DNA from: Cyanobacterium sp. uoEpiScrs1
Lineage (GTDB): Bacteria > Cyanobacteriota > Cyanobacteriia > Cyanobacteriales > Microcystaceae
Direction: 5' to 3'
Length of the DNA stretch: 64,000 nucleotides
NCBI RefSeq assembly: GCF_947331815.1
Contig: NZ_OX373462.1
Coordinates: 1,909,376 to 1,973,375 of the forward strand
In this document: piece by piece, positions 1 through 64,000 of the stretch
How positions within the stretch are numbered: position 1 is the first letter of the stretch
Layout: every line of letters starts with the position of its first letter
The notes under the pieces: generated by a model
Told to the model about the DNA's origin: nothing
The model's database searches: none
What the model saw: the letters and a program-made list of their open reading frames with translations, nothing else
Position numbers and translations under genes: made by a program

Positions 1-605
1 TTAGAAAAGTTTTTAATAGTTCTAAAACTTTTCTTATAAAAACAAATAAATTTAATTGTAAACTAATTGGATTAAAAAAATTATAAGTTGTCGATTCTCG
101 TTAATTATATTCAGTTTAAAAGAGTAATTGTTGGTTGTATTAATATGCTAAATGTTTTCCTGGATAGGTTAATTTTTACATTGCAAAGCAAAAAATATTA
201 CGCCCACTTTTATGATTATCATCATAGAACTTATATACTTATATTTACAACAATCATGAATTTTATTTCATATTTAAATTTGATTGTCTTAACGTTCTTA
301 TTTTCTTACTTCAATAGATTTTATTTATAGAATATAAGTTAAAAAGAAACTGATTTATTAAGATGTAAATTAATATATATAAATTTGAACCACATATATT
401 ATAATAATGCATCTCTTTCAAAGTAAATTTATTTATAATTAATATTGGAGAGTGTTTATGATATTCAAAAATAAGTATAAAAGTTACTGTTATTATTAAA
501 TCAACATTGATATTGTTGCTCATAACAATCTAAACTAATGAGATAGTTAATAGTTAAATCTTTTTAGAACTCTAACAGACTTATAGTAATTACTTTCGTA
601 AAACA
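1..605. other. AT-rich region without a convincing gene
   Basis: No reading frame here has recognisable protein character. The open frames are low-complexity I/F/Y/N-rich translations of AT-rich DNA. The only structure I see is an 11-bp perfect inverted repeat at 3-13 and 24-34. The last part must hold the promoter of the Sua5/YrdC gene that starts at 606, but I cannot assign a -10 or -35 box with confidence. Confidence 0.6.
3..34. repeat. Inverted repeat, 11-bp arms
   Basis: The left arm at 3-13 (AGAAAAGTTTT) is the exact reverse complement of 24-34, with a 10-nt loop. No clear T-run follows on either strand. It may be the terminator of a gene to the left of the window. Confidence 0.4.
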
Positions 606-1202
606 ATGCCTAAGGTTTGCCAATCTCAATTAATTAAAGTCGCACAAGCTGGTAAGGTGGTTAGTTTTCCTACAGATACTGTCCCAGCTCTGGGAGTTAT
701 ACCTAAATGTGCTTCCTTGATATTCTCTCTTAAAAAACGTTCTCTTAATAAGCCCTTAATTCTAATGGGAGCATCTACAAAAGATATCTGGCAGTATGTA
801 AAAGGAACTCCCCAAGAGTTAGCTACTTGGCAACAAATAGCTAAACGTTATTGGCCTGGCTCGTTAACTTTAGTATTACCTGCTTCATCTTTAGCCCCAG
901 CAACGATTAATTCTATTGATTCAAATACTATTGGCATTCGTATTCCTAAGCATAAAATTGCCCAAGAAATTTTAGCAAAAACGGGATGTTTGGCTACTAC
1001 AAGTTCTAATTTATCAGGATATCCTCCCTTAAAAACAATGACAGCTATTGCAACAACTTTCCTTGATGTCTACACTTTAGATGATAGCAAGCTGGCTTTT
1101 AAAGAAAAACATGCAAGTGGAATCCCCTCAACTGTTGTAAAATGGACAGAAAATGGATGGATAACTTTGCGACAAGGAAAAGTTGTGATTAATGAATTAT
1201 AA
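606..1202 (+). CDS. Sua5/YciO/YrdC-family threonylcarbamoyladenylate synthase
   Basis: The 198-residue protein has the YrdC/Sua5 fold signatures. PTDTVPALG lies near residue 22, K-R-S-x-N-K-P-L near 45-52 (nucleotide and carbonate pocket), and a TTSSNLSGYPP segment near 135, the SxN-S-G block of the family. The family makes the threonylcarbamoyl-AMP used for t6A37 on ANN-decoding tRNAs. The PTDTVPAL variant (instead of PTDTVYGL) fits the cyanobacterial branch that includes Synechocystis Slr0006, so it may be a paralogue rather than the only TsaC. The ATG at 606 starts the conserved region with little upstream room, and I see no clear Shine-Dalgarno. It is a single gene flanked by AT-rich gaps of 0.6-0.8 kb. 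Confidence 0.85.
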   Translation: MPKVCQSQLIKVAQAGKVVSFPTDTVPALGVIPKCASLIFSLKKRSLNKPLILMGASTKDIWQYVKGTPQELATWQQIAKRYWPGSLTLVLPASSLAPATINSIDSNTIGIRIPKHKIAQEILAKTGCLATTSSNLSGYPPLKTMTAIATTFLDVYTLDDSKLAFKEKHASGIPSTVVKWTENGWITLRQGKVVINEL

Positions 1203-2030
1203 GTAGTAGAATAGATTCTAGATTTATCTAAAGATATTATTACTGTTCATAATTTTCTAAACTGAAATATTAGCATATACACTTTGTCTATCTAACTATA
1301 ATAATTAAATAAAGAGACAAATAACTTATAAAAACTAATCAATAATAAAAAACAATAAATATGTTGTTTTTAATACAAAATGACGTTGAGGCAAATAGAG
1401 TAAAAAACATCAAATTTATTAATAAAAATAGTTAAAAGATAGTTTTAAACTATTTATAAAAAAGTTAGCAGTAAGTACAATTTAAATTTAAATAAAATAA
1501 TATATTTTTACTTTTCAGTTATCTTTACTTTTAATATTGAACTACAATCTTGCTCTTTATTGTCAAATTTATATGAGTTTTTTGTGATTATATTCTCTTA
1601 CACATCCACCCAAATTTTAAGTAATTAAAATTTGAAGTTATATTTTCTTTTGTTTTAATATTGTCTTTCTATTCTCCTTATCGCTATGGATACAATTTGA
1701 AGTGGACAGTTAAAGTCAATAGTTTTTACTACTCTAATTCTACTAACCTAGTTTTTTAAAAATTTAATATTCAGCAATCACTCTGTTTCAACTACTTGTT
1801 TATACTATACTCGTGTGAGTTTATCTCCTTAGTAGCTAACAAATATTATTTGTTGTAAACGAGCATTGATTATTAAAAGTAATATGTGAATTATGCATCG
1901 CTTTCCGATATTGATTCACATATTCTTCTATGTAAAGTTATCGAAAAATTGGCTCGATTAACCGTATAAATTACTTATCTTATAGAGTCCTAAAAGGAGA
2001 AAATCTCTACCTTATGGTCTTCATGAGAAA
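1203..2030. other. 828-bp gap without a recognisable gene
   Basis: The gap lies between the Sua5-family gene and the convergent GNAT gene. It is strongly AT-rich, and stop codons break all six frames into short pieces. A degenerate inverted repeat (AACAAATATT...ATTTGTTG) sits near 1840-1855. I see no tRNA, terminator with a T-run, or coding remnant that I can defend. Confidence 0.55.
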
Positions 2031-2522
2031 TTACCTAAATACTTGTTCAGACTCTTTTAGTATCGGCTCAAAAGATTCTCCACTCAGAGGCAGAGAATTT
2101 ATTTCATAAGTATTCTGCTGTAATACCATCGTAGTCGATTTATTTTCTTGAAAGCCAATGCGTTCATAAAACTTTCGTTGGTAAGTTGTCATTAAATAAA
2201 CTCGTTCAACCCGACACATCGACGGATGACTTAGAGCTGTTTCTACCAATTTGCGTCCTAGACCTAATCCTTGGTATTTTGTGCCAACAAGCACATCCCA
2301 GATCGTTCCCCTATAAATTCCATCAGATGTCCCCCGACAAAAGCCAATCATCCTAGTTGTATCCCAAACAGTGACAATTGGATCACTGTTCATAAGTGCA
2401 ATCTTTAAATCTTCAAGAGTTCTTTCTCTTGCCCAAAAGGCTACTTCGTTGAACAATGCTTGAAGTTGTATAAGATCAACCTTAGCTTTGTCTATAGAGA
2501 ACTTTATGTGGCGACAATCCAT
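2031..2522 (-). CDS. GNAT-family N-acetyltransferase
   Basis: This is a 163-residue single-domain GNAT protein. The acetyl-CoA pyrophosphate-binding motif A is clear: a beta strand (IWDVLVGTKYQ) followed by QGLGLGRKLV around residues 85-95. The later YERIGFQ segment near residue 121 is the usual beta-6/7 region. The acceptor cannot be inferred. The start is the ATG at 2520-2522. The gene is monocistronic and divergent from the NlpC/P60 gene; the shared upstream region holds a perfect 19-bp hairpin at 2617-2659. The last roughly 25 residues have lower complexity and are not part of the fold. Confidence 0.8.
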   Translation of the reverse strand: MDCRHIKFSIDKAKVDLIQLQALFNEVAFWARERTLEDLKIALMNSDPIVTVWDTTRMIGFCRGTSDGIYRGTIWDVLVGTKYQGLGLGRKLVETALSHPSMCRVERVYLMTTYQRKFYERIGFQENKSTTMVLQQNTYEINSLPLSGESFEPILKESEQVFR

Positions 2523-2824
2523 TTTGAATAATTCCTAACGGGTATTTAGAGATTAATGTAAAGTCAAAGGTCATAGATGTGCTTAAATATACTTAACTCT
2601 TTGTTAAATCCTCACAATAAATCGTAGCGAATTTTAAAAAAAAATTCGCTACGATTTATCCTCATATCTTGACATTATTGTGAACACACAGTGTTGTGTT
2701 AGAAACATTTATCAAAAAATTAAAATTTTGACCATCGTTTAATTTCCTTATCTCATATCTCATTTCAATAATGTCTAAATCATTCTTTCCTTAGGTAAAT
2801 CTCCTTCTTTGTTTATCTCAAATT
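2523..2824. promoter_or_regulatory. Divergent intergenic region with a long hairpin
   Basis: About 300 bp separate the GNAT gene (minus) from the NlpC/P60 gene (plus), so both promoters should lie here. The dominant feature is the 19-bp perfect inverted repeat at 2617-2659. No other element is assignable by eye. Confidence 0.5.
2617..2659. repeat. Perfect 19-bp inverted repeat (hairpin)
   Basis: The arms at 2617-2635 and 2641-2659 are exact reverse complements separated by an AAAAA loop. The core is ATCGTAGCGAATTTT. The position between two divergent starts is unusual for a terminator, because neither flanking gene ends here. It could end a short undetected transcript, be an operator, or mark a deleted gene. 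Confidence 0.85.
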
Positions 2825-3526
2825 ATGACTTATCTCAATTCTCTACTTCCCTCACTATATGCTGAATATTGTAATGATACTCCTTTAGATCTGTTTAATT
2901 CTTCACAATGCGAAGAGCTAGCCACTCAGGCTGCTATTGGAAGAAATTTAACCGTTTTATCAAACACCGCCAGGAGGAAAGCAGTTCAAGTTTGTTTAAA
3001 GGAAGACAATTATTTAGCATGGTTACCCCTTACTCGACTACTAGCATTAAAACCTGTAAGTAAACCTTATACTCCCATCGTCTTTAATCGTAATGATATT
3101 GTATCTCGTTTAGAAAAAATTATTACTTTCACTAAAGTAGCTATGGAACAGCCTAATTATTACTTATGGGGAGGAACTATTGGACCCAATTATGATTGTT
3201 CCGGGTTAATACAAAGAGCTTTTGCTGTATCGGGGATTTGGTTACCAAGAGATTCTCATCAACAAGAAGCTTTTACAAAAAGAATTGAGATAAAAGATCT
3301 GTTAGCTGGAGATTTAATATTTTTTGGAGAAGAAAAAGTAAATCACGTAGCTCTTTATTTAGGAAATGGATACTATGTTCATAGTTCTTGTAAAGAGACG
3401 GGTAGAAATGGTATTGCAATAGATTCTTTTTCAGGAGAAGGCGATGAAATTAGCCAGAGATATTACAATAAGTTCTGGAGTTGTGGGCGCGTTATGAACA
3501 ATTATAATAATTCTTTGACTACTTAA
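2825..3526 (+). CDS. NlpC/P60 cell-wall peptidase with N-terminal SH3b domain
   Basis: The 233-residue protein matches the length and layout of the structurally known Anabaena/Nostoc enzymes AvPCP and NpPCP, gamma-D-glutamyl-L-diamino-acid endopeptidases. An SH3b-like region covers roughly residues 1-80 and an NlpC/P60 domain roughly 95-225. The catalytic residues are visible: C125 in YDCSGLIQ, H174 in NHVALYLG and H186 in YYVHSS. No signal peptide is present, consistent with a role in recycling murein peptides inside the cell. All catalytic residues are intact. Expected substrates are L-Ala-gamma-D-Glu-meso-DAP peptides. Confidence 0.9.
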   Translation: MTYLNSLLPSLYAEYCNDTPLDLFNSSQCEELATQAAIGRNLTVLSNTARRKAVQVCLKEDNYLAWLPLTRLLALKPVSKPYTPIVFNRNDIVSRLEKIITFTKVAMEQPNYYLWGGTIGPNYDCSGLIQRAFAVSGIWLPRDSHQQEAFTKRIEIKDLLAGDLIFFGEEKVNHVALYLGNGYYVHSSCKETGRNGIAIDSFSGEGDEISQRYYNKFWSCGRVMNNYNNSLTT

Positions 3527-3593
3527 GCTATCGCTCCAAAAGTTAAATTTACTATTTTGTACTATAGATAAGTAAATTGAATTGATTGCTAAT

Positions 3594-4997
3594 TTATAAC
3601 TCAATCATTTTAAATAAAAGACGATCAGTCATCTTTTCTAACTCTGCTGCCACCCGAATCAATGTTAATTCATCGGCAGGTTTTCCAATTAATTGAACCC
3701 CTACTGGTAACCCGTTTTTGTCCTGTCCCATCGATAAGGTGATTCCCGGTAACCCGCTCGCATTGCAAGGAGGACAAGGAGCAATCCATTTAATAATATT
3801 TTCCACAGTTTCTTCTGGAGATAAATTAGACCATTCTCCTATCTTAATTGGCTGTTTTAGATAAACAGGTAAAACTAGCAAGTCAAAGCAATCAAAAAAA
3901 GCAACTATTTGCCGTGAAATAATTTGCATTTGGTGAACTGCTTGTAAATATTTTTCTGTTGTTTTTGCCTGTTCTCCTAACCACTGATTGATAGGACTCA
4001 ATAGTTTTAATGGAACTCCGGTAGCTAAAATTCCTGCTTGCCAAATTTGCTTAAAAGGATTAGTTAATTTATGAAAATCAGGGCAACTATATTCTACTTC
4101 GTGCCCCATATCTGCTAATAACTTAGCTGTCTTATAAACTACTTCTTTAATTACTTGTTCAGGTTCAGGAAATGGATCTATTGTAGTAGAAAAGGCAACT
4201 CTAAGAGGTGCTGAAGACTGACGAGTAGCCTCTAAAAAAGAAATTTTTGGGGATGCTAACCAATAAGGGTCTCCTGTTGTATAGCCTGCCATCACGTCTA
4301 ATAACGCTGCTGCATCGGCTACTGTTCGCCCTAATGGTCCATGGGTTGAAATCCCACTTTGAAAGTCCCCTACAGGAGCATTAGATACCCGACCTCTAGA
4401 AGGTTTAATCCCCACCAATCCGCAACAAGCAGCTGGGATACGAATTGATCCCCCCCCATCTGAACCCTGAGCAATAGGACATAATCCGGCAGCTACAGCA
4501 GCGGCTGCTCCACCACTCGATCCACCCGCCACATAATCCAGATGCCAAGGATTACGAGTAGGAGGAAATCCTGGAGGTTCTGTATAGGGAAAAGAACCCA
4601 ATTGAGAAGTAGCTGTTTTACCTAGTATAATAAACCCTGCCTTTTTGATTCTCCTTACTACTTCGTCATCATAGTCGACAACCTTATCTTTAAAGACAGA
4701 AATTCCATAGCTTAAAGGCATTCGTGCAACAGCATTAAGATCCTTAATTGCCGTAGGGACTCCAAAAAAAGGAGGAAGAGTATTAGTATCTGAAGTCTGG
4801 ATCAACTGTTCTGTTTTAGCTTTAGCCTCAGCTAAAGCCAGGTCCTCTGCTATAGCGAAAAAACTGCCTATTTGAGGATCATATTGTTTAATTCTATTAA
4901 GGTAAACATGAGTTAATTCTAAAGGTGAAATTTGATGATCACGAATTAATTGGGCTAATTCTAAAGCAGGGGCAAAAGCTAAATCAAGAGAATTCAT
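3594..4997 (-). CDS. Amidase signature family hydrolase
   Basis: The protein is 467 residues from the ATG at 4995-4997. An upstream ATG at 5099 would add 34 residues with no family similarity, so I prefer the internal start. The Ser-cisSer-Lys triad regions are present: PTAIKDLN carries the lysine, GGSSGGAAAAVAAG the glycine/serine-rich stretch, and GSDGGGSIRIPAA the remaining serine region. The C-terminal LPVGVQLIGKP block is typical. The family hydrolyses amides such as aliphatic or aryl amides and includes GatA. The overall sequence looks more like a stand-alone cyanobacterial amidase than GatA, because no gatB or gatC is nearby. The substrate is unknown. Confidence 0.85.
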   Translation of the reverse strand: MNSLDLAFAPALELAQLIRDHQISPLELTHVYLNRIKQYDPQIGSFFAIAEDLALAEAKAKTEQLIQTSDTNTLPPFFGVPTAIKDLNAVARMPLSYGISVFKDKVVDYDDEVVRRIKKAGFIILGKTATSQLGSFPYTEPPGFPPTRNPWHLDYVAGGSSGGAAAAVAAGLCPIAQGSDGGGSIRIPAACCGLVGIKPSRGRVSNAPVGDFQSGISTHGPLGRTVADAAALLDVMAGYTTGDPYWLASPKISFLEATRQSSAPLRVAFSTTIDPFPEPEQVIKEVVYKTAKLLADMGHEVEYSCPDFHKLTNPFKQIWQAGILATGVPLKLLSPINQWLGEQAKTTEKYLQAVHQMQIISRQIVAFFDCFDLLVLPVYLKQPIKIGEWSNLSPEETVENIIKWIAPCPPCNASGLPGITLSMGQDKNGLPVGVQLIGKPADELTLIRVAAELEKMTDRLLFKMIEL

Positions 4998-5268
4998 CGT
5001 ATTAATTCGTATTAGTGTTATTAATTTATAGACAAACTCACTAAGTTTTCTGGACAAATTTCTGCCATAATTTAAGACGGACTTGTGATCTGTTTTCAAG
5101 GCAAGGACACAACTGCATGGCCTGATGATGCAACTTGAGTTCTCTGTGAAAGTGTCCTCAACTTAGCTCAAGGTTGCTATTATACCCTTTCTAAGCAGCA
5201 CAGACGAGTAACTACCTGACTCTTAGTGAGCAGAAGTATCAGCAAACGTAGACAAATAACAATTGGTT

Positions 5269-5811
5269 ATGACTCAAGTATCTGGTTCGTCCGATGTCCC
5301 CGATATGGGGCGTCGCCAATTCATGAACTTATTGACTTTCGGAACAATTACCGGCGTAGCAGCTGGGGCATTGTATCCCGTGGTTAAATATTTTATTCCT
5401 TCTTCTAGTGGTGGGGCTAGTGGCGGTGTAACAGCTAAAGATGCTCTTGGTAATGACGTCATTGCTAGCGAATTTTTAGCGACTCACAATCCAGGTAATC
5501 GTGTTCTAGCTCAAGGTTTGAAAGGCGATCCTACTTATATCGTAGTTGAGGGAGATCACACTCTCGCTGATTATGGAATTAATGCTGTCTGCACCCATTT
5601 AGGTTGTGTTGTTCCTTGGAACACTAGTGAAGAAAAATTTATTTGTCCTTGTCATGGCTCTCAATATGATGCCGAGGGAAAGGTTACGCGCGGACCTGCT
5701 CCCTTATCATTAATGCTGGCTCATACTAATGTTGATGACAACGGCAAAGTAATTTTTAGCACTTGGACAGAAAAGGATTTTCGAACTGATGAAAACCCCT
5801 GGTGGGTATAA
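5269..5811 (+). CDS. petC: Cytochrome b6f Rieske iron-sulfur subunit
   Basis: The protein is 180 residues from the ATG at 5269; a TTG six bases earlier is possible but less likely. It begins with a twin-arginine-type segment ([10 protein letters not shown]) and one membrane helix near residues 17-40, then a glycine-rich hinge (SSSGGASGG). The 2Fe-2S cluster motifs CTHLGC and CPCHGSQYD are both intact with their two Cys and two His ligands. It passes electrons from plastoquinol to cytochrome f at the thylakoid lumen side. petA follows after 64 bp, the standard cyanobacterial petCA operon. Nothing in it suggests decay. Confidence 0.97.
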
Positions 5812-5875
5812 TTCAGTCAATTGTCTCGATCCTAGGTAATGTTAACATTTAAGACTTGAGTGGTTTGACTTAGCA

Positions 5876-6862
5876 ATGAGAACACCCGATTTCTCGGCAA
5901 TTTGGCAAGTAAGTAAGCAGGTTACGATGCAAATAATCTTGATCGCTTGTGCTACTTTTGCCCTCTATATTTTTAATGATGTTGCTTTTCCCCAAGAGGC
6001 GGCTGCCTACCCTTTCTGGGCACAAGAAACAGCCCCAGAAACACCTAGAGAAGCAACTGGACGTATTGTTTGTGCAAACTGTCATTTAGCAGAAAAGGCT
6101 GTTGAAGTAGACGTTCCTCAATCAGTTCTACCAGATACGGTTTTTGAGGCAGTGGTAAAAATTCCTTATGATCTTAATTCTCAACAGCTGTTAGGAGACG
6201 GATCTAAAGGTGGTCTAAATGTGGGGGCTGTCCTCATGTTACCAGAAGGCTTTAAGATTGCTCCATCTGATCGCATTCCTGAAGAAATGCAAGAAAAGAC
6301 TGGAGGGCTCTATTTCCAACCCTACCGTGAAGACCAAGAAAACGTAGTTCTTGTTGGTCCTTTACCTGGAGACCAATATCAAGAGATTGTTTTCCCCGTT
6401 TTATCCCCTGACCCTGCCACAGATAAAACTGTGAATTTTGGTAAATATCCTATTCACTTGGGAGCTAACCGCGGTCGAGGTCAAATATATCCTACCGGGC
6501 AATCTAGTAATAATAATGTTTTTAAAGCATCCGAAGCTGGAAAGGTTTCCACTATTAGTCTGAACGAGGATGGTGGATATACTGTTACCTTGTCAACAGC
6601 CGATGGTGATGTAGTAGAAACAATCCCTGCAGGTCCTCAGTTAATTGTTTCTGAAGGACAACAAGTGGTAGTAGGAGAAGCTCTCACTAGCGATCCTAAT
6701 ATTGGGGGTTTTGGGCAAAAAGATACAGAAATTGTTTTACAAAGTCCCATACGAGTTAAGTGGTTATTAATCTTCTTAGCAGGGATTATGTTAGCTCAAA
6801 TCCTATTAGTTCTTAAGAAGAAACAAGTCGAAAGGGTGCAAGCGGCTGAAATGAAATTTTAA
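5876..6862 (+). CDS. petA: Cytochrome f
   Basis: The 328-residue precursor has an N-terminal signal sequence of about 44 residues; the mature protein should start at YPFWAQ, whose tyrosine amino group is the axial heme ligand. The c-type heme site CANCH follows shortly after. A lumenal domain of about 250 residues leads to one C-terminal membrane anchor ([17 protein letters not shown]) and a short stromal tail. It accepts electrons from the Rieske protein and gives them to plastocyanin or cytochrome c6. It is the second gene of petCA, and a G+C-rich hairpin with a T-run follows at 6902. Length and key residues are normal. Confidence 0.97.
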
Positions 6863-6901
6863 GGCTTTTTTGCAACTTTTTCAAAAATTTCATGATTTCA
6901 G

Positions 6902-6932
6902 ATGGGCAGGGCACTATCCTGTCCATTTTTTT
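6902..6932 (+). terminator. Rho-independent terminator of petCA
   Basis: Arms ATGGGCAGG (6902-6910) and CCTGTCCAT (6918-6926) pair with one G-U, around a 7-nt loop. A run of T follows directly. It lies 40 bp after the petA stop. Confidence 0.85.
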
Positions 6933-7041
6933 GTATTGTTTGTGATTAACTGTTATAAATAGTAAGTATAAACTTTAATGTAGCTAAATAAAAAAAGTAT
7001 AGTGACTCATTAATTTAATCTAAAATATAGACTTTATCTTT

Positions 7042-7071
7042 TTAGAATACGGCTTCTTAGAATACGGCTTC
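7042..7071. repeat. Exact tandem duplication of 15 bp
   Basis: TTAGAATACGGCTTC occurs twice in direct succession (7042-7056 and 7057-7071), about 20 bp beyond the stop codon of the minus-strand radical-SAM gene. It looks like a recent slippage duplication. Confidence 0.9.
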
Positions 7072-7089
7072 GATACTCTATAAGTCTAA

Positions 7090-8439
7090 TTATGTAGACA
7101 GAGTAGAATTATGTAAACACGTTTTAATAAGTTCTTCAGTTCCAGTGATAGGAAAAATTCTAACATTTAATTGTTGGGCTAGTTCTTCAACTGTCATATC
7201 ATCCAGAAAATAAATATCATTGTATTTAAGCATAATCGAGGGTAATAATATTCCATTTCCTAAATCTTTTCCCTGTAATTGATTTAATAAATCTTCCCCT
7301 GTTAATAATCCAGTTACCGTTGTCTCTTGACCCCAATAATCGCTATGTAATGCTTCTAGAATAATTGTCAATCCATCCACTGCGTTTAACCGTTCAACAA
7401 GAGGTAGAAAAGCCTTTTCTACTGCGTTTCCAACTACCCAAGTAAAAGTTGCTGACCCATTAATTTTAGCAGGTAATAACTGTTTTGCCGTTGCTTCAAA
7501 TTCCCTGATAAATTGACGAATTGAACCAACTCCATTATTACTTTGTGGATAGTCTTCATAGTGGGATTCCGGAGGCAATTCTTCTTGACCAATCAAAAAC
7601 CATTCGTCAGCTAACCAAACAAAATTACTATTAAATCTATGAAAAAATTCTTTTTGTAAAGATTGAACTTGTTTAATCACTTCTTTTGCTTTAGTTCTGG
7701 TGACTGGAATTAATTCATCTTTTATAGGACGGAAGCGAGTTAATCCTACTGGAACTACTGCAGTAGAAATAATTGTTGGAATATCTTCTTGATGAAATAA
7801 AGCTAAATCAGTCAAGGTCTTTTCCAAATGAAAACTATCATTAATTCCTGGACAAACAACCACTTGAGCATGAATTTGCAACTGTCGTTCTTGAAACCAT
7901 TTTAATTGTTCAATAATTTGTCCAGCACGGTGATTTTTTAATAGGCGAGTTCGTACATCAGCTTCTGTTGAGTGAACTGAAACATACAAAGGGGAAAGAC
8001 GCATCCTTTCAATACGCTCCCATTCCTTTTGAGATAAATTAGTTAAAGTTAAATAACTGCCATAAAGAAAGCTCAAGCGATAGTCATCATCTTTTAAATA
8101 AAGGCTGTTTCGCTTTCCTAAAGGCTGTTGATCGATAAAACAAAAAGGACAATGATTATTACATTGAATCAATCCATCAAATAAGACTTTTTCAAACTCT
8201 AACCCTAGATCATCATCATAGTCTTTTTGAAGCTCTACGTAATAAATTTTCCCCTTGTTATCAACTACGTCCAATTTCAAGTATTCATCAGCACATAAAA
8301 ACTGATAATCTATCAAATCACGCAACTGGACTCCATTAATATTTACTAAAGAGTCCCCTACTTCAAAACCAACTTCCTCAGCAATAGAATTAGGGATAAC
8401 AAAGCTAATTTTGGCAGGCCGAATCGAAGAATAAGTCAT
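7090..8439 (-). CDS. Cyanobacterial PDZ plus radical-SAM-like FeS protein (DUF512 family)
   Basis: The 449-residue protein has an N-terminal PDZ-like domain (residues about 5-60: EEVGFEVGDSLVNINGV). A cysteine cluster CNNHCPFC (CX3CX2C) near residues 92-99 follows, which would hold a SAM-type 4Fe-4S cluster. The rest matches the DUF512 family, known in cyanobacteria as the putative FeS-containing oxidoreductase TIGR03279. The reaction is not established. It is single-copy and widely conserved in cyanobacteria. It lies in tandem with the ExoD-like gene (47 bp between), so the two may be co-transcribed. All cluster cysteines are present. Confidence 0.88.
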   Translation of the reverse strand: MTYSSIRPAKISFVIPNSIAEEVGFEVGDSLVNINGVQLRDLIDYQFLCADEYLKLDVVDNKGKIYYVELQKDYDDDLGLEFEKVLFDGLIQCNNHCPFCFIDQQPLGKRNSLYLKDDDYRLSFLYGSYLTLTNLSQKEWERIERMRLSPLYVSVHSTEADVRTRLLKNHRAGQIIEQLKWFQERQLQIHAQVVVCPGINDSFHLEKTLTDLALFHQEDIPTIISTAVVPVGLTRFRPIKDELIPVTRTKAKEVIKQVQSLQKEFFHRFNSNFVWLADEWFLIGQEELPPESHYEDYPQSNNGVGSIRQFIREFEATAKQLLPAKINGSATFTWVVGNAVEKAFLPLVERLNAVDGLTIILEALHSDYWGQETTVTGLLTGEDLLNQLQGKDLGNGILLPSIMLKYNDIYFLDDMTVEELAQQLNVRIFPITGTEELIKTCLHNSTLST

Positions 8440-8486
8440 GATCTAGGTATCTACAGTTGATCTATAATCATACAAAGTTTATAATT

Positions 8487-9110
8487 TTAACCACTTAAAG
8501 ACCATTTTATAAGATCAACAATTCCCTCAATAACCTCTTTTCCTAAAAAGATAATTAGAGTTGACATACTGCCAGCAATCAAGCAAATAACTAGTCCTCC
8601 TAGGCTAATGAACCCATCATTTTCTTGTAACCCAAAAGCAGTTACAAAAATTCCGATTGCAGGCAGGGTATTAGTTCCAGGAATAGGAATCATCATAAAA
8701 ATAGACATTAAAGCAATAGCCACACCTATCACAACTCTTCCTGGTAAACTTGTACAAATATAGGTCATACGAGGGTGAGTTAATGCTTCAAGTTTTCTTA
8801 ACCAAGGGAGACCTTTTTCTAAAAATTTTTGTACTGTTTCTAGTTTGATTGACCCCTTCATTATCCTATGAGGAAACCAGAGCACTTTATAGCCTGCAAT
8901 CAGTTGAATAGCTAAGAGAAATATTAAAATTCCAAAAGGAATAGAATAACCTGGAGCAGGAACTGGTAGAGCAGAAGGTAAAGCTAGAACAATAAATAAA
9001 AATCCAAAAATTCGCTCTCCAGCTAATGATAAAATATCAGTAATTTTAATATCTGAATATCTTTTCTCTTCAAAAAAATAGTGTTCTAATTCAACAGAAA
9101 GTTTTGCCAT
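8487..9110 (-). CDS. ExoD-family membrane protein
   Basis: The 207-residue protein matches the ExoD family, first described from rhizobial exopolysaccharide synthesis. A soluble start (residues 1-30) with the D-I-L-x-L-x-G-E-R motif precedes a hydrophobic block (FGFLFIVLALPSALPVPAPG) and four or so further membrane segments. PIPGTNTLPAIGIFVTAFGL near residues 140-160 is the repeated ExoD motif. Its biochemical role is not known. It lies downstream of the ahcY terminator and just upstream of the PDZ/radical-SAM gene. Confidence 0.85.
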   Translation of the reverse strand: MAKLSVELEHYFFEEKRYSDIKITDILSLAGERIFGFLFIVLALPSALPVPAPGYSIPFGILIFLLAIQLIAGYKVLWFPHRIMKGSIKLETVQKFLEKGLPWLRKLEALTHPRMTYICTSLPGRVVIGVAIALMSIFMMIPIPGTNTLPAIGIFVTAFGLQENDGFISLGGLVICLIAGSMSTLIIFLGKEVIEGIVDLIKWSLSG

Positions 9111-9164
9111 ACCATATTGTACTAATTTTGTTTAAAGAATAACTAGTTAATAGTTATTTACCAT

Positions 9165-10516
<1,352 letters not shown>

Positions 10517-10709
10517 TCATTTGTTAATCTAATAACTCAAGTTAACACTTTCCTAGAATTTGTCTAGCAAAAAAACTGTAATCTGGATAGTTAAAAACTG
10601 AATTATGCCTGATCTACTCTAATTATTTCAACCAATAGATTAAGGTTATGTGACACATTGCAGCTTGATAAGCTGACTAATCTGAAGGAAATAGAAGTGT
10701 TTTGAAATT

Positions 10710-11831
10710 TTAGTCAACCCGAAGTGAAGGAGAAAAAGAAGAGGATGATGAATCACGTTCATCTCGATGCATCAGTGGGGGAGGAAGAGGATCAAACAGT
10801 AAATAGGGGGAGAGTTTCTCTTCTTGATCCGCACGCACTTCTCGTAATTCACTCGCTAGAAAAACCAACTTAAATTTTTTTCCTAAGGAGCGTTCCAGCA
10901 AAGTTTCTACTAAGCGAATCTGATTTGGGGTAACAGGATTATCTGCATTTTCTTGAACAGTCAAAAATACTGTAGGACTTTTCTTACTCCAAGGAACTCG
11001 AGGCCATTGAACTTCAAATTTAATTAATTCCGTTTGTTGTCCAACAGTAATTGTTTTATTCTGGAGAATTTTTTTTATATCAGCTTCAAATCGTTCTTCT
11101 TGAATAAGATTCCAAAAGCTTATAAATAAAGGAAAAATCAGAAGTCCCGTCATTACAAAAAATCCTCCTAGTGCTTTTCCAGTGCGGCTGTAATTGAGAT
11201 GATACCCCCCTAAAGTAAAAACAAATAGAGAAGACAGAGTAATCCCTAATAAATTAGTTAAATAGAGAAAGAAGGAGCCACTACTAAGTTGCCAATCTTG
11301 TTGAGAAAGAGCAATACCTACTACACACAGTGGGGGCATTAGGGCTACTGATATTGCGGTTCCCGCTAGCGCGTCGCTTATTTTGCGTTGAATTTTTGCA
11401 AACCCACTAATCCCTCCTGCCATTACCGCTACTCCCAAATCTGCCAGGTTTGGTTGGGTCCGTGCTAAGATTTCCCCTCCAAAAGAAGCCGCAGGAACAC
11501 CGAAAAGCCCTCCCACTAGTCCTGATATAATGATAGATATTAGAGTGCCCATGCTCAGAGTTAATAAGCTGGTTTCTAAAAGTTTTCCATTTGTATCTAG
11601 TGCGCCGAGCGCTAACGCCCTCAAAGGTAACATTAATGGTGCGATTAACATTGCTCCTATAATCACAGCAGCACTGTCCATTAATAGTCCCAAACTGGCT
11701 ATGATACAGGAACTAAAAGTTAAAATTAAAAAATTAGTCTCGAGCTTAGCTTCTTCTAGCAGTTCCTGGCGTAATTGATTTAAAGCTTCTGGTGAAACTT
11801 GAGGAATTTTGTCTTTAATCCAAGTTTTCAT
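10710..11831 (-). CDS. DUF389 multi-pass membrane protein
   Basis: This is a 373-residue protein of the DUF389 family (a cyanobacterial/archaeal membrane family of unknown transport role). A soluble N-terminus of about 30 residues is followed by roughly six hydrophobic segments between residues 30 and 245. These carry family hallmarks such as GAMLIAPLMLPL (about 60-71) and ALMPPLCVVGIAL (about 165-177). The C-terminal 130 residues are soluble, ending in a serine-rich tail. There is no close neighbour on the same strand, so it is probably monocistronic. The biochemical function is not known. Confidence 0.85.
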   Translation of the reverse strand: MKTWIKDKIPQVSPEALNQLRQELLEEAKLETNFLILTFSSCIIASLGLLMDSAAVIIGAMLIAPLMLPLRALALGALDTNGKLLETSLLTLSMGTLISIIISGLVGGLFGVPAASFGGEILARTQPNLADLGVAVMAGGISGFAKIQRKISDALAGTAISVALMPPLCVVGIALSQQDWQLSSGSFFLYLTNLLGITLSSLFVFTLGGYHLNYSRTGKALGGFFVMTGLLIFPLFISFWNLIQEERFEADIKKILQNKTITVGQQTELIKFEVQWPRVPWSKKSPTVFLTVQENADNPVTPNQIRLVETLLERSLGKKFKLVFLASELREVRADQEEKLSPYLLFDPLPPPLMHRDERDSSSSSFSPSLRVD

Positions 11832-13007
11832 TGGTCAACTAGAACTCTCCCTAATTGAGTTTGATGAGAGATTAATCAATATATGTAGTATAATTTTAAA
11901 TTTATAATAAAATAATCTTGTCAGGAAATAATGAATAGAATATTTTCCACCTAAAATTTTGTTTATTTTCTAAAAAATTAAAATTTATCTCAAATAAATC
12001 ATGCTCCTTATATGATATTTAGTTGTCTACTTTATATTGTTAAGTCCAAATACGAGCTTAATGGTTATCCTAGTTTTTAAACCCTGTAATTTTTTTATGA
12101 ATTAAATAAAATAGACACTGAATATAACATATTCAAATAAATAGTTTACTACATAGGAGAGTTACTATACTTGTATTTCTGTTTAGTTATCTCATTATAT
12201 TAACTTGTTATGTTGTTGTATTTCAAGAATTACTTAGTCAGTTGACTAGCCGATAATTTAGTTTTTATTTATTAATAGATAACTTGTTTCGATAATCTAG
12301 GATTAAAGATGTCTGTATAAAATATTAAAAGTATTTTAACTTAATTAATATCAATCTTAGCTCTCTCCTTAAAAGATTATTTTTATCAAATATTTTAATT
12401 AATTCTGATCATCTCAGTCCATATAATTCATAACTATTTATATAATTTTTTATTTTAATATTTGGCTTGATTTGATTTTCTACAATATATTTAAATTTTT
12501 AATAACAAATAAATATATCTAGCTTGGTTTAAATAAAAATGGGAGTTAAACTATTGAGTTAGCATCCAAAAATTATCTATTATACTGAATATATATTACT
12601 GTTTACACAAAATGAAAGTTGCTATTATCTATCTATGACAAATATAGATATATCCATCAAATCATCAAACAATTATTTAAGAAAATTTTTATAAAGTCAA
12701 ATTTAAAAACACGTGTGTACGAAAAATACAGATTTTATGAGTTCATATTTATCTAGAAATATAAAGTAATTTAAAATGATTTTTACTAAAAAAATAATAT
12801 AGTAAATAGCATTTTAACAACAATAAAAAAATATTTCGATATTACTATAAGATATTAGATAAATTCAATAAGTTTTTCAGCAAAATAACGAAGTATGGAA
12901 AGAAGTTAAATTAGTTAGTTTAAAAAATACTAATAATTGATAATATAATTAGTATTTTTGTGAAAAAATTATGAAGTTAATATATCTAGTTTAGTTTAAT
13001 TTCCTCT
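11832..13007. other. 1.2-kb gene-free AT-rich region
   Basis: Stops are dense in all frames. I could not find an RNA gene, a T-run terminator or a coherent protein remnant. The region separates the DUF389 gene and the SNF2 gene, both on the minus strand, so the SNF2 gene ends against it and the DUF389 promoter lies at its left edge. Confidence 0.55.
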
Positions 13008-16000
13008 CTACTCTTCATCAATAATTGCTTTATGATCAAGTAATAGTAATTTTCTCAGTTGTTCAGTATCTAATTTAGTAAGCCAATTTTCTCCTACATC
13101 AACAGTTTGCTCTGCTAATTGTTTTTTACTTTCTAGTAAATCATTAATTTTTTCCTCTAATGTCCCAGTACAAATAAATTTATAAATTTGTACATTTTGT
13201 TTTTGTCCTATACGAAATGCTCTATCTGTTGCTTGGTTTTCTACTGCAGGATTCCACCATCGATCAATGTGAAAAACATGATTAGCACGAGTCAAATTTA
13301 ATCCAGTTCCTCCCGCCTTTAAAGAGAGTATAAAAATAGTAGGTCCATTAGGATCATTTTGAAAGCGATCAACCATTTCTTGTCGTTTCTCTCGACTAGT
13401 TGCACCGTATAAAAAGAGAACATCTTGAGAGAATTTCTCTTGTAAGTAAGATTGTAAGAGTTTTCCCCATTCAGAAAATTGTGTAAAAATTAAGGAGCGA
13501 TTACCTTCTTCTATCAACTCCTCTAACATCGCTTCCAATCTCATTAGTTTACCAGAATGCTCGGATGTTTTTATTTGTTTTTCTTTTAAAAAATGTGCTG
13601 GATGATTGCAAATTTGCTTGAGTTTTATTAATAATGAAATAATTATTCCCTGACGTTGAATTCCAGTTTTATCTTTTAGTCTCTGGAGCGAATTATCTAC
13701 TAATTCTTGATATAGTTTACCTTGTTCAGAAGATAAGCCACAAAATACATTTATTTCTTGTTTTTCTGGAAAGTCTTGGATAATATTCTTATCGCTTTTT
13801 AAGCGTCTTAGGATAAAAGGACGCACTAGTGATCGCAATATTTCTAAAGACTCTCGATCTCCATATTTTTCAATGGGTTCAGCAAAACGACGCTGAAAAA
13901 ATCGCTGGGTTCCTAAAAATCCTGGGTTTAAAAAATCTAAAATTGACCATAGTTCTAACAAACGGTTTTCTATAGGTGTTCCTGTTAAAGCAACTCGAAA
14001 CTCTGTTTCTATTCTACGCACTGCTTGAGATTGTTTGGCTTGGGGATTTTTAATATTCTGAGCTTCATCTAAAACTAATCCTTTCCACTCAACTTTTTCT
14101 AAAGTTTCAGTATCTCGACAAACGAGAGAATAACTTGTAATTACTAACTGTTTATTTTTTACAGCCTTAGCAAATGTCTTTCCTTTTTTTCGGTTTTGTC
14201 CATGATGAATTAAACTTAATAAGGTAGGAGAAAATTTTTTAACTTCCCGTTCCCAGTTATTTAATACAGAGGTTGGGCAAACTACTAATATTGGTTTTGT
14301 TAACTTTTGTTCTGCCTTTAAGTGGAGCAAAAAAGCAAGTAATTGAGGTGTTTTTCCTAACCCCATATCGTCTGCTAAACAAGCTCCTAATCCCCATTTT
14401 TCAAGAAAAGCTAACCAGCTGACCCCTTTTCTTTGATAAGGGCGTAATTCTCCTTTAAATTCTGGAAAAGTATCAACTATTTTGATTGATTGATTATTCG
14501 TAAAATTATTAATTAGCTCTTTTAAAATTCCAGATGACTTAAAATTGATAACAGGGAGTCTAGCAATTATCTTACTATCTCCTACACTGAAGCGTAAAGC
14601 ATCCTCAACTGATAATTCTAGAGAATCATAAGATTTGTCTAAAATTGTTTTTGCTGCTTGAATATCAGATGGTTGTAGCGTTATCCATTCTCCGTTAATT
14701 TCTACTAAAGGAGATTTCTGATCTAATAACTTTTTAAACTCTTCTTGAGAAATTACTTGTTGACCAATGGCTAATTTAAGTTGGTAGTTTAATAAACTTT
14801 TTAGGTTTAAATACCCCTTTTTTTCTAGTTTAACCTCAGCTTCAATACTAATTCCTAATCTTTTCTCTTCTTTTCCTCTCGCTAAACTAGAAGGTAAAAT
14901 AACACCTAGTCCATTATCTTCTAATATTGTCGCACTTGATTTAATGAAGTCATAGACTTGAATAGAATTAAGTTTACAATATAAAGGTTGACTTTCTTGT
15001 AAATTTTCCGCAATAGGTGAATAGAGACGGGAAGCTAATCCTAATCCTTTTAATAATGTCTCTTGAGGCTTTTCAATAATTCTTCCTCTCCATAATAACT
15101 GTTCAACAGGATATTCCCAGATAGTTTGAGCACCTATTAAAGTTGTTCTATCATCTAAAGCCTGTAAATAATATTTTAATTTCCAGTAACTATCAGCTGA
15201 ATTGACAGTTTGTGAGTCAGGAGCTTCTAGCCCAAAACATACTCTAAATTGATTAACTCCCAAAGCTATACTAGTCGAAGTAACCAAATATTCTTGAATA
15301 GATATAGTCCAATTATATAAGGCATTTTCTAGTCTTTCACAATCATTTACAGAAGCTGTAAAAACAGGGTTTATTTCAGTCAAAGATTTTAACCATCGTT
15401 GAACTAATAAATCTTGATTAAGGAGAGGACTAGATTGGGAAAATAAACGCAAATAATTATTAACAATATTATCGATGAAATTTAAGATTAATTTTTGTGA
15501 TTCTAAATAATTTTTTTTGATATTAATCTCGGATTCAAACTCTTTTAAATAAGCCAAACATCCAGCAGGCATCAAGTTACTAAATTCAAAAAGTCTGGTT
15601 TGATCAAAAGTACTATCTAAAGTTAAAAACCATTTGCTATGAGGATTTTCTGTTTTTAAATAAGTGAGTCCTGGTAAAAACTTTCCTTTGGCTAATAAGT
15701 AAAGACTCCATCGGTAAATATGAGTCCAAAATATTAAATCCTCACCTAAATAATCTCCATTATTACCTGGCAAACCTAAAGGTAATTGTCTAAAAAAGTT
15801 TATAACTTCTATGTTTTTTAAACAAAATCCTTGTATTTCCCATTTTTTTAGAAAAAGAGGATTCTTTATTTTTTTTGATGTGTTATAAGTACTTGATTCT
15901 AACTGAGAAGATAAACAAGGAACATCGATATTTTTGCCATGGATCTTAGTACTGGGCAAATTAATAATTTGACTAGTCCATGTTTCTTCTATTTTATAGG

Positions 16001-16181
16001 ATAAATCTAAATTATTACATTTTAAAAAATTAATTATCTCTAATTTATTTAAAAGAAAAGGATGTAAATTTATTGATTTTTCAGAAGATATGTTAGAATA
16101 GTTGCTTTGCCAAGCTTCTCCCCAAATAAATAAAAAACTTTTATCCGTTTGACTAATCCAATTTCCATGTAAAGTAGACAT
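13008..16181 (-). CDS. SNF2-family DEAD/DEAH-box ATPase (HepA/RapA-like)
   Basis: The 1057-residue protein has an N-terminal half (about 1-560) like the bacterial SNF2-associated region, then a complete SNF2 ATPase. Motif I is DDMGLGKTPQ, motif II DEAQNIKN, motif III ALTGTPIENR, and motif V/VI SLKAGGTGLNLT ... QATDRAFRIGQ. Such proteins remodel protein-DNA complexes or recycle RNA polymerase. Its exact role in cyanobacteria is not fixed; a heterocyst homologue (HepA) name is historical. The start is the ATG at 16179-16181. It is the largest intact gene in the window, and no frameshift or premature stop is visible, which contrasts with the decay nearby. Confidence 0.92.
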   Translation of the reverse strand: MSTLHGNWISQTDKSFLFIWGEAWQSNYSNISSEKSINLHPFLLNKLEIINFLKCNNLDLSYKIEETWTSQIINLPSTKIHGKNIDVPCLSSQLESSTYNTSKKIKNPLFLKKWEIQGFCLKNIEVINFFRQLPLGLPGNNGDYLGEDLIFWTHIYRWSLYLLAKGKFLPGLTYLKTENPHSKWFLTLDSTFDQTRLFEFSNLMPAGCLAYLKEFESEINIKKNYLESQKLILNFIDNIVNNYLRLFSQSSPLLNQDLLVQRWLKSLTEINPVFTASVNDCERLENALYNWTISIQEYLVTSTSIALGVNQFRVCFGLEAPDSQTVNSADSYWKLKYYLQALDDRTTLIGAQTIWEYPVEQLLWRGRIIEKPQETLLKGLGLASRLYSPIAENLQESQPLYCKLNSIQVYDFIKSSATILEDNGLGVILPSSLARGKEEKRLGISIEAEVKLEKKGYLNLKSLLNYQLKLAIGQQVISQEEFKKLLDQKSPLVEINGEWITLQPSDIQAAKTILDKSYDSLELSVEDALRFSVGDSKIIARLPVINFKSSGILKELINNFTNNQSIKIVDTFPEFKGELRPYQRKGVSWLAFLEKWGLGACLADDMGLGKTPQLLAFLLHLKAEQKLTKPILVVCPTSVLNNWEREVKKFSPTLLSLIHHGQNRKKGKTFAKAVKNKQLVITSYSLVCRDTETLEKVEWKGLVLDEAQNIKNPQAKQSQAVRRIETEFRVALTGTPIENRLLELWSILDFLNPGFLGTQRFFQRRFAEPIEKYGDRESLEILRSLVRPFILRRLKSDKNIIQDFPEKQEINVFCGLSSEQGKLYQELVDNSLQRLKDKTGIQRQGIIISLLIKLKQICNHPAHFLKEKQIKTSEHSGKLMRLEAMLEELIEEGNRSLIFTQFSEWGKLLQSYLQEKFSQDVLFLYGATSREKRQEMVDRFQNDPNGPTIFILSLKAGGTGLNLTRANHVFHIDRWWNPAVENQATDRAFRIGQKQNVQIYKFICTGTLEEKINDLLESKKQLAEQTVDVGENWLTKLDTEQLRKLLLLDHKAIIDEE

Positions 16182-16488
16182 AAATATATTGTTGATAATC
16201 CAATAAAATTGAGTGAGTTCTAGTTTACTTGTAATGTACTATCCTAGTTATTAATTATTTTTACTATTTGCTCAAACTAAATTGAGTAATTAGATTAATC
16301 TGAAAATTTTTGCTGGTTACCGCTTTTATTTTACTTCTGTAAAGTATTTATGGCAATGAAATTTATATAAAAGTATTTGATAATTATTATTTTCTATCTT
16401 TTTATCTTGATCTTACTCTTTCTACTTTTAATAAAAATAGAAAGTACTTTTATGCAAAGTATATTATCTTAAATTTTATCTATTAAGA
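16182..16488. other. Intergenic region, no gene seen
   Basis: This 307-bp AT-rich gap lies between the SNF2 gene and the collagen-like gene (both minus). It contains the SNF2 promoter region near 16190-16300. No terminator with a clear stem and T-run was found. Confidence 0.5.
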
Positions 16489-17880
16489 CTATTTGAGTAC
16501 ATTTTTAACTGTAAGACTTTGTTTAGCAGAATAACCTGCAAACGAACGAATAGCTAAAATTTTAATTTCTACACCTAACCCTGACTTTAACTCGTTAGTT
16601 TTTATAGGTAACTTGCCAATTTTGAGCGTGAACTTATTTCCATCAAGTGTAACCAATTCCTCAGGGATGTTTCCATCATATCGAGTAATATAATCAGAAA
16701 CAGAACGGAAACGAGCATCAGAACGAGTTGTTTTGTAAATTATTTTGAACTTAGTGGAAATCAAATCAGACTGTTGTCCTTTATCAATTAAAGTTAACTG
16801 AAGATTACTTTTACTACCAGATAATTGTGCACTACCTAGTTGTGTTGCATCTTCAGAACGAATTGCATTATAAACAATAAACTGAGTCAGTTTATTTTGC
16901 TGTTGGGTTGTTGCTTCAATCCAAAGATTGTCAGGAAGATCGATTTTAATTCTTTGGCTGTCTTCTAATCCTAGAGTTATCTTCTGATTGGCAAACTTAG
17001 AAAATTGTTGAGGGGCATTCCATACTAATAGGAATGATCTTTCTATACGCTCAGTAAGAGCTAAATATTGATCATCAATGATTGAACCGGGAGAAAATAA
17101 AGCTATTGCGCCTTTACGAGTTTCCCATTTATTTTTTGAGAGAAGGTAACCCTTTTTCTTGAGAGTAGCCATTGTTACAGTCGCGGCAGGCTCATCTGGT
17201 TTTAAAGGCTTATCAAGGTTAATTAATGTCAACTTTCCCACGACTCCATTGCGTCCCTTAAGTCCAGTCATACCATTAGACCCTTGTATTCCATCTTGAC
17301 AATGAAATTCACCTGTTGTACAACGATAATCAGAATCACCAGGGTTTCCTGTACAGATTTCTAGATTCCAATAGGAATTACTACATTGACAAGCTTGACC
17401 CCCCTTACCCCCAAAGCCAGCTTGCCCTCCTTTCCCTCCCGCTGCATTGATATGAATCTGCTCAAGATTAGTAATATTAGTAGTGTAGATAACTAAAGAT
17501 CCACCATTACCACCATCACCACCATTACCACCATTACCACCATTACCACCACTAGGTGCTTGAAGATTATAGGAAACGTCAATCGGTTGGGACTCACAGT
17601 TGGCAGCTTTCCCATCTTGACCATTTTTTCCCTTTTCTCCATCAAGACCAGTTAAGTCTAAGATGAGAGGAGAACCATCGGCAAATAGAGTTAGATCATC
17701 ACTATTTTTATTATTTCGACCGGCTTGTCCAGATTGACCATTTTGTCCATCTGCACCAAAGGATTTAATATCAGCGGACCAAACCACGTCATAACATCTA
17801 TTAGGAGTGACGACAGGAGGAACTACAAAAGAACTTGCAAAAAAGATTGTAAATAGTAAAAACTTATTCGTAACATGCAT
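16489..17880 (-). CDS. Secreted protein with collagen-like Gly-X-X and Gly-Gly-Asn repeats
   Basis: The 463-residue protein starts with a signal peptide (FLLFTIFFASSFVV). Three glycine-repeat tracts follow: GADGQNGQSGQAGRN (about 43-57), GLDGEKGKNGQDG (about 78-90) and a GGNGG tract (about 110-130). A further G-x-x run lies near residues 145-160 and 195-215. A cysteine-rich stretch (QCSNSY...CTGNPG...CTTG...CQDG) sits between them. The C-terminal 250 residues are non-repetitive and beta-like by eye. I infer an exported surface or envelope protein; no enzyme motif is seen. The Gly-Gly-Asn tract is near-identical at DNA level and so could vary in copy number. It lies upstream of no obvious partner on the same strand. 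Confidence 0.7.
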   Translation of the reverse strand: MHVTNKFLLFTIFFASSFVVPPVVTPNRCYDVVWSADIKSFGADGQNGQSGQAGRNNKNSDDLTLFADGSPLILDLTGLDGEKGKNGQDGKAANCESQPIDVSYNLQAPSGGNGGNGGNGGDGGNGGSLVIYTTNITNLEQIHINAAGGKGGQAGFGGKGGQACQCSNSYWNLEICTGNPGDSDYRCTTGEFHCQDGIQGSNGMTGLKGRNGVVGKLTLINLDKPLKPDEPAATVTMATLKKKGYLLSKNKWETRKGAIALFSPGSIIDDQYLALTERIERSFLLVWNAPQQFSKFANQKITLGLEDSQRIKIDLPDNLWIEATTQQQNKLTQFIVYNAIRSEDATQLGSAQLSGSKSNLQLTLIDKGQQSDLISTKFKIIYKTTRSDARFRSVSDYITRYDGNIPEELVTLDGNKFTLKIGKLPIKTNELKSGLGVEIKILAIRSFAGYSAKQSLTVKNVLK

Positions 17881-17979
17881 TGATTCGTTACTAATTAACG
17901 ATGACTAAAATCTTAGGACTCGATTGGAGAGATTTTTGTTTCCTCATTATAAATTCACTCAAAAGGGCAACCGGCACAA

Positions 17980-18237
17980 CTATTTTTCTAGGCGAATTGC
18001 ATACCATTGCAAATAATTATCAGGTCCTACGTCAAGCTCGCAAAAATTATTTTTTAAAAACTCTGCTTGCTCATCAATTAAAGTCAATTTCTTCAAATCT
18101 CTAGGTAAATTATCTTGACAAGTTAATAAAACTTTCTTGAGTTTTTCCAACAATTCTTGTGTAGTAAAAATCTGTTCCGGCTGATCTGTTTCTAAGACAA
18201 CAAAAGTATTTTCTTGATATAAAATTGAATCTACCAT
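17980..18237 (-). CDS. CRR7-like small protein (probable NDH-1 assembly factor)
   Basis: The 85-residue acidic protein ends in LQWYAIRLEK, and the pattern LPRDLKKL ... EQAEFLKNNFCELDVGP resembles the Chlororespiratory Reduction 7 (CRR7) family. CRR7 is shared by plastids and cyanobacteria and is linked to assembly of the NAD(P)H dehydrogenase-like complex. The match is from memory of the family, not a search. The gene sits between the collagen-like gene and a membrane-anchored protein gene, all on the minus strand, with 59 bp to the upstream gene. If correct, it indicates that NDH-1 electron transport is retained. Confidence 0.6.
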   Translation of the reverse strand: MVDSILYQENTFVVLETDQPEQIFTTQELLEKLKKVLLTCQDNLPRDLKKLTLIDEQAEFLKNNFCELDVGPDNYLQWYAIRLEK

Positions 18238-18295
18238 TAGTGTTTAACACTCCTCAATTGAATATAATTTTAGCAGATAAATTAAATAATCTGAT

Positions 18296-19186
18296 TTATC
18301 TGCTAAAAATAATGACATCTTTTCCTACCACTGGACTACGAGCGATTAAATTACCTTGAAAATCAATTATATCTAACTTACGAAAGTTCAAACGTTGGGA
18401 ATGTTTAAACATACTACCAGCTAATGTATCTTGTTTTTTTTGTGTTAGTTGATACCATTGATTTCCTAATGTTATTATTAAACGACTTGTTTTAAAATTA
18501 ACTTTAATGAGCTCTATTAATCCTTCTGGATATTGATTTACTAGATCAATGGTATCATGTCGGATTGCTTCAACCAAATTTTGTTCCGGAGTCAATTTTT
18601 GCTCAGTAAGTAGTGATGTTTCTACAGGTTGAGATGTTTTAATAGATTGTGATGAGGAGAGAGTGTCTGCAACTTTGGGTTGAGATGTTACAGACGTATT
18701 TTCAGCTGAAGGGGTTAAGAGTAGAGGTAACAGTAAAGTCGAGGTAGATATAATTAAGATTGGTACGCTGACAATAATTATAGTAATTACTCCATTGGAT
18801 AGATTTGTATTCCAACTAGAGGGTAAGATTAAACGAAATGTATTTAGAAAACTATTCCACCAAATTTTAAATTCATTAGCTTTTTCCAAATTAGCGACAG
18901 AAATTGATGATGGTTTAGGAACTTCAGGGTTAGTTAATTTGTCTCGTTCTGTAATGTTTTCTTTATATGAATTTGGGGAGACTACTTTGGGAGTTAGAGC
19001 AGATTCGAGATCTGCTGCAATTATCTGAGCCGTTTCTGCTAAAACTTCTACAGTAGTCACTAATTTTGTGTCTGGTAAATTGTCAGGAGATACTTTTTTG
19101 AGCATCTCAATGATGCTACTTAGTTGCCGAGCAGTCACTTCTAATAAAAAAATCAACTGTTCTTGAGATAATTTTTTTTCCGGCAT
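18296..19186 (-). CDS. Cyanobacterial single-pass membrane protein of unknown function
   Basis: The 296-residue protein has a helical N-terminus (SQEQLIFLLEVTARQLSSII, residues 7-26). A linker with acidic and Ser/Pro residues leads to one strong membrane segment (VITIIIVSVPILIISTSTLL, about 133-152). The roughly 140-residue C-terminal part begins with a Ser/Thr-rich linker and ends in a domain with the stretch LITLGNQWYQLTQKKQD. I do not recognise the family, although it looks conserved rather than random. The start is the ATG at 19184-19186. It may be co-transcribed with the CRR7-like gene (58 bp apart). Confidence 0.6.
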   Translation of the reverse strand: MPEKKLSQEQLIFLLEVTARQLSSIIEMLKKVSPDNLPDTKLVTTVEVLAETAQIIAADLESALTPKVVSPNSYKENITERDKLTNPEVPKPSSISVANLEKANEFKIWWNSFLNTFRLILPSSWNTNLSNGVITIIIVSVPILIISTSTLLLPLLLTPSAENTSVTSQPKVADTLSSSQSIKTSQPVETSLLTEQKLTPEQNLVEAIRHDTIDLVNQYPEGLIELIKVNFKTSRLIITLGNQWYQLTQKKQDTLAGSMFKHSQRLNFRKLDIIDFQGNLIARSPVVGKDVIIFSR

Positions 19187-19589
19187 TTACATCGTCTTTA
19201 TTCTGGCTGCGGGTATTCTAGCATAAATCCTATTTTCACAAAGGGATAAAACTTTTATAGAAAAAATATTATTATTCGTTCATTGTAATATTTGTTATTT
19301 ATTACAATTAGTCATTTAATTTTTATTTTTGCCAAAAAAGTAACCTAGTCAATATTCTTGGGTTTATTTGGTAATTTGCTAGTATATTTTAATATCTGTC
19401 ATAGAATATGAAATAGTTCTAATAGCAAATAATAGATATTCCAATGACCCATGAAAAAGTATTATAAATTTGCGTCGAGTAAATGAGAAGTGCTAAGATG
19501 TAGAGCAGAAATAAAAATAATAGCTCAATAATTAAGTTCGTTATCATTAATTAGTTAGATTTATTCCAGATTAATCTGTGGCAGGCTGT

Positions 19590-19740
19590 CTTCCGAATTT
19601 TTGTCTTAATGCTTATGAAAAATACTTGGTTGAGAAAATTATCCTATGTTAGTCTTATTCAGAGACTAGTGGATAAGACTAACATAGTTGTTCTCTGAGT
19701 ATAGAGCCGTGACATTGGTTTATGTTCGGAAAAATTCGTT
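19590..19740 (+). ncRNA. Candidate structured RNA, 6S-like rod shape (unproven)
   Basis: Nested pairings can be read directly. 19594-19602 (CGAATTTTT) pairs with 19730-19738. 19622-19626 (ATACT) pairs with 19698-19702, and 19632-19636 (GAGAA) with 19691-19695. 19644-19658 pairs perfectly over 15 bp with 19673-19687 around a 14-nt loop. This gives a long rod with a large asymmetric internal bubble, the general shape of 6S RNA. The strand is not determined by pairing. I could not match a consensus sequence, so the family is only a guess. Confidence 0.35.
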
Positions 19741-19800
19741 GAACTCAGAGAATGCAGTAGTTGAGCTTGTTTAAAGAACTAATTGTAAGTTGAGAGAAGA

Positions 19801-19842
19801 TGTTCTATCCACTTAGCTTTATCAAGCTAAGTGGATAGAACA
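19801..19842 (+). terminator. Perfect 19-bp hairpin, possible terminator
   Basis: The arms 19801-19819 and 19824-19842 (TGTTCTATCCACTTAGCTT and its reverse complement) are exact, with a 4-nt TATC loop. It lies 60 bp beyond the structured-RNA candidate and could end that transcript. The flank is A-rich, not T-rich, on the plus strand, so the mirror reading is possible. Confidence 0.55.
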
Positions 19843-20039
19843 AAAATTCAGGATTAATAACATTAGACCTGAATAAAACAGCAAAAGCTGATATGGTTAA
19901 GGATGTTACAGAAATTATTCGGATCGGATCTAAACTTTCTATCTTTAATCCGTCAAAATTTGCTCGAAGTCAACTCAAGTTAGTCTTGAGAATAACTTTA
20001 TTTATGAGTATCTTATCTAAAATTACTGAGGAAATCATA

Positions 20040-20198
20040 GTGGCTAAACGTCGTAATCTAAAAAAAGAGAAAGCTGAACGAAATCAAGCTTACGCTCGTC
20101 AGTTCCGTCAGAAGTCTTCTCGGTTTTCATCTCGAGGTAGAAACCATGCCGGCAACCAGAATGGGAATAATAACGAAGGTCAAGACAAAGATGAGTAA
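20040..20198 (+). CDS. Small basic cyanobacterial protein with Asn/Gly tail
   Basis: From the GTG at 20040 the product is 52 residues. The first 30 (AKRRNLKKEKAERNQAYARQ onward) are strongly basic and match a small cyanobacterial hypothetical family that I recall as beginning MAKRRNLKKEK. The last 20 are Asn/Gly/Asp-rich. GAGG lies about 10 bases before the GTG and supports this start. A longer reading from 19893 adds residues of no family character. The basic head suggests RNA or ribosome binding, which is inference. It is a single gene next to the structured-RNA candidate. Confidence 0.75.
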   Translation: MAKRRNLKKEKAERNQAYARQFRQKSSRFSSRGRNHAGNQNGNNNEGQDKDE

Positions 20199-20432
20199 AT
20201 TAATGAATAGAACACCAAGTTCTCTTTTAATTTAGTAATTATTGGGTGGGCTGATACTTTTTGAAACTAGTGATTATTAAGTTGGTCATAAAGTTAATAT
20301 AGCCTACCCTGGTTGTCAAAAACTTTTTAAGATATCTCTACTCTAGCTAGGCTCTTAAAATTACTCCTGTTTTAGAGAAATTTTTCAACTAATAAGAAAA
20401 TATTAAATTTGTTAAGTTTTTATAGTTTGTTC

Positions 20433-22034
20433 TCAAGTTTTGTTAAATTTTTGGCTGATACGAGAGAGAAGGATCTCTACTTCAGGCAGTTTTAATTGCA
20501 TAGACAGAACAATAAAGAGACCAAAAGCAACTCCCAAAGCTAGAGTTAATTGTAATAATTGCAGCAATAAATTATTACTTCCTAAGAGTTGTTCCCAAGC
20601 CAAACTAATTATCCAACTTCCTGTACCAGCTATGCCACTGATGGCTATTAATTTCAACAAAGATTGTCCCCATTCTTTTAATGGTAAACCATGAAGACGA
20701 CGATTTAAGATCCATAAGAATATTATCATTGATGTGATATTTACTCCAATAGTAGCCAATACTAATCCTGAGGTAGCAAAGGACTTATATGATAAGAAAT
20801 CAAGCAATCCATTGAGAAAAATATTAAAAACACTCACCTTAAAGGGAGTTTCTCCATCTCCTAAGGCATAAAATACCCTAACCAAAATGTCCCTACCCAA
20901 GTAAAAGAACATTCCTAATCCATAAGACATTAAAACCGGAACAACAATATCTACATCAGTTGATTTGAAAGCTCCTCGTTGGTAAATCACCTTAATAATT
21001 AACGGAGCAAGAGCCGTAAAAGTAGCTGTTAAAGGGAGCATTGTTAATGCGGCTAAGAATAGTCCTTGACGGATTCTTAATTTTAATTCTGGCCAATTAT
21101 CTGGGGTTGTCAAACGAGAAAATATCGGTAGGAAGGGAACTAAAATCATATTAGAAATGATTCCCAAAGGTGTTAGGGCAACAAAATTTGCATACCGCAT
21201 GGCAGCTGCTGCATTTTGAATAAATGACGCAAAAAAAAGATCAGTATAGACGTTAACATGTAACATTCCTGATGAGAGGGTAGCAGGTCCTATAACTCGT
21301 ATCACATCTATCACTCCTGGAATACGCCAATTGAAACGCAAGCGCAATTTTCCCATTCCAGCACGACTTTGGGCAATTAATTGAACAATCCACTGTAAAG
21401 TTCCGCCGATAAGAGTTCCTCCAGCTAAAACCATTCCTCCTAGCTGAACATATTGAGGAGAGTTAATTTGATTCCCCACTGACCAAACGAAAATCCCAAT
21501 ACTGATCACAATTGCTAAACTAGAGAATAAAGGACTAATACTGGGGAGTAAATAATGATTAGCTACATTGAGAGTTCCAAAACCAATACCAATAAGTCCT
21601 GCTAGAAGAGCTAAGGGAGCCATAATTTGTAGTTGTTGAACTGCAATCACTCTAGTTGTCTCTTCTAATCCTGGGGCTAGGATGTCAATAAATATCCCAG
21701 CAAAGACAATTAGAATTATAGTAGTTACCAGCAAAATAATACTTACTAAAGTAGTGACTGTTTCCACAATGGACGCAGATTCGGACTTATTACGTTTAGC
21801 AAGAACACTAACTAAGGCACTATGAAAAGGTCCGTTAATTCCTCCTAAAAGAATTAAGAGAAACCCTGGAATTACGTAGGCATAAGCATAGGCATTAACT
21901 ACTGAACTTACTCCAAAGGCTGCAGCAATCACTTGTTCTCTAATTAACCCAAAGACTTTACTAATTAGGGTAGCTATGGCAACAATGCTTGCAATACTAA
22001 ATAGGGAACGAGAAACTTTTTTCTGATTAGACAC
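20433..22034 (-). CDS. murJ: Lipid II flippase MurJ (MviN)
   Basis: The 533-residue polytopic protein has the MurJ/MviN layout of about 14 membrane segments. It opens with SIASIVAIATLISKVFGLIR, the family N-terminal motif (K-x-F-G-x-x-R-E), followed by AAAFG. The conserved GGINGPFHSA segment near residue 65 is present. MurJ flips lipid-linked peptidoglycan precursors across the membrane. The length is normal and no lesion is visible. It is convergent with nothing close and its promoter lies in the large decayed region upstream. Confidence 0.92.
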   Translation of the reverse strand: MSNQKKVSRSLFSIASIVAIATLISKVFGLIREQVIAAAFGVSSVVNAYAYAYVIPGFLLILLGGINGPFHSALVSVLAKRNKSESASIVETVTTLVSIILLVTTIILIVFAGIFIDILAPGLEETTRVIAVQQLQIMAPLALLAGLIGIGFGTLNVANHYLLPSISPLFSSLAIVISIGIFVWSVGNQINSPQYVQLGGMVLAGGTLIGGTLQWIVQLIAQSRAGMGKLRLRFNWRIPGVIDVIRVIGPATLSSGMLHVNVYTDLFFASFIQNAAAAMRYANFVALTPLGIISNMILVPFLPIFSRLTTPDNWPELKLRIRQGLFLAALTMLPLTATFTALAPLIIKVIYQRGAFKSTDVDIVVPVLMSYGLGMFFYLGRDILVRVFYALGDGETPFKVSVFNIFLNGLLDFLSYKSFATSGLVLATIGVNITSMIIFLWILNRRLHGLPLKEWGQSLLKLIAISGIAGTGSWIISLAWEQLLGSNNLLLQLLQLTLALGVAFGLFIVLSMQLKLPEVEILLSRISQKFNKT

Positions 22035-22343
22035 GAGATTTTTTATAAAATACTGACTATCAATTATCAGTTATTTTGAGAAGATATACAAGAAATTAAT
22101 CTAGTTAAAATTAGATGAGTTTATAAGTTAATTTAAATAGAATATACGTGATAATATATCATAATTAATTATCTATTGATTGTTATATACAATTTGGTAA
22201 AGTTCTTATGCATAAAAGTTTTTTATAAAATTGTACCAAGAATTATATTAAACAAAACTATTTTATATAGTTTATCTCTACGCTACTAATATTGAAGTAT
22301 GTTCAGAGTTACATAATTCAATAAAAGAGTATCAACTTTATTT

Positions 22344-22388
22344 GAAAAAATACACTTTAATTAATATTTTATTAAAGTGTATTTTTTC
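22344..22388. repeat. Perfect 18-bp inverted repeat
   Basis: The arms 22344-22361 (GAAAAAATACACTTTAAT) and 22371-22388 are exact reverse complements with a 9-nt loop. The T-rich right arm could act as a plus-strand terminator, but no gene ends here. Confidence 0.8.
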
Positions 22389-22753
22389 TTAACTTAGATA
22401 TAGCAAATCAACATTTGTAGTATTCTTAATGAGTCTTTAAAATTATAGTTTTAGTTATATAAATTTTAATCGTAATTTATTTTAAACAAAAGTTAATATT
22501 TTGTATTTCTAATATTTCTGCATATCATAATCTATAAATATCACCTAAAATATATACGAAAAAGCTATAGAGAAAGGTCAAACATAATATGAACTTATAA
22601 AAATTAGTTTTATAAAATCATTTTTTTTCTAAAAATATCAAACAGGTTAGTTTTAATTGCAACAAAAATCAACGCAAAATAATTAAACGGTAAAGTATTT
22701 ATTCATAGTTTTATATACTTCAGCTTAACAAATAAGTATTAAACAAAATATAA

Positions 22754-22918
22754 TCAAGATACTAAGTCTATAAAAACATCTTCAGGAAGTAACCTCTGTA
22801 AAAAATATTTTATTAAAGGAATATGATGAATAGTATCTTGGTCCATCAAGATAACATAATCTGCCTCAAAATCTAATCCACTAAAAGGTAGAACATAACT
22901 AAGAAGACTGAACTTCAA
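22754..22918 (-). pseudogene. C-terminal coding remnant, family not recognised
   Basis: The minus-strand frame reads a protein-like 54 residues, including the stretch YVILMDQDTIHHIPLIKYF and ending LLPEDVFIDLVS before TGA. Its composition is unlike the random AT-rich translations around it. There is only a TTG at 22916-22918 to start it, and the frame is closed by TAG at 22931-22933; another frame just upstream (HRIEAQFIE) may continue it through a frameshift. I read it as the 3' end of a dead gene. A small intact orphan is the alternative. Confidence 0.45.
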
Positions 22919-23122
22919 TGAACTGTGCCTCTATTCTGTGAAATGTTATAATAATCAGCGGTTATATGATTTTTAGACAAATGTGATTAAGTACTATTAT
23001 AATAGATGAACCAAAGACATTTTTTAGGAGGTATTATATTGATAATTATATGTTAAAAACACAGTATATTATTATCAGTATGACTAGTGATATATAGTTT
23101 GATTTTTCTATTTTTAAAAGAA

Positions 23123-23174
23123 CTCCATAGTAGTTAACATTATCATTTTTTTGATAATGTTAACTACTATGGAG
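23123..23174. repeat. Perfect 23-bp inverted repeat
   Basis: The arms 23123-23145 and 23152-23174 are exact reverse complements (core CATAGTAGTTAACATTATCA) around a 6-nt T loop. It stands in the decayed region and ends no intact gene. Confidence 0.85.
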
Positions 23175-23240
23175 AAAATAAACAACTAACTCAATTTAGT
23201 TTGGAATAACTCTGATTTGATTGAGGGGTAGATATAGAGG

Positions 23241-23482
23241 TTTATTGAACAACATAAGTCAAACACTGAAGTATTTAACAAGTTGAGTTCCCTTATTGAA
23301 TATCAAAAGGATAGATCGGATTATTTTGCCGTTTTTTTGATATAGACACTAATAATTATGGACCCGTCGGCATTAAAATTTCGGTTAAATGACTGATTAA
23401 ACAGGCAATTAAGGAAATTTACATACTACCAAGTACAACACTTCATGAGCTTAATTTTTCTCCTCAAAAAATATTTCAATAA
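23241..23482 (+). pseudogene. Decayed gene with frameshift and stop, family not recognised
   Basis: A coherent translation starts FIEQHKSNTEVFNKLSSLIE and continues to RSDYFAVF. At a run of seven T near 23334-23340 the frame must change, after which FDIDTNNYGPVGIKISVK follows. An in-frame TGA then precedes LIKQAIKEIYILPSTTLHE and SPQKIFQ before TAA at 23480-23482. The joined reading faintly resembles a signalling domain (YFAVFFDID as in some GGDEF strands), but it is too short to assign. The gene lies 120 bp upstream of aar on the same strand. Confidence 0.45.
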
Positions 23483-23601
23483 GTTATTTCTCTCCAAGAG
23501 GGGTGTTTTTATGTAATATTGTTAACAGTCTTAATACTATTTAAATCCTGTCCTCTTTATTTTCCGCTTCTTATAAGCATAGTCTAACTTAAAAACAATC
23601 A

Positions 23602-24621
23602 ATGTTTGGTCTGATCGGTCATCTTACCAGTTTGGAACACGCCCAAGCCGTTGCCCATGCTCTCGGCTACCCTGAATACGCCAATCAAGGTCTTGATTTT
23701 TGGTGTTCAGCTCCACCACAAATTGTTGATAATTTCCATGTCACCAGTGTTACGAGACAAACCATAGAAGGAAGATATATAGAATCTTGTTTCTTACCAG
23801 AAATGCTTATGAATAGACGGATTAAGGCTGCTATTCGTAAGATCTTGAATGCCATGGCTTTAGCACAAAAGTCAGACATTAATATCACTGCATTGGGAGG
23901 ATTTTCTTCAATTATTTTTGAAGAATTCAACCTCAAAGATAACAAGCAAGTTCGTAATGTAGAGTTAGAATTTGAACGCTTTACTACAGGTAATACTCAC
24001 ACTGCCTATATTGTCTGTCGCCAGCTTGAGCAAGCATCAGTCCAGCTTGGTATTGACTTATCTCGAGCAACGGTTGCCGTCTGTGGGGCAACAGGTGATA
24101 TTGGAAGTGCGGTCTGTCGTTGGTTAGATAGAAAAACTGATGTAGCCGAATTGTTATTAATTGCTCGAAATCAAAAACGGCTACAAAAACTACAAGAAGA
24201 ATTAGGACGAGGTAGAATTCTGGAGCTAGAAGAGGCATTACCCCAGGCTGACATCATTGTTTGGGTAGCCAGTATGCCTAAAGGGATGGAAATCAATTCC
24301 GAGATCTTGAAAAAGCCTGCTGTTATTATAGATGGCGGCTATCCTAAAAATTTAGATACTAAAATTCAGCATCCCGATGTTCATATCCTTAAGGGAGGAA
24401 TTGTTGAGCATTCTCTGGATATCAACTGGAAAATAATGGAAATTGTCAACATGGATATTCCTTCTCGCCAAATGTTCGCCTGTTTTGCCGAAGGCATTTT
24501 ACTGGAGTTTGAAGGCTGGCATACTAATTTTTCTTGGGGTCGTAATCAAATTACTGTTAGTAAAATGGAGCAAATCGGCCAAGCTTCTATTAAACATGGT
24601 TTTAGACCTTTTTTGGGCTAA
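23602..24621 (+). CDS. aar: Long-chain acyl-[acyl-carrier-protein] reductase (AAR)
   Basis: The 339-residue protein begins [18 protein letters not shown], the hallmark start of cyanobacterial acyl-ACP reductase, and has the usual length. A Rossmann NADPH-binding motif ([14 protein letters not shown]) lies near residues 160-173. The active-site cysteine region is [16 protein letters not shown] near residue 294. The enzyme reduces acyl-ACP to a fatty aldehyde, normally consumed by aldehyde-deformylating oxygenase to make alkanes. That gene is not adjacent here, and neither is accA, which often follows. The enzyme itself looks intact. Confidence 0.95.
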
Positions 24622-24950
24622 TCCAAGCTCAACAAGAGTCTAAAAATCTGAAATAGAAAAAAATACAGTAATCTAAGTGTTTTAAGAACTGACCTTAACT
24701 TAAATATGGCTAAAATTGTCTAGAATTTCGCCTATATTTCCTAAGTTAAGTGGAGTTCTTTATGTCTGTAGTTATTGGTATGAGAAGTATTTAAGTATTG
24801 TGGTTTACTCTACTCAGGCAATACTGACTGAATGCAAGACATCTTAATCTAAATCATATTTTGATTAACTTTTAATTTAAATTGATTAGTTAAATGATCA
24901 GTAGATATCAATTTTTATGTAACAGATAGTTGACAAAAAACGGTACAGTC
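24622..24950. other. Intergenic region aar-PBP4, no gene seen
   Basis: The 329-bp gap contains an imperfect inverted repeat (CTTAACTTAAATAT near 24695 and ATATTTCCTAAGTTAAG near 24735) that could be the aar terminator. No coding remnant was found; a small frame near 24762 encodes only about ten residues. Confidence 0.45.
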
Positions 24951-25829
24951 ATGAAACGAATTGCTTCTTACTCTCAGTCCCTCGCTATTTTGACAACAAT
25001 TTCCCTTGCTTGGGGGAATTCGTCTATTGCTGGAGAAACTAACTCTATCACTACAATCGATTATTTCCAGGGGAGACAGTCCATTGAAATTTATGTTCCT
25101 AAATCTGAACCAAGAACGTCGGCAGGCTGTGCAACTTTAATTGAACCAGTTATCTCTAATATCATGGGCAGCTATCGGGATAACTGGGGAATTCTGGCGG
25201 AACAAATAGAAGAAGGGACTACTTTATACAGTCATAACGCCGATAAATTTTTTATTCCTGCCTCTAATATTAAATTATTTACTACTGCTGCTGCTCTACA
25301 AAAATTAGATCCTCAATCTAAGATTAAGTCTAAATCTCTACAAGATTGGATTAAAGTTACTAACGTTAGAAGTGATAACTATCATGCTGATATCCTTTTG
25401 AGTCATATCGGGGGAGCATCTGCTGCTAAATTAGCCTTAGCTCAAATGGGGGTTAATCCTAATAGTTTCCGTCAAGCCGATGGCTCAGGATTATCTCGAC
25501 GCAATGTTGCCACTCCCAGATCATTAATAATGACCCTACGGGCAATGTATTATGCTCCGGATAGGGATGTCTTCTATTCCTCTTTACCTATTGCTGGAAT
25601 AAGTGGAACCCTTAGAAATCGTATGAAAGGAACTCCTGCCCAAGGTAAAGTTTATGCTAAAACAGGGACATTGCGAGGAGTTCGGGCATTATCAGGGTAC
25701 ATGAACCATCCCAACTTTGGAAAGGTGGTCTTTAGTATTCTCGTCAATAATCCTCGGGTTTCTGGTTCTTCTCTAGTACGTGCTATTGATCGAATTATCC
25801 TTCAACTTAGTATTACACCACCTTGTTAG
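24951..25829 (+). CDS. PBP4-type D-Ala-D-Ala carboxypeptidase with central domains deleted
   Basis: From ATG 24951 the protein has 292 residues, with a signal peptide at the start. The penicillin-binding motifs are all present: SNIK (S105-K108), SDN (S141) and KTG (K237, in YAKTGTLRG). In PBP4/DacB enzymes roughly 200 or more residues (domains II and III) lie between the first two motifs. Here only 33 residues separate them, and the join (DPQSKIKSKSLQDW) stays in frame. The usual length is over 420. It may be a shortened but active carboxypeptidase or a gene on its way out. A TTG at 24930 is a less likely start. Confidence 0.8.
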   Translation: MKRIASYSQSLAILTTISLAWGNSSIAGETNSITTIDYFQGRQSIEIYVPKSEPRTSAGCATLIEPVISNIMGSYRDNWGILAEQIEEGTTLYSHNADKFFIPASNIKLFTTAAALQKLDPQSKIKSKSLQDWIKVTNVRSDNYHADILLSHIGGASAAKLALAQMGVNPNSFRQADGSGLSRRNVATPRSLIMTLRAMYYAPDRDVFYSSLPIAGISGTLRNRMKGTPAQGKVYAKTGTLRGVRALSGYMNHPNFGKVVFSILVNNPRVSGSSLVRAIDRIILQLSITPPC

Positions 25830-26084
25830 TAAATGGTTAAGTTTACGATATTTAATATAAGATTCTGGTTGCTATTTTTAGTTTCTATTTCTTAATAAAA
25901 ATCATATAAAAACTATTACTTTTTACGAAAAATGGTGTCTTAATATTCTAGTTAGCTGGTGCTTTGAATAATAAGAGAGTGGATAGTCCATTATAGATAG
26001 ATATCTGAAGTTTGCTTCCCAGATGTCCCCTACAGTCATACACTTGTCTAAAAGAGGTGTAACAGGCAATCGCGAGGTTTTATT

Positions 26085-27374
26085 GTGAAAAAAGTTTTAG
26101 CAATTATACTTGGTGGCGGAGCAGGTACGCGGCTTTATCCCCTAACTAAGCTGCGGGCTAAACCTGCTGTTCCTCTCGCAGGTAAATATCGTCTAATCGA
26201 TATTCCAGTTAGTAATTGTATTAACTCAGAAATTCTCAAAATCTATGTTTTAACTCAATTCAATTCTGCTTCTCTTAATCGTCATATCACTCGAACTTAC
26301 AGTTTTTCGGGGTTTAGTAGTGGATTTGTGGAAGTATTAGCGGCACAACAAACTCCGAAAAATCCTAAGTGGTTCCAAGGAACAGCTGATGCAGTACGCC
26401 AGTACCTTTGGGCATTTCAAGAATGGGATGTTGATGAGTATTTAATTCTATCTGGAGATCATCTGTATCGGATGGATTATAGTGATTTCATCCAACGGCA
26501 TCGGGATACTAATGCTGATATTACACTTTCAGTAGTTCCTATTGATAAAAAGCGGGCCTCTAGTTTTGGATTAATGAAAATTAATGATCATGGCCGCGTA
26601 GTTGATTTTAGTGAAAAACCTACAGGGGAAGAACTGAAACAGATGGCAGTAAATACAACTGTCCTAGGTTTAAACGCAGCACAAGCCAAAGAAAGTCCTT
26701 ATATTGCCTCTATGGGAATTTATGTCTTTAAAAAAGAGGTCTTAGCTACACTTTTGCAGAAAAATCCAGAACAAACAGATTTTGGGAAAGAAATTATTCC
26801 TTTCTCTGCTAAGGATTACAATTTACAAGCCTATTTATTTAAGGGGTATTGGGAAGATATTGGAACTATTGAGGCATTTTATGAAGCTAATTTATCCCTT
26901 AATCGCCAGCCAACACCATCTTTTAGCTTTTACCATGAAAAAGCCCCAATCTATACCCGTGGACGTTCTTTACCCCCAACAAAAATTCTTAACTCTAACA
27001 TCACTGAATCAATGATTAGTGAAGGCTGTATTATTAAAGACTGTCGTATTCACAATTCTGTATTAGGAATTCGTTCAAGAATTGAATCTAATTGTACGGT
27101 GGAAGATACGATGATGATGGGAGCGGATTATTATGAATCTCCAGAAACGAGACAAACTCAAAAACAGCAGGGTAAAATTCCCATAGGGATTGGAGAAAAC
27201 AGCACAATCAGACGAGCAATCGTAGATAAAAACGCGCGGATTGGCCTAAATGTTACTATTGTCAATAAAGAACAAGTCGAAGAATCTAATTGTGAAGATG
27301 AGGGCTTTTATATTCGTAATGGTATTGTAGTGATTCTTAAGAATGCTATTATTCCCAATGGAAAAATCATCTAG
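26085..27374 (+). CDS. glgC: Glucose-1-phosphate adenylyltransferase (ADP-glucose pyrophosphorylase)
   Basis: The 429-residue enzyme makes ADP-glucose for glycogen. The N-terminal nucleotide motif [20 protein letters not shown] is intact, as are the [10 protein letters not shown] catalytic region near 140-150 and the FSEKP substrate segment near 186. The C-terminal left-handed helix domain ends in IIPNGKII, as in cyanobacterial GlgC. The GTG at 26085 is the start: GAGG precedes it at about 12 bases and the length then equals the family norm. A terminator hairpin follows at 27385. Glycogen storage fits a symbiont fed by or feeding a host. Confidence 0.97.
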
Positions 27375-27384
27375 CAGTCAATAA

Positions 27385-27434
27385 ATTTTCATCTTCAAAA
27401 GGCAGGAAGTTCCTTACCCTTTGGAGATGAAAAT
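27385..27434 (+). terminator. Terminator hairpin after glgC
   Basis: ATTTTCATCTTCAAAAGGCA (from 27385) pairs with CCTTTGGAGATGAAAAT (to 27434) over about 20 bp with G-U pairs and a short loop. It starts 10 bp after the glgC stop and may serve both strands, because an SLH gene converges from the right. Confidence 0.75.
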
Positions 27435-27513
27435 CTAGAGGTACTATATTGAAATTATCCCCTTTCTGAATTCAGAAAAAACAATCAAAGAAAAATAAAA
27501 GGAGAATCTTTTT

Positions 27514-28773
27514 TTATTTTTTAGTAGTATTGTTAGCTTGATTTGACTCTGACTGAATACATTTAACCGCCCTTACTAGAACTGCTGCTGTATAATCGCG
27601 AGTCGCCTTACGATTGGGGGCAAACTCGGTTCCTTCTTCGTTAAGAGGACTGGCAACACCACAATAACCAGACATTTGGCTAATTACATTTTCCGCCCAA
27701 TTACCAGAAATGTCAGAAAACTGAATTGGTTTTTGGGTTTGTTGAGTCTTCTGTGGCAAATTGAGTTGTTTCTTTAGATGAATAGTTACACGATGTATAG
27801 TATCAATTAACTCAGCGCGGGTAATATACTCAGTTGGTTGAAGGGCATTATTGGGATTCCCACTATTTAGGAAGTTCCATTGTGCCCATTTTATTTTTTT
27901 TGCACTCCAGCGATCACCTGATACGTCTTTAAAAGCAACAACATCCCGTTTGGGTTGTGTCTCTAGATCTACATTAGAAACCTTACTAAGCGCGTCAACA
28001 GCCATGACAATCAATTCTTCACGGGTAATAGCCTCTCGAGGACGGAAAGTATTATCTTCAAAACCAGTTACAATTTTCATAACTGCCGCTTGTTCGACTT
28101 CAGATTTATAGACATTATTATTTATATCCGTAAATATACTTTCCAAATTGGTATTTACAGTTGAGGTAGTTTTTCGTTTAGGATTAATTGCTGTTTCAGT
28201 TACTTTTATTTCTCCGGTAATTGCTGCCTGAGATCCGCTCAAATAAAAGTGACCTAACATTTTCCCTTGATAAGCTCGTTTAGAAAATTGCCATCCAGGA
28301 TTTAAAATCACTTTCATGAATCCAGAAGCCAATCCTTTTGTGCTGCCAACAACTATTTCTTGGTAATTACCACCTCTTGGAGTGCCTACTAATACTAACT
28401 CACCATCACGGGGAACTAAACGCAAAAGGTAATCTAATCCTAAGTCATTTCCGTCAACTCGAATAGAATAGCCGTTACTATCAGTGGCGCGGCGACAAAT
28501 TCCCGTAAAGTCAAAAGTTAATAAAAGAGGTTCTACTAAAGTAGGATTGGCACCTTTTTCAGTCCAACAAGCTTGTTTATCAGGTATTTGTTCAATAATC
28601 AACAGGTCGTATTTACCCTGTCCATAAGGTCTAGCAATCGCAACAACGTTATTTTGTTGAATAGCTTGTTCCTCAAAAGTTGAAGCTTGGGCAGAGATAT
28701 TAAAAGGCATTAGAGTAGGAAAAGCAACACTTGCTAAAGTTGCAAGTTTTAGAAATAAGTTCAATTTTTTCAT
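27514..28773 (-). CDS. Exported DUF3747 protein with S-layer homology domains
   Basis: The 419-residue protein has a signal peptide (LATLASVAFPTLMPFNISAQA). A DUF3747-like domain (about residues 30-185, with QACWTEKGANPTLVEPLLLTF) follows, and then SLH repeats from about 220 on. The SLH sequences are recognisable from AAVMKIVTGFEDNTFRPREAIT, NNALQPTEYITRAEL and the C-terminal FAPNRKATRDYTAAVLVRAV. SLH domains attach proteins to peptidoglycan-linked polymers of the envelope. The product is expected at the outer envelope or periplasm. It is convergent with glgC. No frameshift is visible. Confidence 0.88.
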   Translation of the reverse strand: MKKLNLFLKLATLASVAFPTLMPFNISAQASTFEEQAIQQNNVVAIARPYGQGKYDLLIIEQIPDKQACWTEKGANPTLVEPLLLTFDFTGICRRATDSNGYSIRVDGNDLGLDYLLRLVPRDGELVLVGTPRGGNYQEIVVGSTKGLASGFMKVILNPGWQFSKRAYQGKMLGHFYLSGSQAAITGEIKVTETAINPKRKTTSTVNTNLESIFTDINNNVYKSEVEQAAVMKIVTGFEDNTFRPREAITREELIVMAVDALSKVSNVDLETQPKRDVVAFKDVSGDRWSAKKIKWAQWNFLNSGNPNNALQPTEYITRAELIDTIHRVTIHLKKQLNLPQKTQQTQKPIQFSDISGNWAENVISQMSGYCGVASPLNEEGTEFAPNRKATRDYTAAVLVRAVKCIQSESNQANNTTKK

Positions 28774-29063
28774 ATTTTTTATATAACTTAATTGTCATTA
28801 TAGCTGTTAGAACGATTGAGCTATGCAATAAAACCCAACGTAGTTTGTTGACCTTATTAATGAGTATTGAGTTCCGTCCCTTATAGGAGTATTGCAAAGT
28901 TGGCATAAGCTGAGATTATAAAAGTAAATCCTGATCAATTTATATTTCTTTTTCTTTTACTTAATTTAGATTTAGTATATTTTAGCTAACTAGATATGGG
29001 AAAAGAACTGTCCTGATATTTTAGTTAAACTGTTGAGGAAAGCTTGTAACTATTATAATTTTC
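28774..29063. other. Divergent promoter region, SLH gene and thioredoxin-domain gene
   Basis: The 290-bp region separates two divergent genes and should hold both promoters. I see no clear operator or hairpin in it. Confidence 0.45.
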
Positions 29064-31130
29064 ATGTCTAATCGTTTGGCTAAAGCTCAAAGTCTTTATT
29101 TATATAAACATGCTGATAACCCCATAGACTGGTGGTATTGGTGTGAAGAAGCCCTCTCGATAGCCAAAGAGAAAAACAAACCAATTTTTCTTTCCATAGG
29201 TTATTCTAGCTGTCACTGGTGTACAGTAATGGAAAGAGAAGCTTTTTGTGATAGAGAAATTGCAAATTATCTCAACGTCAACTTCCTGCCTATTAAATTA
29301 GATCGAGAAGAGCGTCCTGATCTTGATAGAGTTTATATGCAAGCAGTTCAGATGATGGGATTAAACGGAGGATGGCCACTCAATATATTTTTAACACCTG
29401 GAGATCTAGTTCCCTTCTACGGGGGGACTTATTTCCCTATAAAACCTCGTCATGGACGCCCCAGTTTATTGCAGGTTTTACAATCAGTTCATTATTTTTA
29501 CAATATAGAAGTCGAAAAACTGAATAATTTTAAACAGGAAATTTTAACTACCCTACGACAGTCAATTATTCTTCCCTCAACGAAAACTGAATTACTCAAT
29601 GACGAGCTTCTTTGTAAGGGAATTATCGTCAATACAGAGGCCATCAAAATTAACCACAAAAACGTAAACCATCCCTGTTTTCCTATGATTCCATATGCAA
29701 ATGTCCCTTTACAAGGAAGTCGGTTTACCTGGTCTTTTCAAGAAGAGTGTAAAGCTTTTGTTAATCAACGGGGGGAAGACTTAGCCTTAGGAGGAATTTA
29801 TGACCATGTAGGAGGTGGTTTCCATCGTTATACCATAGATCATACTTGGACAGTACCTCATTTTGAAAAAATGCTCTATGATAATGGGCAAATTATTGAG
29901 TATTTAGCCAATCTTTGGAGTCAAGGTCGAACCGAACCAGCATTTAAACGAACGATTACGCATACGGTGAAATGGTTACAACGGGAAATGGTAGCTCCCC
30001 AAGGATATTTTTATGCCTCCCAAGATGCAGATAGTTTCACTTATCCTCAAGAGAAAAAAACAGAAGAAGGGGCATTTTACGTCTGGAGCTATCAACAGTT
30101 ACAAAACAGTTTAACTCCAAAAGAGTTAGAGACGTTAGTAAAAGCATTTTCTATTAATCCTCAGGGAAATTTTGAAGGAAAAAATGTTTTACAATTCTGT
30201 AAAGAAGAAGTATTTTCAGAATATATAGAAAAAATATTAGATAAACTGTTCGCATTACGTTATGGAAAATCCAGAGAAGAATTAACTATTTTTTCTCCAG
30301 CAAAAAATAACGAAGAAGTCAAACTCAAATCTTGGCCAGGACGTATTCCTCCTGTAACGGACACAAAAATGATTGTTTCCTGGAATAGTTTAATGATTTC
30401 AGGACTAGCTAGGGCCTATAGAGTTTTTAGAAAACCTCTATATTGGGAATTAGCTATCAGGGCTACTGAGTTCATCTTGAATAAACAATGGAAAAAACAA
30501 CGGTTAAATCGTATTAACTATAGTGGTAAGCCCTCTGTATTAGCCCAATCAGAAGACTATGCTTTGTTTATTAAAGCATTATTGGATCTACAAACAGCAA
30601 ATCCAAGTCAAACCAAATGGTTGGAAAAAGCAATCACTGTTCAACAAGAATTCGATGATTTTTTTTGGAGTGTAGAGATGGGAGGTTACTTTGATAACGC
30701 TTCTGATAATAGTAGAGATTTATTAGTTTGTGAACGAAATTATACTGATAATTCTACTCCCTCAGCTAACGGTGTTGCTTTAAGCAATTTAGTTCGCTTA
30801 GCCCTACTTACAGATAATTTAGAATATTTTGATCGTGCCGAACAAGGACTACAGGCATTTAGTTATGTTTTAAGTCAATCACCTAAAGTTTGCCCAAGTT
30901 TGTTTTTAGCCCTAGATTGGTATCGTTTTGGTAGTTTAGTAAGAGCTAATTCAGAGGTTTTAGAACAATTAAGTTCCCAATATTTTCCTACTACGGTTTA
31001 TCTTCTTGATAATAATCTTCCGAGGGATTCTGTTGGGCTACTTTGTCAAGGTTTAGTTTGCTTAGAACCAGCTAGAACGCTAAAAGAATTACTACAACAA
31101 ATACAAGCATGTAATTCACTTAGCTTATAG
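29064..31130 (+). CDS. Thioredoxin-domain protein of the YyaL/SPATA20 family (DUF255)
   Basis: The 688-residue protein has an N-terminal thioredoxin-like domain with the family block YSSCHWCTVMEREAF around residues 48-62 (CHWC redox pair). An alpha-toroid glycosidase-like region follows (GGIYDHVGGGFHRY near 245; LYDNGQIIEYLANLW near 272). The overall family function is unknown; some homologues are implicated in redox or N-glycan-like chemistry. The length is typical. The usual CHWCHVMERE reads CHWCTVMERE here, a His-to-Thr change next to the redox motif. No partner gene lies close by. Confidence 0.88.
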   Translation: MSNRLAKAQSLYLYKHADNPIDWWYWCEEALSIAKEKNKPIFLSIGYSSCHWCTVMEREAFCDREIANYLNVNFLPIKLDREERPDLDRVYMQAVQMMGLNGGWPLNIFLTPGDLVPFYGGTYFPIKPRHGRPSLLQVLQSVHYFYNIEVEKLNNFKQEILTTLRQSIILPSTKTELLNDELLCKGIIVNTEAIKINHKNVNHPCFPMIPYANVPLQGSRFTWSFQEECKAFVNQRGEDLALGGIYDHVGGGFHRYTIDHTWTVPHFEKMLYDNGQIIEYLANLWSQGRTEPAFKRTITHTVKWLQREMVAPQGYFYASQDADSFTYPQEKKTEEGAFYVWSYQQLQNSLTPKELETLVKAFSINPQGNFEGKNVLQFCKEEVFSEYIEKILDKLFALRYGKSREELTIFSPAKNNEEVKLKSWPGRIPPVTDTKMIVSWNSLMISGLARAYRVFRKPLYWELAIRATEFILNKQWKKQRLNRINYSGKPSVLAQSEDYALFIKALLDLQTANPSQTKWLEKAITVQQEFDDFFWSVEMGGYFDNASDNSRDLLVCERNYTDNSTPSANGVALSNLVRLALLTDNLEYFDRAEQGLQAFSYVLSQSPKVCPSLFLALDWYRFGSLVRANSEVLEQLSSQYFPTTVYLLDNNLPRDSVGLLCQGLVCLEPARTLKELLQQIQACNSLSL

Positions 31131-32069
31131 TGATCTTTTTAAGAAACAGAATTAAGTAGACTTTGATAAATAGTTTTTTCTATAGTTCCTTTTTATAAAG
31201 CTAAGGTACAATTAACAATTAGTTATCTCAGTCTTAATGTAAACATAATTAAAAAATAGGAATTTTAATTTGACATTTAAATGAATATTATCTACAGTTT
31301 ATAAAAATTATAATTTCAAAATATAATACTATTATTTTGGACTAAGTCTAGCAGCAAAACTGTTACTTAACTGTAGAAACTATATTAAGTTAATTAGAAA
31401 AGATGACTTTCAATCAATTTGAATACATATTAATCACTTCTCTGCTAATTAAAACTCAAATAGATTAATAAATTCTAATTCATTGGTACTAGTAGTTAAA
31501 CCAACAATTGGTATTAGCAATAAAACTCGAAACCTATCTATGATAGGAAAATAGGTTAAAATTTTGAATAAAAGAATTAATCAGCGCCATCATGCTGACT
31601 AATTCTAAAGTTAGTAGATAAGTCAGAATAGTATTGCCTCTAAAACGCGAAGTTTGACTTCTACCATAACCCGCTATTATTTAAACTACATACCCAACCT
31701 TTAGCCCCTTATTATATTATATGAATAATAAAAATCAGGTATTTTTTCAGAAAAAAACTGAATTATCTCTTTATAAAGTTTGGTTATATATGAATTTAGA
31801 GTTTTTATATGGATTAAGATGTATGATACAAACCTGAAACTACTTTGTCTGTAATTTATTTTCAGAATCCTTTCTGTTCTGAGTATCTGTGTCAACTAAT
31901 CAGATTGTTAGAATTGAATACAAACAAATCAATTTTATTTTTTAAAGTGTATTTTGACTGTAAGTCGTCATATTTAATCAGTTTTTATTACTTAGTATAC
32001 TGTCTGACCGATATTTAGTAATATTGTCAAGCCATTATGTAAATAACCTTTATTGAAAATTAACAACTA
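31131..32069. other. 0.94-kb gene-free region
   Basis: AT-rich DNA with dense stops. The clearest structure is a hairpin at 31573-31606. A 64-codon minus-strand frame at 31701-31895 has low-complexity I/Y/S content and no start signal, so I do not call it. The last part should contain the glycosyltransferase promoter. Confidence 0.5.
31573..31606. repeat. 13-bp inverted repeat
   Basis: AGAATTAATCAGC (31573-31585) pairs with GCTGACTAATTCT (31594-31606) with one G-U pair and an 8-nt loop. It lies 440 bp after the preceding gene, so a terminator role for that gene is doubtful. Confidence 0.6.
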
Positions 32070-33263
32070 ATGAATCAATCCCTTCTCTCGGCTCCCTCTG
32101 GGGCTTTAAAAATTCCTTACTCTCCTGCAACTAAAGTAGTTGTTTGTGATTATCCTCCAAAATTCTCTCTCATTCTCCCAACTTATAACGAAGCCGGAAA
32201 TATTAAGAATATTATTGAAATTTTAAGTCAGTTGCTAGACCAATATATGCCAGGATGTTATGAAATCATAATTGTTGATGACAATAGTCCCGATTACACC
32301 TGGAAATTAGCTTTAGAATTAACTTCTAACTATCCACAACTACACGTAGTTCGTCGTGTTGATGAAAAAGGCTTATCAACAGCAGTTATTCGAGGGTGGC
32401 AAATAGCACAAGGAGAAATTTTGGGAGTTATTGATGCAGATTTACAGCATCCTCCAGAAGTATTAAAAAAATTATTAGAAGAAATGGACAGAGGAGCTGA
32501 TTTAGCGGTGGCAAGTCGTCATATTGAAGGAGGAGGTGTCAGTGAATGGAGTATTTTGCGTCGCTTTCTCTCCCGTGGAGCACAAATACTAGGATTAATA
32601 ATTCTTCCAGAAGTTATTAGCCGCCTCTCCGACCCTATGAGTGGTTATTTTATGGTGCGCCGTAGTGCAATAGCTTGTAAAACCTTAAGTCCAGTGGGAT
32701 ACAAAATTCTTATTGAGGTGGCTGCAAGAGGTTGTATTAGTTGGATTGCTGAAGTAGGTTATGTATTTAAGGAACGTCAGGACGGAGAGAGTAAAGTTAC
32801 TTGGAAACAATATGTGGAATATATTCAACATTTATTGAGATTACGCTTATCAATTTCAGCCCGATTTATCCAGTTTGGTTTAGTCGGATTGACTGGTGTT
32901 GTTGTTGACATGGTATTTCTTTATTTATTAAGTGACGAGACAGGCTTAGGGTTACCTTTAACCCGCAGTAAGATTATTGCAGCTGAGTTGGCTGTAATTA
33001 ATAATTTTCTCTGGAATGATTGTTGGACATTTGGAGATATTTCACGCCGACAACCGGGGAAAAGACAAAGATTAAAACGCTTAACTAAATTTAATTTAAT
33101 TTGTATGTTAGGATTAATACTCAATGTATTGTTTTTAAATGTATTTGTTAGTATTTTAAACTACAGTAAGTATTCAGCTAACCTACTAGCAATTTCTTTA
33201 GTAACTGTCTGTAATTTCTGGTTTAATCTTAAATTAAGTTGGCGAGTTACAGAAATTGACTAG
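32070..33263 (+). CDS. Glycosyltransferase family 2 fused to GtrA-type membrane domain
   Basis: The 397-residue protein has a GT2 catalytic domain similar to dolichol-phosphate mannosyltransferase. It includes the FSLILPTYNEAGNI start, the VDDNSPDYTW segment (about 71-80), and the DADLQHPPE metal-binding motif (about 127-135). The C-terminal 140 residues carry four hydrophobic segments with the GtrA signature (QFGLVGLTGVVVD; NNFLWNDCWTF). Such fusions attach sugars to polyprenyl phosphate and move them over the membrane for glycan decoration. The target glycan cannot be inferred. The ATG at 32070 opens the frame with no obvious Shine-Dalgarno. Confidence 0.9.
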   Translation: MNQSLLSAPSGALKIPYSPATKVVVCDYPPKFSLILPTYNEAGNIKNIIEILSQLLDQYMPGCYEIIIVDDNSPDYTWKLALELTSNYPQLHVVRRVDEKGLSTAVIRGWQIAQGEILGVIDADLQHPPEVLKKLLEEMDRGADLAVASRHIEGGGVSEWSILRRFLSRGAQILGLIILPEVISRLSDPMSGYFMVRRSAIACKTLSPVGYKILIEVAARGCISWIAEVGYVFKERQDGESKVTWKQYVEYIQHLLRLRLSISARFIQFGLVGLTGVVVDMVFLYLLSDETGLGLPLTRSKIIAAELAVINNFLWNDCWTFGDISRRQPGKRQRLKRLTKFNLICMLGLILNVLFLNVFVSILNYSKYSANLLAISLVTVCNFWFNLKLSWRVTEID

Positions 33264-33363
33264 CTGTAAGTCCATCAAACCATGACATATCATTATTAGC
33301 AAACATAACAAAACTGACTAATTTGATGAACTTCAAATCGATGAGAAATACTAACTCTAAGGA

Positions 33364-35091
33364 TCAATATTTTCTTTCTTTCAATTCAAACATATCAATC
33401 ACCACAGGCATATATTGAATGTCAATTTCCACTGGAGAATAATAGGCTAAAGTATGTTTTAAGAAATTAATATCGTCTCTTTGTGGATAATCCTCCCGAG
33501 AATGCGCTCCCCGACTTTCTTGACGTCTTAGAGCAGAAGTAAGTATAATCTCTCCCACTATCATAACACTTTGCAATTCTAAGGACTCTATTAGTTCTGT
33601 ATTCCACAGATAACCTTTGTCATCAAGATAAACTTTATTATATTGTCGCTTTAATTCCTGAATTTTCACCAATCCATCCTCCATTTTATTTTTGGTACGA
33701 AAAACTCCACAATAGTCACTCATACAATCTTGAAATTGCTTACGTAATACTTCTAACCTAACAGTTCCTTTTTTATTTAAAAGAGTTTGAATTCCTTTTT
33801 TTGCTGCGTTTAAGTAAGTATAATGGTCTATTTTAGAAAACTTGCGATTTTGGACATATTCAGCGATATTTCTACCTATAATGCGTCCATAAACCACACA
33901 TTCCAATAAAGAATTACTGCCTAGCCGGTTTGCTCCATGAACTGAGATACAAGCACATTCTCCTGCTGCAAAAAAGCCTTCTGTTAATTGGGTTTTACTG
34001 AGGCGGACACGTCCCTGAGTATTAACAGGAATCCCTCCTATACAATAATGAGCAGTAGGGCGGACTGGGATGGGTTTATGGACTGCGTCAATTCCTATAA
34101 GTCGGTGTGCTTCTTCCCAACAAAACGGAACTCGACTCATTATCACCTCCTTTCCCATATGACGTAAGTCCAAATAAACACAAGGTCCACCAGGACTACC
34201 ATCAGGATAGACTCCTCGTCCTGCCAAAATTTCGCGGTTAATAGCACGAGAAGTAATATCACGAGGAGCTAATTCCATGCGAGAGCTGGCATAATCCTCC
34301 ATAAACCGTCTTCCTTCGCTATTAATTAGGTAGGCACCTTCCCCCCGTACAGCTTCAGAAATTAAAACCCCAACAGGATATAAACCGGTGGGATGAAATT
34401 GAACAAATTCCATATCTTCTAAGGGAATACCTGCCATTGCAGACATGGCTAAACCATCTCCTGTGGACGCATAATCATTAGAGGTTGTATTAAATACTCG
34501 TCCATACCCCCCTGTAGCAAACATGACTACTTTACTTTGGACAATTTCAATTTTGCCATCTTCGATGCGATACATGATAATCCCTTTCGCATCGCCTTCT
34601 TCAAGAATCAATTGCATCACATACCATTCATCATAGATAGTAACTTCATTACGATGAAGATTACTGACTAATTCATGGAGAATCGCATGCCCGGTTTTAT
34701 CCGCAGCGTAACAAGTACGATTATAAGCATGACCGCCAAAAGCTCGTTGAGCAATTTTACCATCTTCTAAACGAGAAAATAGTACACCTAAATGTTCCAA
34801 ATCGATAATCACATCAGGGGCTTCCTTTGTCAATAAAATAACTGCATCTTGGTCAGCAAGATAGTCTGAGCCTTTAACAGTATCAAAGGCATGAGACTCC
34901 TAACTGTCTTTAGGATCAGCATTTTTTAAACTGGCAGCTATTCCTCCTTGAGCCGCTACGGAATGCGAGCGAATAGGATGAGTTTTCGCTACAACAGCTA
35001 CATCAACTGTGGGGGTAAGACTTTTAATTTCCAGGGCGGCACGACACCCAGCTAATCCACCGCCAACAATAATGACATCGTGTTTTAACAT
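33364..35091 (-). pseudogene. sdhA: Succinate dehydrogenase/fumarate reductase flavoprotein subunit, interrupted by a stop
   Basis: Joined, the frame encodes about 575 residues, the normal length of cyanobacterial SdhA. The FAD motif (VGGGLAGCRAALE) and the HSVAAQGGI flavin-attachment region lie in the first 63 codons. Substrate-site segments (HPTGLYP, RPTAHYCIGGIP, GANRLGSNSL) lie in the rest. A TAG at 34900-34902 stands in NADPKDS-stop-ESHAFD, where the family has Trp, so one TGG to TAG change explains it. The frame is otherwise continuous. A TTG at 34831-34833 could start a 489-residue fragment lacking the FAD motif, which could not work alone. Either the gene died recently or the base is an error. 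Confidence 0.9.
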
Positions 35092-35346
35092 TTTGTATTA
35101 GATTAAAATTCTTTATCTTAATATAGTCACTTAAAATCAGTTTGATGAGAAAGAATTTATGATCAGTATTAAATTTGGATGTCAGAACGGAATAATAAAG
35201 CAAAGAAAGTTTTAGAGAAATAAGCTGTTTATCTTTAAATACACTAGATGCGGACAATATTTATACTGTTTATCCCAATTTCTAAATTTAATAACTAACT
35301 AAATCAATTTATCTATCAATGAAATATACTATAAACTCAAGAGAAA

Positions 35347-35418
35347 CTCCCCAGGTAGGATTCGAACCTACGACCAATCGATTAACAGTCGACCGCTCTA
35401 CCGCTGAGCTACTGAGGA
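35347..35418 (-). tRNA. tRNA-Asn (anticodon GTT)
   Basis: On the minus strand the sequence folds as a full cloverleaf. The 7-bp acceptor stem TCCTCAG/CTGGGGA includes one U-G pair. The D-arm is GCTCAGCGGTAGAGC, the anticodon loop CTGTTAA carries GTT, and the T-arm has the canonical GGTTCGAATCC. CCA is not encoded. It is the only tRNA I found in the window. Confidence 0.97.
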
Positions 35419-35574
35419 TTGCTTACCACGATTATTTATCTTAACAAGAAATATGTAAATTTAGCAACTCTTTGATTAATATTTCGTTACAATATTTACT
35501 ATGTAGCTAATAAGCGCGCACTAGTTATTTATAACTTCTCATAAAATGTTGTATATAAATAATCATGAGTAACG

Positions 35575-35607
35575 ACAGCAGCCCTCTAGAATTCTAGAAG
35601 GCTGTTG
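35575..35607. terminator. Palindromic hairpin downstream of transketolase
   Basis: ACAGCAGCCCTCTAGAA and its near-complement TTCTAGAAGGCTGTT form a stem of about 13 bp centred on GAATTC. It lies 30 bp past the tktA stop on the minus strand. The T-run is weak, so termination is probable rather than certain. Confidence 0.6.
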
Positions 35608-35637
35608 GTTATCTTTAAGGAAATATAGAAGGATGAA

Positions 35638-37644
35638 TTAACTTAAAACTTCTTTTGCCTTAGCAACAACATTCTCGACAGTATAACCAAATTCCTTAAG
35701 GACAACATCACCAGGAGCAGAAGCACCGAAAGTATCAATGCTGACGCTAGCCCCTTCATCCCCGACATAACGATGCCAGCCAAAACTAGTTCCTGCTTCA
35801 ACGGCAAGACGTTTTTTAACTGATTTGGGAAGAACAGACTCTTTATAAGCTATATCTTGTTCTTCAAATAATTCCCAGGTAGGCATAGAAACAACTCGAA
35901 CTTTTTTGCCTTCACTAGTCAATACTTTTGCCGCATCAAGACAAAGTTCTACTTCGCTACCAGTTCCAATGAGGATGATATCAGGAGTACCATCACAATT
36001 GCTAACAATGTAAGCACCTTTTGCTACTGCATCAATGGAACTTCCAGCTAGATTGGGTAATCCTTGCCGAGATAACGCTAATAAGGTAGGACGATGACGG
36101 TTTTCTATTGCAATTTTGTAAGCACCAGAGGTTTCATTTCCATCTGCAGGACGAATTACAATTAAGTTAGGAATTAACCGTAAAGATGCAATATGCTCAA
36201 CGGGTTGGTGAGTGGGTCCGTCTTCTCCTAAAGCTACAGAGTCATGAGTCATAACCCAAACTACTCCTGCTTCAGCTAGAGCAGAGATACGAATAGCGTT
36301 ACGCATGTAGTCGGTAAAAACGAGAAAAGTAGCACCGTAGGGGATCAACCCGGATCCGTGTGCCGCTATCCCATTGCAAATAGCTCCCATACCGTGTTCA
36401 CGCACCCCAAAACGAATATTACGATTTCCGTATTGCCCTTTTTGAAAATCTCCAAGACCCTTAAGTAAGGTTTTATTAGAGGGAGCTAAATCGGCTGATC
36501 CACCGATTAATTCAGGCAATACGCTAGCGATCGCATTCAAGGTTGCACCGGACTGGTTGCGAGTAGCGTCTTTTTTACTTTCGGGAGTATAAGTAGGAAG
36601 AGCTTTGTCCCATCCATCGGGCAAATCACCATTGGTCATCCGCTTTAGAAGAGCAGCATCTTCAGGATATTTAGTTTGGTACTGAGCAAACAATTTATTC
36701 CATTCTGCTTCATAGCTTGCACCACGAGCAACCGCTTTGCGAAGATGATCTAAGGCATCAGTAGGGAGGTCAAATGGAGCATATTTCCATCCCAAATGTT
36801 CACGAGTAGCCTTAACCTCATCAGCCCCTAAAGCTGCCCCATGGACATCGTGACTGTTAGCCTTGTTAGGAGAACCATAACCAATGGTAGTAGTAATTTT
36901 AATTAAAGAAGGCTTGTCGGTAACTGTTTTAGCTACTTCAATAGCATTAGCAATACCGTCTAAATCTGTATTACCATCTTTAACATGCTGAACATGCCAA
37001 CCATAAGCTTCAAACCGTTTGGAGACATCTTCCGTGAAAGAAATATCCGTAGAACCATCAATGGAGATATGATTATCGTCATATAAGGCTATTAGCTTAC
37101 CTAAACCCCAATGTCCCGCCAAAGAACAGGCCTCTCCGGAAATTCCCTCCATATTGCACCCATCGCCCAAAATCACATATGTATATTGGTCGATAATCTT
37201 ACAATCTGGTTTATTAAATTTTGCAGCTAAATGAGCTTCAGCTAGGGCTAACCCCACTCCGTTGGCAATCCCCTGTCCTAAAGGTCCAGTAGTAACCTCA
37301 ATTCCTTCAGTAACATGATTTTCAGGATGTCCAGGAGTCTTTGATCCCCATTGGCGGAATTGCTTAACGTCATCAATGGAAACACTGTCGTATCCAGTTA
37401 AACACAGCATCGCATAGTGAAGCATACAGCCATGTCCAGCCGAGAGGACAAAGCGATCACGATTTAACCATTTAGGATTTTTGGGGTTGTGCCGCATGAA
37501 CTTATCCCAAAGGACAAATGCCATAGGAGCAGCTCCCATCGGCAATCCAGGGTGTCCGGACTTAGCTTTTTCAACAGCATCAATGGACAAAAAGCGAATA
37601 GAATTAATGCACAGTTCTTCGAGTGACTGGGTGGCAACGACCAT
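35638..37644 (-). CDS. tktA: Transketolase
   Basis: The 668-residue enzyme moves two-carbon units in the pentose phosphate and Calvin pathways. The TPP-binding motif [13 protein letters not shown] lies near residue 155, with the usual [17 protein letters not shown] block before it. The pyrimidine domain (about 360-530) includes [15 protein letters not shown], and a C-terminal domain follows. It is intact and full length. In a symbiont without carbon fixation, this enzyme would serve the oxidative pentose phosphate route that feeds NADPH; carbon fixation cannot be judged from this window. It is read on the minus strand. Confidence 0.97.
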
Positions 37645-38007
37645 AATTTTTCTTGGATAAATTACGACAATTAAGATAACAATGGGTACCGAGTTTTATA
37701 ACTGCTAGCTGTAGGCTGCCCCAAGGTTTGTCTTTATCATCCCATTCTTGCGTAACGATGGGAAGAGATAGTCGAATAATTTCCTTTGTGGTTGTAGTCG
37801 CTATAGTTGCATTTTGAGCAAGACTGAATTTATATTCTCCATTTGATTTGAGATGAAAACTTTTCAATTTTTGAATTTTTTCGTAACTTAATTTTTTGCT
37901 ATGAAATATATTTTTATTTATTGCAGACTCTAATGTTCTAAAGTATGCTCTCTAAAATTAAGGTCTAATTTTATCCACTTTGAGAGATAAAAGTTTGAAT
38001 ATATGAT
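37645..38007. other. Region upstream of transketolase, no gene called
   Basis: The 363-bp gap lies between cysC and tktA on the minus strand. An 87-codon frame at 37604-37867 overlaps tktA in another frame and has no family character. The tktA promoter should be here. Confidence 0.5.
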
Positions 38008-38544
38008 TCAACTTTTAGCTATATACCCCATTTCTCTAAGTTTTTGCCAGACTTTATCGACACTTTCCTCTAAAGTTTCTAAATCAGTCCGACATTCTAT
38101 TTCCGGGTTTAAGGGATTTTCATACGGGTCGTCAATTCCGGTAAAAAACCTAATTTCTCCTGAACGAGCACGTTTGTACAATCCTTTTACATCACGGTTT
38201 TCACATACATCTAGGGGCGCATTGACAAAAACCTCTACAAAGTTCCCAATTTTAGCTCGAACTTCATTCCGAATATCACGATAGGGAGAAATAGCTGAGA
38301 CAATAACGATCACCCCATGACGAGTTAATAAATCCGCCACAAAACCGATACGGCGAATATTTGTATCACGATCCTCCTTAGAAAAGCCTAGTCCCTTAGT
38401 CAAATTTGTTCTGACAACATCTCCATCAAGAACTTCAGTAGAATAGCCCCCATCACTCAATTTTTTTCCTAAAATCCTGGTAATACTGCTTTTTCCAGCA
38501 CCACTTAATCCCGTTAACCAAATGGTTACACCTTGTTGTTTCAT
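38008..38544 (-). CDS. cysC: Adenylylsulfate kinase
   Basis: The 178-residue protein phosphorylates adenylylsulfate to PAPS in sulfate assimilation. The P-loop GLSGAGKSSI is at residues 13-22. DGDVVRTNLTKGLGFSKEDR (about 39-58) and the VNAPLDVCENRDVKGLYK lid region (about 107-125) are the APS kinase signatures. The length matches stand-alone bacterial CysC. It is encoded on the minus strand behind the lipid A-like gene with about 120 bp between, so an operon is possible but not shown. Confidence 0.95.
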   Translation of the reverse strand: MKQQGVTIWLTGLSGAGKSSITRILGKKLSDGGYSTEVLDGDVVRTNLTKGLGFSKEDRDTNIRRIGFVADLLTRHGVIVIVSAISPYRDIRNEVRAKIGNFVEVFVNAPLDVCENRDVKGLYKRARSGEIRFFTGIDDPYENPLNPEIECRTDLETLEESVDKVWQKLREMGYIAKS

Positions 38545-38666
38545 AGTGGCATTATAATCCTACTGATATATTGTTTTTTTTATATATAGTCTCGAAAAGG
38601 ATAACCCGTAACGGGATAGATGACAATAGATGAGGTTATATTTTTGTCAGCTAATGTCAAATGCGG

Positions 38667-39872
38667 TTACAACAACTGAGCGATAGCATATGCTAGGCTG
38701 TCAGATCCTCCTTTTTGACCCACTCGTCGCCGTCCATTTTCTAAACATGCTTCTAAATATTGGGGATTTTTAAGGATACTTTGAATAGTGTGGGCAGCAT
38801 CCGTGAATAGAGTAGGATTGTTTGGAGTTGTCCCAACAGTTTTTACGGAAATTCCTAACAGTCGCATTTGTGCATCAGCAAAACTATAAGTGAATTGAGG
38901 ACCATAACCTGGAAGCTGTACAATAGGTTTGCCTAGACCCACTGCCTGTTCTACTGCTGTTCCTGCCATCCCCAAAACTAAATCGCACCGTTGTAATATA
39001 TCGGCAAAGGCATTCCAATAACACTCTACAATGATCGTCTTATCCTGCTTAGTTTTACTAAATATTCCCGGTGATTGATATTGCCATCCCTGGTTTTTGG
39101 CGATGGTTTTTAGATCTTTTTCCATGACATCGGAGACTAAAGGCACTCGAAATTGCACTATTTCCAATTCACTGATTGCCTCACATACTTTTAATTGTAA
39201 TGTTAAGTTATGAAGAGCTTCGGGAAGACGACTCCCAGGGAGTAGGGCGATTGTTGGTATTTTGGGATTTAGATTCAAATTGTTATCTGTAGGAGACAAA
39301 ACATCTAGAATAGGATAACCAGCAAATGTGGCTTTAGTCATACCTTGTTGTTGTAAGTCTTCGGCGGTAAATGCGTCACGGGTAAACACTGCCAGACACC
39401 TATGTGATTGTAAACACCATAGAGTTAATTTAGGTAGCCGAAGTCTACCTTCATAATAACTAGAAGTAGACACGAGAAAGGCCACAAAGGGACGGTTAGT
39501 AAGGTAAGCCATGACAACGGGAAAAACATCACCTACAGCGACGCAAAAACTACAATGCTGGCGGTAGTTCAGCAATGATTTAATTTGACGTAATGTCAAT
39601 CCTACTAAGCCTGATGATATATCTTTAACTAAATTTAAAAAATGGGTGTAGAAAATTCCCCCGGATGGTAAGGTTTGTCTCGGACCGATAAGAGAAATTC
39701 CCAAACGCTGGTAAGCATTTCCTGATCCTACTAACGCCATCGCCACTATATTAGTTTTGGGAGCAATTTTAATCAGTGACTGGAGTATGAGACTTGCATT
39801 AAGATCTTCTCCTGTGCCATTACTAATGAACAATACCTGCTTCTTGGGAATGATAGTCTTTTTATATACCAT
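38667..39872 (-). CDS. Lipid-A-disaccharide synthase-related protein (TIGR03492 type)
   Basis: The 401-residue protein starts with the ISNGTGEDLNASLI segment (about 16-29) and has the glycosyltransferase-B C-terminal sequence LVLGMAGTAVEQAVGLGKPIVQLPG (about 295-319). These match the cyanobacterial/plastid protein annotated as lipid-A-disaccharide synthase-related, known as TIGR03492. It resembles LpxB but is distinct, and its substrate is not established. It is unlikely to be the main LpxB. The whole frame is intact. It lies upstream of cysC on the same strand. Confidence 0.85.
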   Translation of the reverse strand: MVYKKTIIPKKQVLFISNGTGEDLNASLILQSLIKIAPKTNIVAMALVGSGNAYQRLGISLIGPRQTLPSGGIFYTHFLNLVKDISSGLVGLTLRQIKSLLNYRQHCSFCVAVGDVFPVVMAYLTNRPFVAFLVSTSSYYEGRLRLPKLTLWCLQSHRCLAVFTRDAFTAEDLQQQGMTKATFAGYPILDVLSPTDNNLNLNPKIPTIALLPGSRLPEALHNLTLQLKVCEAISELEIVQFRVPLVSDVMEKDLKTIAKNQGWQYQSPGIFSKTKQDKTIIVECYWNAFADILQRCDLVLGMAGTAVEQAVGLGKPIVQLPGYGPQFTYSFADAQMRLLGISVKTVGTTPNNPTLFTDAAHTIQSILKNPQYLEACLENGRRRVGQKGGSDSLAYAIAQLL

Positions 39873-40293
39873 TTATTGTAATTTAAGGTATTTAGAAAAT
39901 AAAATTTTATTGAAACGATATTATCGTCTGGTAGATTTTGTAATTTTAAATTTGATAGATTAATATAAACATTAAAAATCTAAGAGCCCTTAAATTTAAA
40001 GTTCTAATTCGACCGCTTGCTCTAATCAATAATATATTTTATCACTTTTAATAAAAGATAATAATTACACTTCAATTAATATGAATGTGTAATTATTATC
40101 TTTTATTAACTATATAGATGTATATTTTCATATCGAAAGTAATTTAGCACAAAAATATCTAGTATGTTAATGCCGACAAAAATAGTCGGGTATGTTTGAC
40201 TCTATAAATCGACCATGATAGTATGCTTAAAAGCGAGTAAAAATTCACGGAAGATCTCAGTAAAAGATTCACGAGAAATCAGGATCAAGACCC
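39873..40293. promoter_or_regulatory. Upstream region of thrC with a 22-bp hairpin
   Basis: The 421-bp region lies between two divergent genes. A 22-bp perfect inverted repeat spans 40049-40108. Beyond it, TATGTT/TATAGT motifs near 40190-40225 might be the thrC -10 region, but I cannot select one with confidence. Confidence 0.5.
40049..40108. repeat. Perfect 22-bp inverted repeat
   Basis: The arms 40049-40070 and 40087-40108 are exact reverse complements (core AAAAGATAATAATTACAC), with a 16-nt loop. It sits between divergent genes and ends neither. Confidence 0.8.
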
Positions 40294-41598
40294 ATGACCC
40301 AGGCAACGAAAACTCAAACCACAACCAAACCTGCCACTTTCACTCATCTCGTTTCCAAGGAAGGTGGTGTTAAATATCCCCTGAAAGCTATTCATGTGTG
40401 CGAGGAGACCTTTTCTCCTCTGGAAGTAGCTTATGACTATGATGCTATTCGTACTCAAGTCAGCCGTGAAATCATTGAAGCAGGTCCTAACTCTATTTGG
40501 CGTTATAAAGCATTTTTGCCCGTGGAAAGCGAAAATCCTATTGACGTTGGCACTGGGATGACTCCGTTAGTGAAATCAAAACGTCTAGCTCGTCGCTTGG
40601 GTCTGAAAGCTCTCTATATTAAAAACGATGCTGTGAATATGCCGACTCTTAGCTTTAAAGATAGAGTGGTTTCTGTGGCTATGACTCGTGCTAAAGAATT
40701 AGGTTTTACAACAGTTTCTTGTGCCAGCACAGGAAATTTAGCTAACTCTACAGCAGCTATTGCTGCTCATGCTGGTTTAGACTGTTGTGTCTTTATTCCA
40801 GCTGATTTGGAATCGGGTAAAATTCTAGGAACTCTTATCTACAATCCTACAGTGATGGCAGTTAAAGGCAACTACGATCAAGTTAATCGTCTCTGTTGCG
40901 AAGTAGGTAATGGCTATGGGTGGGGATTCGTTAATATTAATCTACGTCCCTATTATTCTGAGGGGTCTAAAACTTTAGGATTCGAAGTAGCCGAACAACT
41001 TGGCTGGAAACTCCCTGATCATGTAGTGGCGCCTTTAGCTTCCGGCTCCCTCTACACTAAGATTTACAAAGGATTTCAAGAATTTGTCAAAACAGGATTA
41101 GTTGAAGATAAACTTGTTCGCTTTAGTGGTGCGCAAGCAGAAGGATGTTCCCCTATCGCTGCTGCCTTCAAAGAGGGACGAGACTTTATAGCTCCCGTTA
41201 AACCCAATACTATTGCCAAATCTATAGCTATTGGGAATCCAGCTGATGGTTGCTACGCTCTCGATGTCGCCCACAAAACTAACGGAAATATCGAAAGTGT
41301 CACTGATGCAGAAATTGTTGAAGGCATTAAACTTTTAGCGGAAACTGAAGGAATCTTTACTGAAACTGCTGGAGGAACAACCATTGCCGTCCTAAAGAAA
41401 TTGGTAGAGAACGGCAAGATCGATCCTGAAGAAACTACTGTAGTCTATATCACCGGAAATGGACTAAAAACTCAAGAAGCAGTTCAAGGATATATAGGTG
41501 AACCTTTGACTATTGAACCAAAATTAGATAGTTTTGAACGTGCCCTGGAACGTTCTCGGACTCTAGAACGTCTTGAATGGCAACAAGTTTTGGTTTAG
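40294..41598 (+). CDS. thrC: Threonine synthase
   Basis: The 434-residue PLP enzyme turns O-phosphohomoserine into threonine. The PLP lysine lies in LSFKDRVVSVA (about residue 124). The following CASTGNLANSTAAIAAH and a later ASGSLYTKIYKG are the phosphate and PLP contact loops. The length is that of the plastid/cyanobacterial class. The MoaD/ThiS-like gene follows 105 bp downstream on the same strand; this pair is recurrent in cyanobacteria as far as I recall. No lesion is visible. Confidence 0.97.
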   Translation: MTQATKTQTTTKPATFTHLVSKEGGVKYPLKAIHVCEETFSPLEVAYDYDAIRTQVSREIIEAGPNSIWRYKAFLPVESENPIDVGTGMTPLVKSKRLARRLGLKALYIKNDAVNMPTLSFKDRVVSVAMTRAKELGFTTVSCASTGNLANSTAAIAAHAGLDCCVFIPADLESGKILGTLIYNPTVMAVKGNYDQVNRLCCEVGNGYGWGFVNINLRPYYSEGSKTLGFEVAEQLGWKLPDHVVAPLASGSLYTKIYKGFQEFVKTGLVEDKLVRFSGAQAEGCSPIAAAFKEGRDFIAPVKPNTIAKSIAIGNPADGCYALDVAHKTNGNIESVTDAEIVEGIKLLAETEGIFTETAGGTTIAVLKKLVENGKIDPEETTVVYITGNGLKTQEAVQGYIGEPLTIEPKLDSFERALERSRTLERLEWQQVLV

Positions 41599-41703
41599 TT
41601 TATGTGTAGTCGTCGGGAAACTTTTATCCGTTATACTTGATGACTGCACTTCTTTGCCACGCTAATTATTAGATAATTGGTAATTATTTATCATTAAACA
41701 ACT

Positions 41704-41979
41704 ATGGCTGTTAAAGTATTAATTCCTACACCCCTGCAAAAGTTTACAAATAATCAAAAAGACTGTGAGTGTACAGCGAGTAATTTTAACGAATTACTTG
41801 ACTCTCTCGAGGAAACTTTTCCCGGAATTAAAGCGCGTTTATGTGATGAAACTGGAGCTCCCCGTCGTTTTCTAAATTTTTATGTCAATAGTGAAGATAT
41901 TCGCTTTTTAGACAATACGAACACTGTCCTTAGTGATGGGGATGAAGTAAGTATTGTTCCAGCAGTCGCAGGTGGTTAG
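41704..41979 (+). CDS. MoaD/ThiS-family ubiquitin-like sulfur carrier
   Basis: The 91-residue beta-grasp protein ends in the diglycine tail (VPAVAGG) that is adenylated and thiocarboxylated in MoaD and ThiS. The central sequence ([25 protein letters not shown]) matches the larger MoaD-like SAMP class. It follows thrC, and the pairing suggests a sulfur-transfer role linked to amino-acid metabolism, but the acceptor is unknown. Whether it is MoaD, ThiS or another carrier cannot be settled here. A short hairpin region follows. Confidence 0.85.
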
Positions 41980-42001
41980 AGTTAGGTATATATAAATTGA
42001 A

Positions 42002-42042
42002 AGCAGTGAACAGTGTTTTGTTTGTTCTGTTTGCTGTTTTTT
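42002..42042 (+). terminator. Probable terminator after the MoaD/ThiS-like gene
   Basis: AGCAGTGAACAG can pair with CTGTTTGCT across a T/G-rich loop, and a run of T follows. The stem has mismatches, so the assignment is moderate. It lies about 20 bp past the stop codon. Confidence 0.5.
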
Positions 42043-42240
42043 CATTGACAGGTAAATCATATCAAGTTTCGATTGAAGTTACTGTTAAGTTTTTCTTTCC
42101 TAGGGTCTCTTAAAAAAGCTCTTGCGTCTACTCGTTATAATTTTTCTATTCTAATATATAAAAACTCGTAATTATTATGCTCTTTAAATAACTCACACTA
42201 TATATCCTATCGTCATATTCTATCGTCTTTTCTGGAAAGA

Positions 42241-42609
42241 TTAAAGTATTGTAAAAATTGTAACAGCTTGATACAATTCTTCTACTGTTTCCTCTGTCCA
42301 ATTACCCTCGCAACAACGACCTTGATTAAGGATAAGACGCAAGGAGTAAGCGTGAGGATATCCTTCTACTCCTAACCATAATAGTTCGCTTTCTGCCTCA
42401 CAGGCAATTCTTTCAGCTTCCATTAATTCCTTAGACATTATTTCCATTGTTTCAGTTAACTGTTTAAACAAGCGACAAAAATCTTTAAATTCGGCGCCCG
42501 TTAATTCCAAAGCCCAATCTTTGCCACCAATCAATCCTTGATAAGTAACAGCCTTGGGATTCCAACCAATACGCCATCCTATTCCTTTTTTAAGCAGGCT
42601 ATCACTCAT
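42241..42609 (-). CDS. DUF1818 family protein
   Basis: The 122-residue protein matches the cyanobacterial DUF1818 family, with the opening KGIGWRIGWNPKA and the WLGVEGYPHAYSLR segment as hallmarks. It is soluble, with no membrane helix, and its function is unknown. The start ATG overlaps the TGA stop of the upstream gene (ATGA at 42606-42609), so the two are translationally coupled. Confidence 0.88.
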   Translation of the reverse strand: MSDSLLKKGIGWRIGWNPKAVTYQGLIGGKDWALELTGAEFKDFCRLFKQLTETMEIMSKELMEAERIACEAESELLWLGVEGYPHAYSLRLILNQGRCCEGNWTEETVEELYQAVTIFTIL

Positions 42610-43253
42610 AACTTTAATAAATCAGCATCTCCCGGGTTGGAAAGCCTAGGTCCTGTAGCAGGAGCTACAGTAGAGGACTCAGGTATTAATTCGTTCTGAA
42701 CTGTAGGTGGCTTTGTTTTTCTCTGTTCAGGAGTATAGATACTGACTAGCAAATCTACTAACTCTTGACGTTGATGGCGGTTTAAGTCCTGAATTGCTTC
42801 TACGTCAGTTTCCATAGGATTCTTTTTTAAGGTAGAATTCCCTGGATAACGATCTTTTTTTATTGACTCATTTACCCCCAAATAGTCAGCCAAAGTAATT
42901 TTCCAATCGAGGGAAACACTGGGGGCACGACGTTTTAAATCCCTATGATAACGAATTAAACGACTGATCAGAGTCTGAAAAGGGTCAACTTCTCCTGTAT
43001 CCTGACGGATATATTGATTTTCTTTAGGCAGATAAGATAGTTTTTCGTAAACTATAGTAGCAACTTCTTCGGGTCGTAGAGTTTGGGCATTAATAGGTTG
43101 AACCCTAAAATTTCCGTTACAAGTCAGTTCAAGCTGTCCTATCCCCATGACTAAACCAGTGCTTAAAAGGGTAATAATCAGCAGTCTTATGTTCCGTCGA
43201 TAGATAGGTAAGCAAAAAGTTTGAATTTGAAGCTGAGAGATTTTCCAAGTCAT
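42606..43253 (-). CDS. Cyanobacterial hypothetical protein with N-terminal membrane anchor
   Basis: The 215-residue protein has one hydrophobic segment (LLIITLLSTGLVMGIG, about 24-39), a likely signal anchor or signal peptide. A soluble region follows with FQTLISRLIRYHRDLKRRAPSVSLDWKLTLADYLG-like content (about 90-125), and the C-terminal 50 residues are Pro/Ser/Thr-rich. I do not recognise the family beyond cyanobacterial conservation. It overlaps the DUF1818 gene start by four bases, and that pairing is the best hint to its role. Rpo omega lies about 110 bp upstream on the same strand, so a three-gene unit is possible. Confidence 0.7.
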   Translation of the reverse strand: MTWKISQLQIQTFCLPIYRRNIRLLIITLLSTGLVMGIGQLELTCNGNFRVQPINAQTLRPEEVATIVYEKLSYLPKENQYIRQDTGEVDPFQTLISRLIRYHRDLKRRAPSVSLDWKITLADYLGVNESIKKDRYPGNSTLKKNPMETDVEAIQDLNRHQRQELVDLLVSIYTPEQRKTKPPTVQNELIPESSTVAPATGPRLSNPGDADLLKL

Positions 43254-43364
43254 TACTTATTGAGATTAAATATAGTTAATATAGATTCTCTTTCCCGTTT
43301 AGTGGACCAATATAAAAATGGGACTAGCAAAGCAAGGTCGATATAGAACAGATGATTTTAGTCT

Positions 43365-43595
43365 TTAATTATCACTAATAATTTCAGGTTGAGTGAGCTC
43401 ATCCGACATTTCGATAATGGCACGTATAGCCGGCTTCATTGAAGGATCATCAACACTATCAAATTCTTCGTAACGACGACGTTTAGCACGATTAGCTACT
43501 TGCACCGTAATTCGATACCGGTTAGCCGCAGCATCGAGTAGTTCTTGCGCGTGATATATAACTTCAGATGAATCAAAAGCAAGTCTGTTCTGCAT
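43365..43595 (-). CDS. rpoZ: RNA polymerase omega subunit
   Basis: The 76-residue protein matches cyanobacterial RpoZ: the first 45 residues contain [20 protein letters not shown] and [12 protein letters not shown], the family's conserved core. It stabilises the core polymerase. It is divergent from the SGNH hydrolase gene and lies just upstream of the membrane-anchored protein and DUF1818 genes. The length is normal. Confidence 0.93.
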
Positions 43596-43766
43596 AAATA
43601 TTAAGTAGACCGTATACGTAAATAATGTAGTTGACTAAGATTTGTCTAGTTTAACAGTCGTTTCAAAGACTGTATAGTCCAATACGAAGAGCTGGTTGCC
43701 CTATAAGTTATAATCAAGTCTCGTAATATAAAGTCTTTGTAAATTTACTCAAGGAGATATACTCTA

Positions 43767-44465
43767 ATGCCAACTGTTGGGCAACCAACTCAACTTGTCA
43801 GGTCATCTATTAAGTCTTACCCCTTAAAGATAGTAGCCTTGGGGGATAGTTTGGTTTATGGACACGGCGACCCAGTTGGCGGAGGTTGGACAGATAGACT
43901 ACGTCGTAAGTGGATGGGAGATTTACAAACTGGTCATGTTTTGTACAATTTAGGTATTAGAGGAGATCGCGTTTCCCAGGTAGCTGAACGGTTAGAGGGA
44001 GAGTTTCGATACCGCGGGGAATTGCGTAATCAAGTACCCGACCTTATTATACTTTCAGTGGGAGTTAATGACTCCCCTAGATTAGGGCAACCTAACGGAC
44101 GTCCGTTTACAGATTTTACAATATTTGAGCAACAAGTAGGTCATCTATTACACCGAGCTCAACAATTATGTCCTGTTATCTTTGTGGGAATGGTTCCAGT
44201 TGATGAAGTAAAAATGCCATTTTTAGGGTGTTTTTATTTCAACCATTTTGATCAGTATCGCTATAAAGAAGCTACAAAAAAAGCCTGCAATAGTTTGAAT
44301 ATTCCTTATCTGGATATCTTTGATTTGTGGCTAGAAAGAGGAGAAAGTTGGCTGCAATCAAGCTTGAGTCCCGATGGGCTTCACCCCAATGTTGTCGGCT
44401 ATAAATCACTATTAAGGGATATCATTAATTGGCAATATATGTCAAGCTTAATAACTGATGTATAA
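43767..44465 (+). CDS. SGNH/GDSL-type hydrolase
   Basis: The 232-residue protein has the four SGNH blocks. Block I, ALGDSLVYGHGD, holds the nucleophile serine (about residue 28). Block II is GIRGDRVSQV. Block III is SVGVNDSPR, and block V is SPDGLHPNVVGY with the Asp-x-x-His pair. There is no signal peptide, so it should act in the cytoplasm, probably as an esterase, lipase or acylhydrolase of unknown substrate. AAGGAG sits 9 bases before the ATG at 43767, a strong ribosome-binding site. Confidence 0.9.
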   Translation: MPTVGQPTQLVRSSIKSYPLKIVALGDSLVYGHGDPVGGGWTDRLRRKWMGDLQTGHVLYNLGIRGDRVSQVAERLEGEFRYRGELRNQVPDLIILSVGVNDSPRLGQPNGRPFTDFTIFEQQVGHLLHRAQQLCPVIFVGMVPVDEVKMPFLGCFYFNHFDQYRYKEATKKACNSLNIPYLDIFDLWLERGESWLQSSLSPDGLHPNVVGYKSLLRDIINWQYMSSLITDV

Positions 44466-44881
44466 TCCTTCTAACAATTAAGAATATAAGTAACTTTAGA
44501 ATCCATAAGTGTTTTAATGTACTAAGTATCAATTGTAGATTTTAAATTTTTATACTTTGGACATTATAAATTTTGGTATTAGGTATTATAAGTTGTTAAC
44601 CTTTTAAGGATAAATAAATTTGGCAGTGAGCAATTATGGTCATTGTTTACATTATATAAATTCATTTTTTAGAGTCATAGTAAATTGTCCTAGGCGATTT
44701 ATTATAACTAGTGTGATACTGTAAAATCTATTTATCCTTAAAGGCTCAGAAGTAATAATATTCTTTCTATGACCGTTAGCAACAATTTTTAGCTGACTTC
44801 GTCTAGCCAATGAGTCAGTTTATACATTCTAATAAGGAAATGACAACGAGTAAAATATAAAAACCATAAATTCAGCTTAAT
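44466..44881. other. Intergenic region, no gene seen
   Basis: The 416-bp region contains an imperfect long-range inverted repeat (CCTTTTAAGGATAAATA near 44600 against TATTTATCCTTAAAGG near 44727), separated by about 110 bp. It could act as part of a structured leader, but the bulge and distance weaken this. No coding content was seen. Confidence 0.5.
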
Positions 44882-46495
44882 ATGGAAATCACCAAGACTC
44901 ATAACCCAGTCAGGCGCAAACATCTATGTATCAGTTTATTTTCTCTTCTTATTTTGATTGGAGCGGTTTGTGCTTTTCCTGTAACGGCAACAGATGTTGA
45001 GCTAGAAGTGGGGGTTGTTCAACGGTTTGGAAAAGAAGAAAAGGAAAAATTATTAATTGCAGCTACTGGAGAGGATACCCTAACCCTGAAATTTAACGAT
45101 AATGAGGGTCAACAACAAATCGTTCAAACTGATCAATTTACTGTTGAGATAGTCAAACAAGCTCTATCAACACCTATTCTACGAGAAAAGGTTGTTTTAA
45201 GTGACCATGCTACTTTTGAAACTGCGGAAGATAGTGCGAATAAATGGAAAAAAAGAGGGATTAGAGTAGAAATTACCCAGCCTGGACAGTGGCAAGTTTG
45301 GGCAAAGCGTGATGTTTACAAAACTCCCTTATTACGTCGTTGGTTATTAGAAAATCTTAAAACTAAAGGCTTTAAAGATATCTATCTTGAATTAGAAATT
45401 TTAGCGGACACTCCTCAAGCAACTTTTACCGTAGCTGGTCAAATTTATAGCCCTGATTATTTAGAGATAATTTCAGAGAAAAATCCTATTCAAGTAAGTG
45501 TTAATCAAGAGAAAGTACGTCATTATGGGGGCAGTCTACGGCTACAACCCAACGCTTATGGAACTTATACTTTAGTTAACAATATTTCTCTTGAGCTCTA
45601 TCTTAGAGGGGTTGTCCCTCATGAAATTGGACCTTCTGCCCCCCTTAATGCCGCGAAAGCTCAAACCATTATTGCCCGTACCTATGCTTTACGCAATATA
45701 CGACGGTTTCAGGCAGATAACTACCAATTATGCGCTACAACCCATTGTCAAGTTTATTATGGGTTAAGTGACACTAGCGCTAAGGCTGATCAGGCAGTTG
45801 CGGCCACTAAAGGTTTAGTCTTAACTTACGAAAACGAGTTAGTAGATGCTCTCTATTCCTCTACCACAGGGGGAGTGACGGCTAAGTTTGGTGACGTTTG
45901 GAATGGAGAAGAAAGACCTTATCTCAAGGCAATTATCGACTCTCCTAAAAAGCTTTGGGATTTATCAGAAACATCCCTAGCGAAGGAAAAGGATTTCCGT
46001 AGTTTTATTAGCTTAAAGAATGATTTTAATGAAACAGGAAGAAATGTTTTTCGCTGGAATCGACAAGCGACCCTTGAAAGTTTAAGTCTAGATTTACAAA
46101 AGTATCTTGAAAAACGCAAACATCCCTTAGCTGATCTACAAATGATTCAATGGATGGAAGTCACTGAAAGATCGGAATCAGGGCGCATTCTAACAATGAA
46201 AGTAGAAACAGACAAAGGTTTGTTAGAGTTACATAAAAATGAAATTCGTAGCGCTTTTCATCCCCCTCGCAGTACATTATTCTATCTAAAACCTATCTAC
46301 AATGGAGAGAAAAATTTAAAAGGGTTTGCTTTTATTGGAGGGGGATTTGGCCATGGCGTGGGGATGAGTCAATATGGATCTTACAATTTAGCCAAACTAG
46401 GTTGGAGTCCCGAAAAGATCCTTTCCTTTTATTATCCTGGAACAAAAGTTAAACATCTTAATGACTCGATTATTTTTTTACGACCACAACAATAA
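44882..46495 (+). CDS. SpoIID/LytB-domain exported protein
   Basis: The 537-residue protein has a signal peptide at the start (LCISLFSLLILIGAVCAFPV) and a C-terminal SpoIID domain. The hallmarks are LRGVVPHEIGPSAPLNAAKAQ-type sequence (about 240-260), ARTYALRNIRR, YSSTTGGVTAKFGDVW, and GGGFGHGVGMSQYG followed by SYNLAKLGWSPEKILSFYYPG. SpoIID family proteins are lytic transglycosylase-like and cleave denuded glycan in sporulating Firmicutes. In cyanobacteria they probably act on peptidoglycan. The catalytic Glu of this family lies in the PHEIG segment. Length and motifs are normal. Confidence 0.88.
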   Translation: MEITKTHNPVRRKHLCISLFSLLILIGAVCAFPVTATDVELEVGVVQRFGKEEKEKLLIAATGEDTLTLKFNDNEGQQQIVQTDQFTVEIVKQALSTPILREKVVLSDHATFETAEDSANKWKKRGIRVEITQPGQWQVWAKRDVYKTPLLRRWLLENLKTKGFKDIYLELEILADTPQATFTVAGQIYSPDYLEIISEKNPIQVSVNQEKVRHYGGSLRLQPNAYGTYTLVNNISLELYLRGVVPHEIGPSAPLNAAKAQTIIARTYALRNIRRFQADNYQLCATTHCQVYYGLSDTSAKADQAVAATKGLVLTYENELVDALYSSTTGGVTAKFGDVWNGEERPYLKAIIDSPKKLWDLSETSLAKEKDFRSFISLKNDFNETGRNVFRWNRQATLESLSLDLQKYLEKRKHPLADLQMIQWMEVTERSESGRILTMKVETDKGLLELHKNEIRSAFHPPRSTLFYLKPIYNGEKNLKGFAFIGGGFGHGVGMSQYGSYNLAKLGWSPEKILSFYYPGTKVKHLNDSIIFLRPQQ

Positions 46496-46849
46496 ATAAC
46501 CGAAATTATTTAAATCAAAAGTAAATAATTATAAAATTTTACTTTTCCTTGTTGATAATGTTACTGAATCAGCACTCGGATTTCAGTTGCCTATGGGAGA
46601 TAGTGTGTTGCCCTTATTTAATATGCTTAATACTCAAATAGGGTTGAGACTCACCAGTAATATTCTTGGTTCTTCTAAACCTAGTATGATAGATTAATAA
46701 TTGATAACTTTCAAAACTTGTGTTCTGACTGTGTTCTTTTACTCCACAAACTTAATATTGATCCTTTCTAAAAATCAAGTTTGTAGGATATTAGATATGT
46801 CGTAAAGTACGGCTTTCATGTTTTTTAGCATAAAGTTGTCATAGCCAAT
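46496..46849. other. Intergenic region with a short coding remnant
   Basis: The gap of 354 bp contains the protein-like remnant at 46551-46697 and otherwise AT-rich DNA before ktrB. The ktrB promoter should lie in the last 150 bp. Confidence 0.5.
46551..46697 (+). pseudogene. Short coding remnant, family not recognised
   Basis: The frame reads VDNVTESALGFQLPMGDSVL and continues through LFNMLNTQIGLRLTSNILG to a TAA at 46695-46697, with a composition much more protein-like than its surroundings. The frame stays open upstream for about 15 codons but has no plausible start codon except one internal ATG. I read it as the end of a lost gene. A product of only about 34 residues from that ATG is less likely. 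Confidence 0.35.
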
Positions 46850-48265
46850 TTGAAAAAACCAATTTTTTTGGGTTTTTCGTTGTTATCTGCAATCTTTTTT
46901 ATGACTATTGCTCGTACTATCTGTTTAGGGTTTCTATCTGTAATCGTAGTGGGAACTCTTTTATTGATTTTGCCATTCTCTACATATGATGATCATTGGA
47001 ACAATCCGATTATCGCTTTATTTACAGCAACTTCTGCTGTCTGTGTAACTGGCTTGATTGTAGTTGACACAGGAAGCTATTTTTCTTTTTGGGGACAGTT
47101 GATTATTTTGCTATTAATTCAAATAGGAGGGTTGGGATATATGACAACGACAACCTTTTTGATATTATTAATTGGTAGGCGATTTGATCTTCGACAGAAA
47201 TTGGCCATTCAAGAATCTCTAGACCGTCCCCTTCGCCGAGGAAATAGTAAGACAGTCATTAGTTCTATCATTGGAATGACTTTTGTTTTCGAAATTATAG
47301 GAGCTTTACTTTTATTTAACTTTTTTGAACCTAAATACGGAAAAAGTAGTGCATTATGGATATCTATATTTCATAGTATTAGTGCCTGGAATAATGCTGG
47401 ATTCAGTTTATTTTTAGATAGCTTGGCTGGGTTTAAGGACTCTATTACGATTAACGTTGTTATCACTTCTTTGATTATTTTTGGAGGCATTGGTTATTCG
47501 GTTATTATTGAACTGTATCTTTGGATGTTATATAAAGTTACAAAGCAAAAAGAAAGGGTTTTTTTATCTCTCAACTTTAAGGTAGTTATTAGTACCACGG
47601 TATTCTTATTGATACTAGGAACAATTATGTTTTTATTGGTTGAGTATAAAAATAGAGCAACCCTAGCACCACTGGATTTTAAAAGTAAACTATTGGCAGC
47701 ATGGTTTCAATCCGTAACAACTAGAACCGCAGGGTTTAATAGTATTGATATTGGGCAAATGACAATTTCTGGACTATTTTTAACTATGGGTTTTATGTTT
47801 GTTGGAGCGAGTCCTAGTGGAACAGGAGGAGGAATCAAAACTACAACACTTCGTATTTTAACTAATTGTACTCGTTCGGTTTTACGCGGTAACGATCAAG
47901 TTGTTATGTATAAACGTGAGATTCCAGTTTCTCTAATCTTAAAGGCGGTCGCAGTCGTTTTTGGTTCAACTATTATGGTGATTTCTATTACCTTTCTCAT
48001 CTCTTTTATTGAGATTAGTTTTCACCCAGGTTTTTTTGATACTGAAGTCAGTTCATTTCAAGTTTTATTTGAGGTGATTTCAGCCTTCACTACAGTAGGT
48101 CTTTCTACCGGTATTACCGCTAGTCTTTCTTCTTTGTCACAACTTTTAATAATTCTAGCCATGTATACTGGGAGAGTGGGAATCCTTGTTTTTATGGCAG
48201 CCATTGTAGGGGAAACAAACCCTAGAGTCGTTCAATACCCTGAAGAACGTTTGTTAGTAGGGTAA
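46850..48265 (+). CDS. ktrB: Trk/Ktr-type potassium uptake membrane subunit
   Basis: The 471-residue protein has the Trk/KtrB pore layout of repeated M1-P-M2 units. The selectivity segments are TATSAVCVTGLIVVD (about 63-77), HSISAWNNAGFSL, QSVTTRTAGFNSID and EVISAFTTVGLSTG, each with its pore glycine. The start at 46850 is a TTG; a more usual ATG at 46901 would remove 17 residues and begin at MTIARTICLG, close to where I expect the family start. The ktrA gene follows after 98 bp. K+ (or Na+-dependent K+) uptake fits osmotic control. Confidence 0.92.
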   Translation: MKKPIFLGFSLLSAIFFMTIARTICLGFLSVIVVGTLLLILPFSTYDDHWNNPIIALFTATSAVCVTGLIVVDTGSYFSFWGQLIILLLIQIGGLGYMTTTTFLILLIGRRFDLRQKLAIQESLDRPLRRGNSKTVISSIIGMTFVFEIIGALLLFNFFEPKYGKSSALWISIFHSISAWNNAGFSLFLDSLAGFKDSITINVVITSLIIFGGIGYSVIIELYLWMLYKVTKQKERVFLSLNFKVVISTTVFLLILGTIMFLLVEYKNRATLAPLDFKSKLLAAWFQSVTTRTAGFNSIDIGQMTISGLFLTMGFMFVGASPSGTGGGIKTTTLRILTNCTRSVLRGNDQVVMYKREIPVSLILKAVAVVFGSTIMVISITFLISFIEISFHPGFFDTEVSSFQVLFEVISAFTTVGLSTGITASLSSLSQLLIILAMYTGRVGILVFMAAIVGETNPRVVQYPEERLLVG

Positions 48266-48363
48266 AGAAATAGTCAAGTTATATTCTAATTTTTAAGTTA
48301 GAAAGGCAACATAGAGGATGAAGAGCAGCATCTTTTAAACAACAAGATCATAGGGAGTAAATA

Positions 48364-49053
48364 TTGGGATCTTTAAATTTTTTGAATCATCTACGTCGAG
48401 AGACTCGTCAATTTGCAGTTATTGGTTTAGGCCGTTTTGGACGAGCTGTCTCTGGAACGCTTTATAAACTAGGATATGAAGTATTAGGAACCGATATTAA
48501 AGAATCTATAGTGGCACAGGTTTTAAATGATAAAATCGCTTCTAGTGCTATTCAGTTAGATTCTACCCAACCTAACGCCTTAAAAGAGGCTGGAATTTTT
48601 GAGTTTGATACGGTAATTGTGGCTATTGGAAACTATTTGGAAGAAAGTATTGTCACAACCCTCAACGTAAAAGAAGGTGGTGTTGAATGGGTTGTTGCTA
48701 AGGCCTCTTCTAAGGTCCATGGAAAGTTATTGGAACGAGTAGGAGCAGATTTAGTTGTCTTTCCTGAGTATCATGCTGGGTGTGAATTGGCTTATACTCT
48801 GACAAAACCAGCTATCCTTGAAAGGTTTGATCTTGATCCTGATCACAGTATTGTAGAAATTTGGGTTCCTGAGGAATTTCACGGAAAGACAATTGAGGAA
48901 TTAAACCTTCGCAATCGTTATAAAATAAATGTTTTAGCTACTGGAAGAGAAGATCAATTCAAAATTAATCCGGCCCCTCAAGAAAAACTCGATAAAAATT
49001 TAGTTATGGTCGTCATCGGTTCTAATAAAGATATTCAACAATTACCAATTTAA
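48364..49053 (+). CDS. ktrA: Regulatory RCK/TrkA-N subunit of Ktr potassium system
   Basis: The 229-residue protein has a TrkA-N Rossmann domain with the nucleotide motif FAVIGLGRFGRAVSG (about 17-31) and a TrkA-C-like C-terminal part (VEIWVPEEFHGKTIEELNL). It binds NAD(H) or ATP and gates KtrB at the inner membrane. The start codon is a TTG at 48364, supported by GGGAG about 10 bases ahead; an internal ATG would cut into the domain. It is the second gene of a ktrB-ktrA operon. No lesion is visible. Confidence 0.92.
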   Translation: MGSLNFLNHLRRETRQFAVIGLGRFGRAVSGTLYKLGYEVLGTDIKESIVAQVLNDKIASSAIQLDSTQPNALKEAGIFEFDTVIVAIGNYLEESIVTTLNVKEGGVEWVVAKASSKVHGKLLERVGADLVVFPEYHAGCELAYTLTKPAILERFDLDPDHSIVEIWVPEEFHGKTIEELNLRNRYKINVLATGREDQFKINPAPQEKLDKNLVMVVIGSNKDIQQLPI

Positions 49054-49284
49054 TGGTAGCAAACCTACTAATTAGCAGGTCCATCCGAGTTTTATTTATC
49101 ACATAGATATGTGCGACAGAATAAGCCTTCTGGTTTACTGAAAACTTATCGTTGTGGCTGAATAATTGTCTTAGCTATGTCTGTTTTGGGAGAACTAGCT
49201 AAGTTGTTTTGATTGATTGACTATCCTTAAATAAGTTTAAGACTGGCTACTATGTAACCATCTTTCCAGAAATCAAAGTTAGAC

Positions 49285-49312
49285 GCTTCTTCTAACTATT
49301 GTTAGGAGAAGC
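49285..49312. terminator. Hairpin between ktrA and the GH13 gene
   Basis: GCTTCTTCTAAC (49285-49296) pairs with GTTAGGAGAAGC (49301-49312) over 12 bp with one G-U pair and a TATT loop. It lies between two convergent gene ends and can serve both, best the minus-strand glucosidase that ends 20 bp away. Confidence 0.7.
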
Positions 49313-49331
49313 ATCAAATAAGAAAACTTGA

Positions 49332-51002
49332 TTATGATTCTCGTTCAAAAATTCCAAAGCCAAAAGGGTTCATTTCAACAGTTCTTTGCCCATTACCCAA
49401 ATTGGTTGCGGGAAAACTTCTGATGTTAGACCCAATAATTTCCTTTCCATACCGAAAAGAAATAAGATGAGAGTTAGTTTGTTCGCTAATGTTAAAAACA
49501 CAAAGAAGTTCTTGATCAGGAGTTTTTCGTAAGAAGGATAAGATACTATCTCCGGCTTCAATTAATTCCACCGACCCGTATTTTAAAGCCGGTTGACGAT
49601 TGCGCCATTTGAGAAAAAATCTAAAATAATTCAGCATAGAATCCTCCCGTCCTTCTTGAGCTGAAACAGCAAGAGACTGATATCTTTCATCGACAGGGAG
49701 CCAAGGTTCTTCATTATCTGTAAATCCAAAGTTAACTGCATCTGATTCCCAAGGCATAGGAGTTCGACAGCCATCGCGTCCTGCAAAATAAGGATAAAAG
49801 AAAATCCCAAAGGGATCTTTCATTTTCTCTTTAGAGACATTGGTTTCTGTTAGCCCTAATTCTTCTCCTTGATAAAGACAAATGATGCCTCGTAGAGTAG
49901 GTAACAAAGAAATCAGCATTTTCTCAAAAGCCGGGACTAGGCAAGTATCTTCTGGTTGCCACCTTGACCTGGCACGAGGAAAGTCATGGGTACTCATAGT
50001 GATACAGATCATCTCTTCCTCATCTGCTTCAAGATGAAGAGATAAATCTTCAATCGCTTCGGCAATTAGTTTTGGGGTCAGTTTGTCATTAACCAATAAA
50101 GCACTGTTGTATGCTGTATGTAACCGATTTGCTCCTCTAATATACTCAACCGTTTGTCTCATGGGATCATCAGCTGCTACTATTTCTCCAATAGCGAAGG
50201 TTCCAGGGTATTTATTCAACGTTTTGCGAATACGTCTTAAAGATTTTATATTTTTAACCTCATTCATATTGTGGAGATTAATAAAATTGGAATAAGGATT
50301 AAGAGGAGAAACTCCATCTTGATTTGGCATTCCTTTGGTACGGGTCGGATTATCTAGTAAACTTTGATCATGCATATAATAATTACACGCATCAAGACGT
50401 ACCCCATCAACCCCTTTTTCTAGCCAAAATTCCACTACTTTCATGATTTCTCTGACGACATCAGGATTATGCCAGTTTAGATCAGGTTGGCTATCGATAA
50501 AGTTGTGAAGGTAGTATTGTTGGCGGGATTCGCACCATTTCCAAGCAGTTCCTCCAAAAATTGACAACCAATTGTTAGGAACATCTCCCTGATTAGAATC
50601 GGACCAAATATACCAATCTGCCTTAGGATTGTATCGATTAGAACAACTTTCAAGGAACCAAGGGTGGATATCAGAGGTATGACTCCACACTTGATCAACA
50701 ACGATTTTAAGATTACGAATGTGGGCTTCCTCAATCAATTTCTCAAAATCTTCTAGAGTTCCAAATAGAGGATCAACTGCATAATAGTCCGAAATATCAT
50801 ATCCGTAATCCTTCATAGGAGACTGGTAAAAAGGTGTTATCCAGAGAGCGTCAATTGGAAGAGATGCTAAATAATCAAGCTTTTTGATAATTCCTTGCAA
50901 ATCTCCCACACCATCACCATTACTATCGTAAAAGCTACGGATATAAATTTCATAAATTACGCATCCATACCACCATGGATATTGTGATTGGAAACTAGAC
51001 AT
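49332..51002 (-). CDS. GH13-family alpha-glucosidase/oligo-1,6-glucosidase type enzyme
   Basis: The 556-residue protein follows the GH13 (alpha-amylase) plan. Region I is VVDQVWSHTS, region II GVDGVRLDA with nucleophile D204, the general acid is E273 in FAIGEI, and D340 in MSTHDFPR is the third acid. Length and start (WWYGCVIYEIYIRSFYDSNG) fit alpha-glucosidase, oligo-1,6-glucosidase or trehalose-type GH13 subfamilies rather than true alpha-amylase; the exact one is not separable by eye. It would act on glycogen breakdown products or imported sugars. It has no signal peptide, so it works in the cytoplasm. It is a single gene convergent with ktrA. Confidence 0.85.
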   Translation of the reverse strand: MSSFQSQYPWWYGCVIYEIYIRSFYDSNGDGVGDLQGIIKKLDYLASLPIDALWITPFYQSPMKDYGYDISDYYAVDPLFGTLEDFEKLIEEAHIRNLKIVVDQVWSHTSDIHPWFLESCSNRYNPKADWYIWSDSNQGDVPNNWLSIFGGTAWKWCESRQQYYLHNFIDSQPDLNWHNPDVVREIMKVVEFWLEKGVDGVRLDACNYYMHDQSLLDNPTRTKGMPNQDGVSPLNPYSNFINLHNMNEVKNIKSLRRIRKTLNKYPGTFAIGEIVAADDPMRQTVEYIRGANRLHTAYNSALLVNDKLTPKLIAEAIEDLSLHLEADEEEMICITMSTHDFPRARSRWQPEDTCLVPAFEKMLISLLPTLRGIICLYQGEELGLTETNVSKEKMKDPFGIFFYPYFAGRDGCRTPMPWESDAVNFGFTDNEEPWLPVDERYQSLAVSAQEGREDSMLNYFRFFLKWRNRQPALKYGSVELIEAGDSILSFLRKTPDQELLCVFNISEQTNSHLISFRYGKEIIGSNIRSFPATNLGNGQRTVEMNPFGFGIFERES

Positions 51003-51865
51003 CAGAGTAGTTACCTCAAAAAACGAATGTAAAAAATAAAGCTGAAATCCAAAGTTAAACTGTAAAGTCTTTGATGATAAAAGTTTTGACTTATGTTAAT
51101 TACTTAACAACAAATAACTATTAATCAGATACCTGTTGTTTGTTGTATCGTCGCAATCAACTGCTATTTTACGACTGTATAGTACGTGATTGTATTATTG
51201 ACATTAACTGATGATATCCTCTAAAAAGTTACTATAATCAATCTATACTTAATCAATAGGTATATCTAAGCAAGCATAAAATGAGAATATATTAGCAAAT
51301 AGTACTCACTAGATATTAACCCGTACGAACATTAGATTAACATAATTCAAAAGAAAAAACTATCTGAGTATACTTAATCCTAAAAGATTTTATAAAGCAA
51401 GAACATAAATAGATATTTTATGTATAAATACAATAATCTAAAAAGATAGTAACAAAAACAGTTATTAAATGTATTTTTCAGTAATTGGTTGGAAATAAAT
51501 TTGGAATCAATATTATATTAAATGACTATAAATAAAAATATTAAATATTTTACTGCAGCCTAGAATTATTTAATTTATGTCAAATAAAAAATACCAATTA
51601 AATTTAAAAACGATTAGTATTTTTCAGTAAACAGTTGAAAATAATAAAGAAGCAAAGACAAAAATAAAACTATTTCTAAAGACACTAACTCCAATAGGTA
51701 GATCAGAAAATATTTATAATTCTCAAAATTATGTTATAGGACTATTTTATTGAGAGACTATATTCATATATATCAATTAGAAGACTATATAAATGTACTT
51801 TATTAAAAATTAAATTTTAAAAAATATGAGAATTTAAAATTAACAAAAATATAATAATTGTTAAA
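51003..51865. other. 0.86-kb gene-free region
   Basis: Very AT-rich with frequent stops. I see no remnant, RNA gene or clear hairpin. The promoter of the GH13 gene lies at its left end. Confidence 0.5.
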
Positions 51866-52165
51866 CTAATGGACTTCAATTTCAAGTTGATTGGTTGAGA
51901 TAAAGCTCTCTCCTGGTAATAGAATAGGTTTTTTGCGAAAAATTATTTGTCCTTGTTTGTTTTTGCGGTTAATAGCGATGCCACAAGGTTGTCTATCGTT
52001 TTTTGGATATAAAACACAATAGCTTCTATAAATGCGCTGCGCTGCCCTTAAAACATCACAGTCAATAGTAATTGGGAGCTGTATTTCTTGCTGTTTGATG
52101 TCCCGTGTTTTATGTGTATATTTCACTGTTTTATTCTCCACAATTTTACCTTTGTTACATCTCAT
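51866..52165 (-). CDS. Small hypothetical protein
   Basis: The 99-residue reading starts at the ATG 52163-52165 and is basic and polar, with the segment RAAQRIYRSYCVLYPKNDRQP (about 40-60) being the most distinctive. It has no membrane helix, signal peptide or known motif. The spacing of 27 bp from leuB and the same strand suggest it is transcribed with leuB. The compositional evidence for a real gene is moderate. Confidence 0.5.
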   Translation of the reverse strand: MRCNKGKIVENKTVKYTHKTRDIKQQEIQLPITIDCDVLRAAQRIYRSYCVLYPKNDRQPCGIAINRKNKQGQIIFRKKPILLPGESFISTNQLEIEVH

Positions 52166-52192
52166 ACTAATTAATACCGACTAGAAAACGGA

Positions 52193-53278
52193 TTAAGATT
52201 CCACTACTTTAAGCAATACATCCCCCATCTCTTGACATCCTACTGATCTCATCTGAGAGGACATAATATCTCCTGTACGGTAGCCTTGGGCTAAAACTTC
52301 TAATACACTTTGTTCAATTTTGCTTGCCGCCTTGGGTTCATCCAATCCATAACGTAACATCATAGCTGCACTTAGTACCTGAGCAAGGGGGTTAGCTTTA
52401 TCTTGTTTAGCAATATCAGGTGCTGAACCATGAACAGGTTCAAATAATCCTGGTTTTTCTGATCCTAAACTGGCTGAGGGTAACATCCCAATACTACCAG
52501 TTAGCATTGCTGCCGCATCAGATAGGATATCCCCAAATAAATTGCCCGTCAGAATAGTATCAAACTGTTTGGGAGCGCAAACTAGCTGCATAACTGCGTT
52601 ATCAACATAAAGGTGAGAAAGTTCAACTTCAGGATACTGGCATGCTATATGATTGACACGATCGCGCCATAATTGAGACACATCTAAAACATTAGCTTTA
52701 TCAACAGAACACAATTTGCCACTTCGTTTTTGGGCGATTTCAAAAGCAACTTTGGCAATACGATCAACTTCTGACTCCATATAAGCCATTGTGTTAATCC
52801 CTCGTTTCTCTCCCATTTCAGTCTCAAAAATGCCTTTGGGTTGTCCAAAATAAATACCTCCCGTCAATTCTCGAACTACCATGATATCAACTCCTCTTAT
52901 TACTTCTCTTTTAAGGGAAGAAGCGTCAATTAGTTGAGGTAAAATAGTTGCAGGACGTAAGTTGGCAAAAAGATTAAGTCCAGCACGAATCGCTAACAGT
53001 CCAGTTTCGGGACGTTGATGACGAGGAAGATTATCCCATTTGTATCCCCCAATTGCAGCTAGTAAGACAGCATCACTATTACGACAGCAGGTTAAGGTTT
53101 CTTCAGGAAGTGGGTTTCCCGTTGCATCGATCGCTGACCCTCCAATGAGGGCTTCTTGAAAGTCAAACTTTATATCAAACTGTTTTCCAATAACGTGTAG
53201 GACTTTTACAGCAACCGCCAAAATTTCTGGACCAATGCCATCACCGGGAAGAAGGGTAATTGTGTATTGCCTCGTCAT
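52193..53278 (-). CDS. leuB: 3-isopropylmalate dehydrogenase
   Basis: The 361-residue enzyme catalyses the NAD-dependent oxidative decarboxylation in leucine synthesis. GDGIGPEI (about 13-20) opens it, [15 protein letters not shown] (about 193-207) is the substrate loop, and [21 protein letters not shown] (about 239-259) and [18 protein letters not shown] are family signatures. Length and all signatures are normal. The small orphan gene follows on the same strand. It is separated by about 1 kb from its promoter-side neighbour. Confidence 0.97.
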
Positions 53279-53891
53279 AAGGGACTCTTCTTTAATTCAT
53301 GTGCCTGTTTTTCATTGTACATTGAACTATGCTTAATGCTTTGTCAAAACACTCTTCATTTAATATTGTTTAAATAGTAAATAGACAAAATCTGAAATGC
53401 TCAATCCTCCAAGTAATTTTTAATAACTTATTTAACTTTTTTATTATATTAAATGACAATTTTTGACTCACCAAGACACTTAATATATAGAATATAAAAG
53501 TTATTTATTATATCTGTTCCTAAAAATATTCTGAATGCAATTTTTTTCAAGAACAGTTTACTACTTAAATGAAGTGATATCAGTAATATAATATCAGCTA
53601 ACCTAACTATAGAACACTCGTCTAACCCACTATAACTATAGTCCTTTATCTTCTTGATTTTAGAGACTGACTGTAAATTTCATATTAAAATAGTCTTGGC
53701 GTAAATTATTATTGTATAACTCCTCACAAGTTTTTAGTTCAAAGTGCATTAAGAAATAATAGAAGTTTCAATTTTTACCCAATAATAAAAGTTTATTTAA
53801 TAAACTATTCTTGATGTTTTACATATGAAGGATGTCTGACTTTTTAAAATGTACTCAAATCCCTGTAAAACACATCATATTTAGTTTAGTT

Positions 53892-53929
53892 AAAGAATTA
53901 AGTTGTATTGTAGATTAACTTAATTCTTT
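53892..53929. repeat. 13-bp perfect inverted repeat
   Basis: AAAGAATTAAGTT (53892-53904) and AACTTAATTCTTT (53917-53929) are exact reverse complements with a 12-nt loop. The T-rich end of the right arm is compatible with a plus-strand terminator, but no gene ends here. Confidence 0.65.
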
Positions 53930-53962
53930 GATCTTTACAAAAAAGTGATATATAATACATTC

Positions 53963-54022
53963 TTGAGATAAGCTTACAGCGAATCTTCTTTTTTGAGATA
54001 AACTCACAGCGAGTCTTCTTTA
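53963..54022 (+). repeat. Two diverged tandem copies of a 30-bp unit
   Basis: TTGAGATAAGCTTACAGCGA starts one unit at 53963, and TTGAGATAAACTCACAGCGA the next at 53993, both ending TCTTCTTT. The two differ at about four or five bases. They lie about 240-300 bp upstream of gapN, so they may belong to its promoter or leader. Confidence 0.8.
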
Positions 54023-54262
54023 ATTCAATTTAATCCTGACCTAGTATTTTACTATAATCTTTTAATCGATATTAAATTCTCCTCATAACTAACTATGTCT
54101 CAGCAATTTTTTATTTCTAGCCTCAATACAATAAAACCTGTTTCTATTCGTTACAGAAAAGAAATTTTTATTAAACTCAGCTAAAATTTTACTGAATATC
54201 TTTAAATAACTTGATATTTGATCTATCTTTAAAAAAGTTGTCAAACAATATAACAAAACATC

Positions 54263-55888
54263 ATGAGTATTATTGCAAAAATCAACAATATTTTTCCTTC
54301 TCTTGAAAAAATTCCTCCAGAATTTCACCTTAAAAATCATATTGAACAACGAGAATATCTAATTGATGGAAATCTACAGATTTGGGACGGAGAAATGGAG
54401 GAATCCTTATCTCCTGTTTATTTGAAAACAGCTCAAGGATTGACTCGTAAAAAAATTGGTGACTTTCCTTCTTTAGGACAAGAAGCAGCCTTGTCTGCAT
54501 TGGATGCAGCAGGAAAGGCTTATGATAATGGACGAGGAAAATGGCCGACTATGCCCGTTGGTCAACGAATTGAATGCCTTCAAGACTTTGCCTATCGAAT
54601 GAAGGAAAAACGAGCAGAAGTAGTGAATCTTTTAATGTGGGAAATTGGGAAATCTTATACGGATTCCTGTAAAGAATTTGATAGAACCGTTAACTATATT
54701 GAAGACACTATTGATGCTCTAAAAAGTTTGGATAGAGTTTCCTCTCGTTTTGAGATTACTCAGGGAGTTATCGGACAAATTCGCCGTGCACCTTTGGGGA
54801 TTGTTTTGAGTATGGGTCCTGCTAATTATCCCCTTAACGAAACATTTACTACTTTAATTCCTGCTTTAATCATGGGCAACACTGTTGTTGTTAAAACTCC
54901 CCGTCCAGGGGTGTTGTTGAACTATCCCTTGCTAGAAGCATTTAAAGAAGCTTTTCCTCCTGGAGTTGTTAACACTATTTATGGTAAAGGTAGAAATATT
55001 TCACCTGTATTAATGGAGTCAGGAAGGATAAACGCTTTAGCTTTTATTGGAAGTAGTAAAGCAGCTAATAATCTTAAAAAACAGCATCCAAAATCTTATC
55101 GTCTCAGATCAATTTTAGGATTAGAAGCTAAAAATCCGGGGATTGTTTTACCCCATGCCGATTTAGATTTGGCAGTCAAAGAATGCATTTTAGGTACCCT
55201 ATCCTATAATGGACAAAGATGTACTGCAATTAAAATTCTTTTTATCCATACTGCTATTGTTGATAAGTTTTTGGATAAATTTATCGAAGCGATAAGTAAT
55301 CTTAAATTTGGTATGCCTTGGGAAGAAGGAGTCTTCCTAACTCCCATTGCTGAGCCAGGAAAACCCCAGTATCTTCAAGACTTAGTGGAGGACGCCAAGA
55401 AACATGGGGCTGATGTGATTAATGAGGCAGGAGGAACAATTAACGAAACCTTCTTTTACCCGGCAGTTCTTTATCCCGTAAATGAACAAATGAAAATTTA
55501 TTCCGTTGAACAATTTGGACCAGTTGTTCCTATTGTTCCTTTTGATGATATTGAGACTCCTATTGATTATTTAGTACAGTCAGACTACGGACAGCAGGTG
55601 AGTATTTTTGGACAGAATACAGAAGAGCTCGCTCAACTAGTCGATCCCCTAGTCAACCAAGTTTGTCGGGTTAATTTGAATAGTCAATGTCAACGGGGAC
55701 CTGATACTTTTCCCTTTACCGGACGGAAAGACTCTGCGGAAGGAACCTTATCAGTTAATGATGCTCTAAGAGCTTTTTCTATTCGTACTCTAGTGGCAGC
55801 TAAAGAAATTGATCTAAACAAACAACTAATTTCTGAAATAGTCAGGGACCATAAGTCTAATTTCTTATCTACTGACTTCATTTTGTAA
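54263..55888 (+). CDS. gapN: NADP-dependent non-phosphorylating glyceraldehyde-3-phosphate dehydrogenase type ALDH
   Basis: The 541-residue aldehyde dehydrogenase has the general-base Glu in LGLEAKNP (E288) and the nucleophile in NGQRCTAIK (C320). The SMGPANYPLNET segment near residue 184 and the PRPGVLLNYPLLEAF stretch fit the GapN subgroup of the ALDH superfamily. GapN oxidises glyceraldehyde-3-phosphate to 3-phosphoglycerate, yielding NADPH and bypassing ATP gain. In a nitrogen-fixing or dark-living cell this would supply reductant. An alternative is a close ALDH with another substrate; the subgroup call is from sequence feel, not a search. The reading frame is intact. Confidence 0.75.
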   Translation: MSIIAKINNIFPSLEKIPPEFHLKNHIEQREYLIDGNLQIWDGEMEESLSPVYLKTAQGLTRKKIGDFPSLGQEAALSALDAAGKAYDNGRGKWPTMPVGQRIECLQDFAYRMKEKRAEVVNLLMWEIGKSYTDSCKEFDRTVNYIEDTIDALKSLDRVSSRFEITQGVIGQIRRAPLGIVLSMGPANYPLNETFTTLIPALIMGNTVVVKTPRPGVLLNYPLLEAFKEAFPPGVVNTIYGKGRNISPVLMESGRINALAFIGSSKAANNLKKQHPKSYRLRSILGLEAKNPGIVLPHADLDLAVKECILGTLSYNGQRCTAIKILFIHTAIVDKFLDKFIEAISNLKFGMPWEEGVFLTPIAEPGKPQYLQDLVEDAKKHGADVINEAGGTINETFFYPAVLYPVNEQMKIYSVEQFGPVVPIVPFDDIETPIDYLVQSDYGQQVSIFGQNTEELAQLVDPLVNQVCRVNLNSQCQRGPDTFPFTGRKDSAEGTLSVNDALRAFSIRTLVAAKEIDLNKQLISEIVRDHKSNFLSTDFIL

Positions 55889-56166
55889 GTAAATTGTCTA
55901 ATCGATCCTTTACATCCTTTCTGTTAAAAATTAATACTTATTTTTTAGGTTAACTAAAAAGTGATAAAAATTAAATTTTAGTTTTTCTTAATAGAAAGGA
56001 TGTAGTTGGATTTTTACAGCTATTAGAATTCTAGATCTGACTATGATGAATTGTCTATTGTTTACTTTTAGAACTTAGATAGAACAAGGACTCTTGAGTA
56101 AGAGTCATATTATGGTTTTATAGATATAATCCTTATTAAGATGACCTCATCACTACTTTGTCTTAA

Positions 56167-57963
56167 CTATTCGATTTTAGATTCAGGTTGATAAATAGAT
56201 TTAACCTGCAATTCCTTTAATTGTTTTTCGTCAACAGTAGCCGGTGCTTGTGTTAGTAAACAACTTGCTTGTTGGGTTTTTGGAAAAGCAATAACATCTC
56301 TTATCGAATCCTCTCGAGCTAATAACATTACTAAGCGATCTAATCCGTATGCAATACCTCCGTGAGGAGGAGTTCCATACTCAAAAGCCTCTAATAAAAA
56401 TCCAAATTTGTCGGATATTTCTGATTTAGACAAACCGATGGTTGCAAAAACTTTTTTCTGGATTTCTTTCTGATGAATTCTTAAACTTCCGCCTCCGATT
56501 TCTACTCCGTTATATACTAAATCATAAGCTTGCGCTCTAGCAGTTGTGAGATTATCTAAATCTTCTGGGTTAGGTGCGGTAAAGGGATGATGTAATGCTT
56601 CTAATCGATTTTCATTAGCATTCCATTCAAACATGGGAAATTCAGTAATCCAAAGTAAATTAACTTGCTCATGATCAATTAATCCTAATTGTTCTCCAAT
56701 TACTAGTCGTAATCGGGACAAAGAACTATTAACTATATCTGTCTCTCCCGCTCCGAACAACAGTAAATCTCCTGGTTTAGCTTGTGTTCTAGCTAATAGT
56801 TCAGTTTTTTGCTGTTGGCTTAGATTATCTTTAATTGCCCCAATAGTATCGAGTTTATTGTTATTTTTAATCCGAATAAAAGCAATTCCTTTTGCTCCTA
56901 CATCGGTAGCCTTTTTAAATAAATCTCCTCCAGGTTTAATACTTACATTAGAAATAGTTTCATTACCCCCAGGAATCGGTAGAACTTTTACTTTGCCACC
57001 ATTTTTAACTGCTTCTGCAAAAACTTTAAATCCGCTATCTTTAACAATATCTGAAACATCTACTAAGGTTAAATTAAAACGAGTATCAGGACGATCTGTT
57101 CCATATTTTTCTAAGGCTTCTGTATAGGTTAAACGAGGAAAAGGGCGAGATATTTTAAGGTTCTTAACAGTCTCGAAAATATAGCAAATTAACTCTTCAT
57201 TCAAATCTAGAATTTCTTCTTCCGACATGAAACTCATCTCCATATCTAGCTGAGTAAATTCTGGTTGTCTATCAGCTCGTAAGTCCTCATCTCGGAAACA
57301 ACGGGCAATCTGGTAGTAGCGGTCACATCCTGATACCATTAATAATTGCTTAAATAATTGAGGCGACTGGGGTAAAGCGTACCATTGACTGGGGTTAACG
57401 CGGGAAGGAACCAAATAATCTCGTGCTCCTTCAGGAGTGGAGCGAGTAAGAATAGGAGTTTCTATTTCCATAAATTGCCGTTTATCTTCGAGATAACGAC
57501 GTATTGCTTTAATAACCTTATGACGTAATTGCAAGTTTTTAGCCATGCGATCACGCCTTAAGTCCAAGTAACGATATTTGAGACGAACATCTTCTCGTAC
57601 TGATTCTGTCTCTAAACTTGATATCATAAAGGGAAGTTGCTTATCTACCCTGTTTAGTAGTTCTATTGTATCAGCATATATTTCCACTTCTCCAGTAGAT
57701 AATTTTGAGTTGAGAGATTCTAGAGGACGTCGACTGACACACCCTACTATTTTGACCACATATTCATTACGTAGGCTTTCTGCATCAGGATAAAAATCGG
57801 GAGTTCGCTGAGGATCACTAACAATCTGGATAATTCCTGTGCGATCACGTAGGTCAATGAAGATCACACCTCCATGATCCCGTCGGCGATCGACCCAACC
57901 AAATAGGGTAACAGTCTTATCAATATCAGTTGCTCGTAGGTCGCCGCAATAATGAGTTCGCAT
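56167..57963 (-). CDS. aspS: Aspartyl-tRNA synthetase
   Basis: The 598-residue class II synthetase charges tRNA-Asp. An OB-fold anticodon domain (about 1-105; [20 protein letters not shown]) precedes the catalytic core with motif 2 ([20 protein letters not shown], about 218-237). A bacterial insert lies near 290-410, and the C-terminal motif 3 is [14 protein letters not shown]. The length is that of bacterial AspRS. It is intact, with no neighbour on the same strand close enough to suggest an operon. Confidence 0.97.
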
Positions 57964-58182
57964 CAGAATTAAATTTTAGTTTTATCAAAAGTTACGTTTT
58001 TTTGTTCGGCCTTGCTGAATCAAAAGACGCATTGCCCATTATCACGTATTTAGTTACGTTCGAACGCCTTTTTTTAGATCGAGTTAAGATTCAATTATAA
58101 AATGTGAAAATTTGTCAAAGATAGAAATATTCTTTAATTCTTATTAAACTTAATACTTTTTGTAATTTAATAGCAATAAAAA
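57964..58182. other. Region upstream of aspS
   Basis: A short palindrome CGTTCGAACG at 58057-58066 followed by C and seven T could be a plus-strand terminator fragment, but no plus-strand gene precedes it. The aspS promoter must lie at the left edge. Confidence 0.4.
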
Positions 58183-58581
58183 TTAACGAAGAATAAAAAA
58201 ATAAATTTCTGGGAGATTAATTTGACGTGCCGTCATATTTAATACTTTAAAAACTACACAAGTTTTGAAAGGTTCTCCTTTAGAATTAACAAAAAGAAAA
58301 GCTGATTTCTGAGACTTAAGTCCATTGAGATAAATAGTTAAATAAGGTCTTAATAATGGAGTTATAGGAACTAGTTTGTAGGAATTGAATTCTGATCTTG
58401 CAATTTTTATTTGGTCAGGATAAATATCGTTAGTTTTTAAGAATAAAATGTCGCTAATTCTTGATGAAGTAAAATAGGAGATTGCTACCATTGTTTTATA
58501 TGGAAGCGGCAGAGTTTCAAGAAATTCCTGAAGTAGAGATTCTTGAGCTAAATTAGGCAAAGAAGAATCCGACGGATACAT
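58183..58581 (-). pseudogene. Truncated tyrosine recombinase/integrase
   Basis: The 132-residue product resembles the central part of a phage-type integrase: an arginine in TSSRISDILFLKTND (about 38-52) fits the catalytic Arg-I block (cf. TGLRxSELLxL), and a Lys in VNSKGEPF fits the beta-hairpin lysine. The frame stops at IYFFILR-stop, where intact proteins would continue to HxLRHT and the catalytic Tyr. The HxxR His is replaced by Phe, and no Tyr region exists. It is therefore inactive. An N-terminal SAM-like domain is also absent. It is probably a relic of a mobile element or an ancestral integrase. Confidence 0.65.
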
Positions 58582-58881
58582 TTTGTTGAGAATTGATAAA
58601 GGATATGGAGAGAAAATAAAAATATAAAGAAAAAATTAACACAATGTATACTAACAAGTTTTTTAAAGTCAAGCTTAGGTAATTATATTGGAAAAGACGT
58701 GTCGAGTTGACTGAAATGTTTCTTTCTCATTCTGAAAGTGCTATTATTAAACCAATGAGAATTTGAGTATCGGTTTTGAGTTTGTTATTAGCATTGACAG
58801 GTTTTTCCCGTTTTGTCTTGGCAAGATGCTCTCCGAAATCTAAATATCTCTACACACATTAGTCGTCAATGGAGACAATCT
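58582..58881 (+). promoter_or_regulatory. Leader and promoter region of the RRM protein gene
   Basis: The 300-bp region lies between two divergent genes. A frame at 58813 fuses 23 extra codons to the RRM protein, but they have no family character, so it is more likely leader. Cyanobacterial rbp genes are often cold-regulated through such leaders, which is only a suggestion here. I cannot assign a -10 box. Confidence 0.4.
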
Positions 58882-59175
58882 ATGTCCATTTATGTAGGCA
58901 ACCTTTCTTACGATGTTACGGAAGATGATCTTAATTCGGTTTTTGCCGAATATGGTTCTGTCAAAAGGGTTTATGTCCCAACTGACCGAGAAACCGGTCG
59001 TATGCGTGGCTTTGCATTTGTTGAAATGAACTCAGTCACTGAAGAAGACAAAGCTATCGAGACCCTCGATGGGGCTGAGTGGATGGGACGTACTCTTAAG
59101 GTCAATAAAGCTAGAGAGCGTGAACAGCGTGGTGGTGGTGGCTACGGTGGTGGACGCGGACGGAACCGCTTCTAA
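58882..59175 (+). CDS. RRM-type RNA-binding protein with glycine-rich tail
   Basis: From the ATG at 58882 the protein has 97 residues: one RRM domain with RNP-2 (IYVGNL, residues 3-8) and RNP-1 (RGFAFVEM, about 41-48). A short glycine/arginine-rich tail (GGGGYGGGRGRNRF) completes it. This is the cyanobacterial Rbp family, which binds RNA in the cytoplasm and is often cold-induced. The ATG at 58882 is chosen because MSIYVGNL is the exact family start. A transcription terminator follows directly. Confidence 0.93.
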   Translation: MSIYVGNLSYDVTEDDLNSVFAEYGSVKRVYVPTDRETGRMRGFAFVEMNSVTEEDKAIETLDGAEWMGRTLKVNKAREREQRGGGGYGGGRGRNRF

Positions 59176-59192
59176 ACTGCCTGACGTCATTT

Positions 59193-59221
59193 GCCACACA
59201 TTAAAGCAGTGTGGCCTTTTT
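59193..59221 (+). terminator. Terminator after the RRM protein gene
   Basis: GCCACAC (59193-59199) pairs with GTGTGGC (59209-59215) around a 9-nt loop, followed by CCTTTTTGT. It lies 18 bp past the stop codon. Both stem and tail are typical of rho-independent termination. Confidence 0.85.
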
Positions 59222-59764
59222 GTGGCTTAACATCTCTTCAGATCAATCCAAATTATATAATTCTATTTTCCTAGAGACTTTGTGCGCAACGTCTCTAGGC
59301 TATTCCTGAGATTTATCGCTTCACTATAGCAATCAAATAAAAATTCATGGGAAATCCTTTTTCTTTTTGACTGATATTTCTGTTTTATGAACAATTTTTA
59401 GTTGCCATAGATTTAGATACAATATGGTATTTTTGTAGTTGGTTTCAAATTAGAAAATCAAAAAGTAAAAATTTAAAAAAAACAATACCAATTAGCAAAA
59501 TCTTGCTTTTAAATACCCGGTAAGCTAATAATTTAAGATAAAGTCTAGATATTAGTTACTTGTTATGTAATTCCTGATACTTTTATTTGCTAAAGTCTTT
59601 AAATTTATTCATTAATTGATTTAATTATTTATTATTATAAACTTACTTTTTGATGAGATTTTCTGTTTCCTATTTCTAGACAAATATTTTTTATTAAGGA
59701 ATTTAACTCAACTTATAATACAGTGAAGGATTGAGATTTTGCTAACTGATGATCAATCAGTAAA
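59216..59764. other. 0.55-kb gene-free region
   Basis: Contains a 9-bp perfect hairpin CCTAGAGAC/GTCTCTAGG at 59270-59278 and 59291-59299, with a 12-nt loop and no T-run. Otherwise AT-rich DNA without a coding frame. The promoter of the DUF2064 gene should lie in the last 150 bp. Confidence 0.5.
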
Positions 59765-60388
59765 ATGATTAATAAAAACTATCACCGTTTAATTGTTTTC
59801 ACCCGTTATCCTGAACCTACAAAAACCAAAACACGCTTGATTCCTACTTTAGGAGCAGATGGTGCAGCAAAGTTACAGGTTCAACTAACAGAGTACACTA
59901 TAAAGAAGGTAAAAAAATTAACAAAAGAAATCTCTACCGCCGTTTACTATACAGGAGGTAGTCAGAAATTTATGGAGAATTGGTTAGGAGATAAATTCAG
60001 TTATTGTACTCAGCGTGGAGAAGATTTAGGAAGTAGGATGAGGTCGGCTTTTGAGGACTCCTTTAAGTTAAGATTTTCCAGAGTAGTCATTATTGGAACT
60101 GATTGTCCTGCTCTAAACATAGAAATTCTTGTAAATGCCTTTGAGTCATTAGATAAAAATGATTTAGTTTTAGGAGAAGCATCTGATGGTGGTTATTATT
60201 TAATTGGACTAAAAGAAATTATCCCTGAGTTATTTAAAAATATTCCTTGGGGAACGGATGAAGTTTTTTCTAAAACCAAAACTATTGCTCAACAACTTGG
60301 ACTCAATATAGTTGTTCTACCTGTCTTGTCCGATATAGATCGTCCCAAAGATTTAGTAATTTGGGAGAGTCACAAGAATAATAGATAA
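59765..60388 (+). CDS. TIGR04282/DUF2064 family putative glycosyltransferase
   Basis: The 207-residue protein has the DUF2064 layout: opening LIVFTRYPEPTKTKTRLIP (residues 9-27), the central TQRGEDLGSRMRSAF (about 81-95), and the GTDCPAL (about 112) and DGGYYLIG (about 141) segments. It is distantly like nucleotidyltransferase-type GT-A folds. Some relatives act in arsenosugar synthesis, but the function here is open. It is next to none of the known arsenosugar genes. No lesion is visible. Confidence 0.85.
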   Translation: MINKNYHRLIVFTRYPEPTKTKTRLIPTLGADGAAKLQVQLTEYTIKKVKKLTKEISTAVYYTGGSQKFMENWLGDKFSYCTQRGEDLGSRMRSAFEDSFKLRFSRVVIIGTDCPALNIEILVNAFESLDKNDLVLGEASDGGYYLIGLKEIIPELFKNIPWGTDEVFSKTKTIAQQLGLNIVVLPVLSDIDRPKDLVIWESHKNNR

Positions 60389-60463
60389 AAATGACGCTTC
60401 TTCTAATTTCGGAACGGCTACAATAACAAGTAAAATGCTAGTAACAATAATTGGTATGAAGAA

Positions 60464-61588
60464 TTACTCCCATAAACGCCGACGGGGTAGACCTTGTAGT
60501 CGTTGATGGGTATCTTGTAATAGTTTAGGGATGTTTAATTTTTCAGGACAACGAGGAAGACAATCACCGCATTCGTTACAGTAGCTGCATTGATTTCCTG
60601 GAAACCAATGAGCAGCATTTCCGAACATTTTATAACGATATTTAGCAAAATCAATCATATCATAAGCAACGGCAAGATTACGCAACCGTAATGCTTCAGG
60701 AATGTTAATGGTTTCAGGACAAGGAAGGCATTGATAACATTGACGACAATAATCGCTTCCTAAAGTTATTTCTATGTGAGTTTCTAAACGTTGAAAGACT
60801 TCAATTTCACTTAAAGTAAGAGGCACCACATCTGACTCTGGAAGACAAGCTAATTCTTTGGGGTTTGCTGCTCCTACACTTAAAGTGGTTATGCGGTGGT
60901 CACTCAATAAAAACCGGTAAGTTAATTCTAAAGGAGAAAACGGCTCACATAAACGTCGTAAGCGGCTTGGTGGGGTATAAAGACAACCCCCTTTGTCTCC
61001 AGGAGAAATGATAAATATTCCCAGATTCCTTTGAGCTGCTAAGATAATTGCGGGCGCATTGCGTTGAAAAAAATAATAATAATGAAGATTAACAAATTCA
61101 AATAAATCTGTTTCGATTGTTTCTAAAATCAAGTCTAAACTACCATGAGTTGAAAATCCAAGATGACGAACTCTTCCATCGTCCAATGCTTTTTCTAATG
61201 TCGTCCAACATCCATTAGGCTGGGTAAGCCAACGAAGATGTTCCCATGTGTTAATTCCATGAATTGCTAAACAGTCAAGGTAATCCACTTGAAGACATCT
61301 TAAAGACTCATCTAGCCACTGATCCATCTGGTCGGGGTCAGGAGTTGGTGGTAATTTTGTTGTGATATATAGTTTTTCCCTACAGATTAGAGATTGCTGG
61401 ACTAGAAACTGTCCTAAGTAGCGTTCACTGTGTCCATAACCTTTTGCCGTTTCGAAATGATTAATGCCTAGGTAGATCGCCTGTTCAATAGTTTGTCTGA
61501 AGATAGTCTCAGAAGACAAACAGCGCATGGTCCCTAGGGAGAAAACAGATAAGAGTAAATTGGTTTTACCAAAACGTCGATAGAGCAT
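60464..61588 (-). CDS. Aldo/keto reductase with C-terminal 4Fe-4S domain
   Basis: The 374-residue protein has an aldo/keto reductase barrel (MLYRRFGKTNLLLSVFSLGTM, the family opening; AKGYGHSERYLG with the catalytic Tyr, about 49-60). It then has two cysteine clusters: CRQCYQCLPCP and CSYCNECGDCLPRCP in the last 100 residues. The fusion of an oxidoreductase with a bacterial ferredoxin-type domain is found in cyanobacteria, and the electron partner is unknown. It is likely co-transcribed with the nuclease-family gene upstream (50 bp apart on the minus strand). Confidence 0.9.
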   Translation of the reverse strand: MLYRRFGKTNLLLSVFSLGTMRCLSSETIFRQTIEQAIYLGINHFETAKGYGHSERYLGQFLVQQSLICREKLYITTKLPPTPDPDQMDQWLDESLRCLQVDYLDCLAIHGINTWEHLRWLTQPNGCWTTLEKALDDGRVRHLGFSTHGSLDLILETIETDLFEFVNLHYYYFFQRNAPAIILAAQRNLGIFIISPGDKGGCLYTPPSRLRRLCEPFSPLELTYRFLLSDHRITTLSVGAANPKELACLPESDVVPLTLSEIEVFQRLETHIEITLGSDYCRQCYQCLPCPETINIPEALRLRNLAVAYDMIDFAKYRYKMFGNAAHWFPGNQCSYCNECGDCLPRCPEKLNIPKLLQDTHQRLQGLPRRRLWE

Positions 61589-61638
61589 ACTAGTATTTGC
61601 CTACCAGGTAAAAAGCTAAGAGTAAATTATGTTTACTA

Positions 61639-62154
61639 CTACCCATGCTCGTTATTATCTTCTGACACCTCTCCCCGTCGTTGAATTAAATCCTCTGGAC
61701 ATAGATTCTCTACAAATTCACGAAAGGCACGACGTTCCTCTTCATCTGCATCTCGGTTCACAGGAATCGACGCATTGGCAATTACTTCTTCTACTACCCA
61801 GATAGAACTCCCTGTGCGTAAGGCAATAGAAATAGCATCAGAGGGACGACAATCAATTTCTTTTTTAGTTTCCCCTTGGTGTAAACATAGCACAGAATAA
61901 AATGTTTTGTCTTGAAGAGAATGGATAATAATACGATCTAACTCCATTCCCCACGCTTGAAATAAATTGACAATTAGATCATGGGTTAAAGGACGAGGAG
62001 GAGTCTGGTTTTCCAAAGCCACAATAATGGATTTTGCCTGATTTTGCCCAATAAAAATAGGAAGAGCACGACGTTTAGAAGCATCTTGGAGTAATACGAT
62101 GGGACTTCGGGTAACGGCATCTAAGGCGATTCCAGCAACGTTCATTTCAATCAT
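61639..62154 (-). CDS. Bifunctional nuclease family (DUF151) protein
   Basis: The 171-residue protein matches the BFN/DUF151 family: the LPIFIGQNQAKSIIVALEN segment (about 31-49) and the DCRPSDAISIALRTGSSIWV core (about 101-120) are the hallmarks. Plant relatives (BBD) have nuclease activity; bacterial roles are unclear. The C-terminus is acidic. It is the first gene of a probable minus-strand pair with the aldo/keto reductase. Confidence 0.9.
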   Translation of the reverse strand: MIEMNVAGIALDAVTRSPIVLLQDASKRRALPIFIGQNQAKSIIVALENQTPPRPLTHDLIVNLFQAWGMELDRIIIHSLQDKTFYSVLCLHQGETKKEIDCRPSDAISIALRTGSSIWVVEEVIANASIPVNRDADEEERRAFREFVENLCPEDLIQRRGEVSEDNNEHG

Positions 62155-63240
62155 TTGCCGATCCTCATTTAATCTTGAGCTTTAAGTATTTTTCCTACGT
62201 TATTCAACTTTAGAGGAAACCAGATTGCTTAAGTGAAGTTTTTAAGACTTCTGTCTAACTTGTTAAGCAATTGGGTACATTCACAGTATGCCCAAAAAAG
62301 AGAAGGATTAGAGCGTTCTCTTTTTCAGAGTTCTTAGTTGAATTGTAAAGTTTTGCCAAGGTTACCATTTATATCGAGATATGATTGTACAGCAATAAGC
62401 CAAAGAAACTGTTAATTACTGATTTTACTTTGTAGAGTAAGTTCTTCCATCCATAAGTGACGATTTAGCTGCAAAACTGTGCGAAGGAACTTGCAATGTT
62501 TAAACTATGGCTAAAAATACAGTAGTCACCAAATATTTTTGACAATCACAAAAAAAATCTTAAGAAAACTATCAGTTGATTTTGATTTTTTATACGGTTC
62601 GCTAGAATAAAGACAGTGAAATTGCTATCACTATCTAGTATTTAGTCAAGTAAAACAAACTTGACTGAGCCTTGGGAAAGACTTATAAATTGACCTATCA
62701 CTTTATTACGGAAAAGATTTGTTCAGATACTTTGAGCTGATTAGATTTGTATCAACCGTGATTATAAAATACCTGATACTGAATCAATCTTATTAGTTTT
62801 CTGTCTATAAAATATGGTAAATAGTGAATTTATTAGAAAAATAAAGCTAAAAAAACATTATTAGTTAAACTATGCAATAAATTTCATGAATTTAAAGGAA
62901 TTTATAACTCATAAATGAGGCGATACTTTCAAATTGCTACTTATTAACGATGAGTTGCCTAAATATATTGTTGGTGAAACTGATGTGGCTTTTACATTTA
63001 ATAAAAATGCAGTTCATGAGTTAGGATATTAAACCAAAGCTGTTCTTGACAACTACGTCTTTTAGCTGATTACTTCTCAAGAATAGTTGGATAGTATAGG
63101 ATATCATATATGGTTACAATATAAGGATTATGATGCTGTGTTTATAATAAGCAAAACTAAAAAATATCAACTATTTATTTGTTCTGTATATTCAAAATAG
63201 AAGACCTCTTTAAAGAACCTTTACAATGTAATTTATCTCT
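62155..63240. other. 1.1-kb gap containing a decayed gene
   Basis: No intact gene lies here. The first 770 bp are AT-rich DNA, including the DUF151 promoter. A multiply interrupted gene occupies 62931-63200 and is described separately. hemN starts immediately after. Confidence 0.6.
62931..63200 (+). pseudogene. Decayed gene with three in-frame stops
   Basis: One frame reads KLLLINDELPKYIVGETDVA, then AFTFNKNAVHELGY-stop, TKAVLDNYVF-stop, LITSQE-stop and LDSIGYHIWLQYKDYDAVF onward to YSK-stop. The internal stops are TAA at 63030, TAG at 63063 and TAG at 63084; the frame never shifts over 89 codons. The protein-like text between stops argues for a real ancestral gene. The start (LLINDE) is like a response-regulator receiver domain (ILLVDDE), but this is weak. 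Distinguishing it from chance needs a protein search. Confidence 0.5.
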
Positions 63241-64000
63241 ATGAAACTTTACTCACAAATTATAAAATTTAATGCTGATTTACTTAATAAGTATGATAAA
63301 TCTGTACCTCGTTATACCAGTTATCCACCCGCGACAGAATTTAAAACAATAGTAAAAGAAACGGATTTTTTAGCAGGAATAGTGGCAGGGAACGAGAAAA
63401 AACAACCTATTTCTCTTTACTGTCATATTCCATTTTGTGAGAGTGCTTGTTATTTTTGTGGCTGCAATACAATTATTACTAATAATAAAAAAATTGCCAT
63501 TCCTTATTTGGATTATTTAATTCAGAATATTCGCCAAACTTCTACTTTAATATCCTCTGATCGTCAAGTAAACCAAATTCATTTGGGAGGTGGAACTCCT
63601 AACTATCTAAATCAACTACAATTAGAGCAGTTATTTAGTAATTTAGTTAAAAATTTTAATATTGGTCACAAGGCAGAAATATCTATTGAAATCAATCCAC
63701 TATATGTTGACAGAAATTATATATTTTTTTTAAAAGAGTTAGGATTTAATCGTATTAGCTTTGGTATTCAGGATTTCAACTCAAAAGTCCAAAAAGTAAT
63801 CAATCGTGTTCAACCTGAGTCTATGCTATTTAACTTGATGAGCTGGATTAGAGAAGCAAAGTTTGAAGGCGCTAACGTTGACTTGATTTACGGACTACCT
63901 TTTCAAACTTTAGAAACCTTTAAAGAGACAGTTGAAAAAACTATCAGACTCAATCCTGATCGTATTGCACTATTTAACTTTGCTTATATGCCTTGGTTGA
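63241..64000 (+). CDS. hemN: Oxygen-independent coproporphyrinogen III oxidase (5' part, runs off window)
   Basis: The ATG at 63241 opens a frame that continues past the window's end, so about 253 of an expected 450 or so residues are seen. DKSVPRYTSYPPATEF (about 19-34) is the HemN N-terminal block. The radical-SAM cluster is C66, C70 and C73 in HIPFCESACYFCGC. Later HLGGGTPNYL and ISIEINPLYV (near 115-160) are family SAM and glycine motifs. The enzyme converts coproporphyrinogen III to protoporphyrinogen IX without O2, a sensible heme route for a cell with low internal oxygen. It is a single-copy-type start with no lesion so far. Confidence 0.93.
   Translation, partial: MKLYSQIIKFNADLLNKYDKSVPRYTSYPPATEFKTIVKETDFLAGIVAGNEKKQPISLYCHIPFCESACYFCGCNTIITNNKKIAIPYLDYLIQNIRQTSTLISSDRQVNQIHLGGGTPNYLNQLQLEQLFSNLVKNFNIGHKAEISIEINPLYVDRNYIFFLKELGFNRISFGIQDFNSKVQKVINRVQPESMLFNLMSWIREAKFEGANVDLIYGLPFQTLETFKETVEKTIRLNPDRIALFNFAYMPWL

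Follow-up and report, generated by a model that had tools for sequence, protein, structure and literature searches.

A succinate dehydrogenase flavoprotein gene (sdhA) that is open along its whole length except for one in-frame TAG raises the question of whether the enzyme has recently been lost, or whether the stop is suppressed, recoded or an error. The gene lies in a window of 64,000 nucleotides, which is the whole stretch of DNA analysed, from a genome (G000) of 2,483,960 bp in a single contig, 99.58% complete. The source is most likely the spheroid body, that is, the symbiont, of the marine diatom Epithemia pelagica; for the symbiont of E. pelagica UHM3201, an assembly of 2.48 Mb in one circular contig has been obtained from PacBio HiFi reads (PMC11167328). 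The sister symbiont genomes compared were G001 (3,072,807 bp), which its kinship, size and collinearity suggest to be another spheroid body, and G003 and G005, taken as the spheroid bodies of E. turgida and R. gibberula, with chromosomes of 2,794,318 and 3,020,309 bp, respectively, in Table 1 of PMC11131595. Four relatives with large genomes (G002, G004, G006 and G008; 4.5-5.2 Mb) were treated as free-living, G002 being SU2 and G006 being taken as Rippkaea PCC 8801 (4,679,413 bp in the same table). Nearly the whole window is collinear with the three sister symbionts (53.9 to 55.3 kb aligned within 80-kb stretches), and in each of them sdhA sits inside the collinear stretch.

The sdhA reading frame and its stop codon

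The features of the locus, in window coordinates, are the following:

33364..35091, minus strand: sdhA remnant, cyanobacterial succinate dehydrogenase flavoprotein (translation; NCBIfam NF004613)
34903..35091, minus strand: 63 codons ahead of the TAG, with GGGLAG and SHSVAAQGG (translation)
34900..34902, minus strand: in-frame TAG at codon 64, Trp in most relatives (translation; alignment to relatives)
33364..34899, minus strand: 511 open codons past the TAG, and the final stop (translation; NF004613)
32070..33263, plus strand: glycosyltransferase-like neighbour, named by inspection, intact, used as a dN/dS control
35347..35418, minus strand: tRNA-Asn (GTT), adjoining sdhA, at G000:C1:1944722-1944793 (tRNA search)
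35638..37644, minus strand: transketolase-like neighbour, named by inspection, intact, used as a dN/dS control

Read from 35091 down to 33364, the gene starts with ATG and continues for 575 codons to a final TGA (576 codons including the stop), with the TAG at codon 64 as the single internal stop. The 511 residues that follow it score 1005 bits against the profile of cyanobacterial SdhA, NF004613, covering positions 65-575 of 575 and exceeding a curated cut-off (824 bits) that is set for the whole protein. What is missing is a single open frame linking the N-terminal segment, whose two motifs we take to be the FAD site, to the remainder of the protein. If the part downstream of the TAG were translated alone from a restart, its product would be without this segment. 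No second copy of sdhA was found in the genome among the 14 FAD_binding_2 matches examined, the sole other full-length one being NadB (L-aspartate oxidase).

Conservation of the protein was assessed on 94 loci, of which 93 were full length and 88 distinct; L003 and L103, which come from other broken copies, had been left out beforehand. The sequence-only reading had proposed that a single nonsense codon replaces the Trp of an SWESH segment, that the frame is continuous on both sides and that the joined length is the family norm, and the alignments bear out all three points. Residue 64 is Trp in 84 of the 88 distinct relatives (Pro in three and Ile in one), and the length from the aligned start is 575-576 residues throughout this set. 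Alignment to the intact sdhA of G002, G004, G006 and G008, none of which carries a lesion, revealed neither frameshift nor gap; one base difference is the entire sdhA lesion. Further, when the window was compared with ORFs of at least 120 aa taken from the matching collinear stretch in each of three relatives (42, 40 and 41 ORFs), the TAG at codon 64 was the sole internal lesion seen; the remaining rows of the comparison came from genes differing in their terminal stop, from the edge of the window and from antisense ORFs.

Lesions in sdhB and in the sister symbionts

The same reading had called sdhA otherwise intact, which holds for the gene and does not hold for the enzyme: the partner subunit also carries a lesion. 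The one sdhB match in the genome starts at G000:C1:1168345 on the minus strand, about 0.78 Mb from sdhA; one base is deleted near 1167565, at codon 262 of 327 as counted in the relatives' frame. The codons past the deletion stay open in another frame, and the predicted SdhB has 275 aa. It scores 445 bits against the cyanobacterial SdhB profile NF009227 (cut-off 349 bits), matching positions 1-263 of 330. Because solved SdhB chains match a full-length relative up to residue 246 of 328 at most, the iron-sulfur core of the protein is predicted to survive and the conserved cyanobacterial C-terminal extension to be lost, and the sdhB lesion alone may not kill the subunit. The extension comprises about 80 residues past the region covered by the matched solved chains. 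Its last 65 or so residues are constrained in the large-genome relatives (dN/dS 0.11), and it is possible that it makes contact with the membrane or with quinone.

The three sister spheroid bodies carry sdhA in the same collinear stretch and have also lost the enzyme, each with more and other lesions than the window copy. The sdhA of G001 is interrupted by five stops (codons 185, 414, 435, 486 and 499) and three frameshifts (337, 472 and 527); that of G005 is interrupted by stops at 182 and 454 and has lost three bases at 132-133; in G003, 299 codons are gapped, stops occur at 41, 48, 65 and 559, and there are several frameshifts. The sdhB genes are likewise broken: that of G001 is stopped at 201, that of G005 has two stops (79 and 206) and a frameshift at 97, and that of G003 has nine stops besides the end, plus indels. 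A shared ancestral lesion in sdhA was rejected, as no stop or frameshift position is common to any two of the four spheroid bodies. In sdhB, G000 and G003 each have a -1 gap at one and the same column of the alignment (codons 262 and 263, respectively). A common origin of this gap was also considered, and it was counted, as a matter of judgement, as two events because the surrounding bases differ and G001 and G005 are without it.

Timing of the loss and alternative explanations

The age of the sdhA lesion was estimated with a codon model that allowed separate dN/dS classes per branch group. The gene gave 0.063 in the large-genome relatives, 0.071 on the spheroid-body stem branches, 0.087 on the G000 branch (profile interval about 0.06 to 0.127) and 0.306 on the tips of G001 and G005 together; G003 is too reduced for an estimate of the broken copy. 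On the G000 branch, a dN/dS of 1 was rejected (2dlnL 98.8) and equality with the relatives was not (2.1). A three-genome test was run as well. Its controls were 38 intact genes of the window, which remained from 40 rows once an antisense ORF and the sdhA fragment had been taken out, and their median on the G000 branch was 0.089; sdhA, at 0.076, had 11 of the 38 below it. On the other two branches, sdhA reached 0.319, a value attained by one of the 38. Estimates for sdhB were 0.088 in the relatives, 0.164 on the stem, 0.137 on the G000 branch and 0.291 on the broken tips, the G000 value not differing from that of the relatives (2dlnL 3.0) and being distinct from 1.0 (44.4). Among the 38 control genes, the highest dN/dS on the G000 branch (0.44; 0.32 on the other two) belongs to a 296-aa ORF at 18296-19186 on the minus strand, which is fast-evolving or partly relaxed.

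If sdhA is assumed to have evolved at the rate of the relatives and then neutrally, the upper bound of 0.127 places the loss no earlier than about the last 7% of the branch. About one nonsense change would be expected if 3% of the branch had been neutral, and 3.4 if 10% had been. The loss of sdhA is thus young, since its dN/dS on the G000 branch is like that of intact neighbours and unlike that of the older broken copies (0.31); it occupies roughly 3%, and at most about 7%, of the branch, numbers that long branches and saturation may bias. Succinate dehydrogenase was kept on the shared spheroid-body stem (dN/dS 0.07 for sdhA) and was lost later by separate mutations. The lesion is absent from close relatives and the branch dN/dS is still low, as in a recent pseudogene; together with the sdhB lesion and the separate losses in the sisters, this supports the proposal, made from the window sequence, that a dependent symbiont has very recently lost its succinate dehydrogenase.

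Low dN/dS on the G000 branch, at the level of intact genes, is equally expected of an sdhA that is still in use, and to that extent it counts against loss. A real stop might be read through or suppressed often enough for some SdhA to be made, with the truncated SdhB still working, so that a reduced enzyme persists. This would agree with the preserved core of SdhB and its iron-sulfur domains, and with the Pro or Ile found at residue 64 in 4 of the 88 relatives, so that Trp is not essential there. Recoding of UAG, for example as pyrrolysine, and suppressor tRNAs are known, and they share with this locus an in-frame TAG inside an otherwise open gene. In contrast to those systems, no tRNA with a CUA anticodon was found here among 39 tRNA genes, all of them read by ARAGORN, and TAG is an ordinary terminator in the window, where it ends 10 of 39 ORFs. 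The tRNA search may miss some genes, and it was evidently incomplete, as no Leu-UAA tRNA gene was among those found either. The sequence-only reading had kept a suppressed or recoded stop as an alternative; of this, genome-wide reassignment of TAG was rejected as unlikely on the grounds of the anticodons found and the use of TAG in the window. As to read-through of this one codon, the enzyme has been lost in three sister symbionts and the constrained extension of SdhB is gone, and a persisting reduced enzyme is improbable.

An error of assembly or base calling, or a minor variant of a polyploid symbiont population that entered the consensus, would need little, since the lesions amount to no more than one changed base in sdhA and one missing base in sdhB. 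It would, however, have to be a coincidence that the second gene carries a separate lesion and that the enzyme is lost in three sister genomes. The published E. pelagica symbiont assembly was made from HiFi reads with Flye (PMC11167328), where the 298-fold coverage quoted is that of the diatom project and not the symbiont depth. Given the HiFi data and the second lesion, a base-call error is unlikely, and the explanation by error or minor variant as a whole is given only a very small probability. It could also be asked whether sdhA is an old pseudogene that by chance carries one lesion, as the sister copies are older pseudogenes. The window copy is slightly worn for an intact gene, because it departs at 5 of 263 near-invariant sites, and a leave-one-out count over the 88 intact relatives gives a median of 0 departures, with 2 at the 90th percentile and a maximum of 9. 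The copies in G001 and G005, however, depart at 18 and 16 of these sites, and both the dN/dS bound and the nonsense changes expected from a branch that is 10% neutral speak against great age, which makes this explanation scarcely credible. The most satisfactory explanation, held with high confidence, is that sdhA is an early-stage pseudogene and that the E. pelagica symbiont has lost the enzyme. In a young endosymbiont, a loss of this kind is nothing unusual.

The TCA pathway that remains

Under the reading of sdhA as an early-stage pseudogene, a nonsense mutation would have ended the gene after 63 codons and a 1-base deletion would have removed the C-terminal extension from sdhB. The symbiont presumably makes no active enzyme, and oxidation of succinate into the quinone pool has probably ceased. 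It may tolerate such a loss since it receives carbohydrate from its host and has other routes into respiration. What remains is fumarase, with a probable pair of enzymes leading from 2-oxoglutarate to succinate, and hence an open, non-cyclic TCA pathway. Fumarase has an open frame in all four spheroid bodies (TIGR00979 for G000), and the pair was located outside the window:

G000:C1 about 1829000-1831615, minus strand: probable 2-oxoglutarate decarboxylase and succinic semialdehyde dehydrogenase pair (L181 and L211)

It consists of a 455-aa ORF resembling succinic semialdehyde dehydrogenase, whose best model is NF006915 (639 bits, under the cut-off of 730), and an adjoining 556-aa thiamine-diphosphate enzyme. 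NCBIfam assigns the latter as acetolactate synthase; from its pairing with the semialdehyde dehydrogenase, we take it to be the cyanobacterial 2-oxoglutarate decarboxylase. In G001 and G005, too, these two neighbouring genes are open, and no open counterpart of either gene was found among the listed ORFs of G003. In G001 and G005, the two genes have dN/dS values of 0.137 and 0.064, far under 1 (2dlnL 117 and 184). Because the pair is constrained in these two genomes, where succinate dehydrogenase is long dead, it seems that succinate production, or the draining of 2-oxoglutarate, is kept by selection without succinate oxidation. It is conceivable, but rather doubtful, that succinate is a selected end product of the diatom endosymbionts, with the cycle split between symbiont and host mitochondria, or that the pair serves as a valve for 2-oxoglutarate. 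If so, the host would receive succinate for use in its mitochondria, or the pair would act on 2-oxoglutarate, a signal of nitrogen status. SucC-like open frames are also present in all four spheroid bodies (in G000, L228, G000:C1:1017528-1018082, minus strand). The G000 ORF, of 423 aa, scores 197.6 bits against a cut-off of 375.55 for the succinate-CoA ligase family, and the protein might consume succinate.

The respiratory complexes in the thylakoids of cyanobacteria include complex II (PMC3896814), and its absence from these symbionts is known in outline. A partial TCA cycle is already in print (PMC12903740), and as to the genomes that retain the succinate branch, the present results are in accord with that paper. 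Many TCA genes are missing in diazoplasts, where 2-oxoglutarate may build up (PMC11070190). UCYN-A, the nitroplast, is likewise a nitrogen-fixing endosymbiont without a complete TCA cycle and differs in that the whole cycle is described as absent (PMC12903740, section 9). No account of the present lesions, their independence or their timing was recognised in the literature searched, a search that stopped short of supplements such as Table S2A of PMC12903740, which marks broken genes. What is added here is the timing, the parallel lesions and the selection still acting on the probable 2-oxoglutarate-to-succinate pair where succinate dehydrogenase is long dead. A gene loss is caught near its start, with older stages of the same loss available alongside in the lineage, and the graded series of separate losses gives an order for the erosion of respiration in the course of becoming an organelle. 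The "incomplete TCA cycle" becomes a testable question, namely the destination of succinate.

The gene order of the window is common to the four spheroid bodies. In an 80-kb stretch around sdhA of G006, sdhA is all that blastn finds in common with the window. Section 19 of PMC12903740 asks whether the marine symbiont was a separate acquisition, and a gene order shared by the spheroid bodies and not by G006 is relevant to this question.
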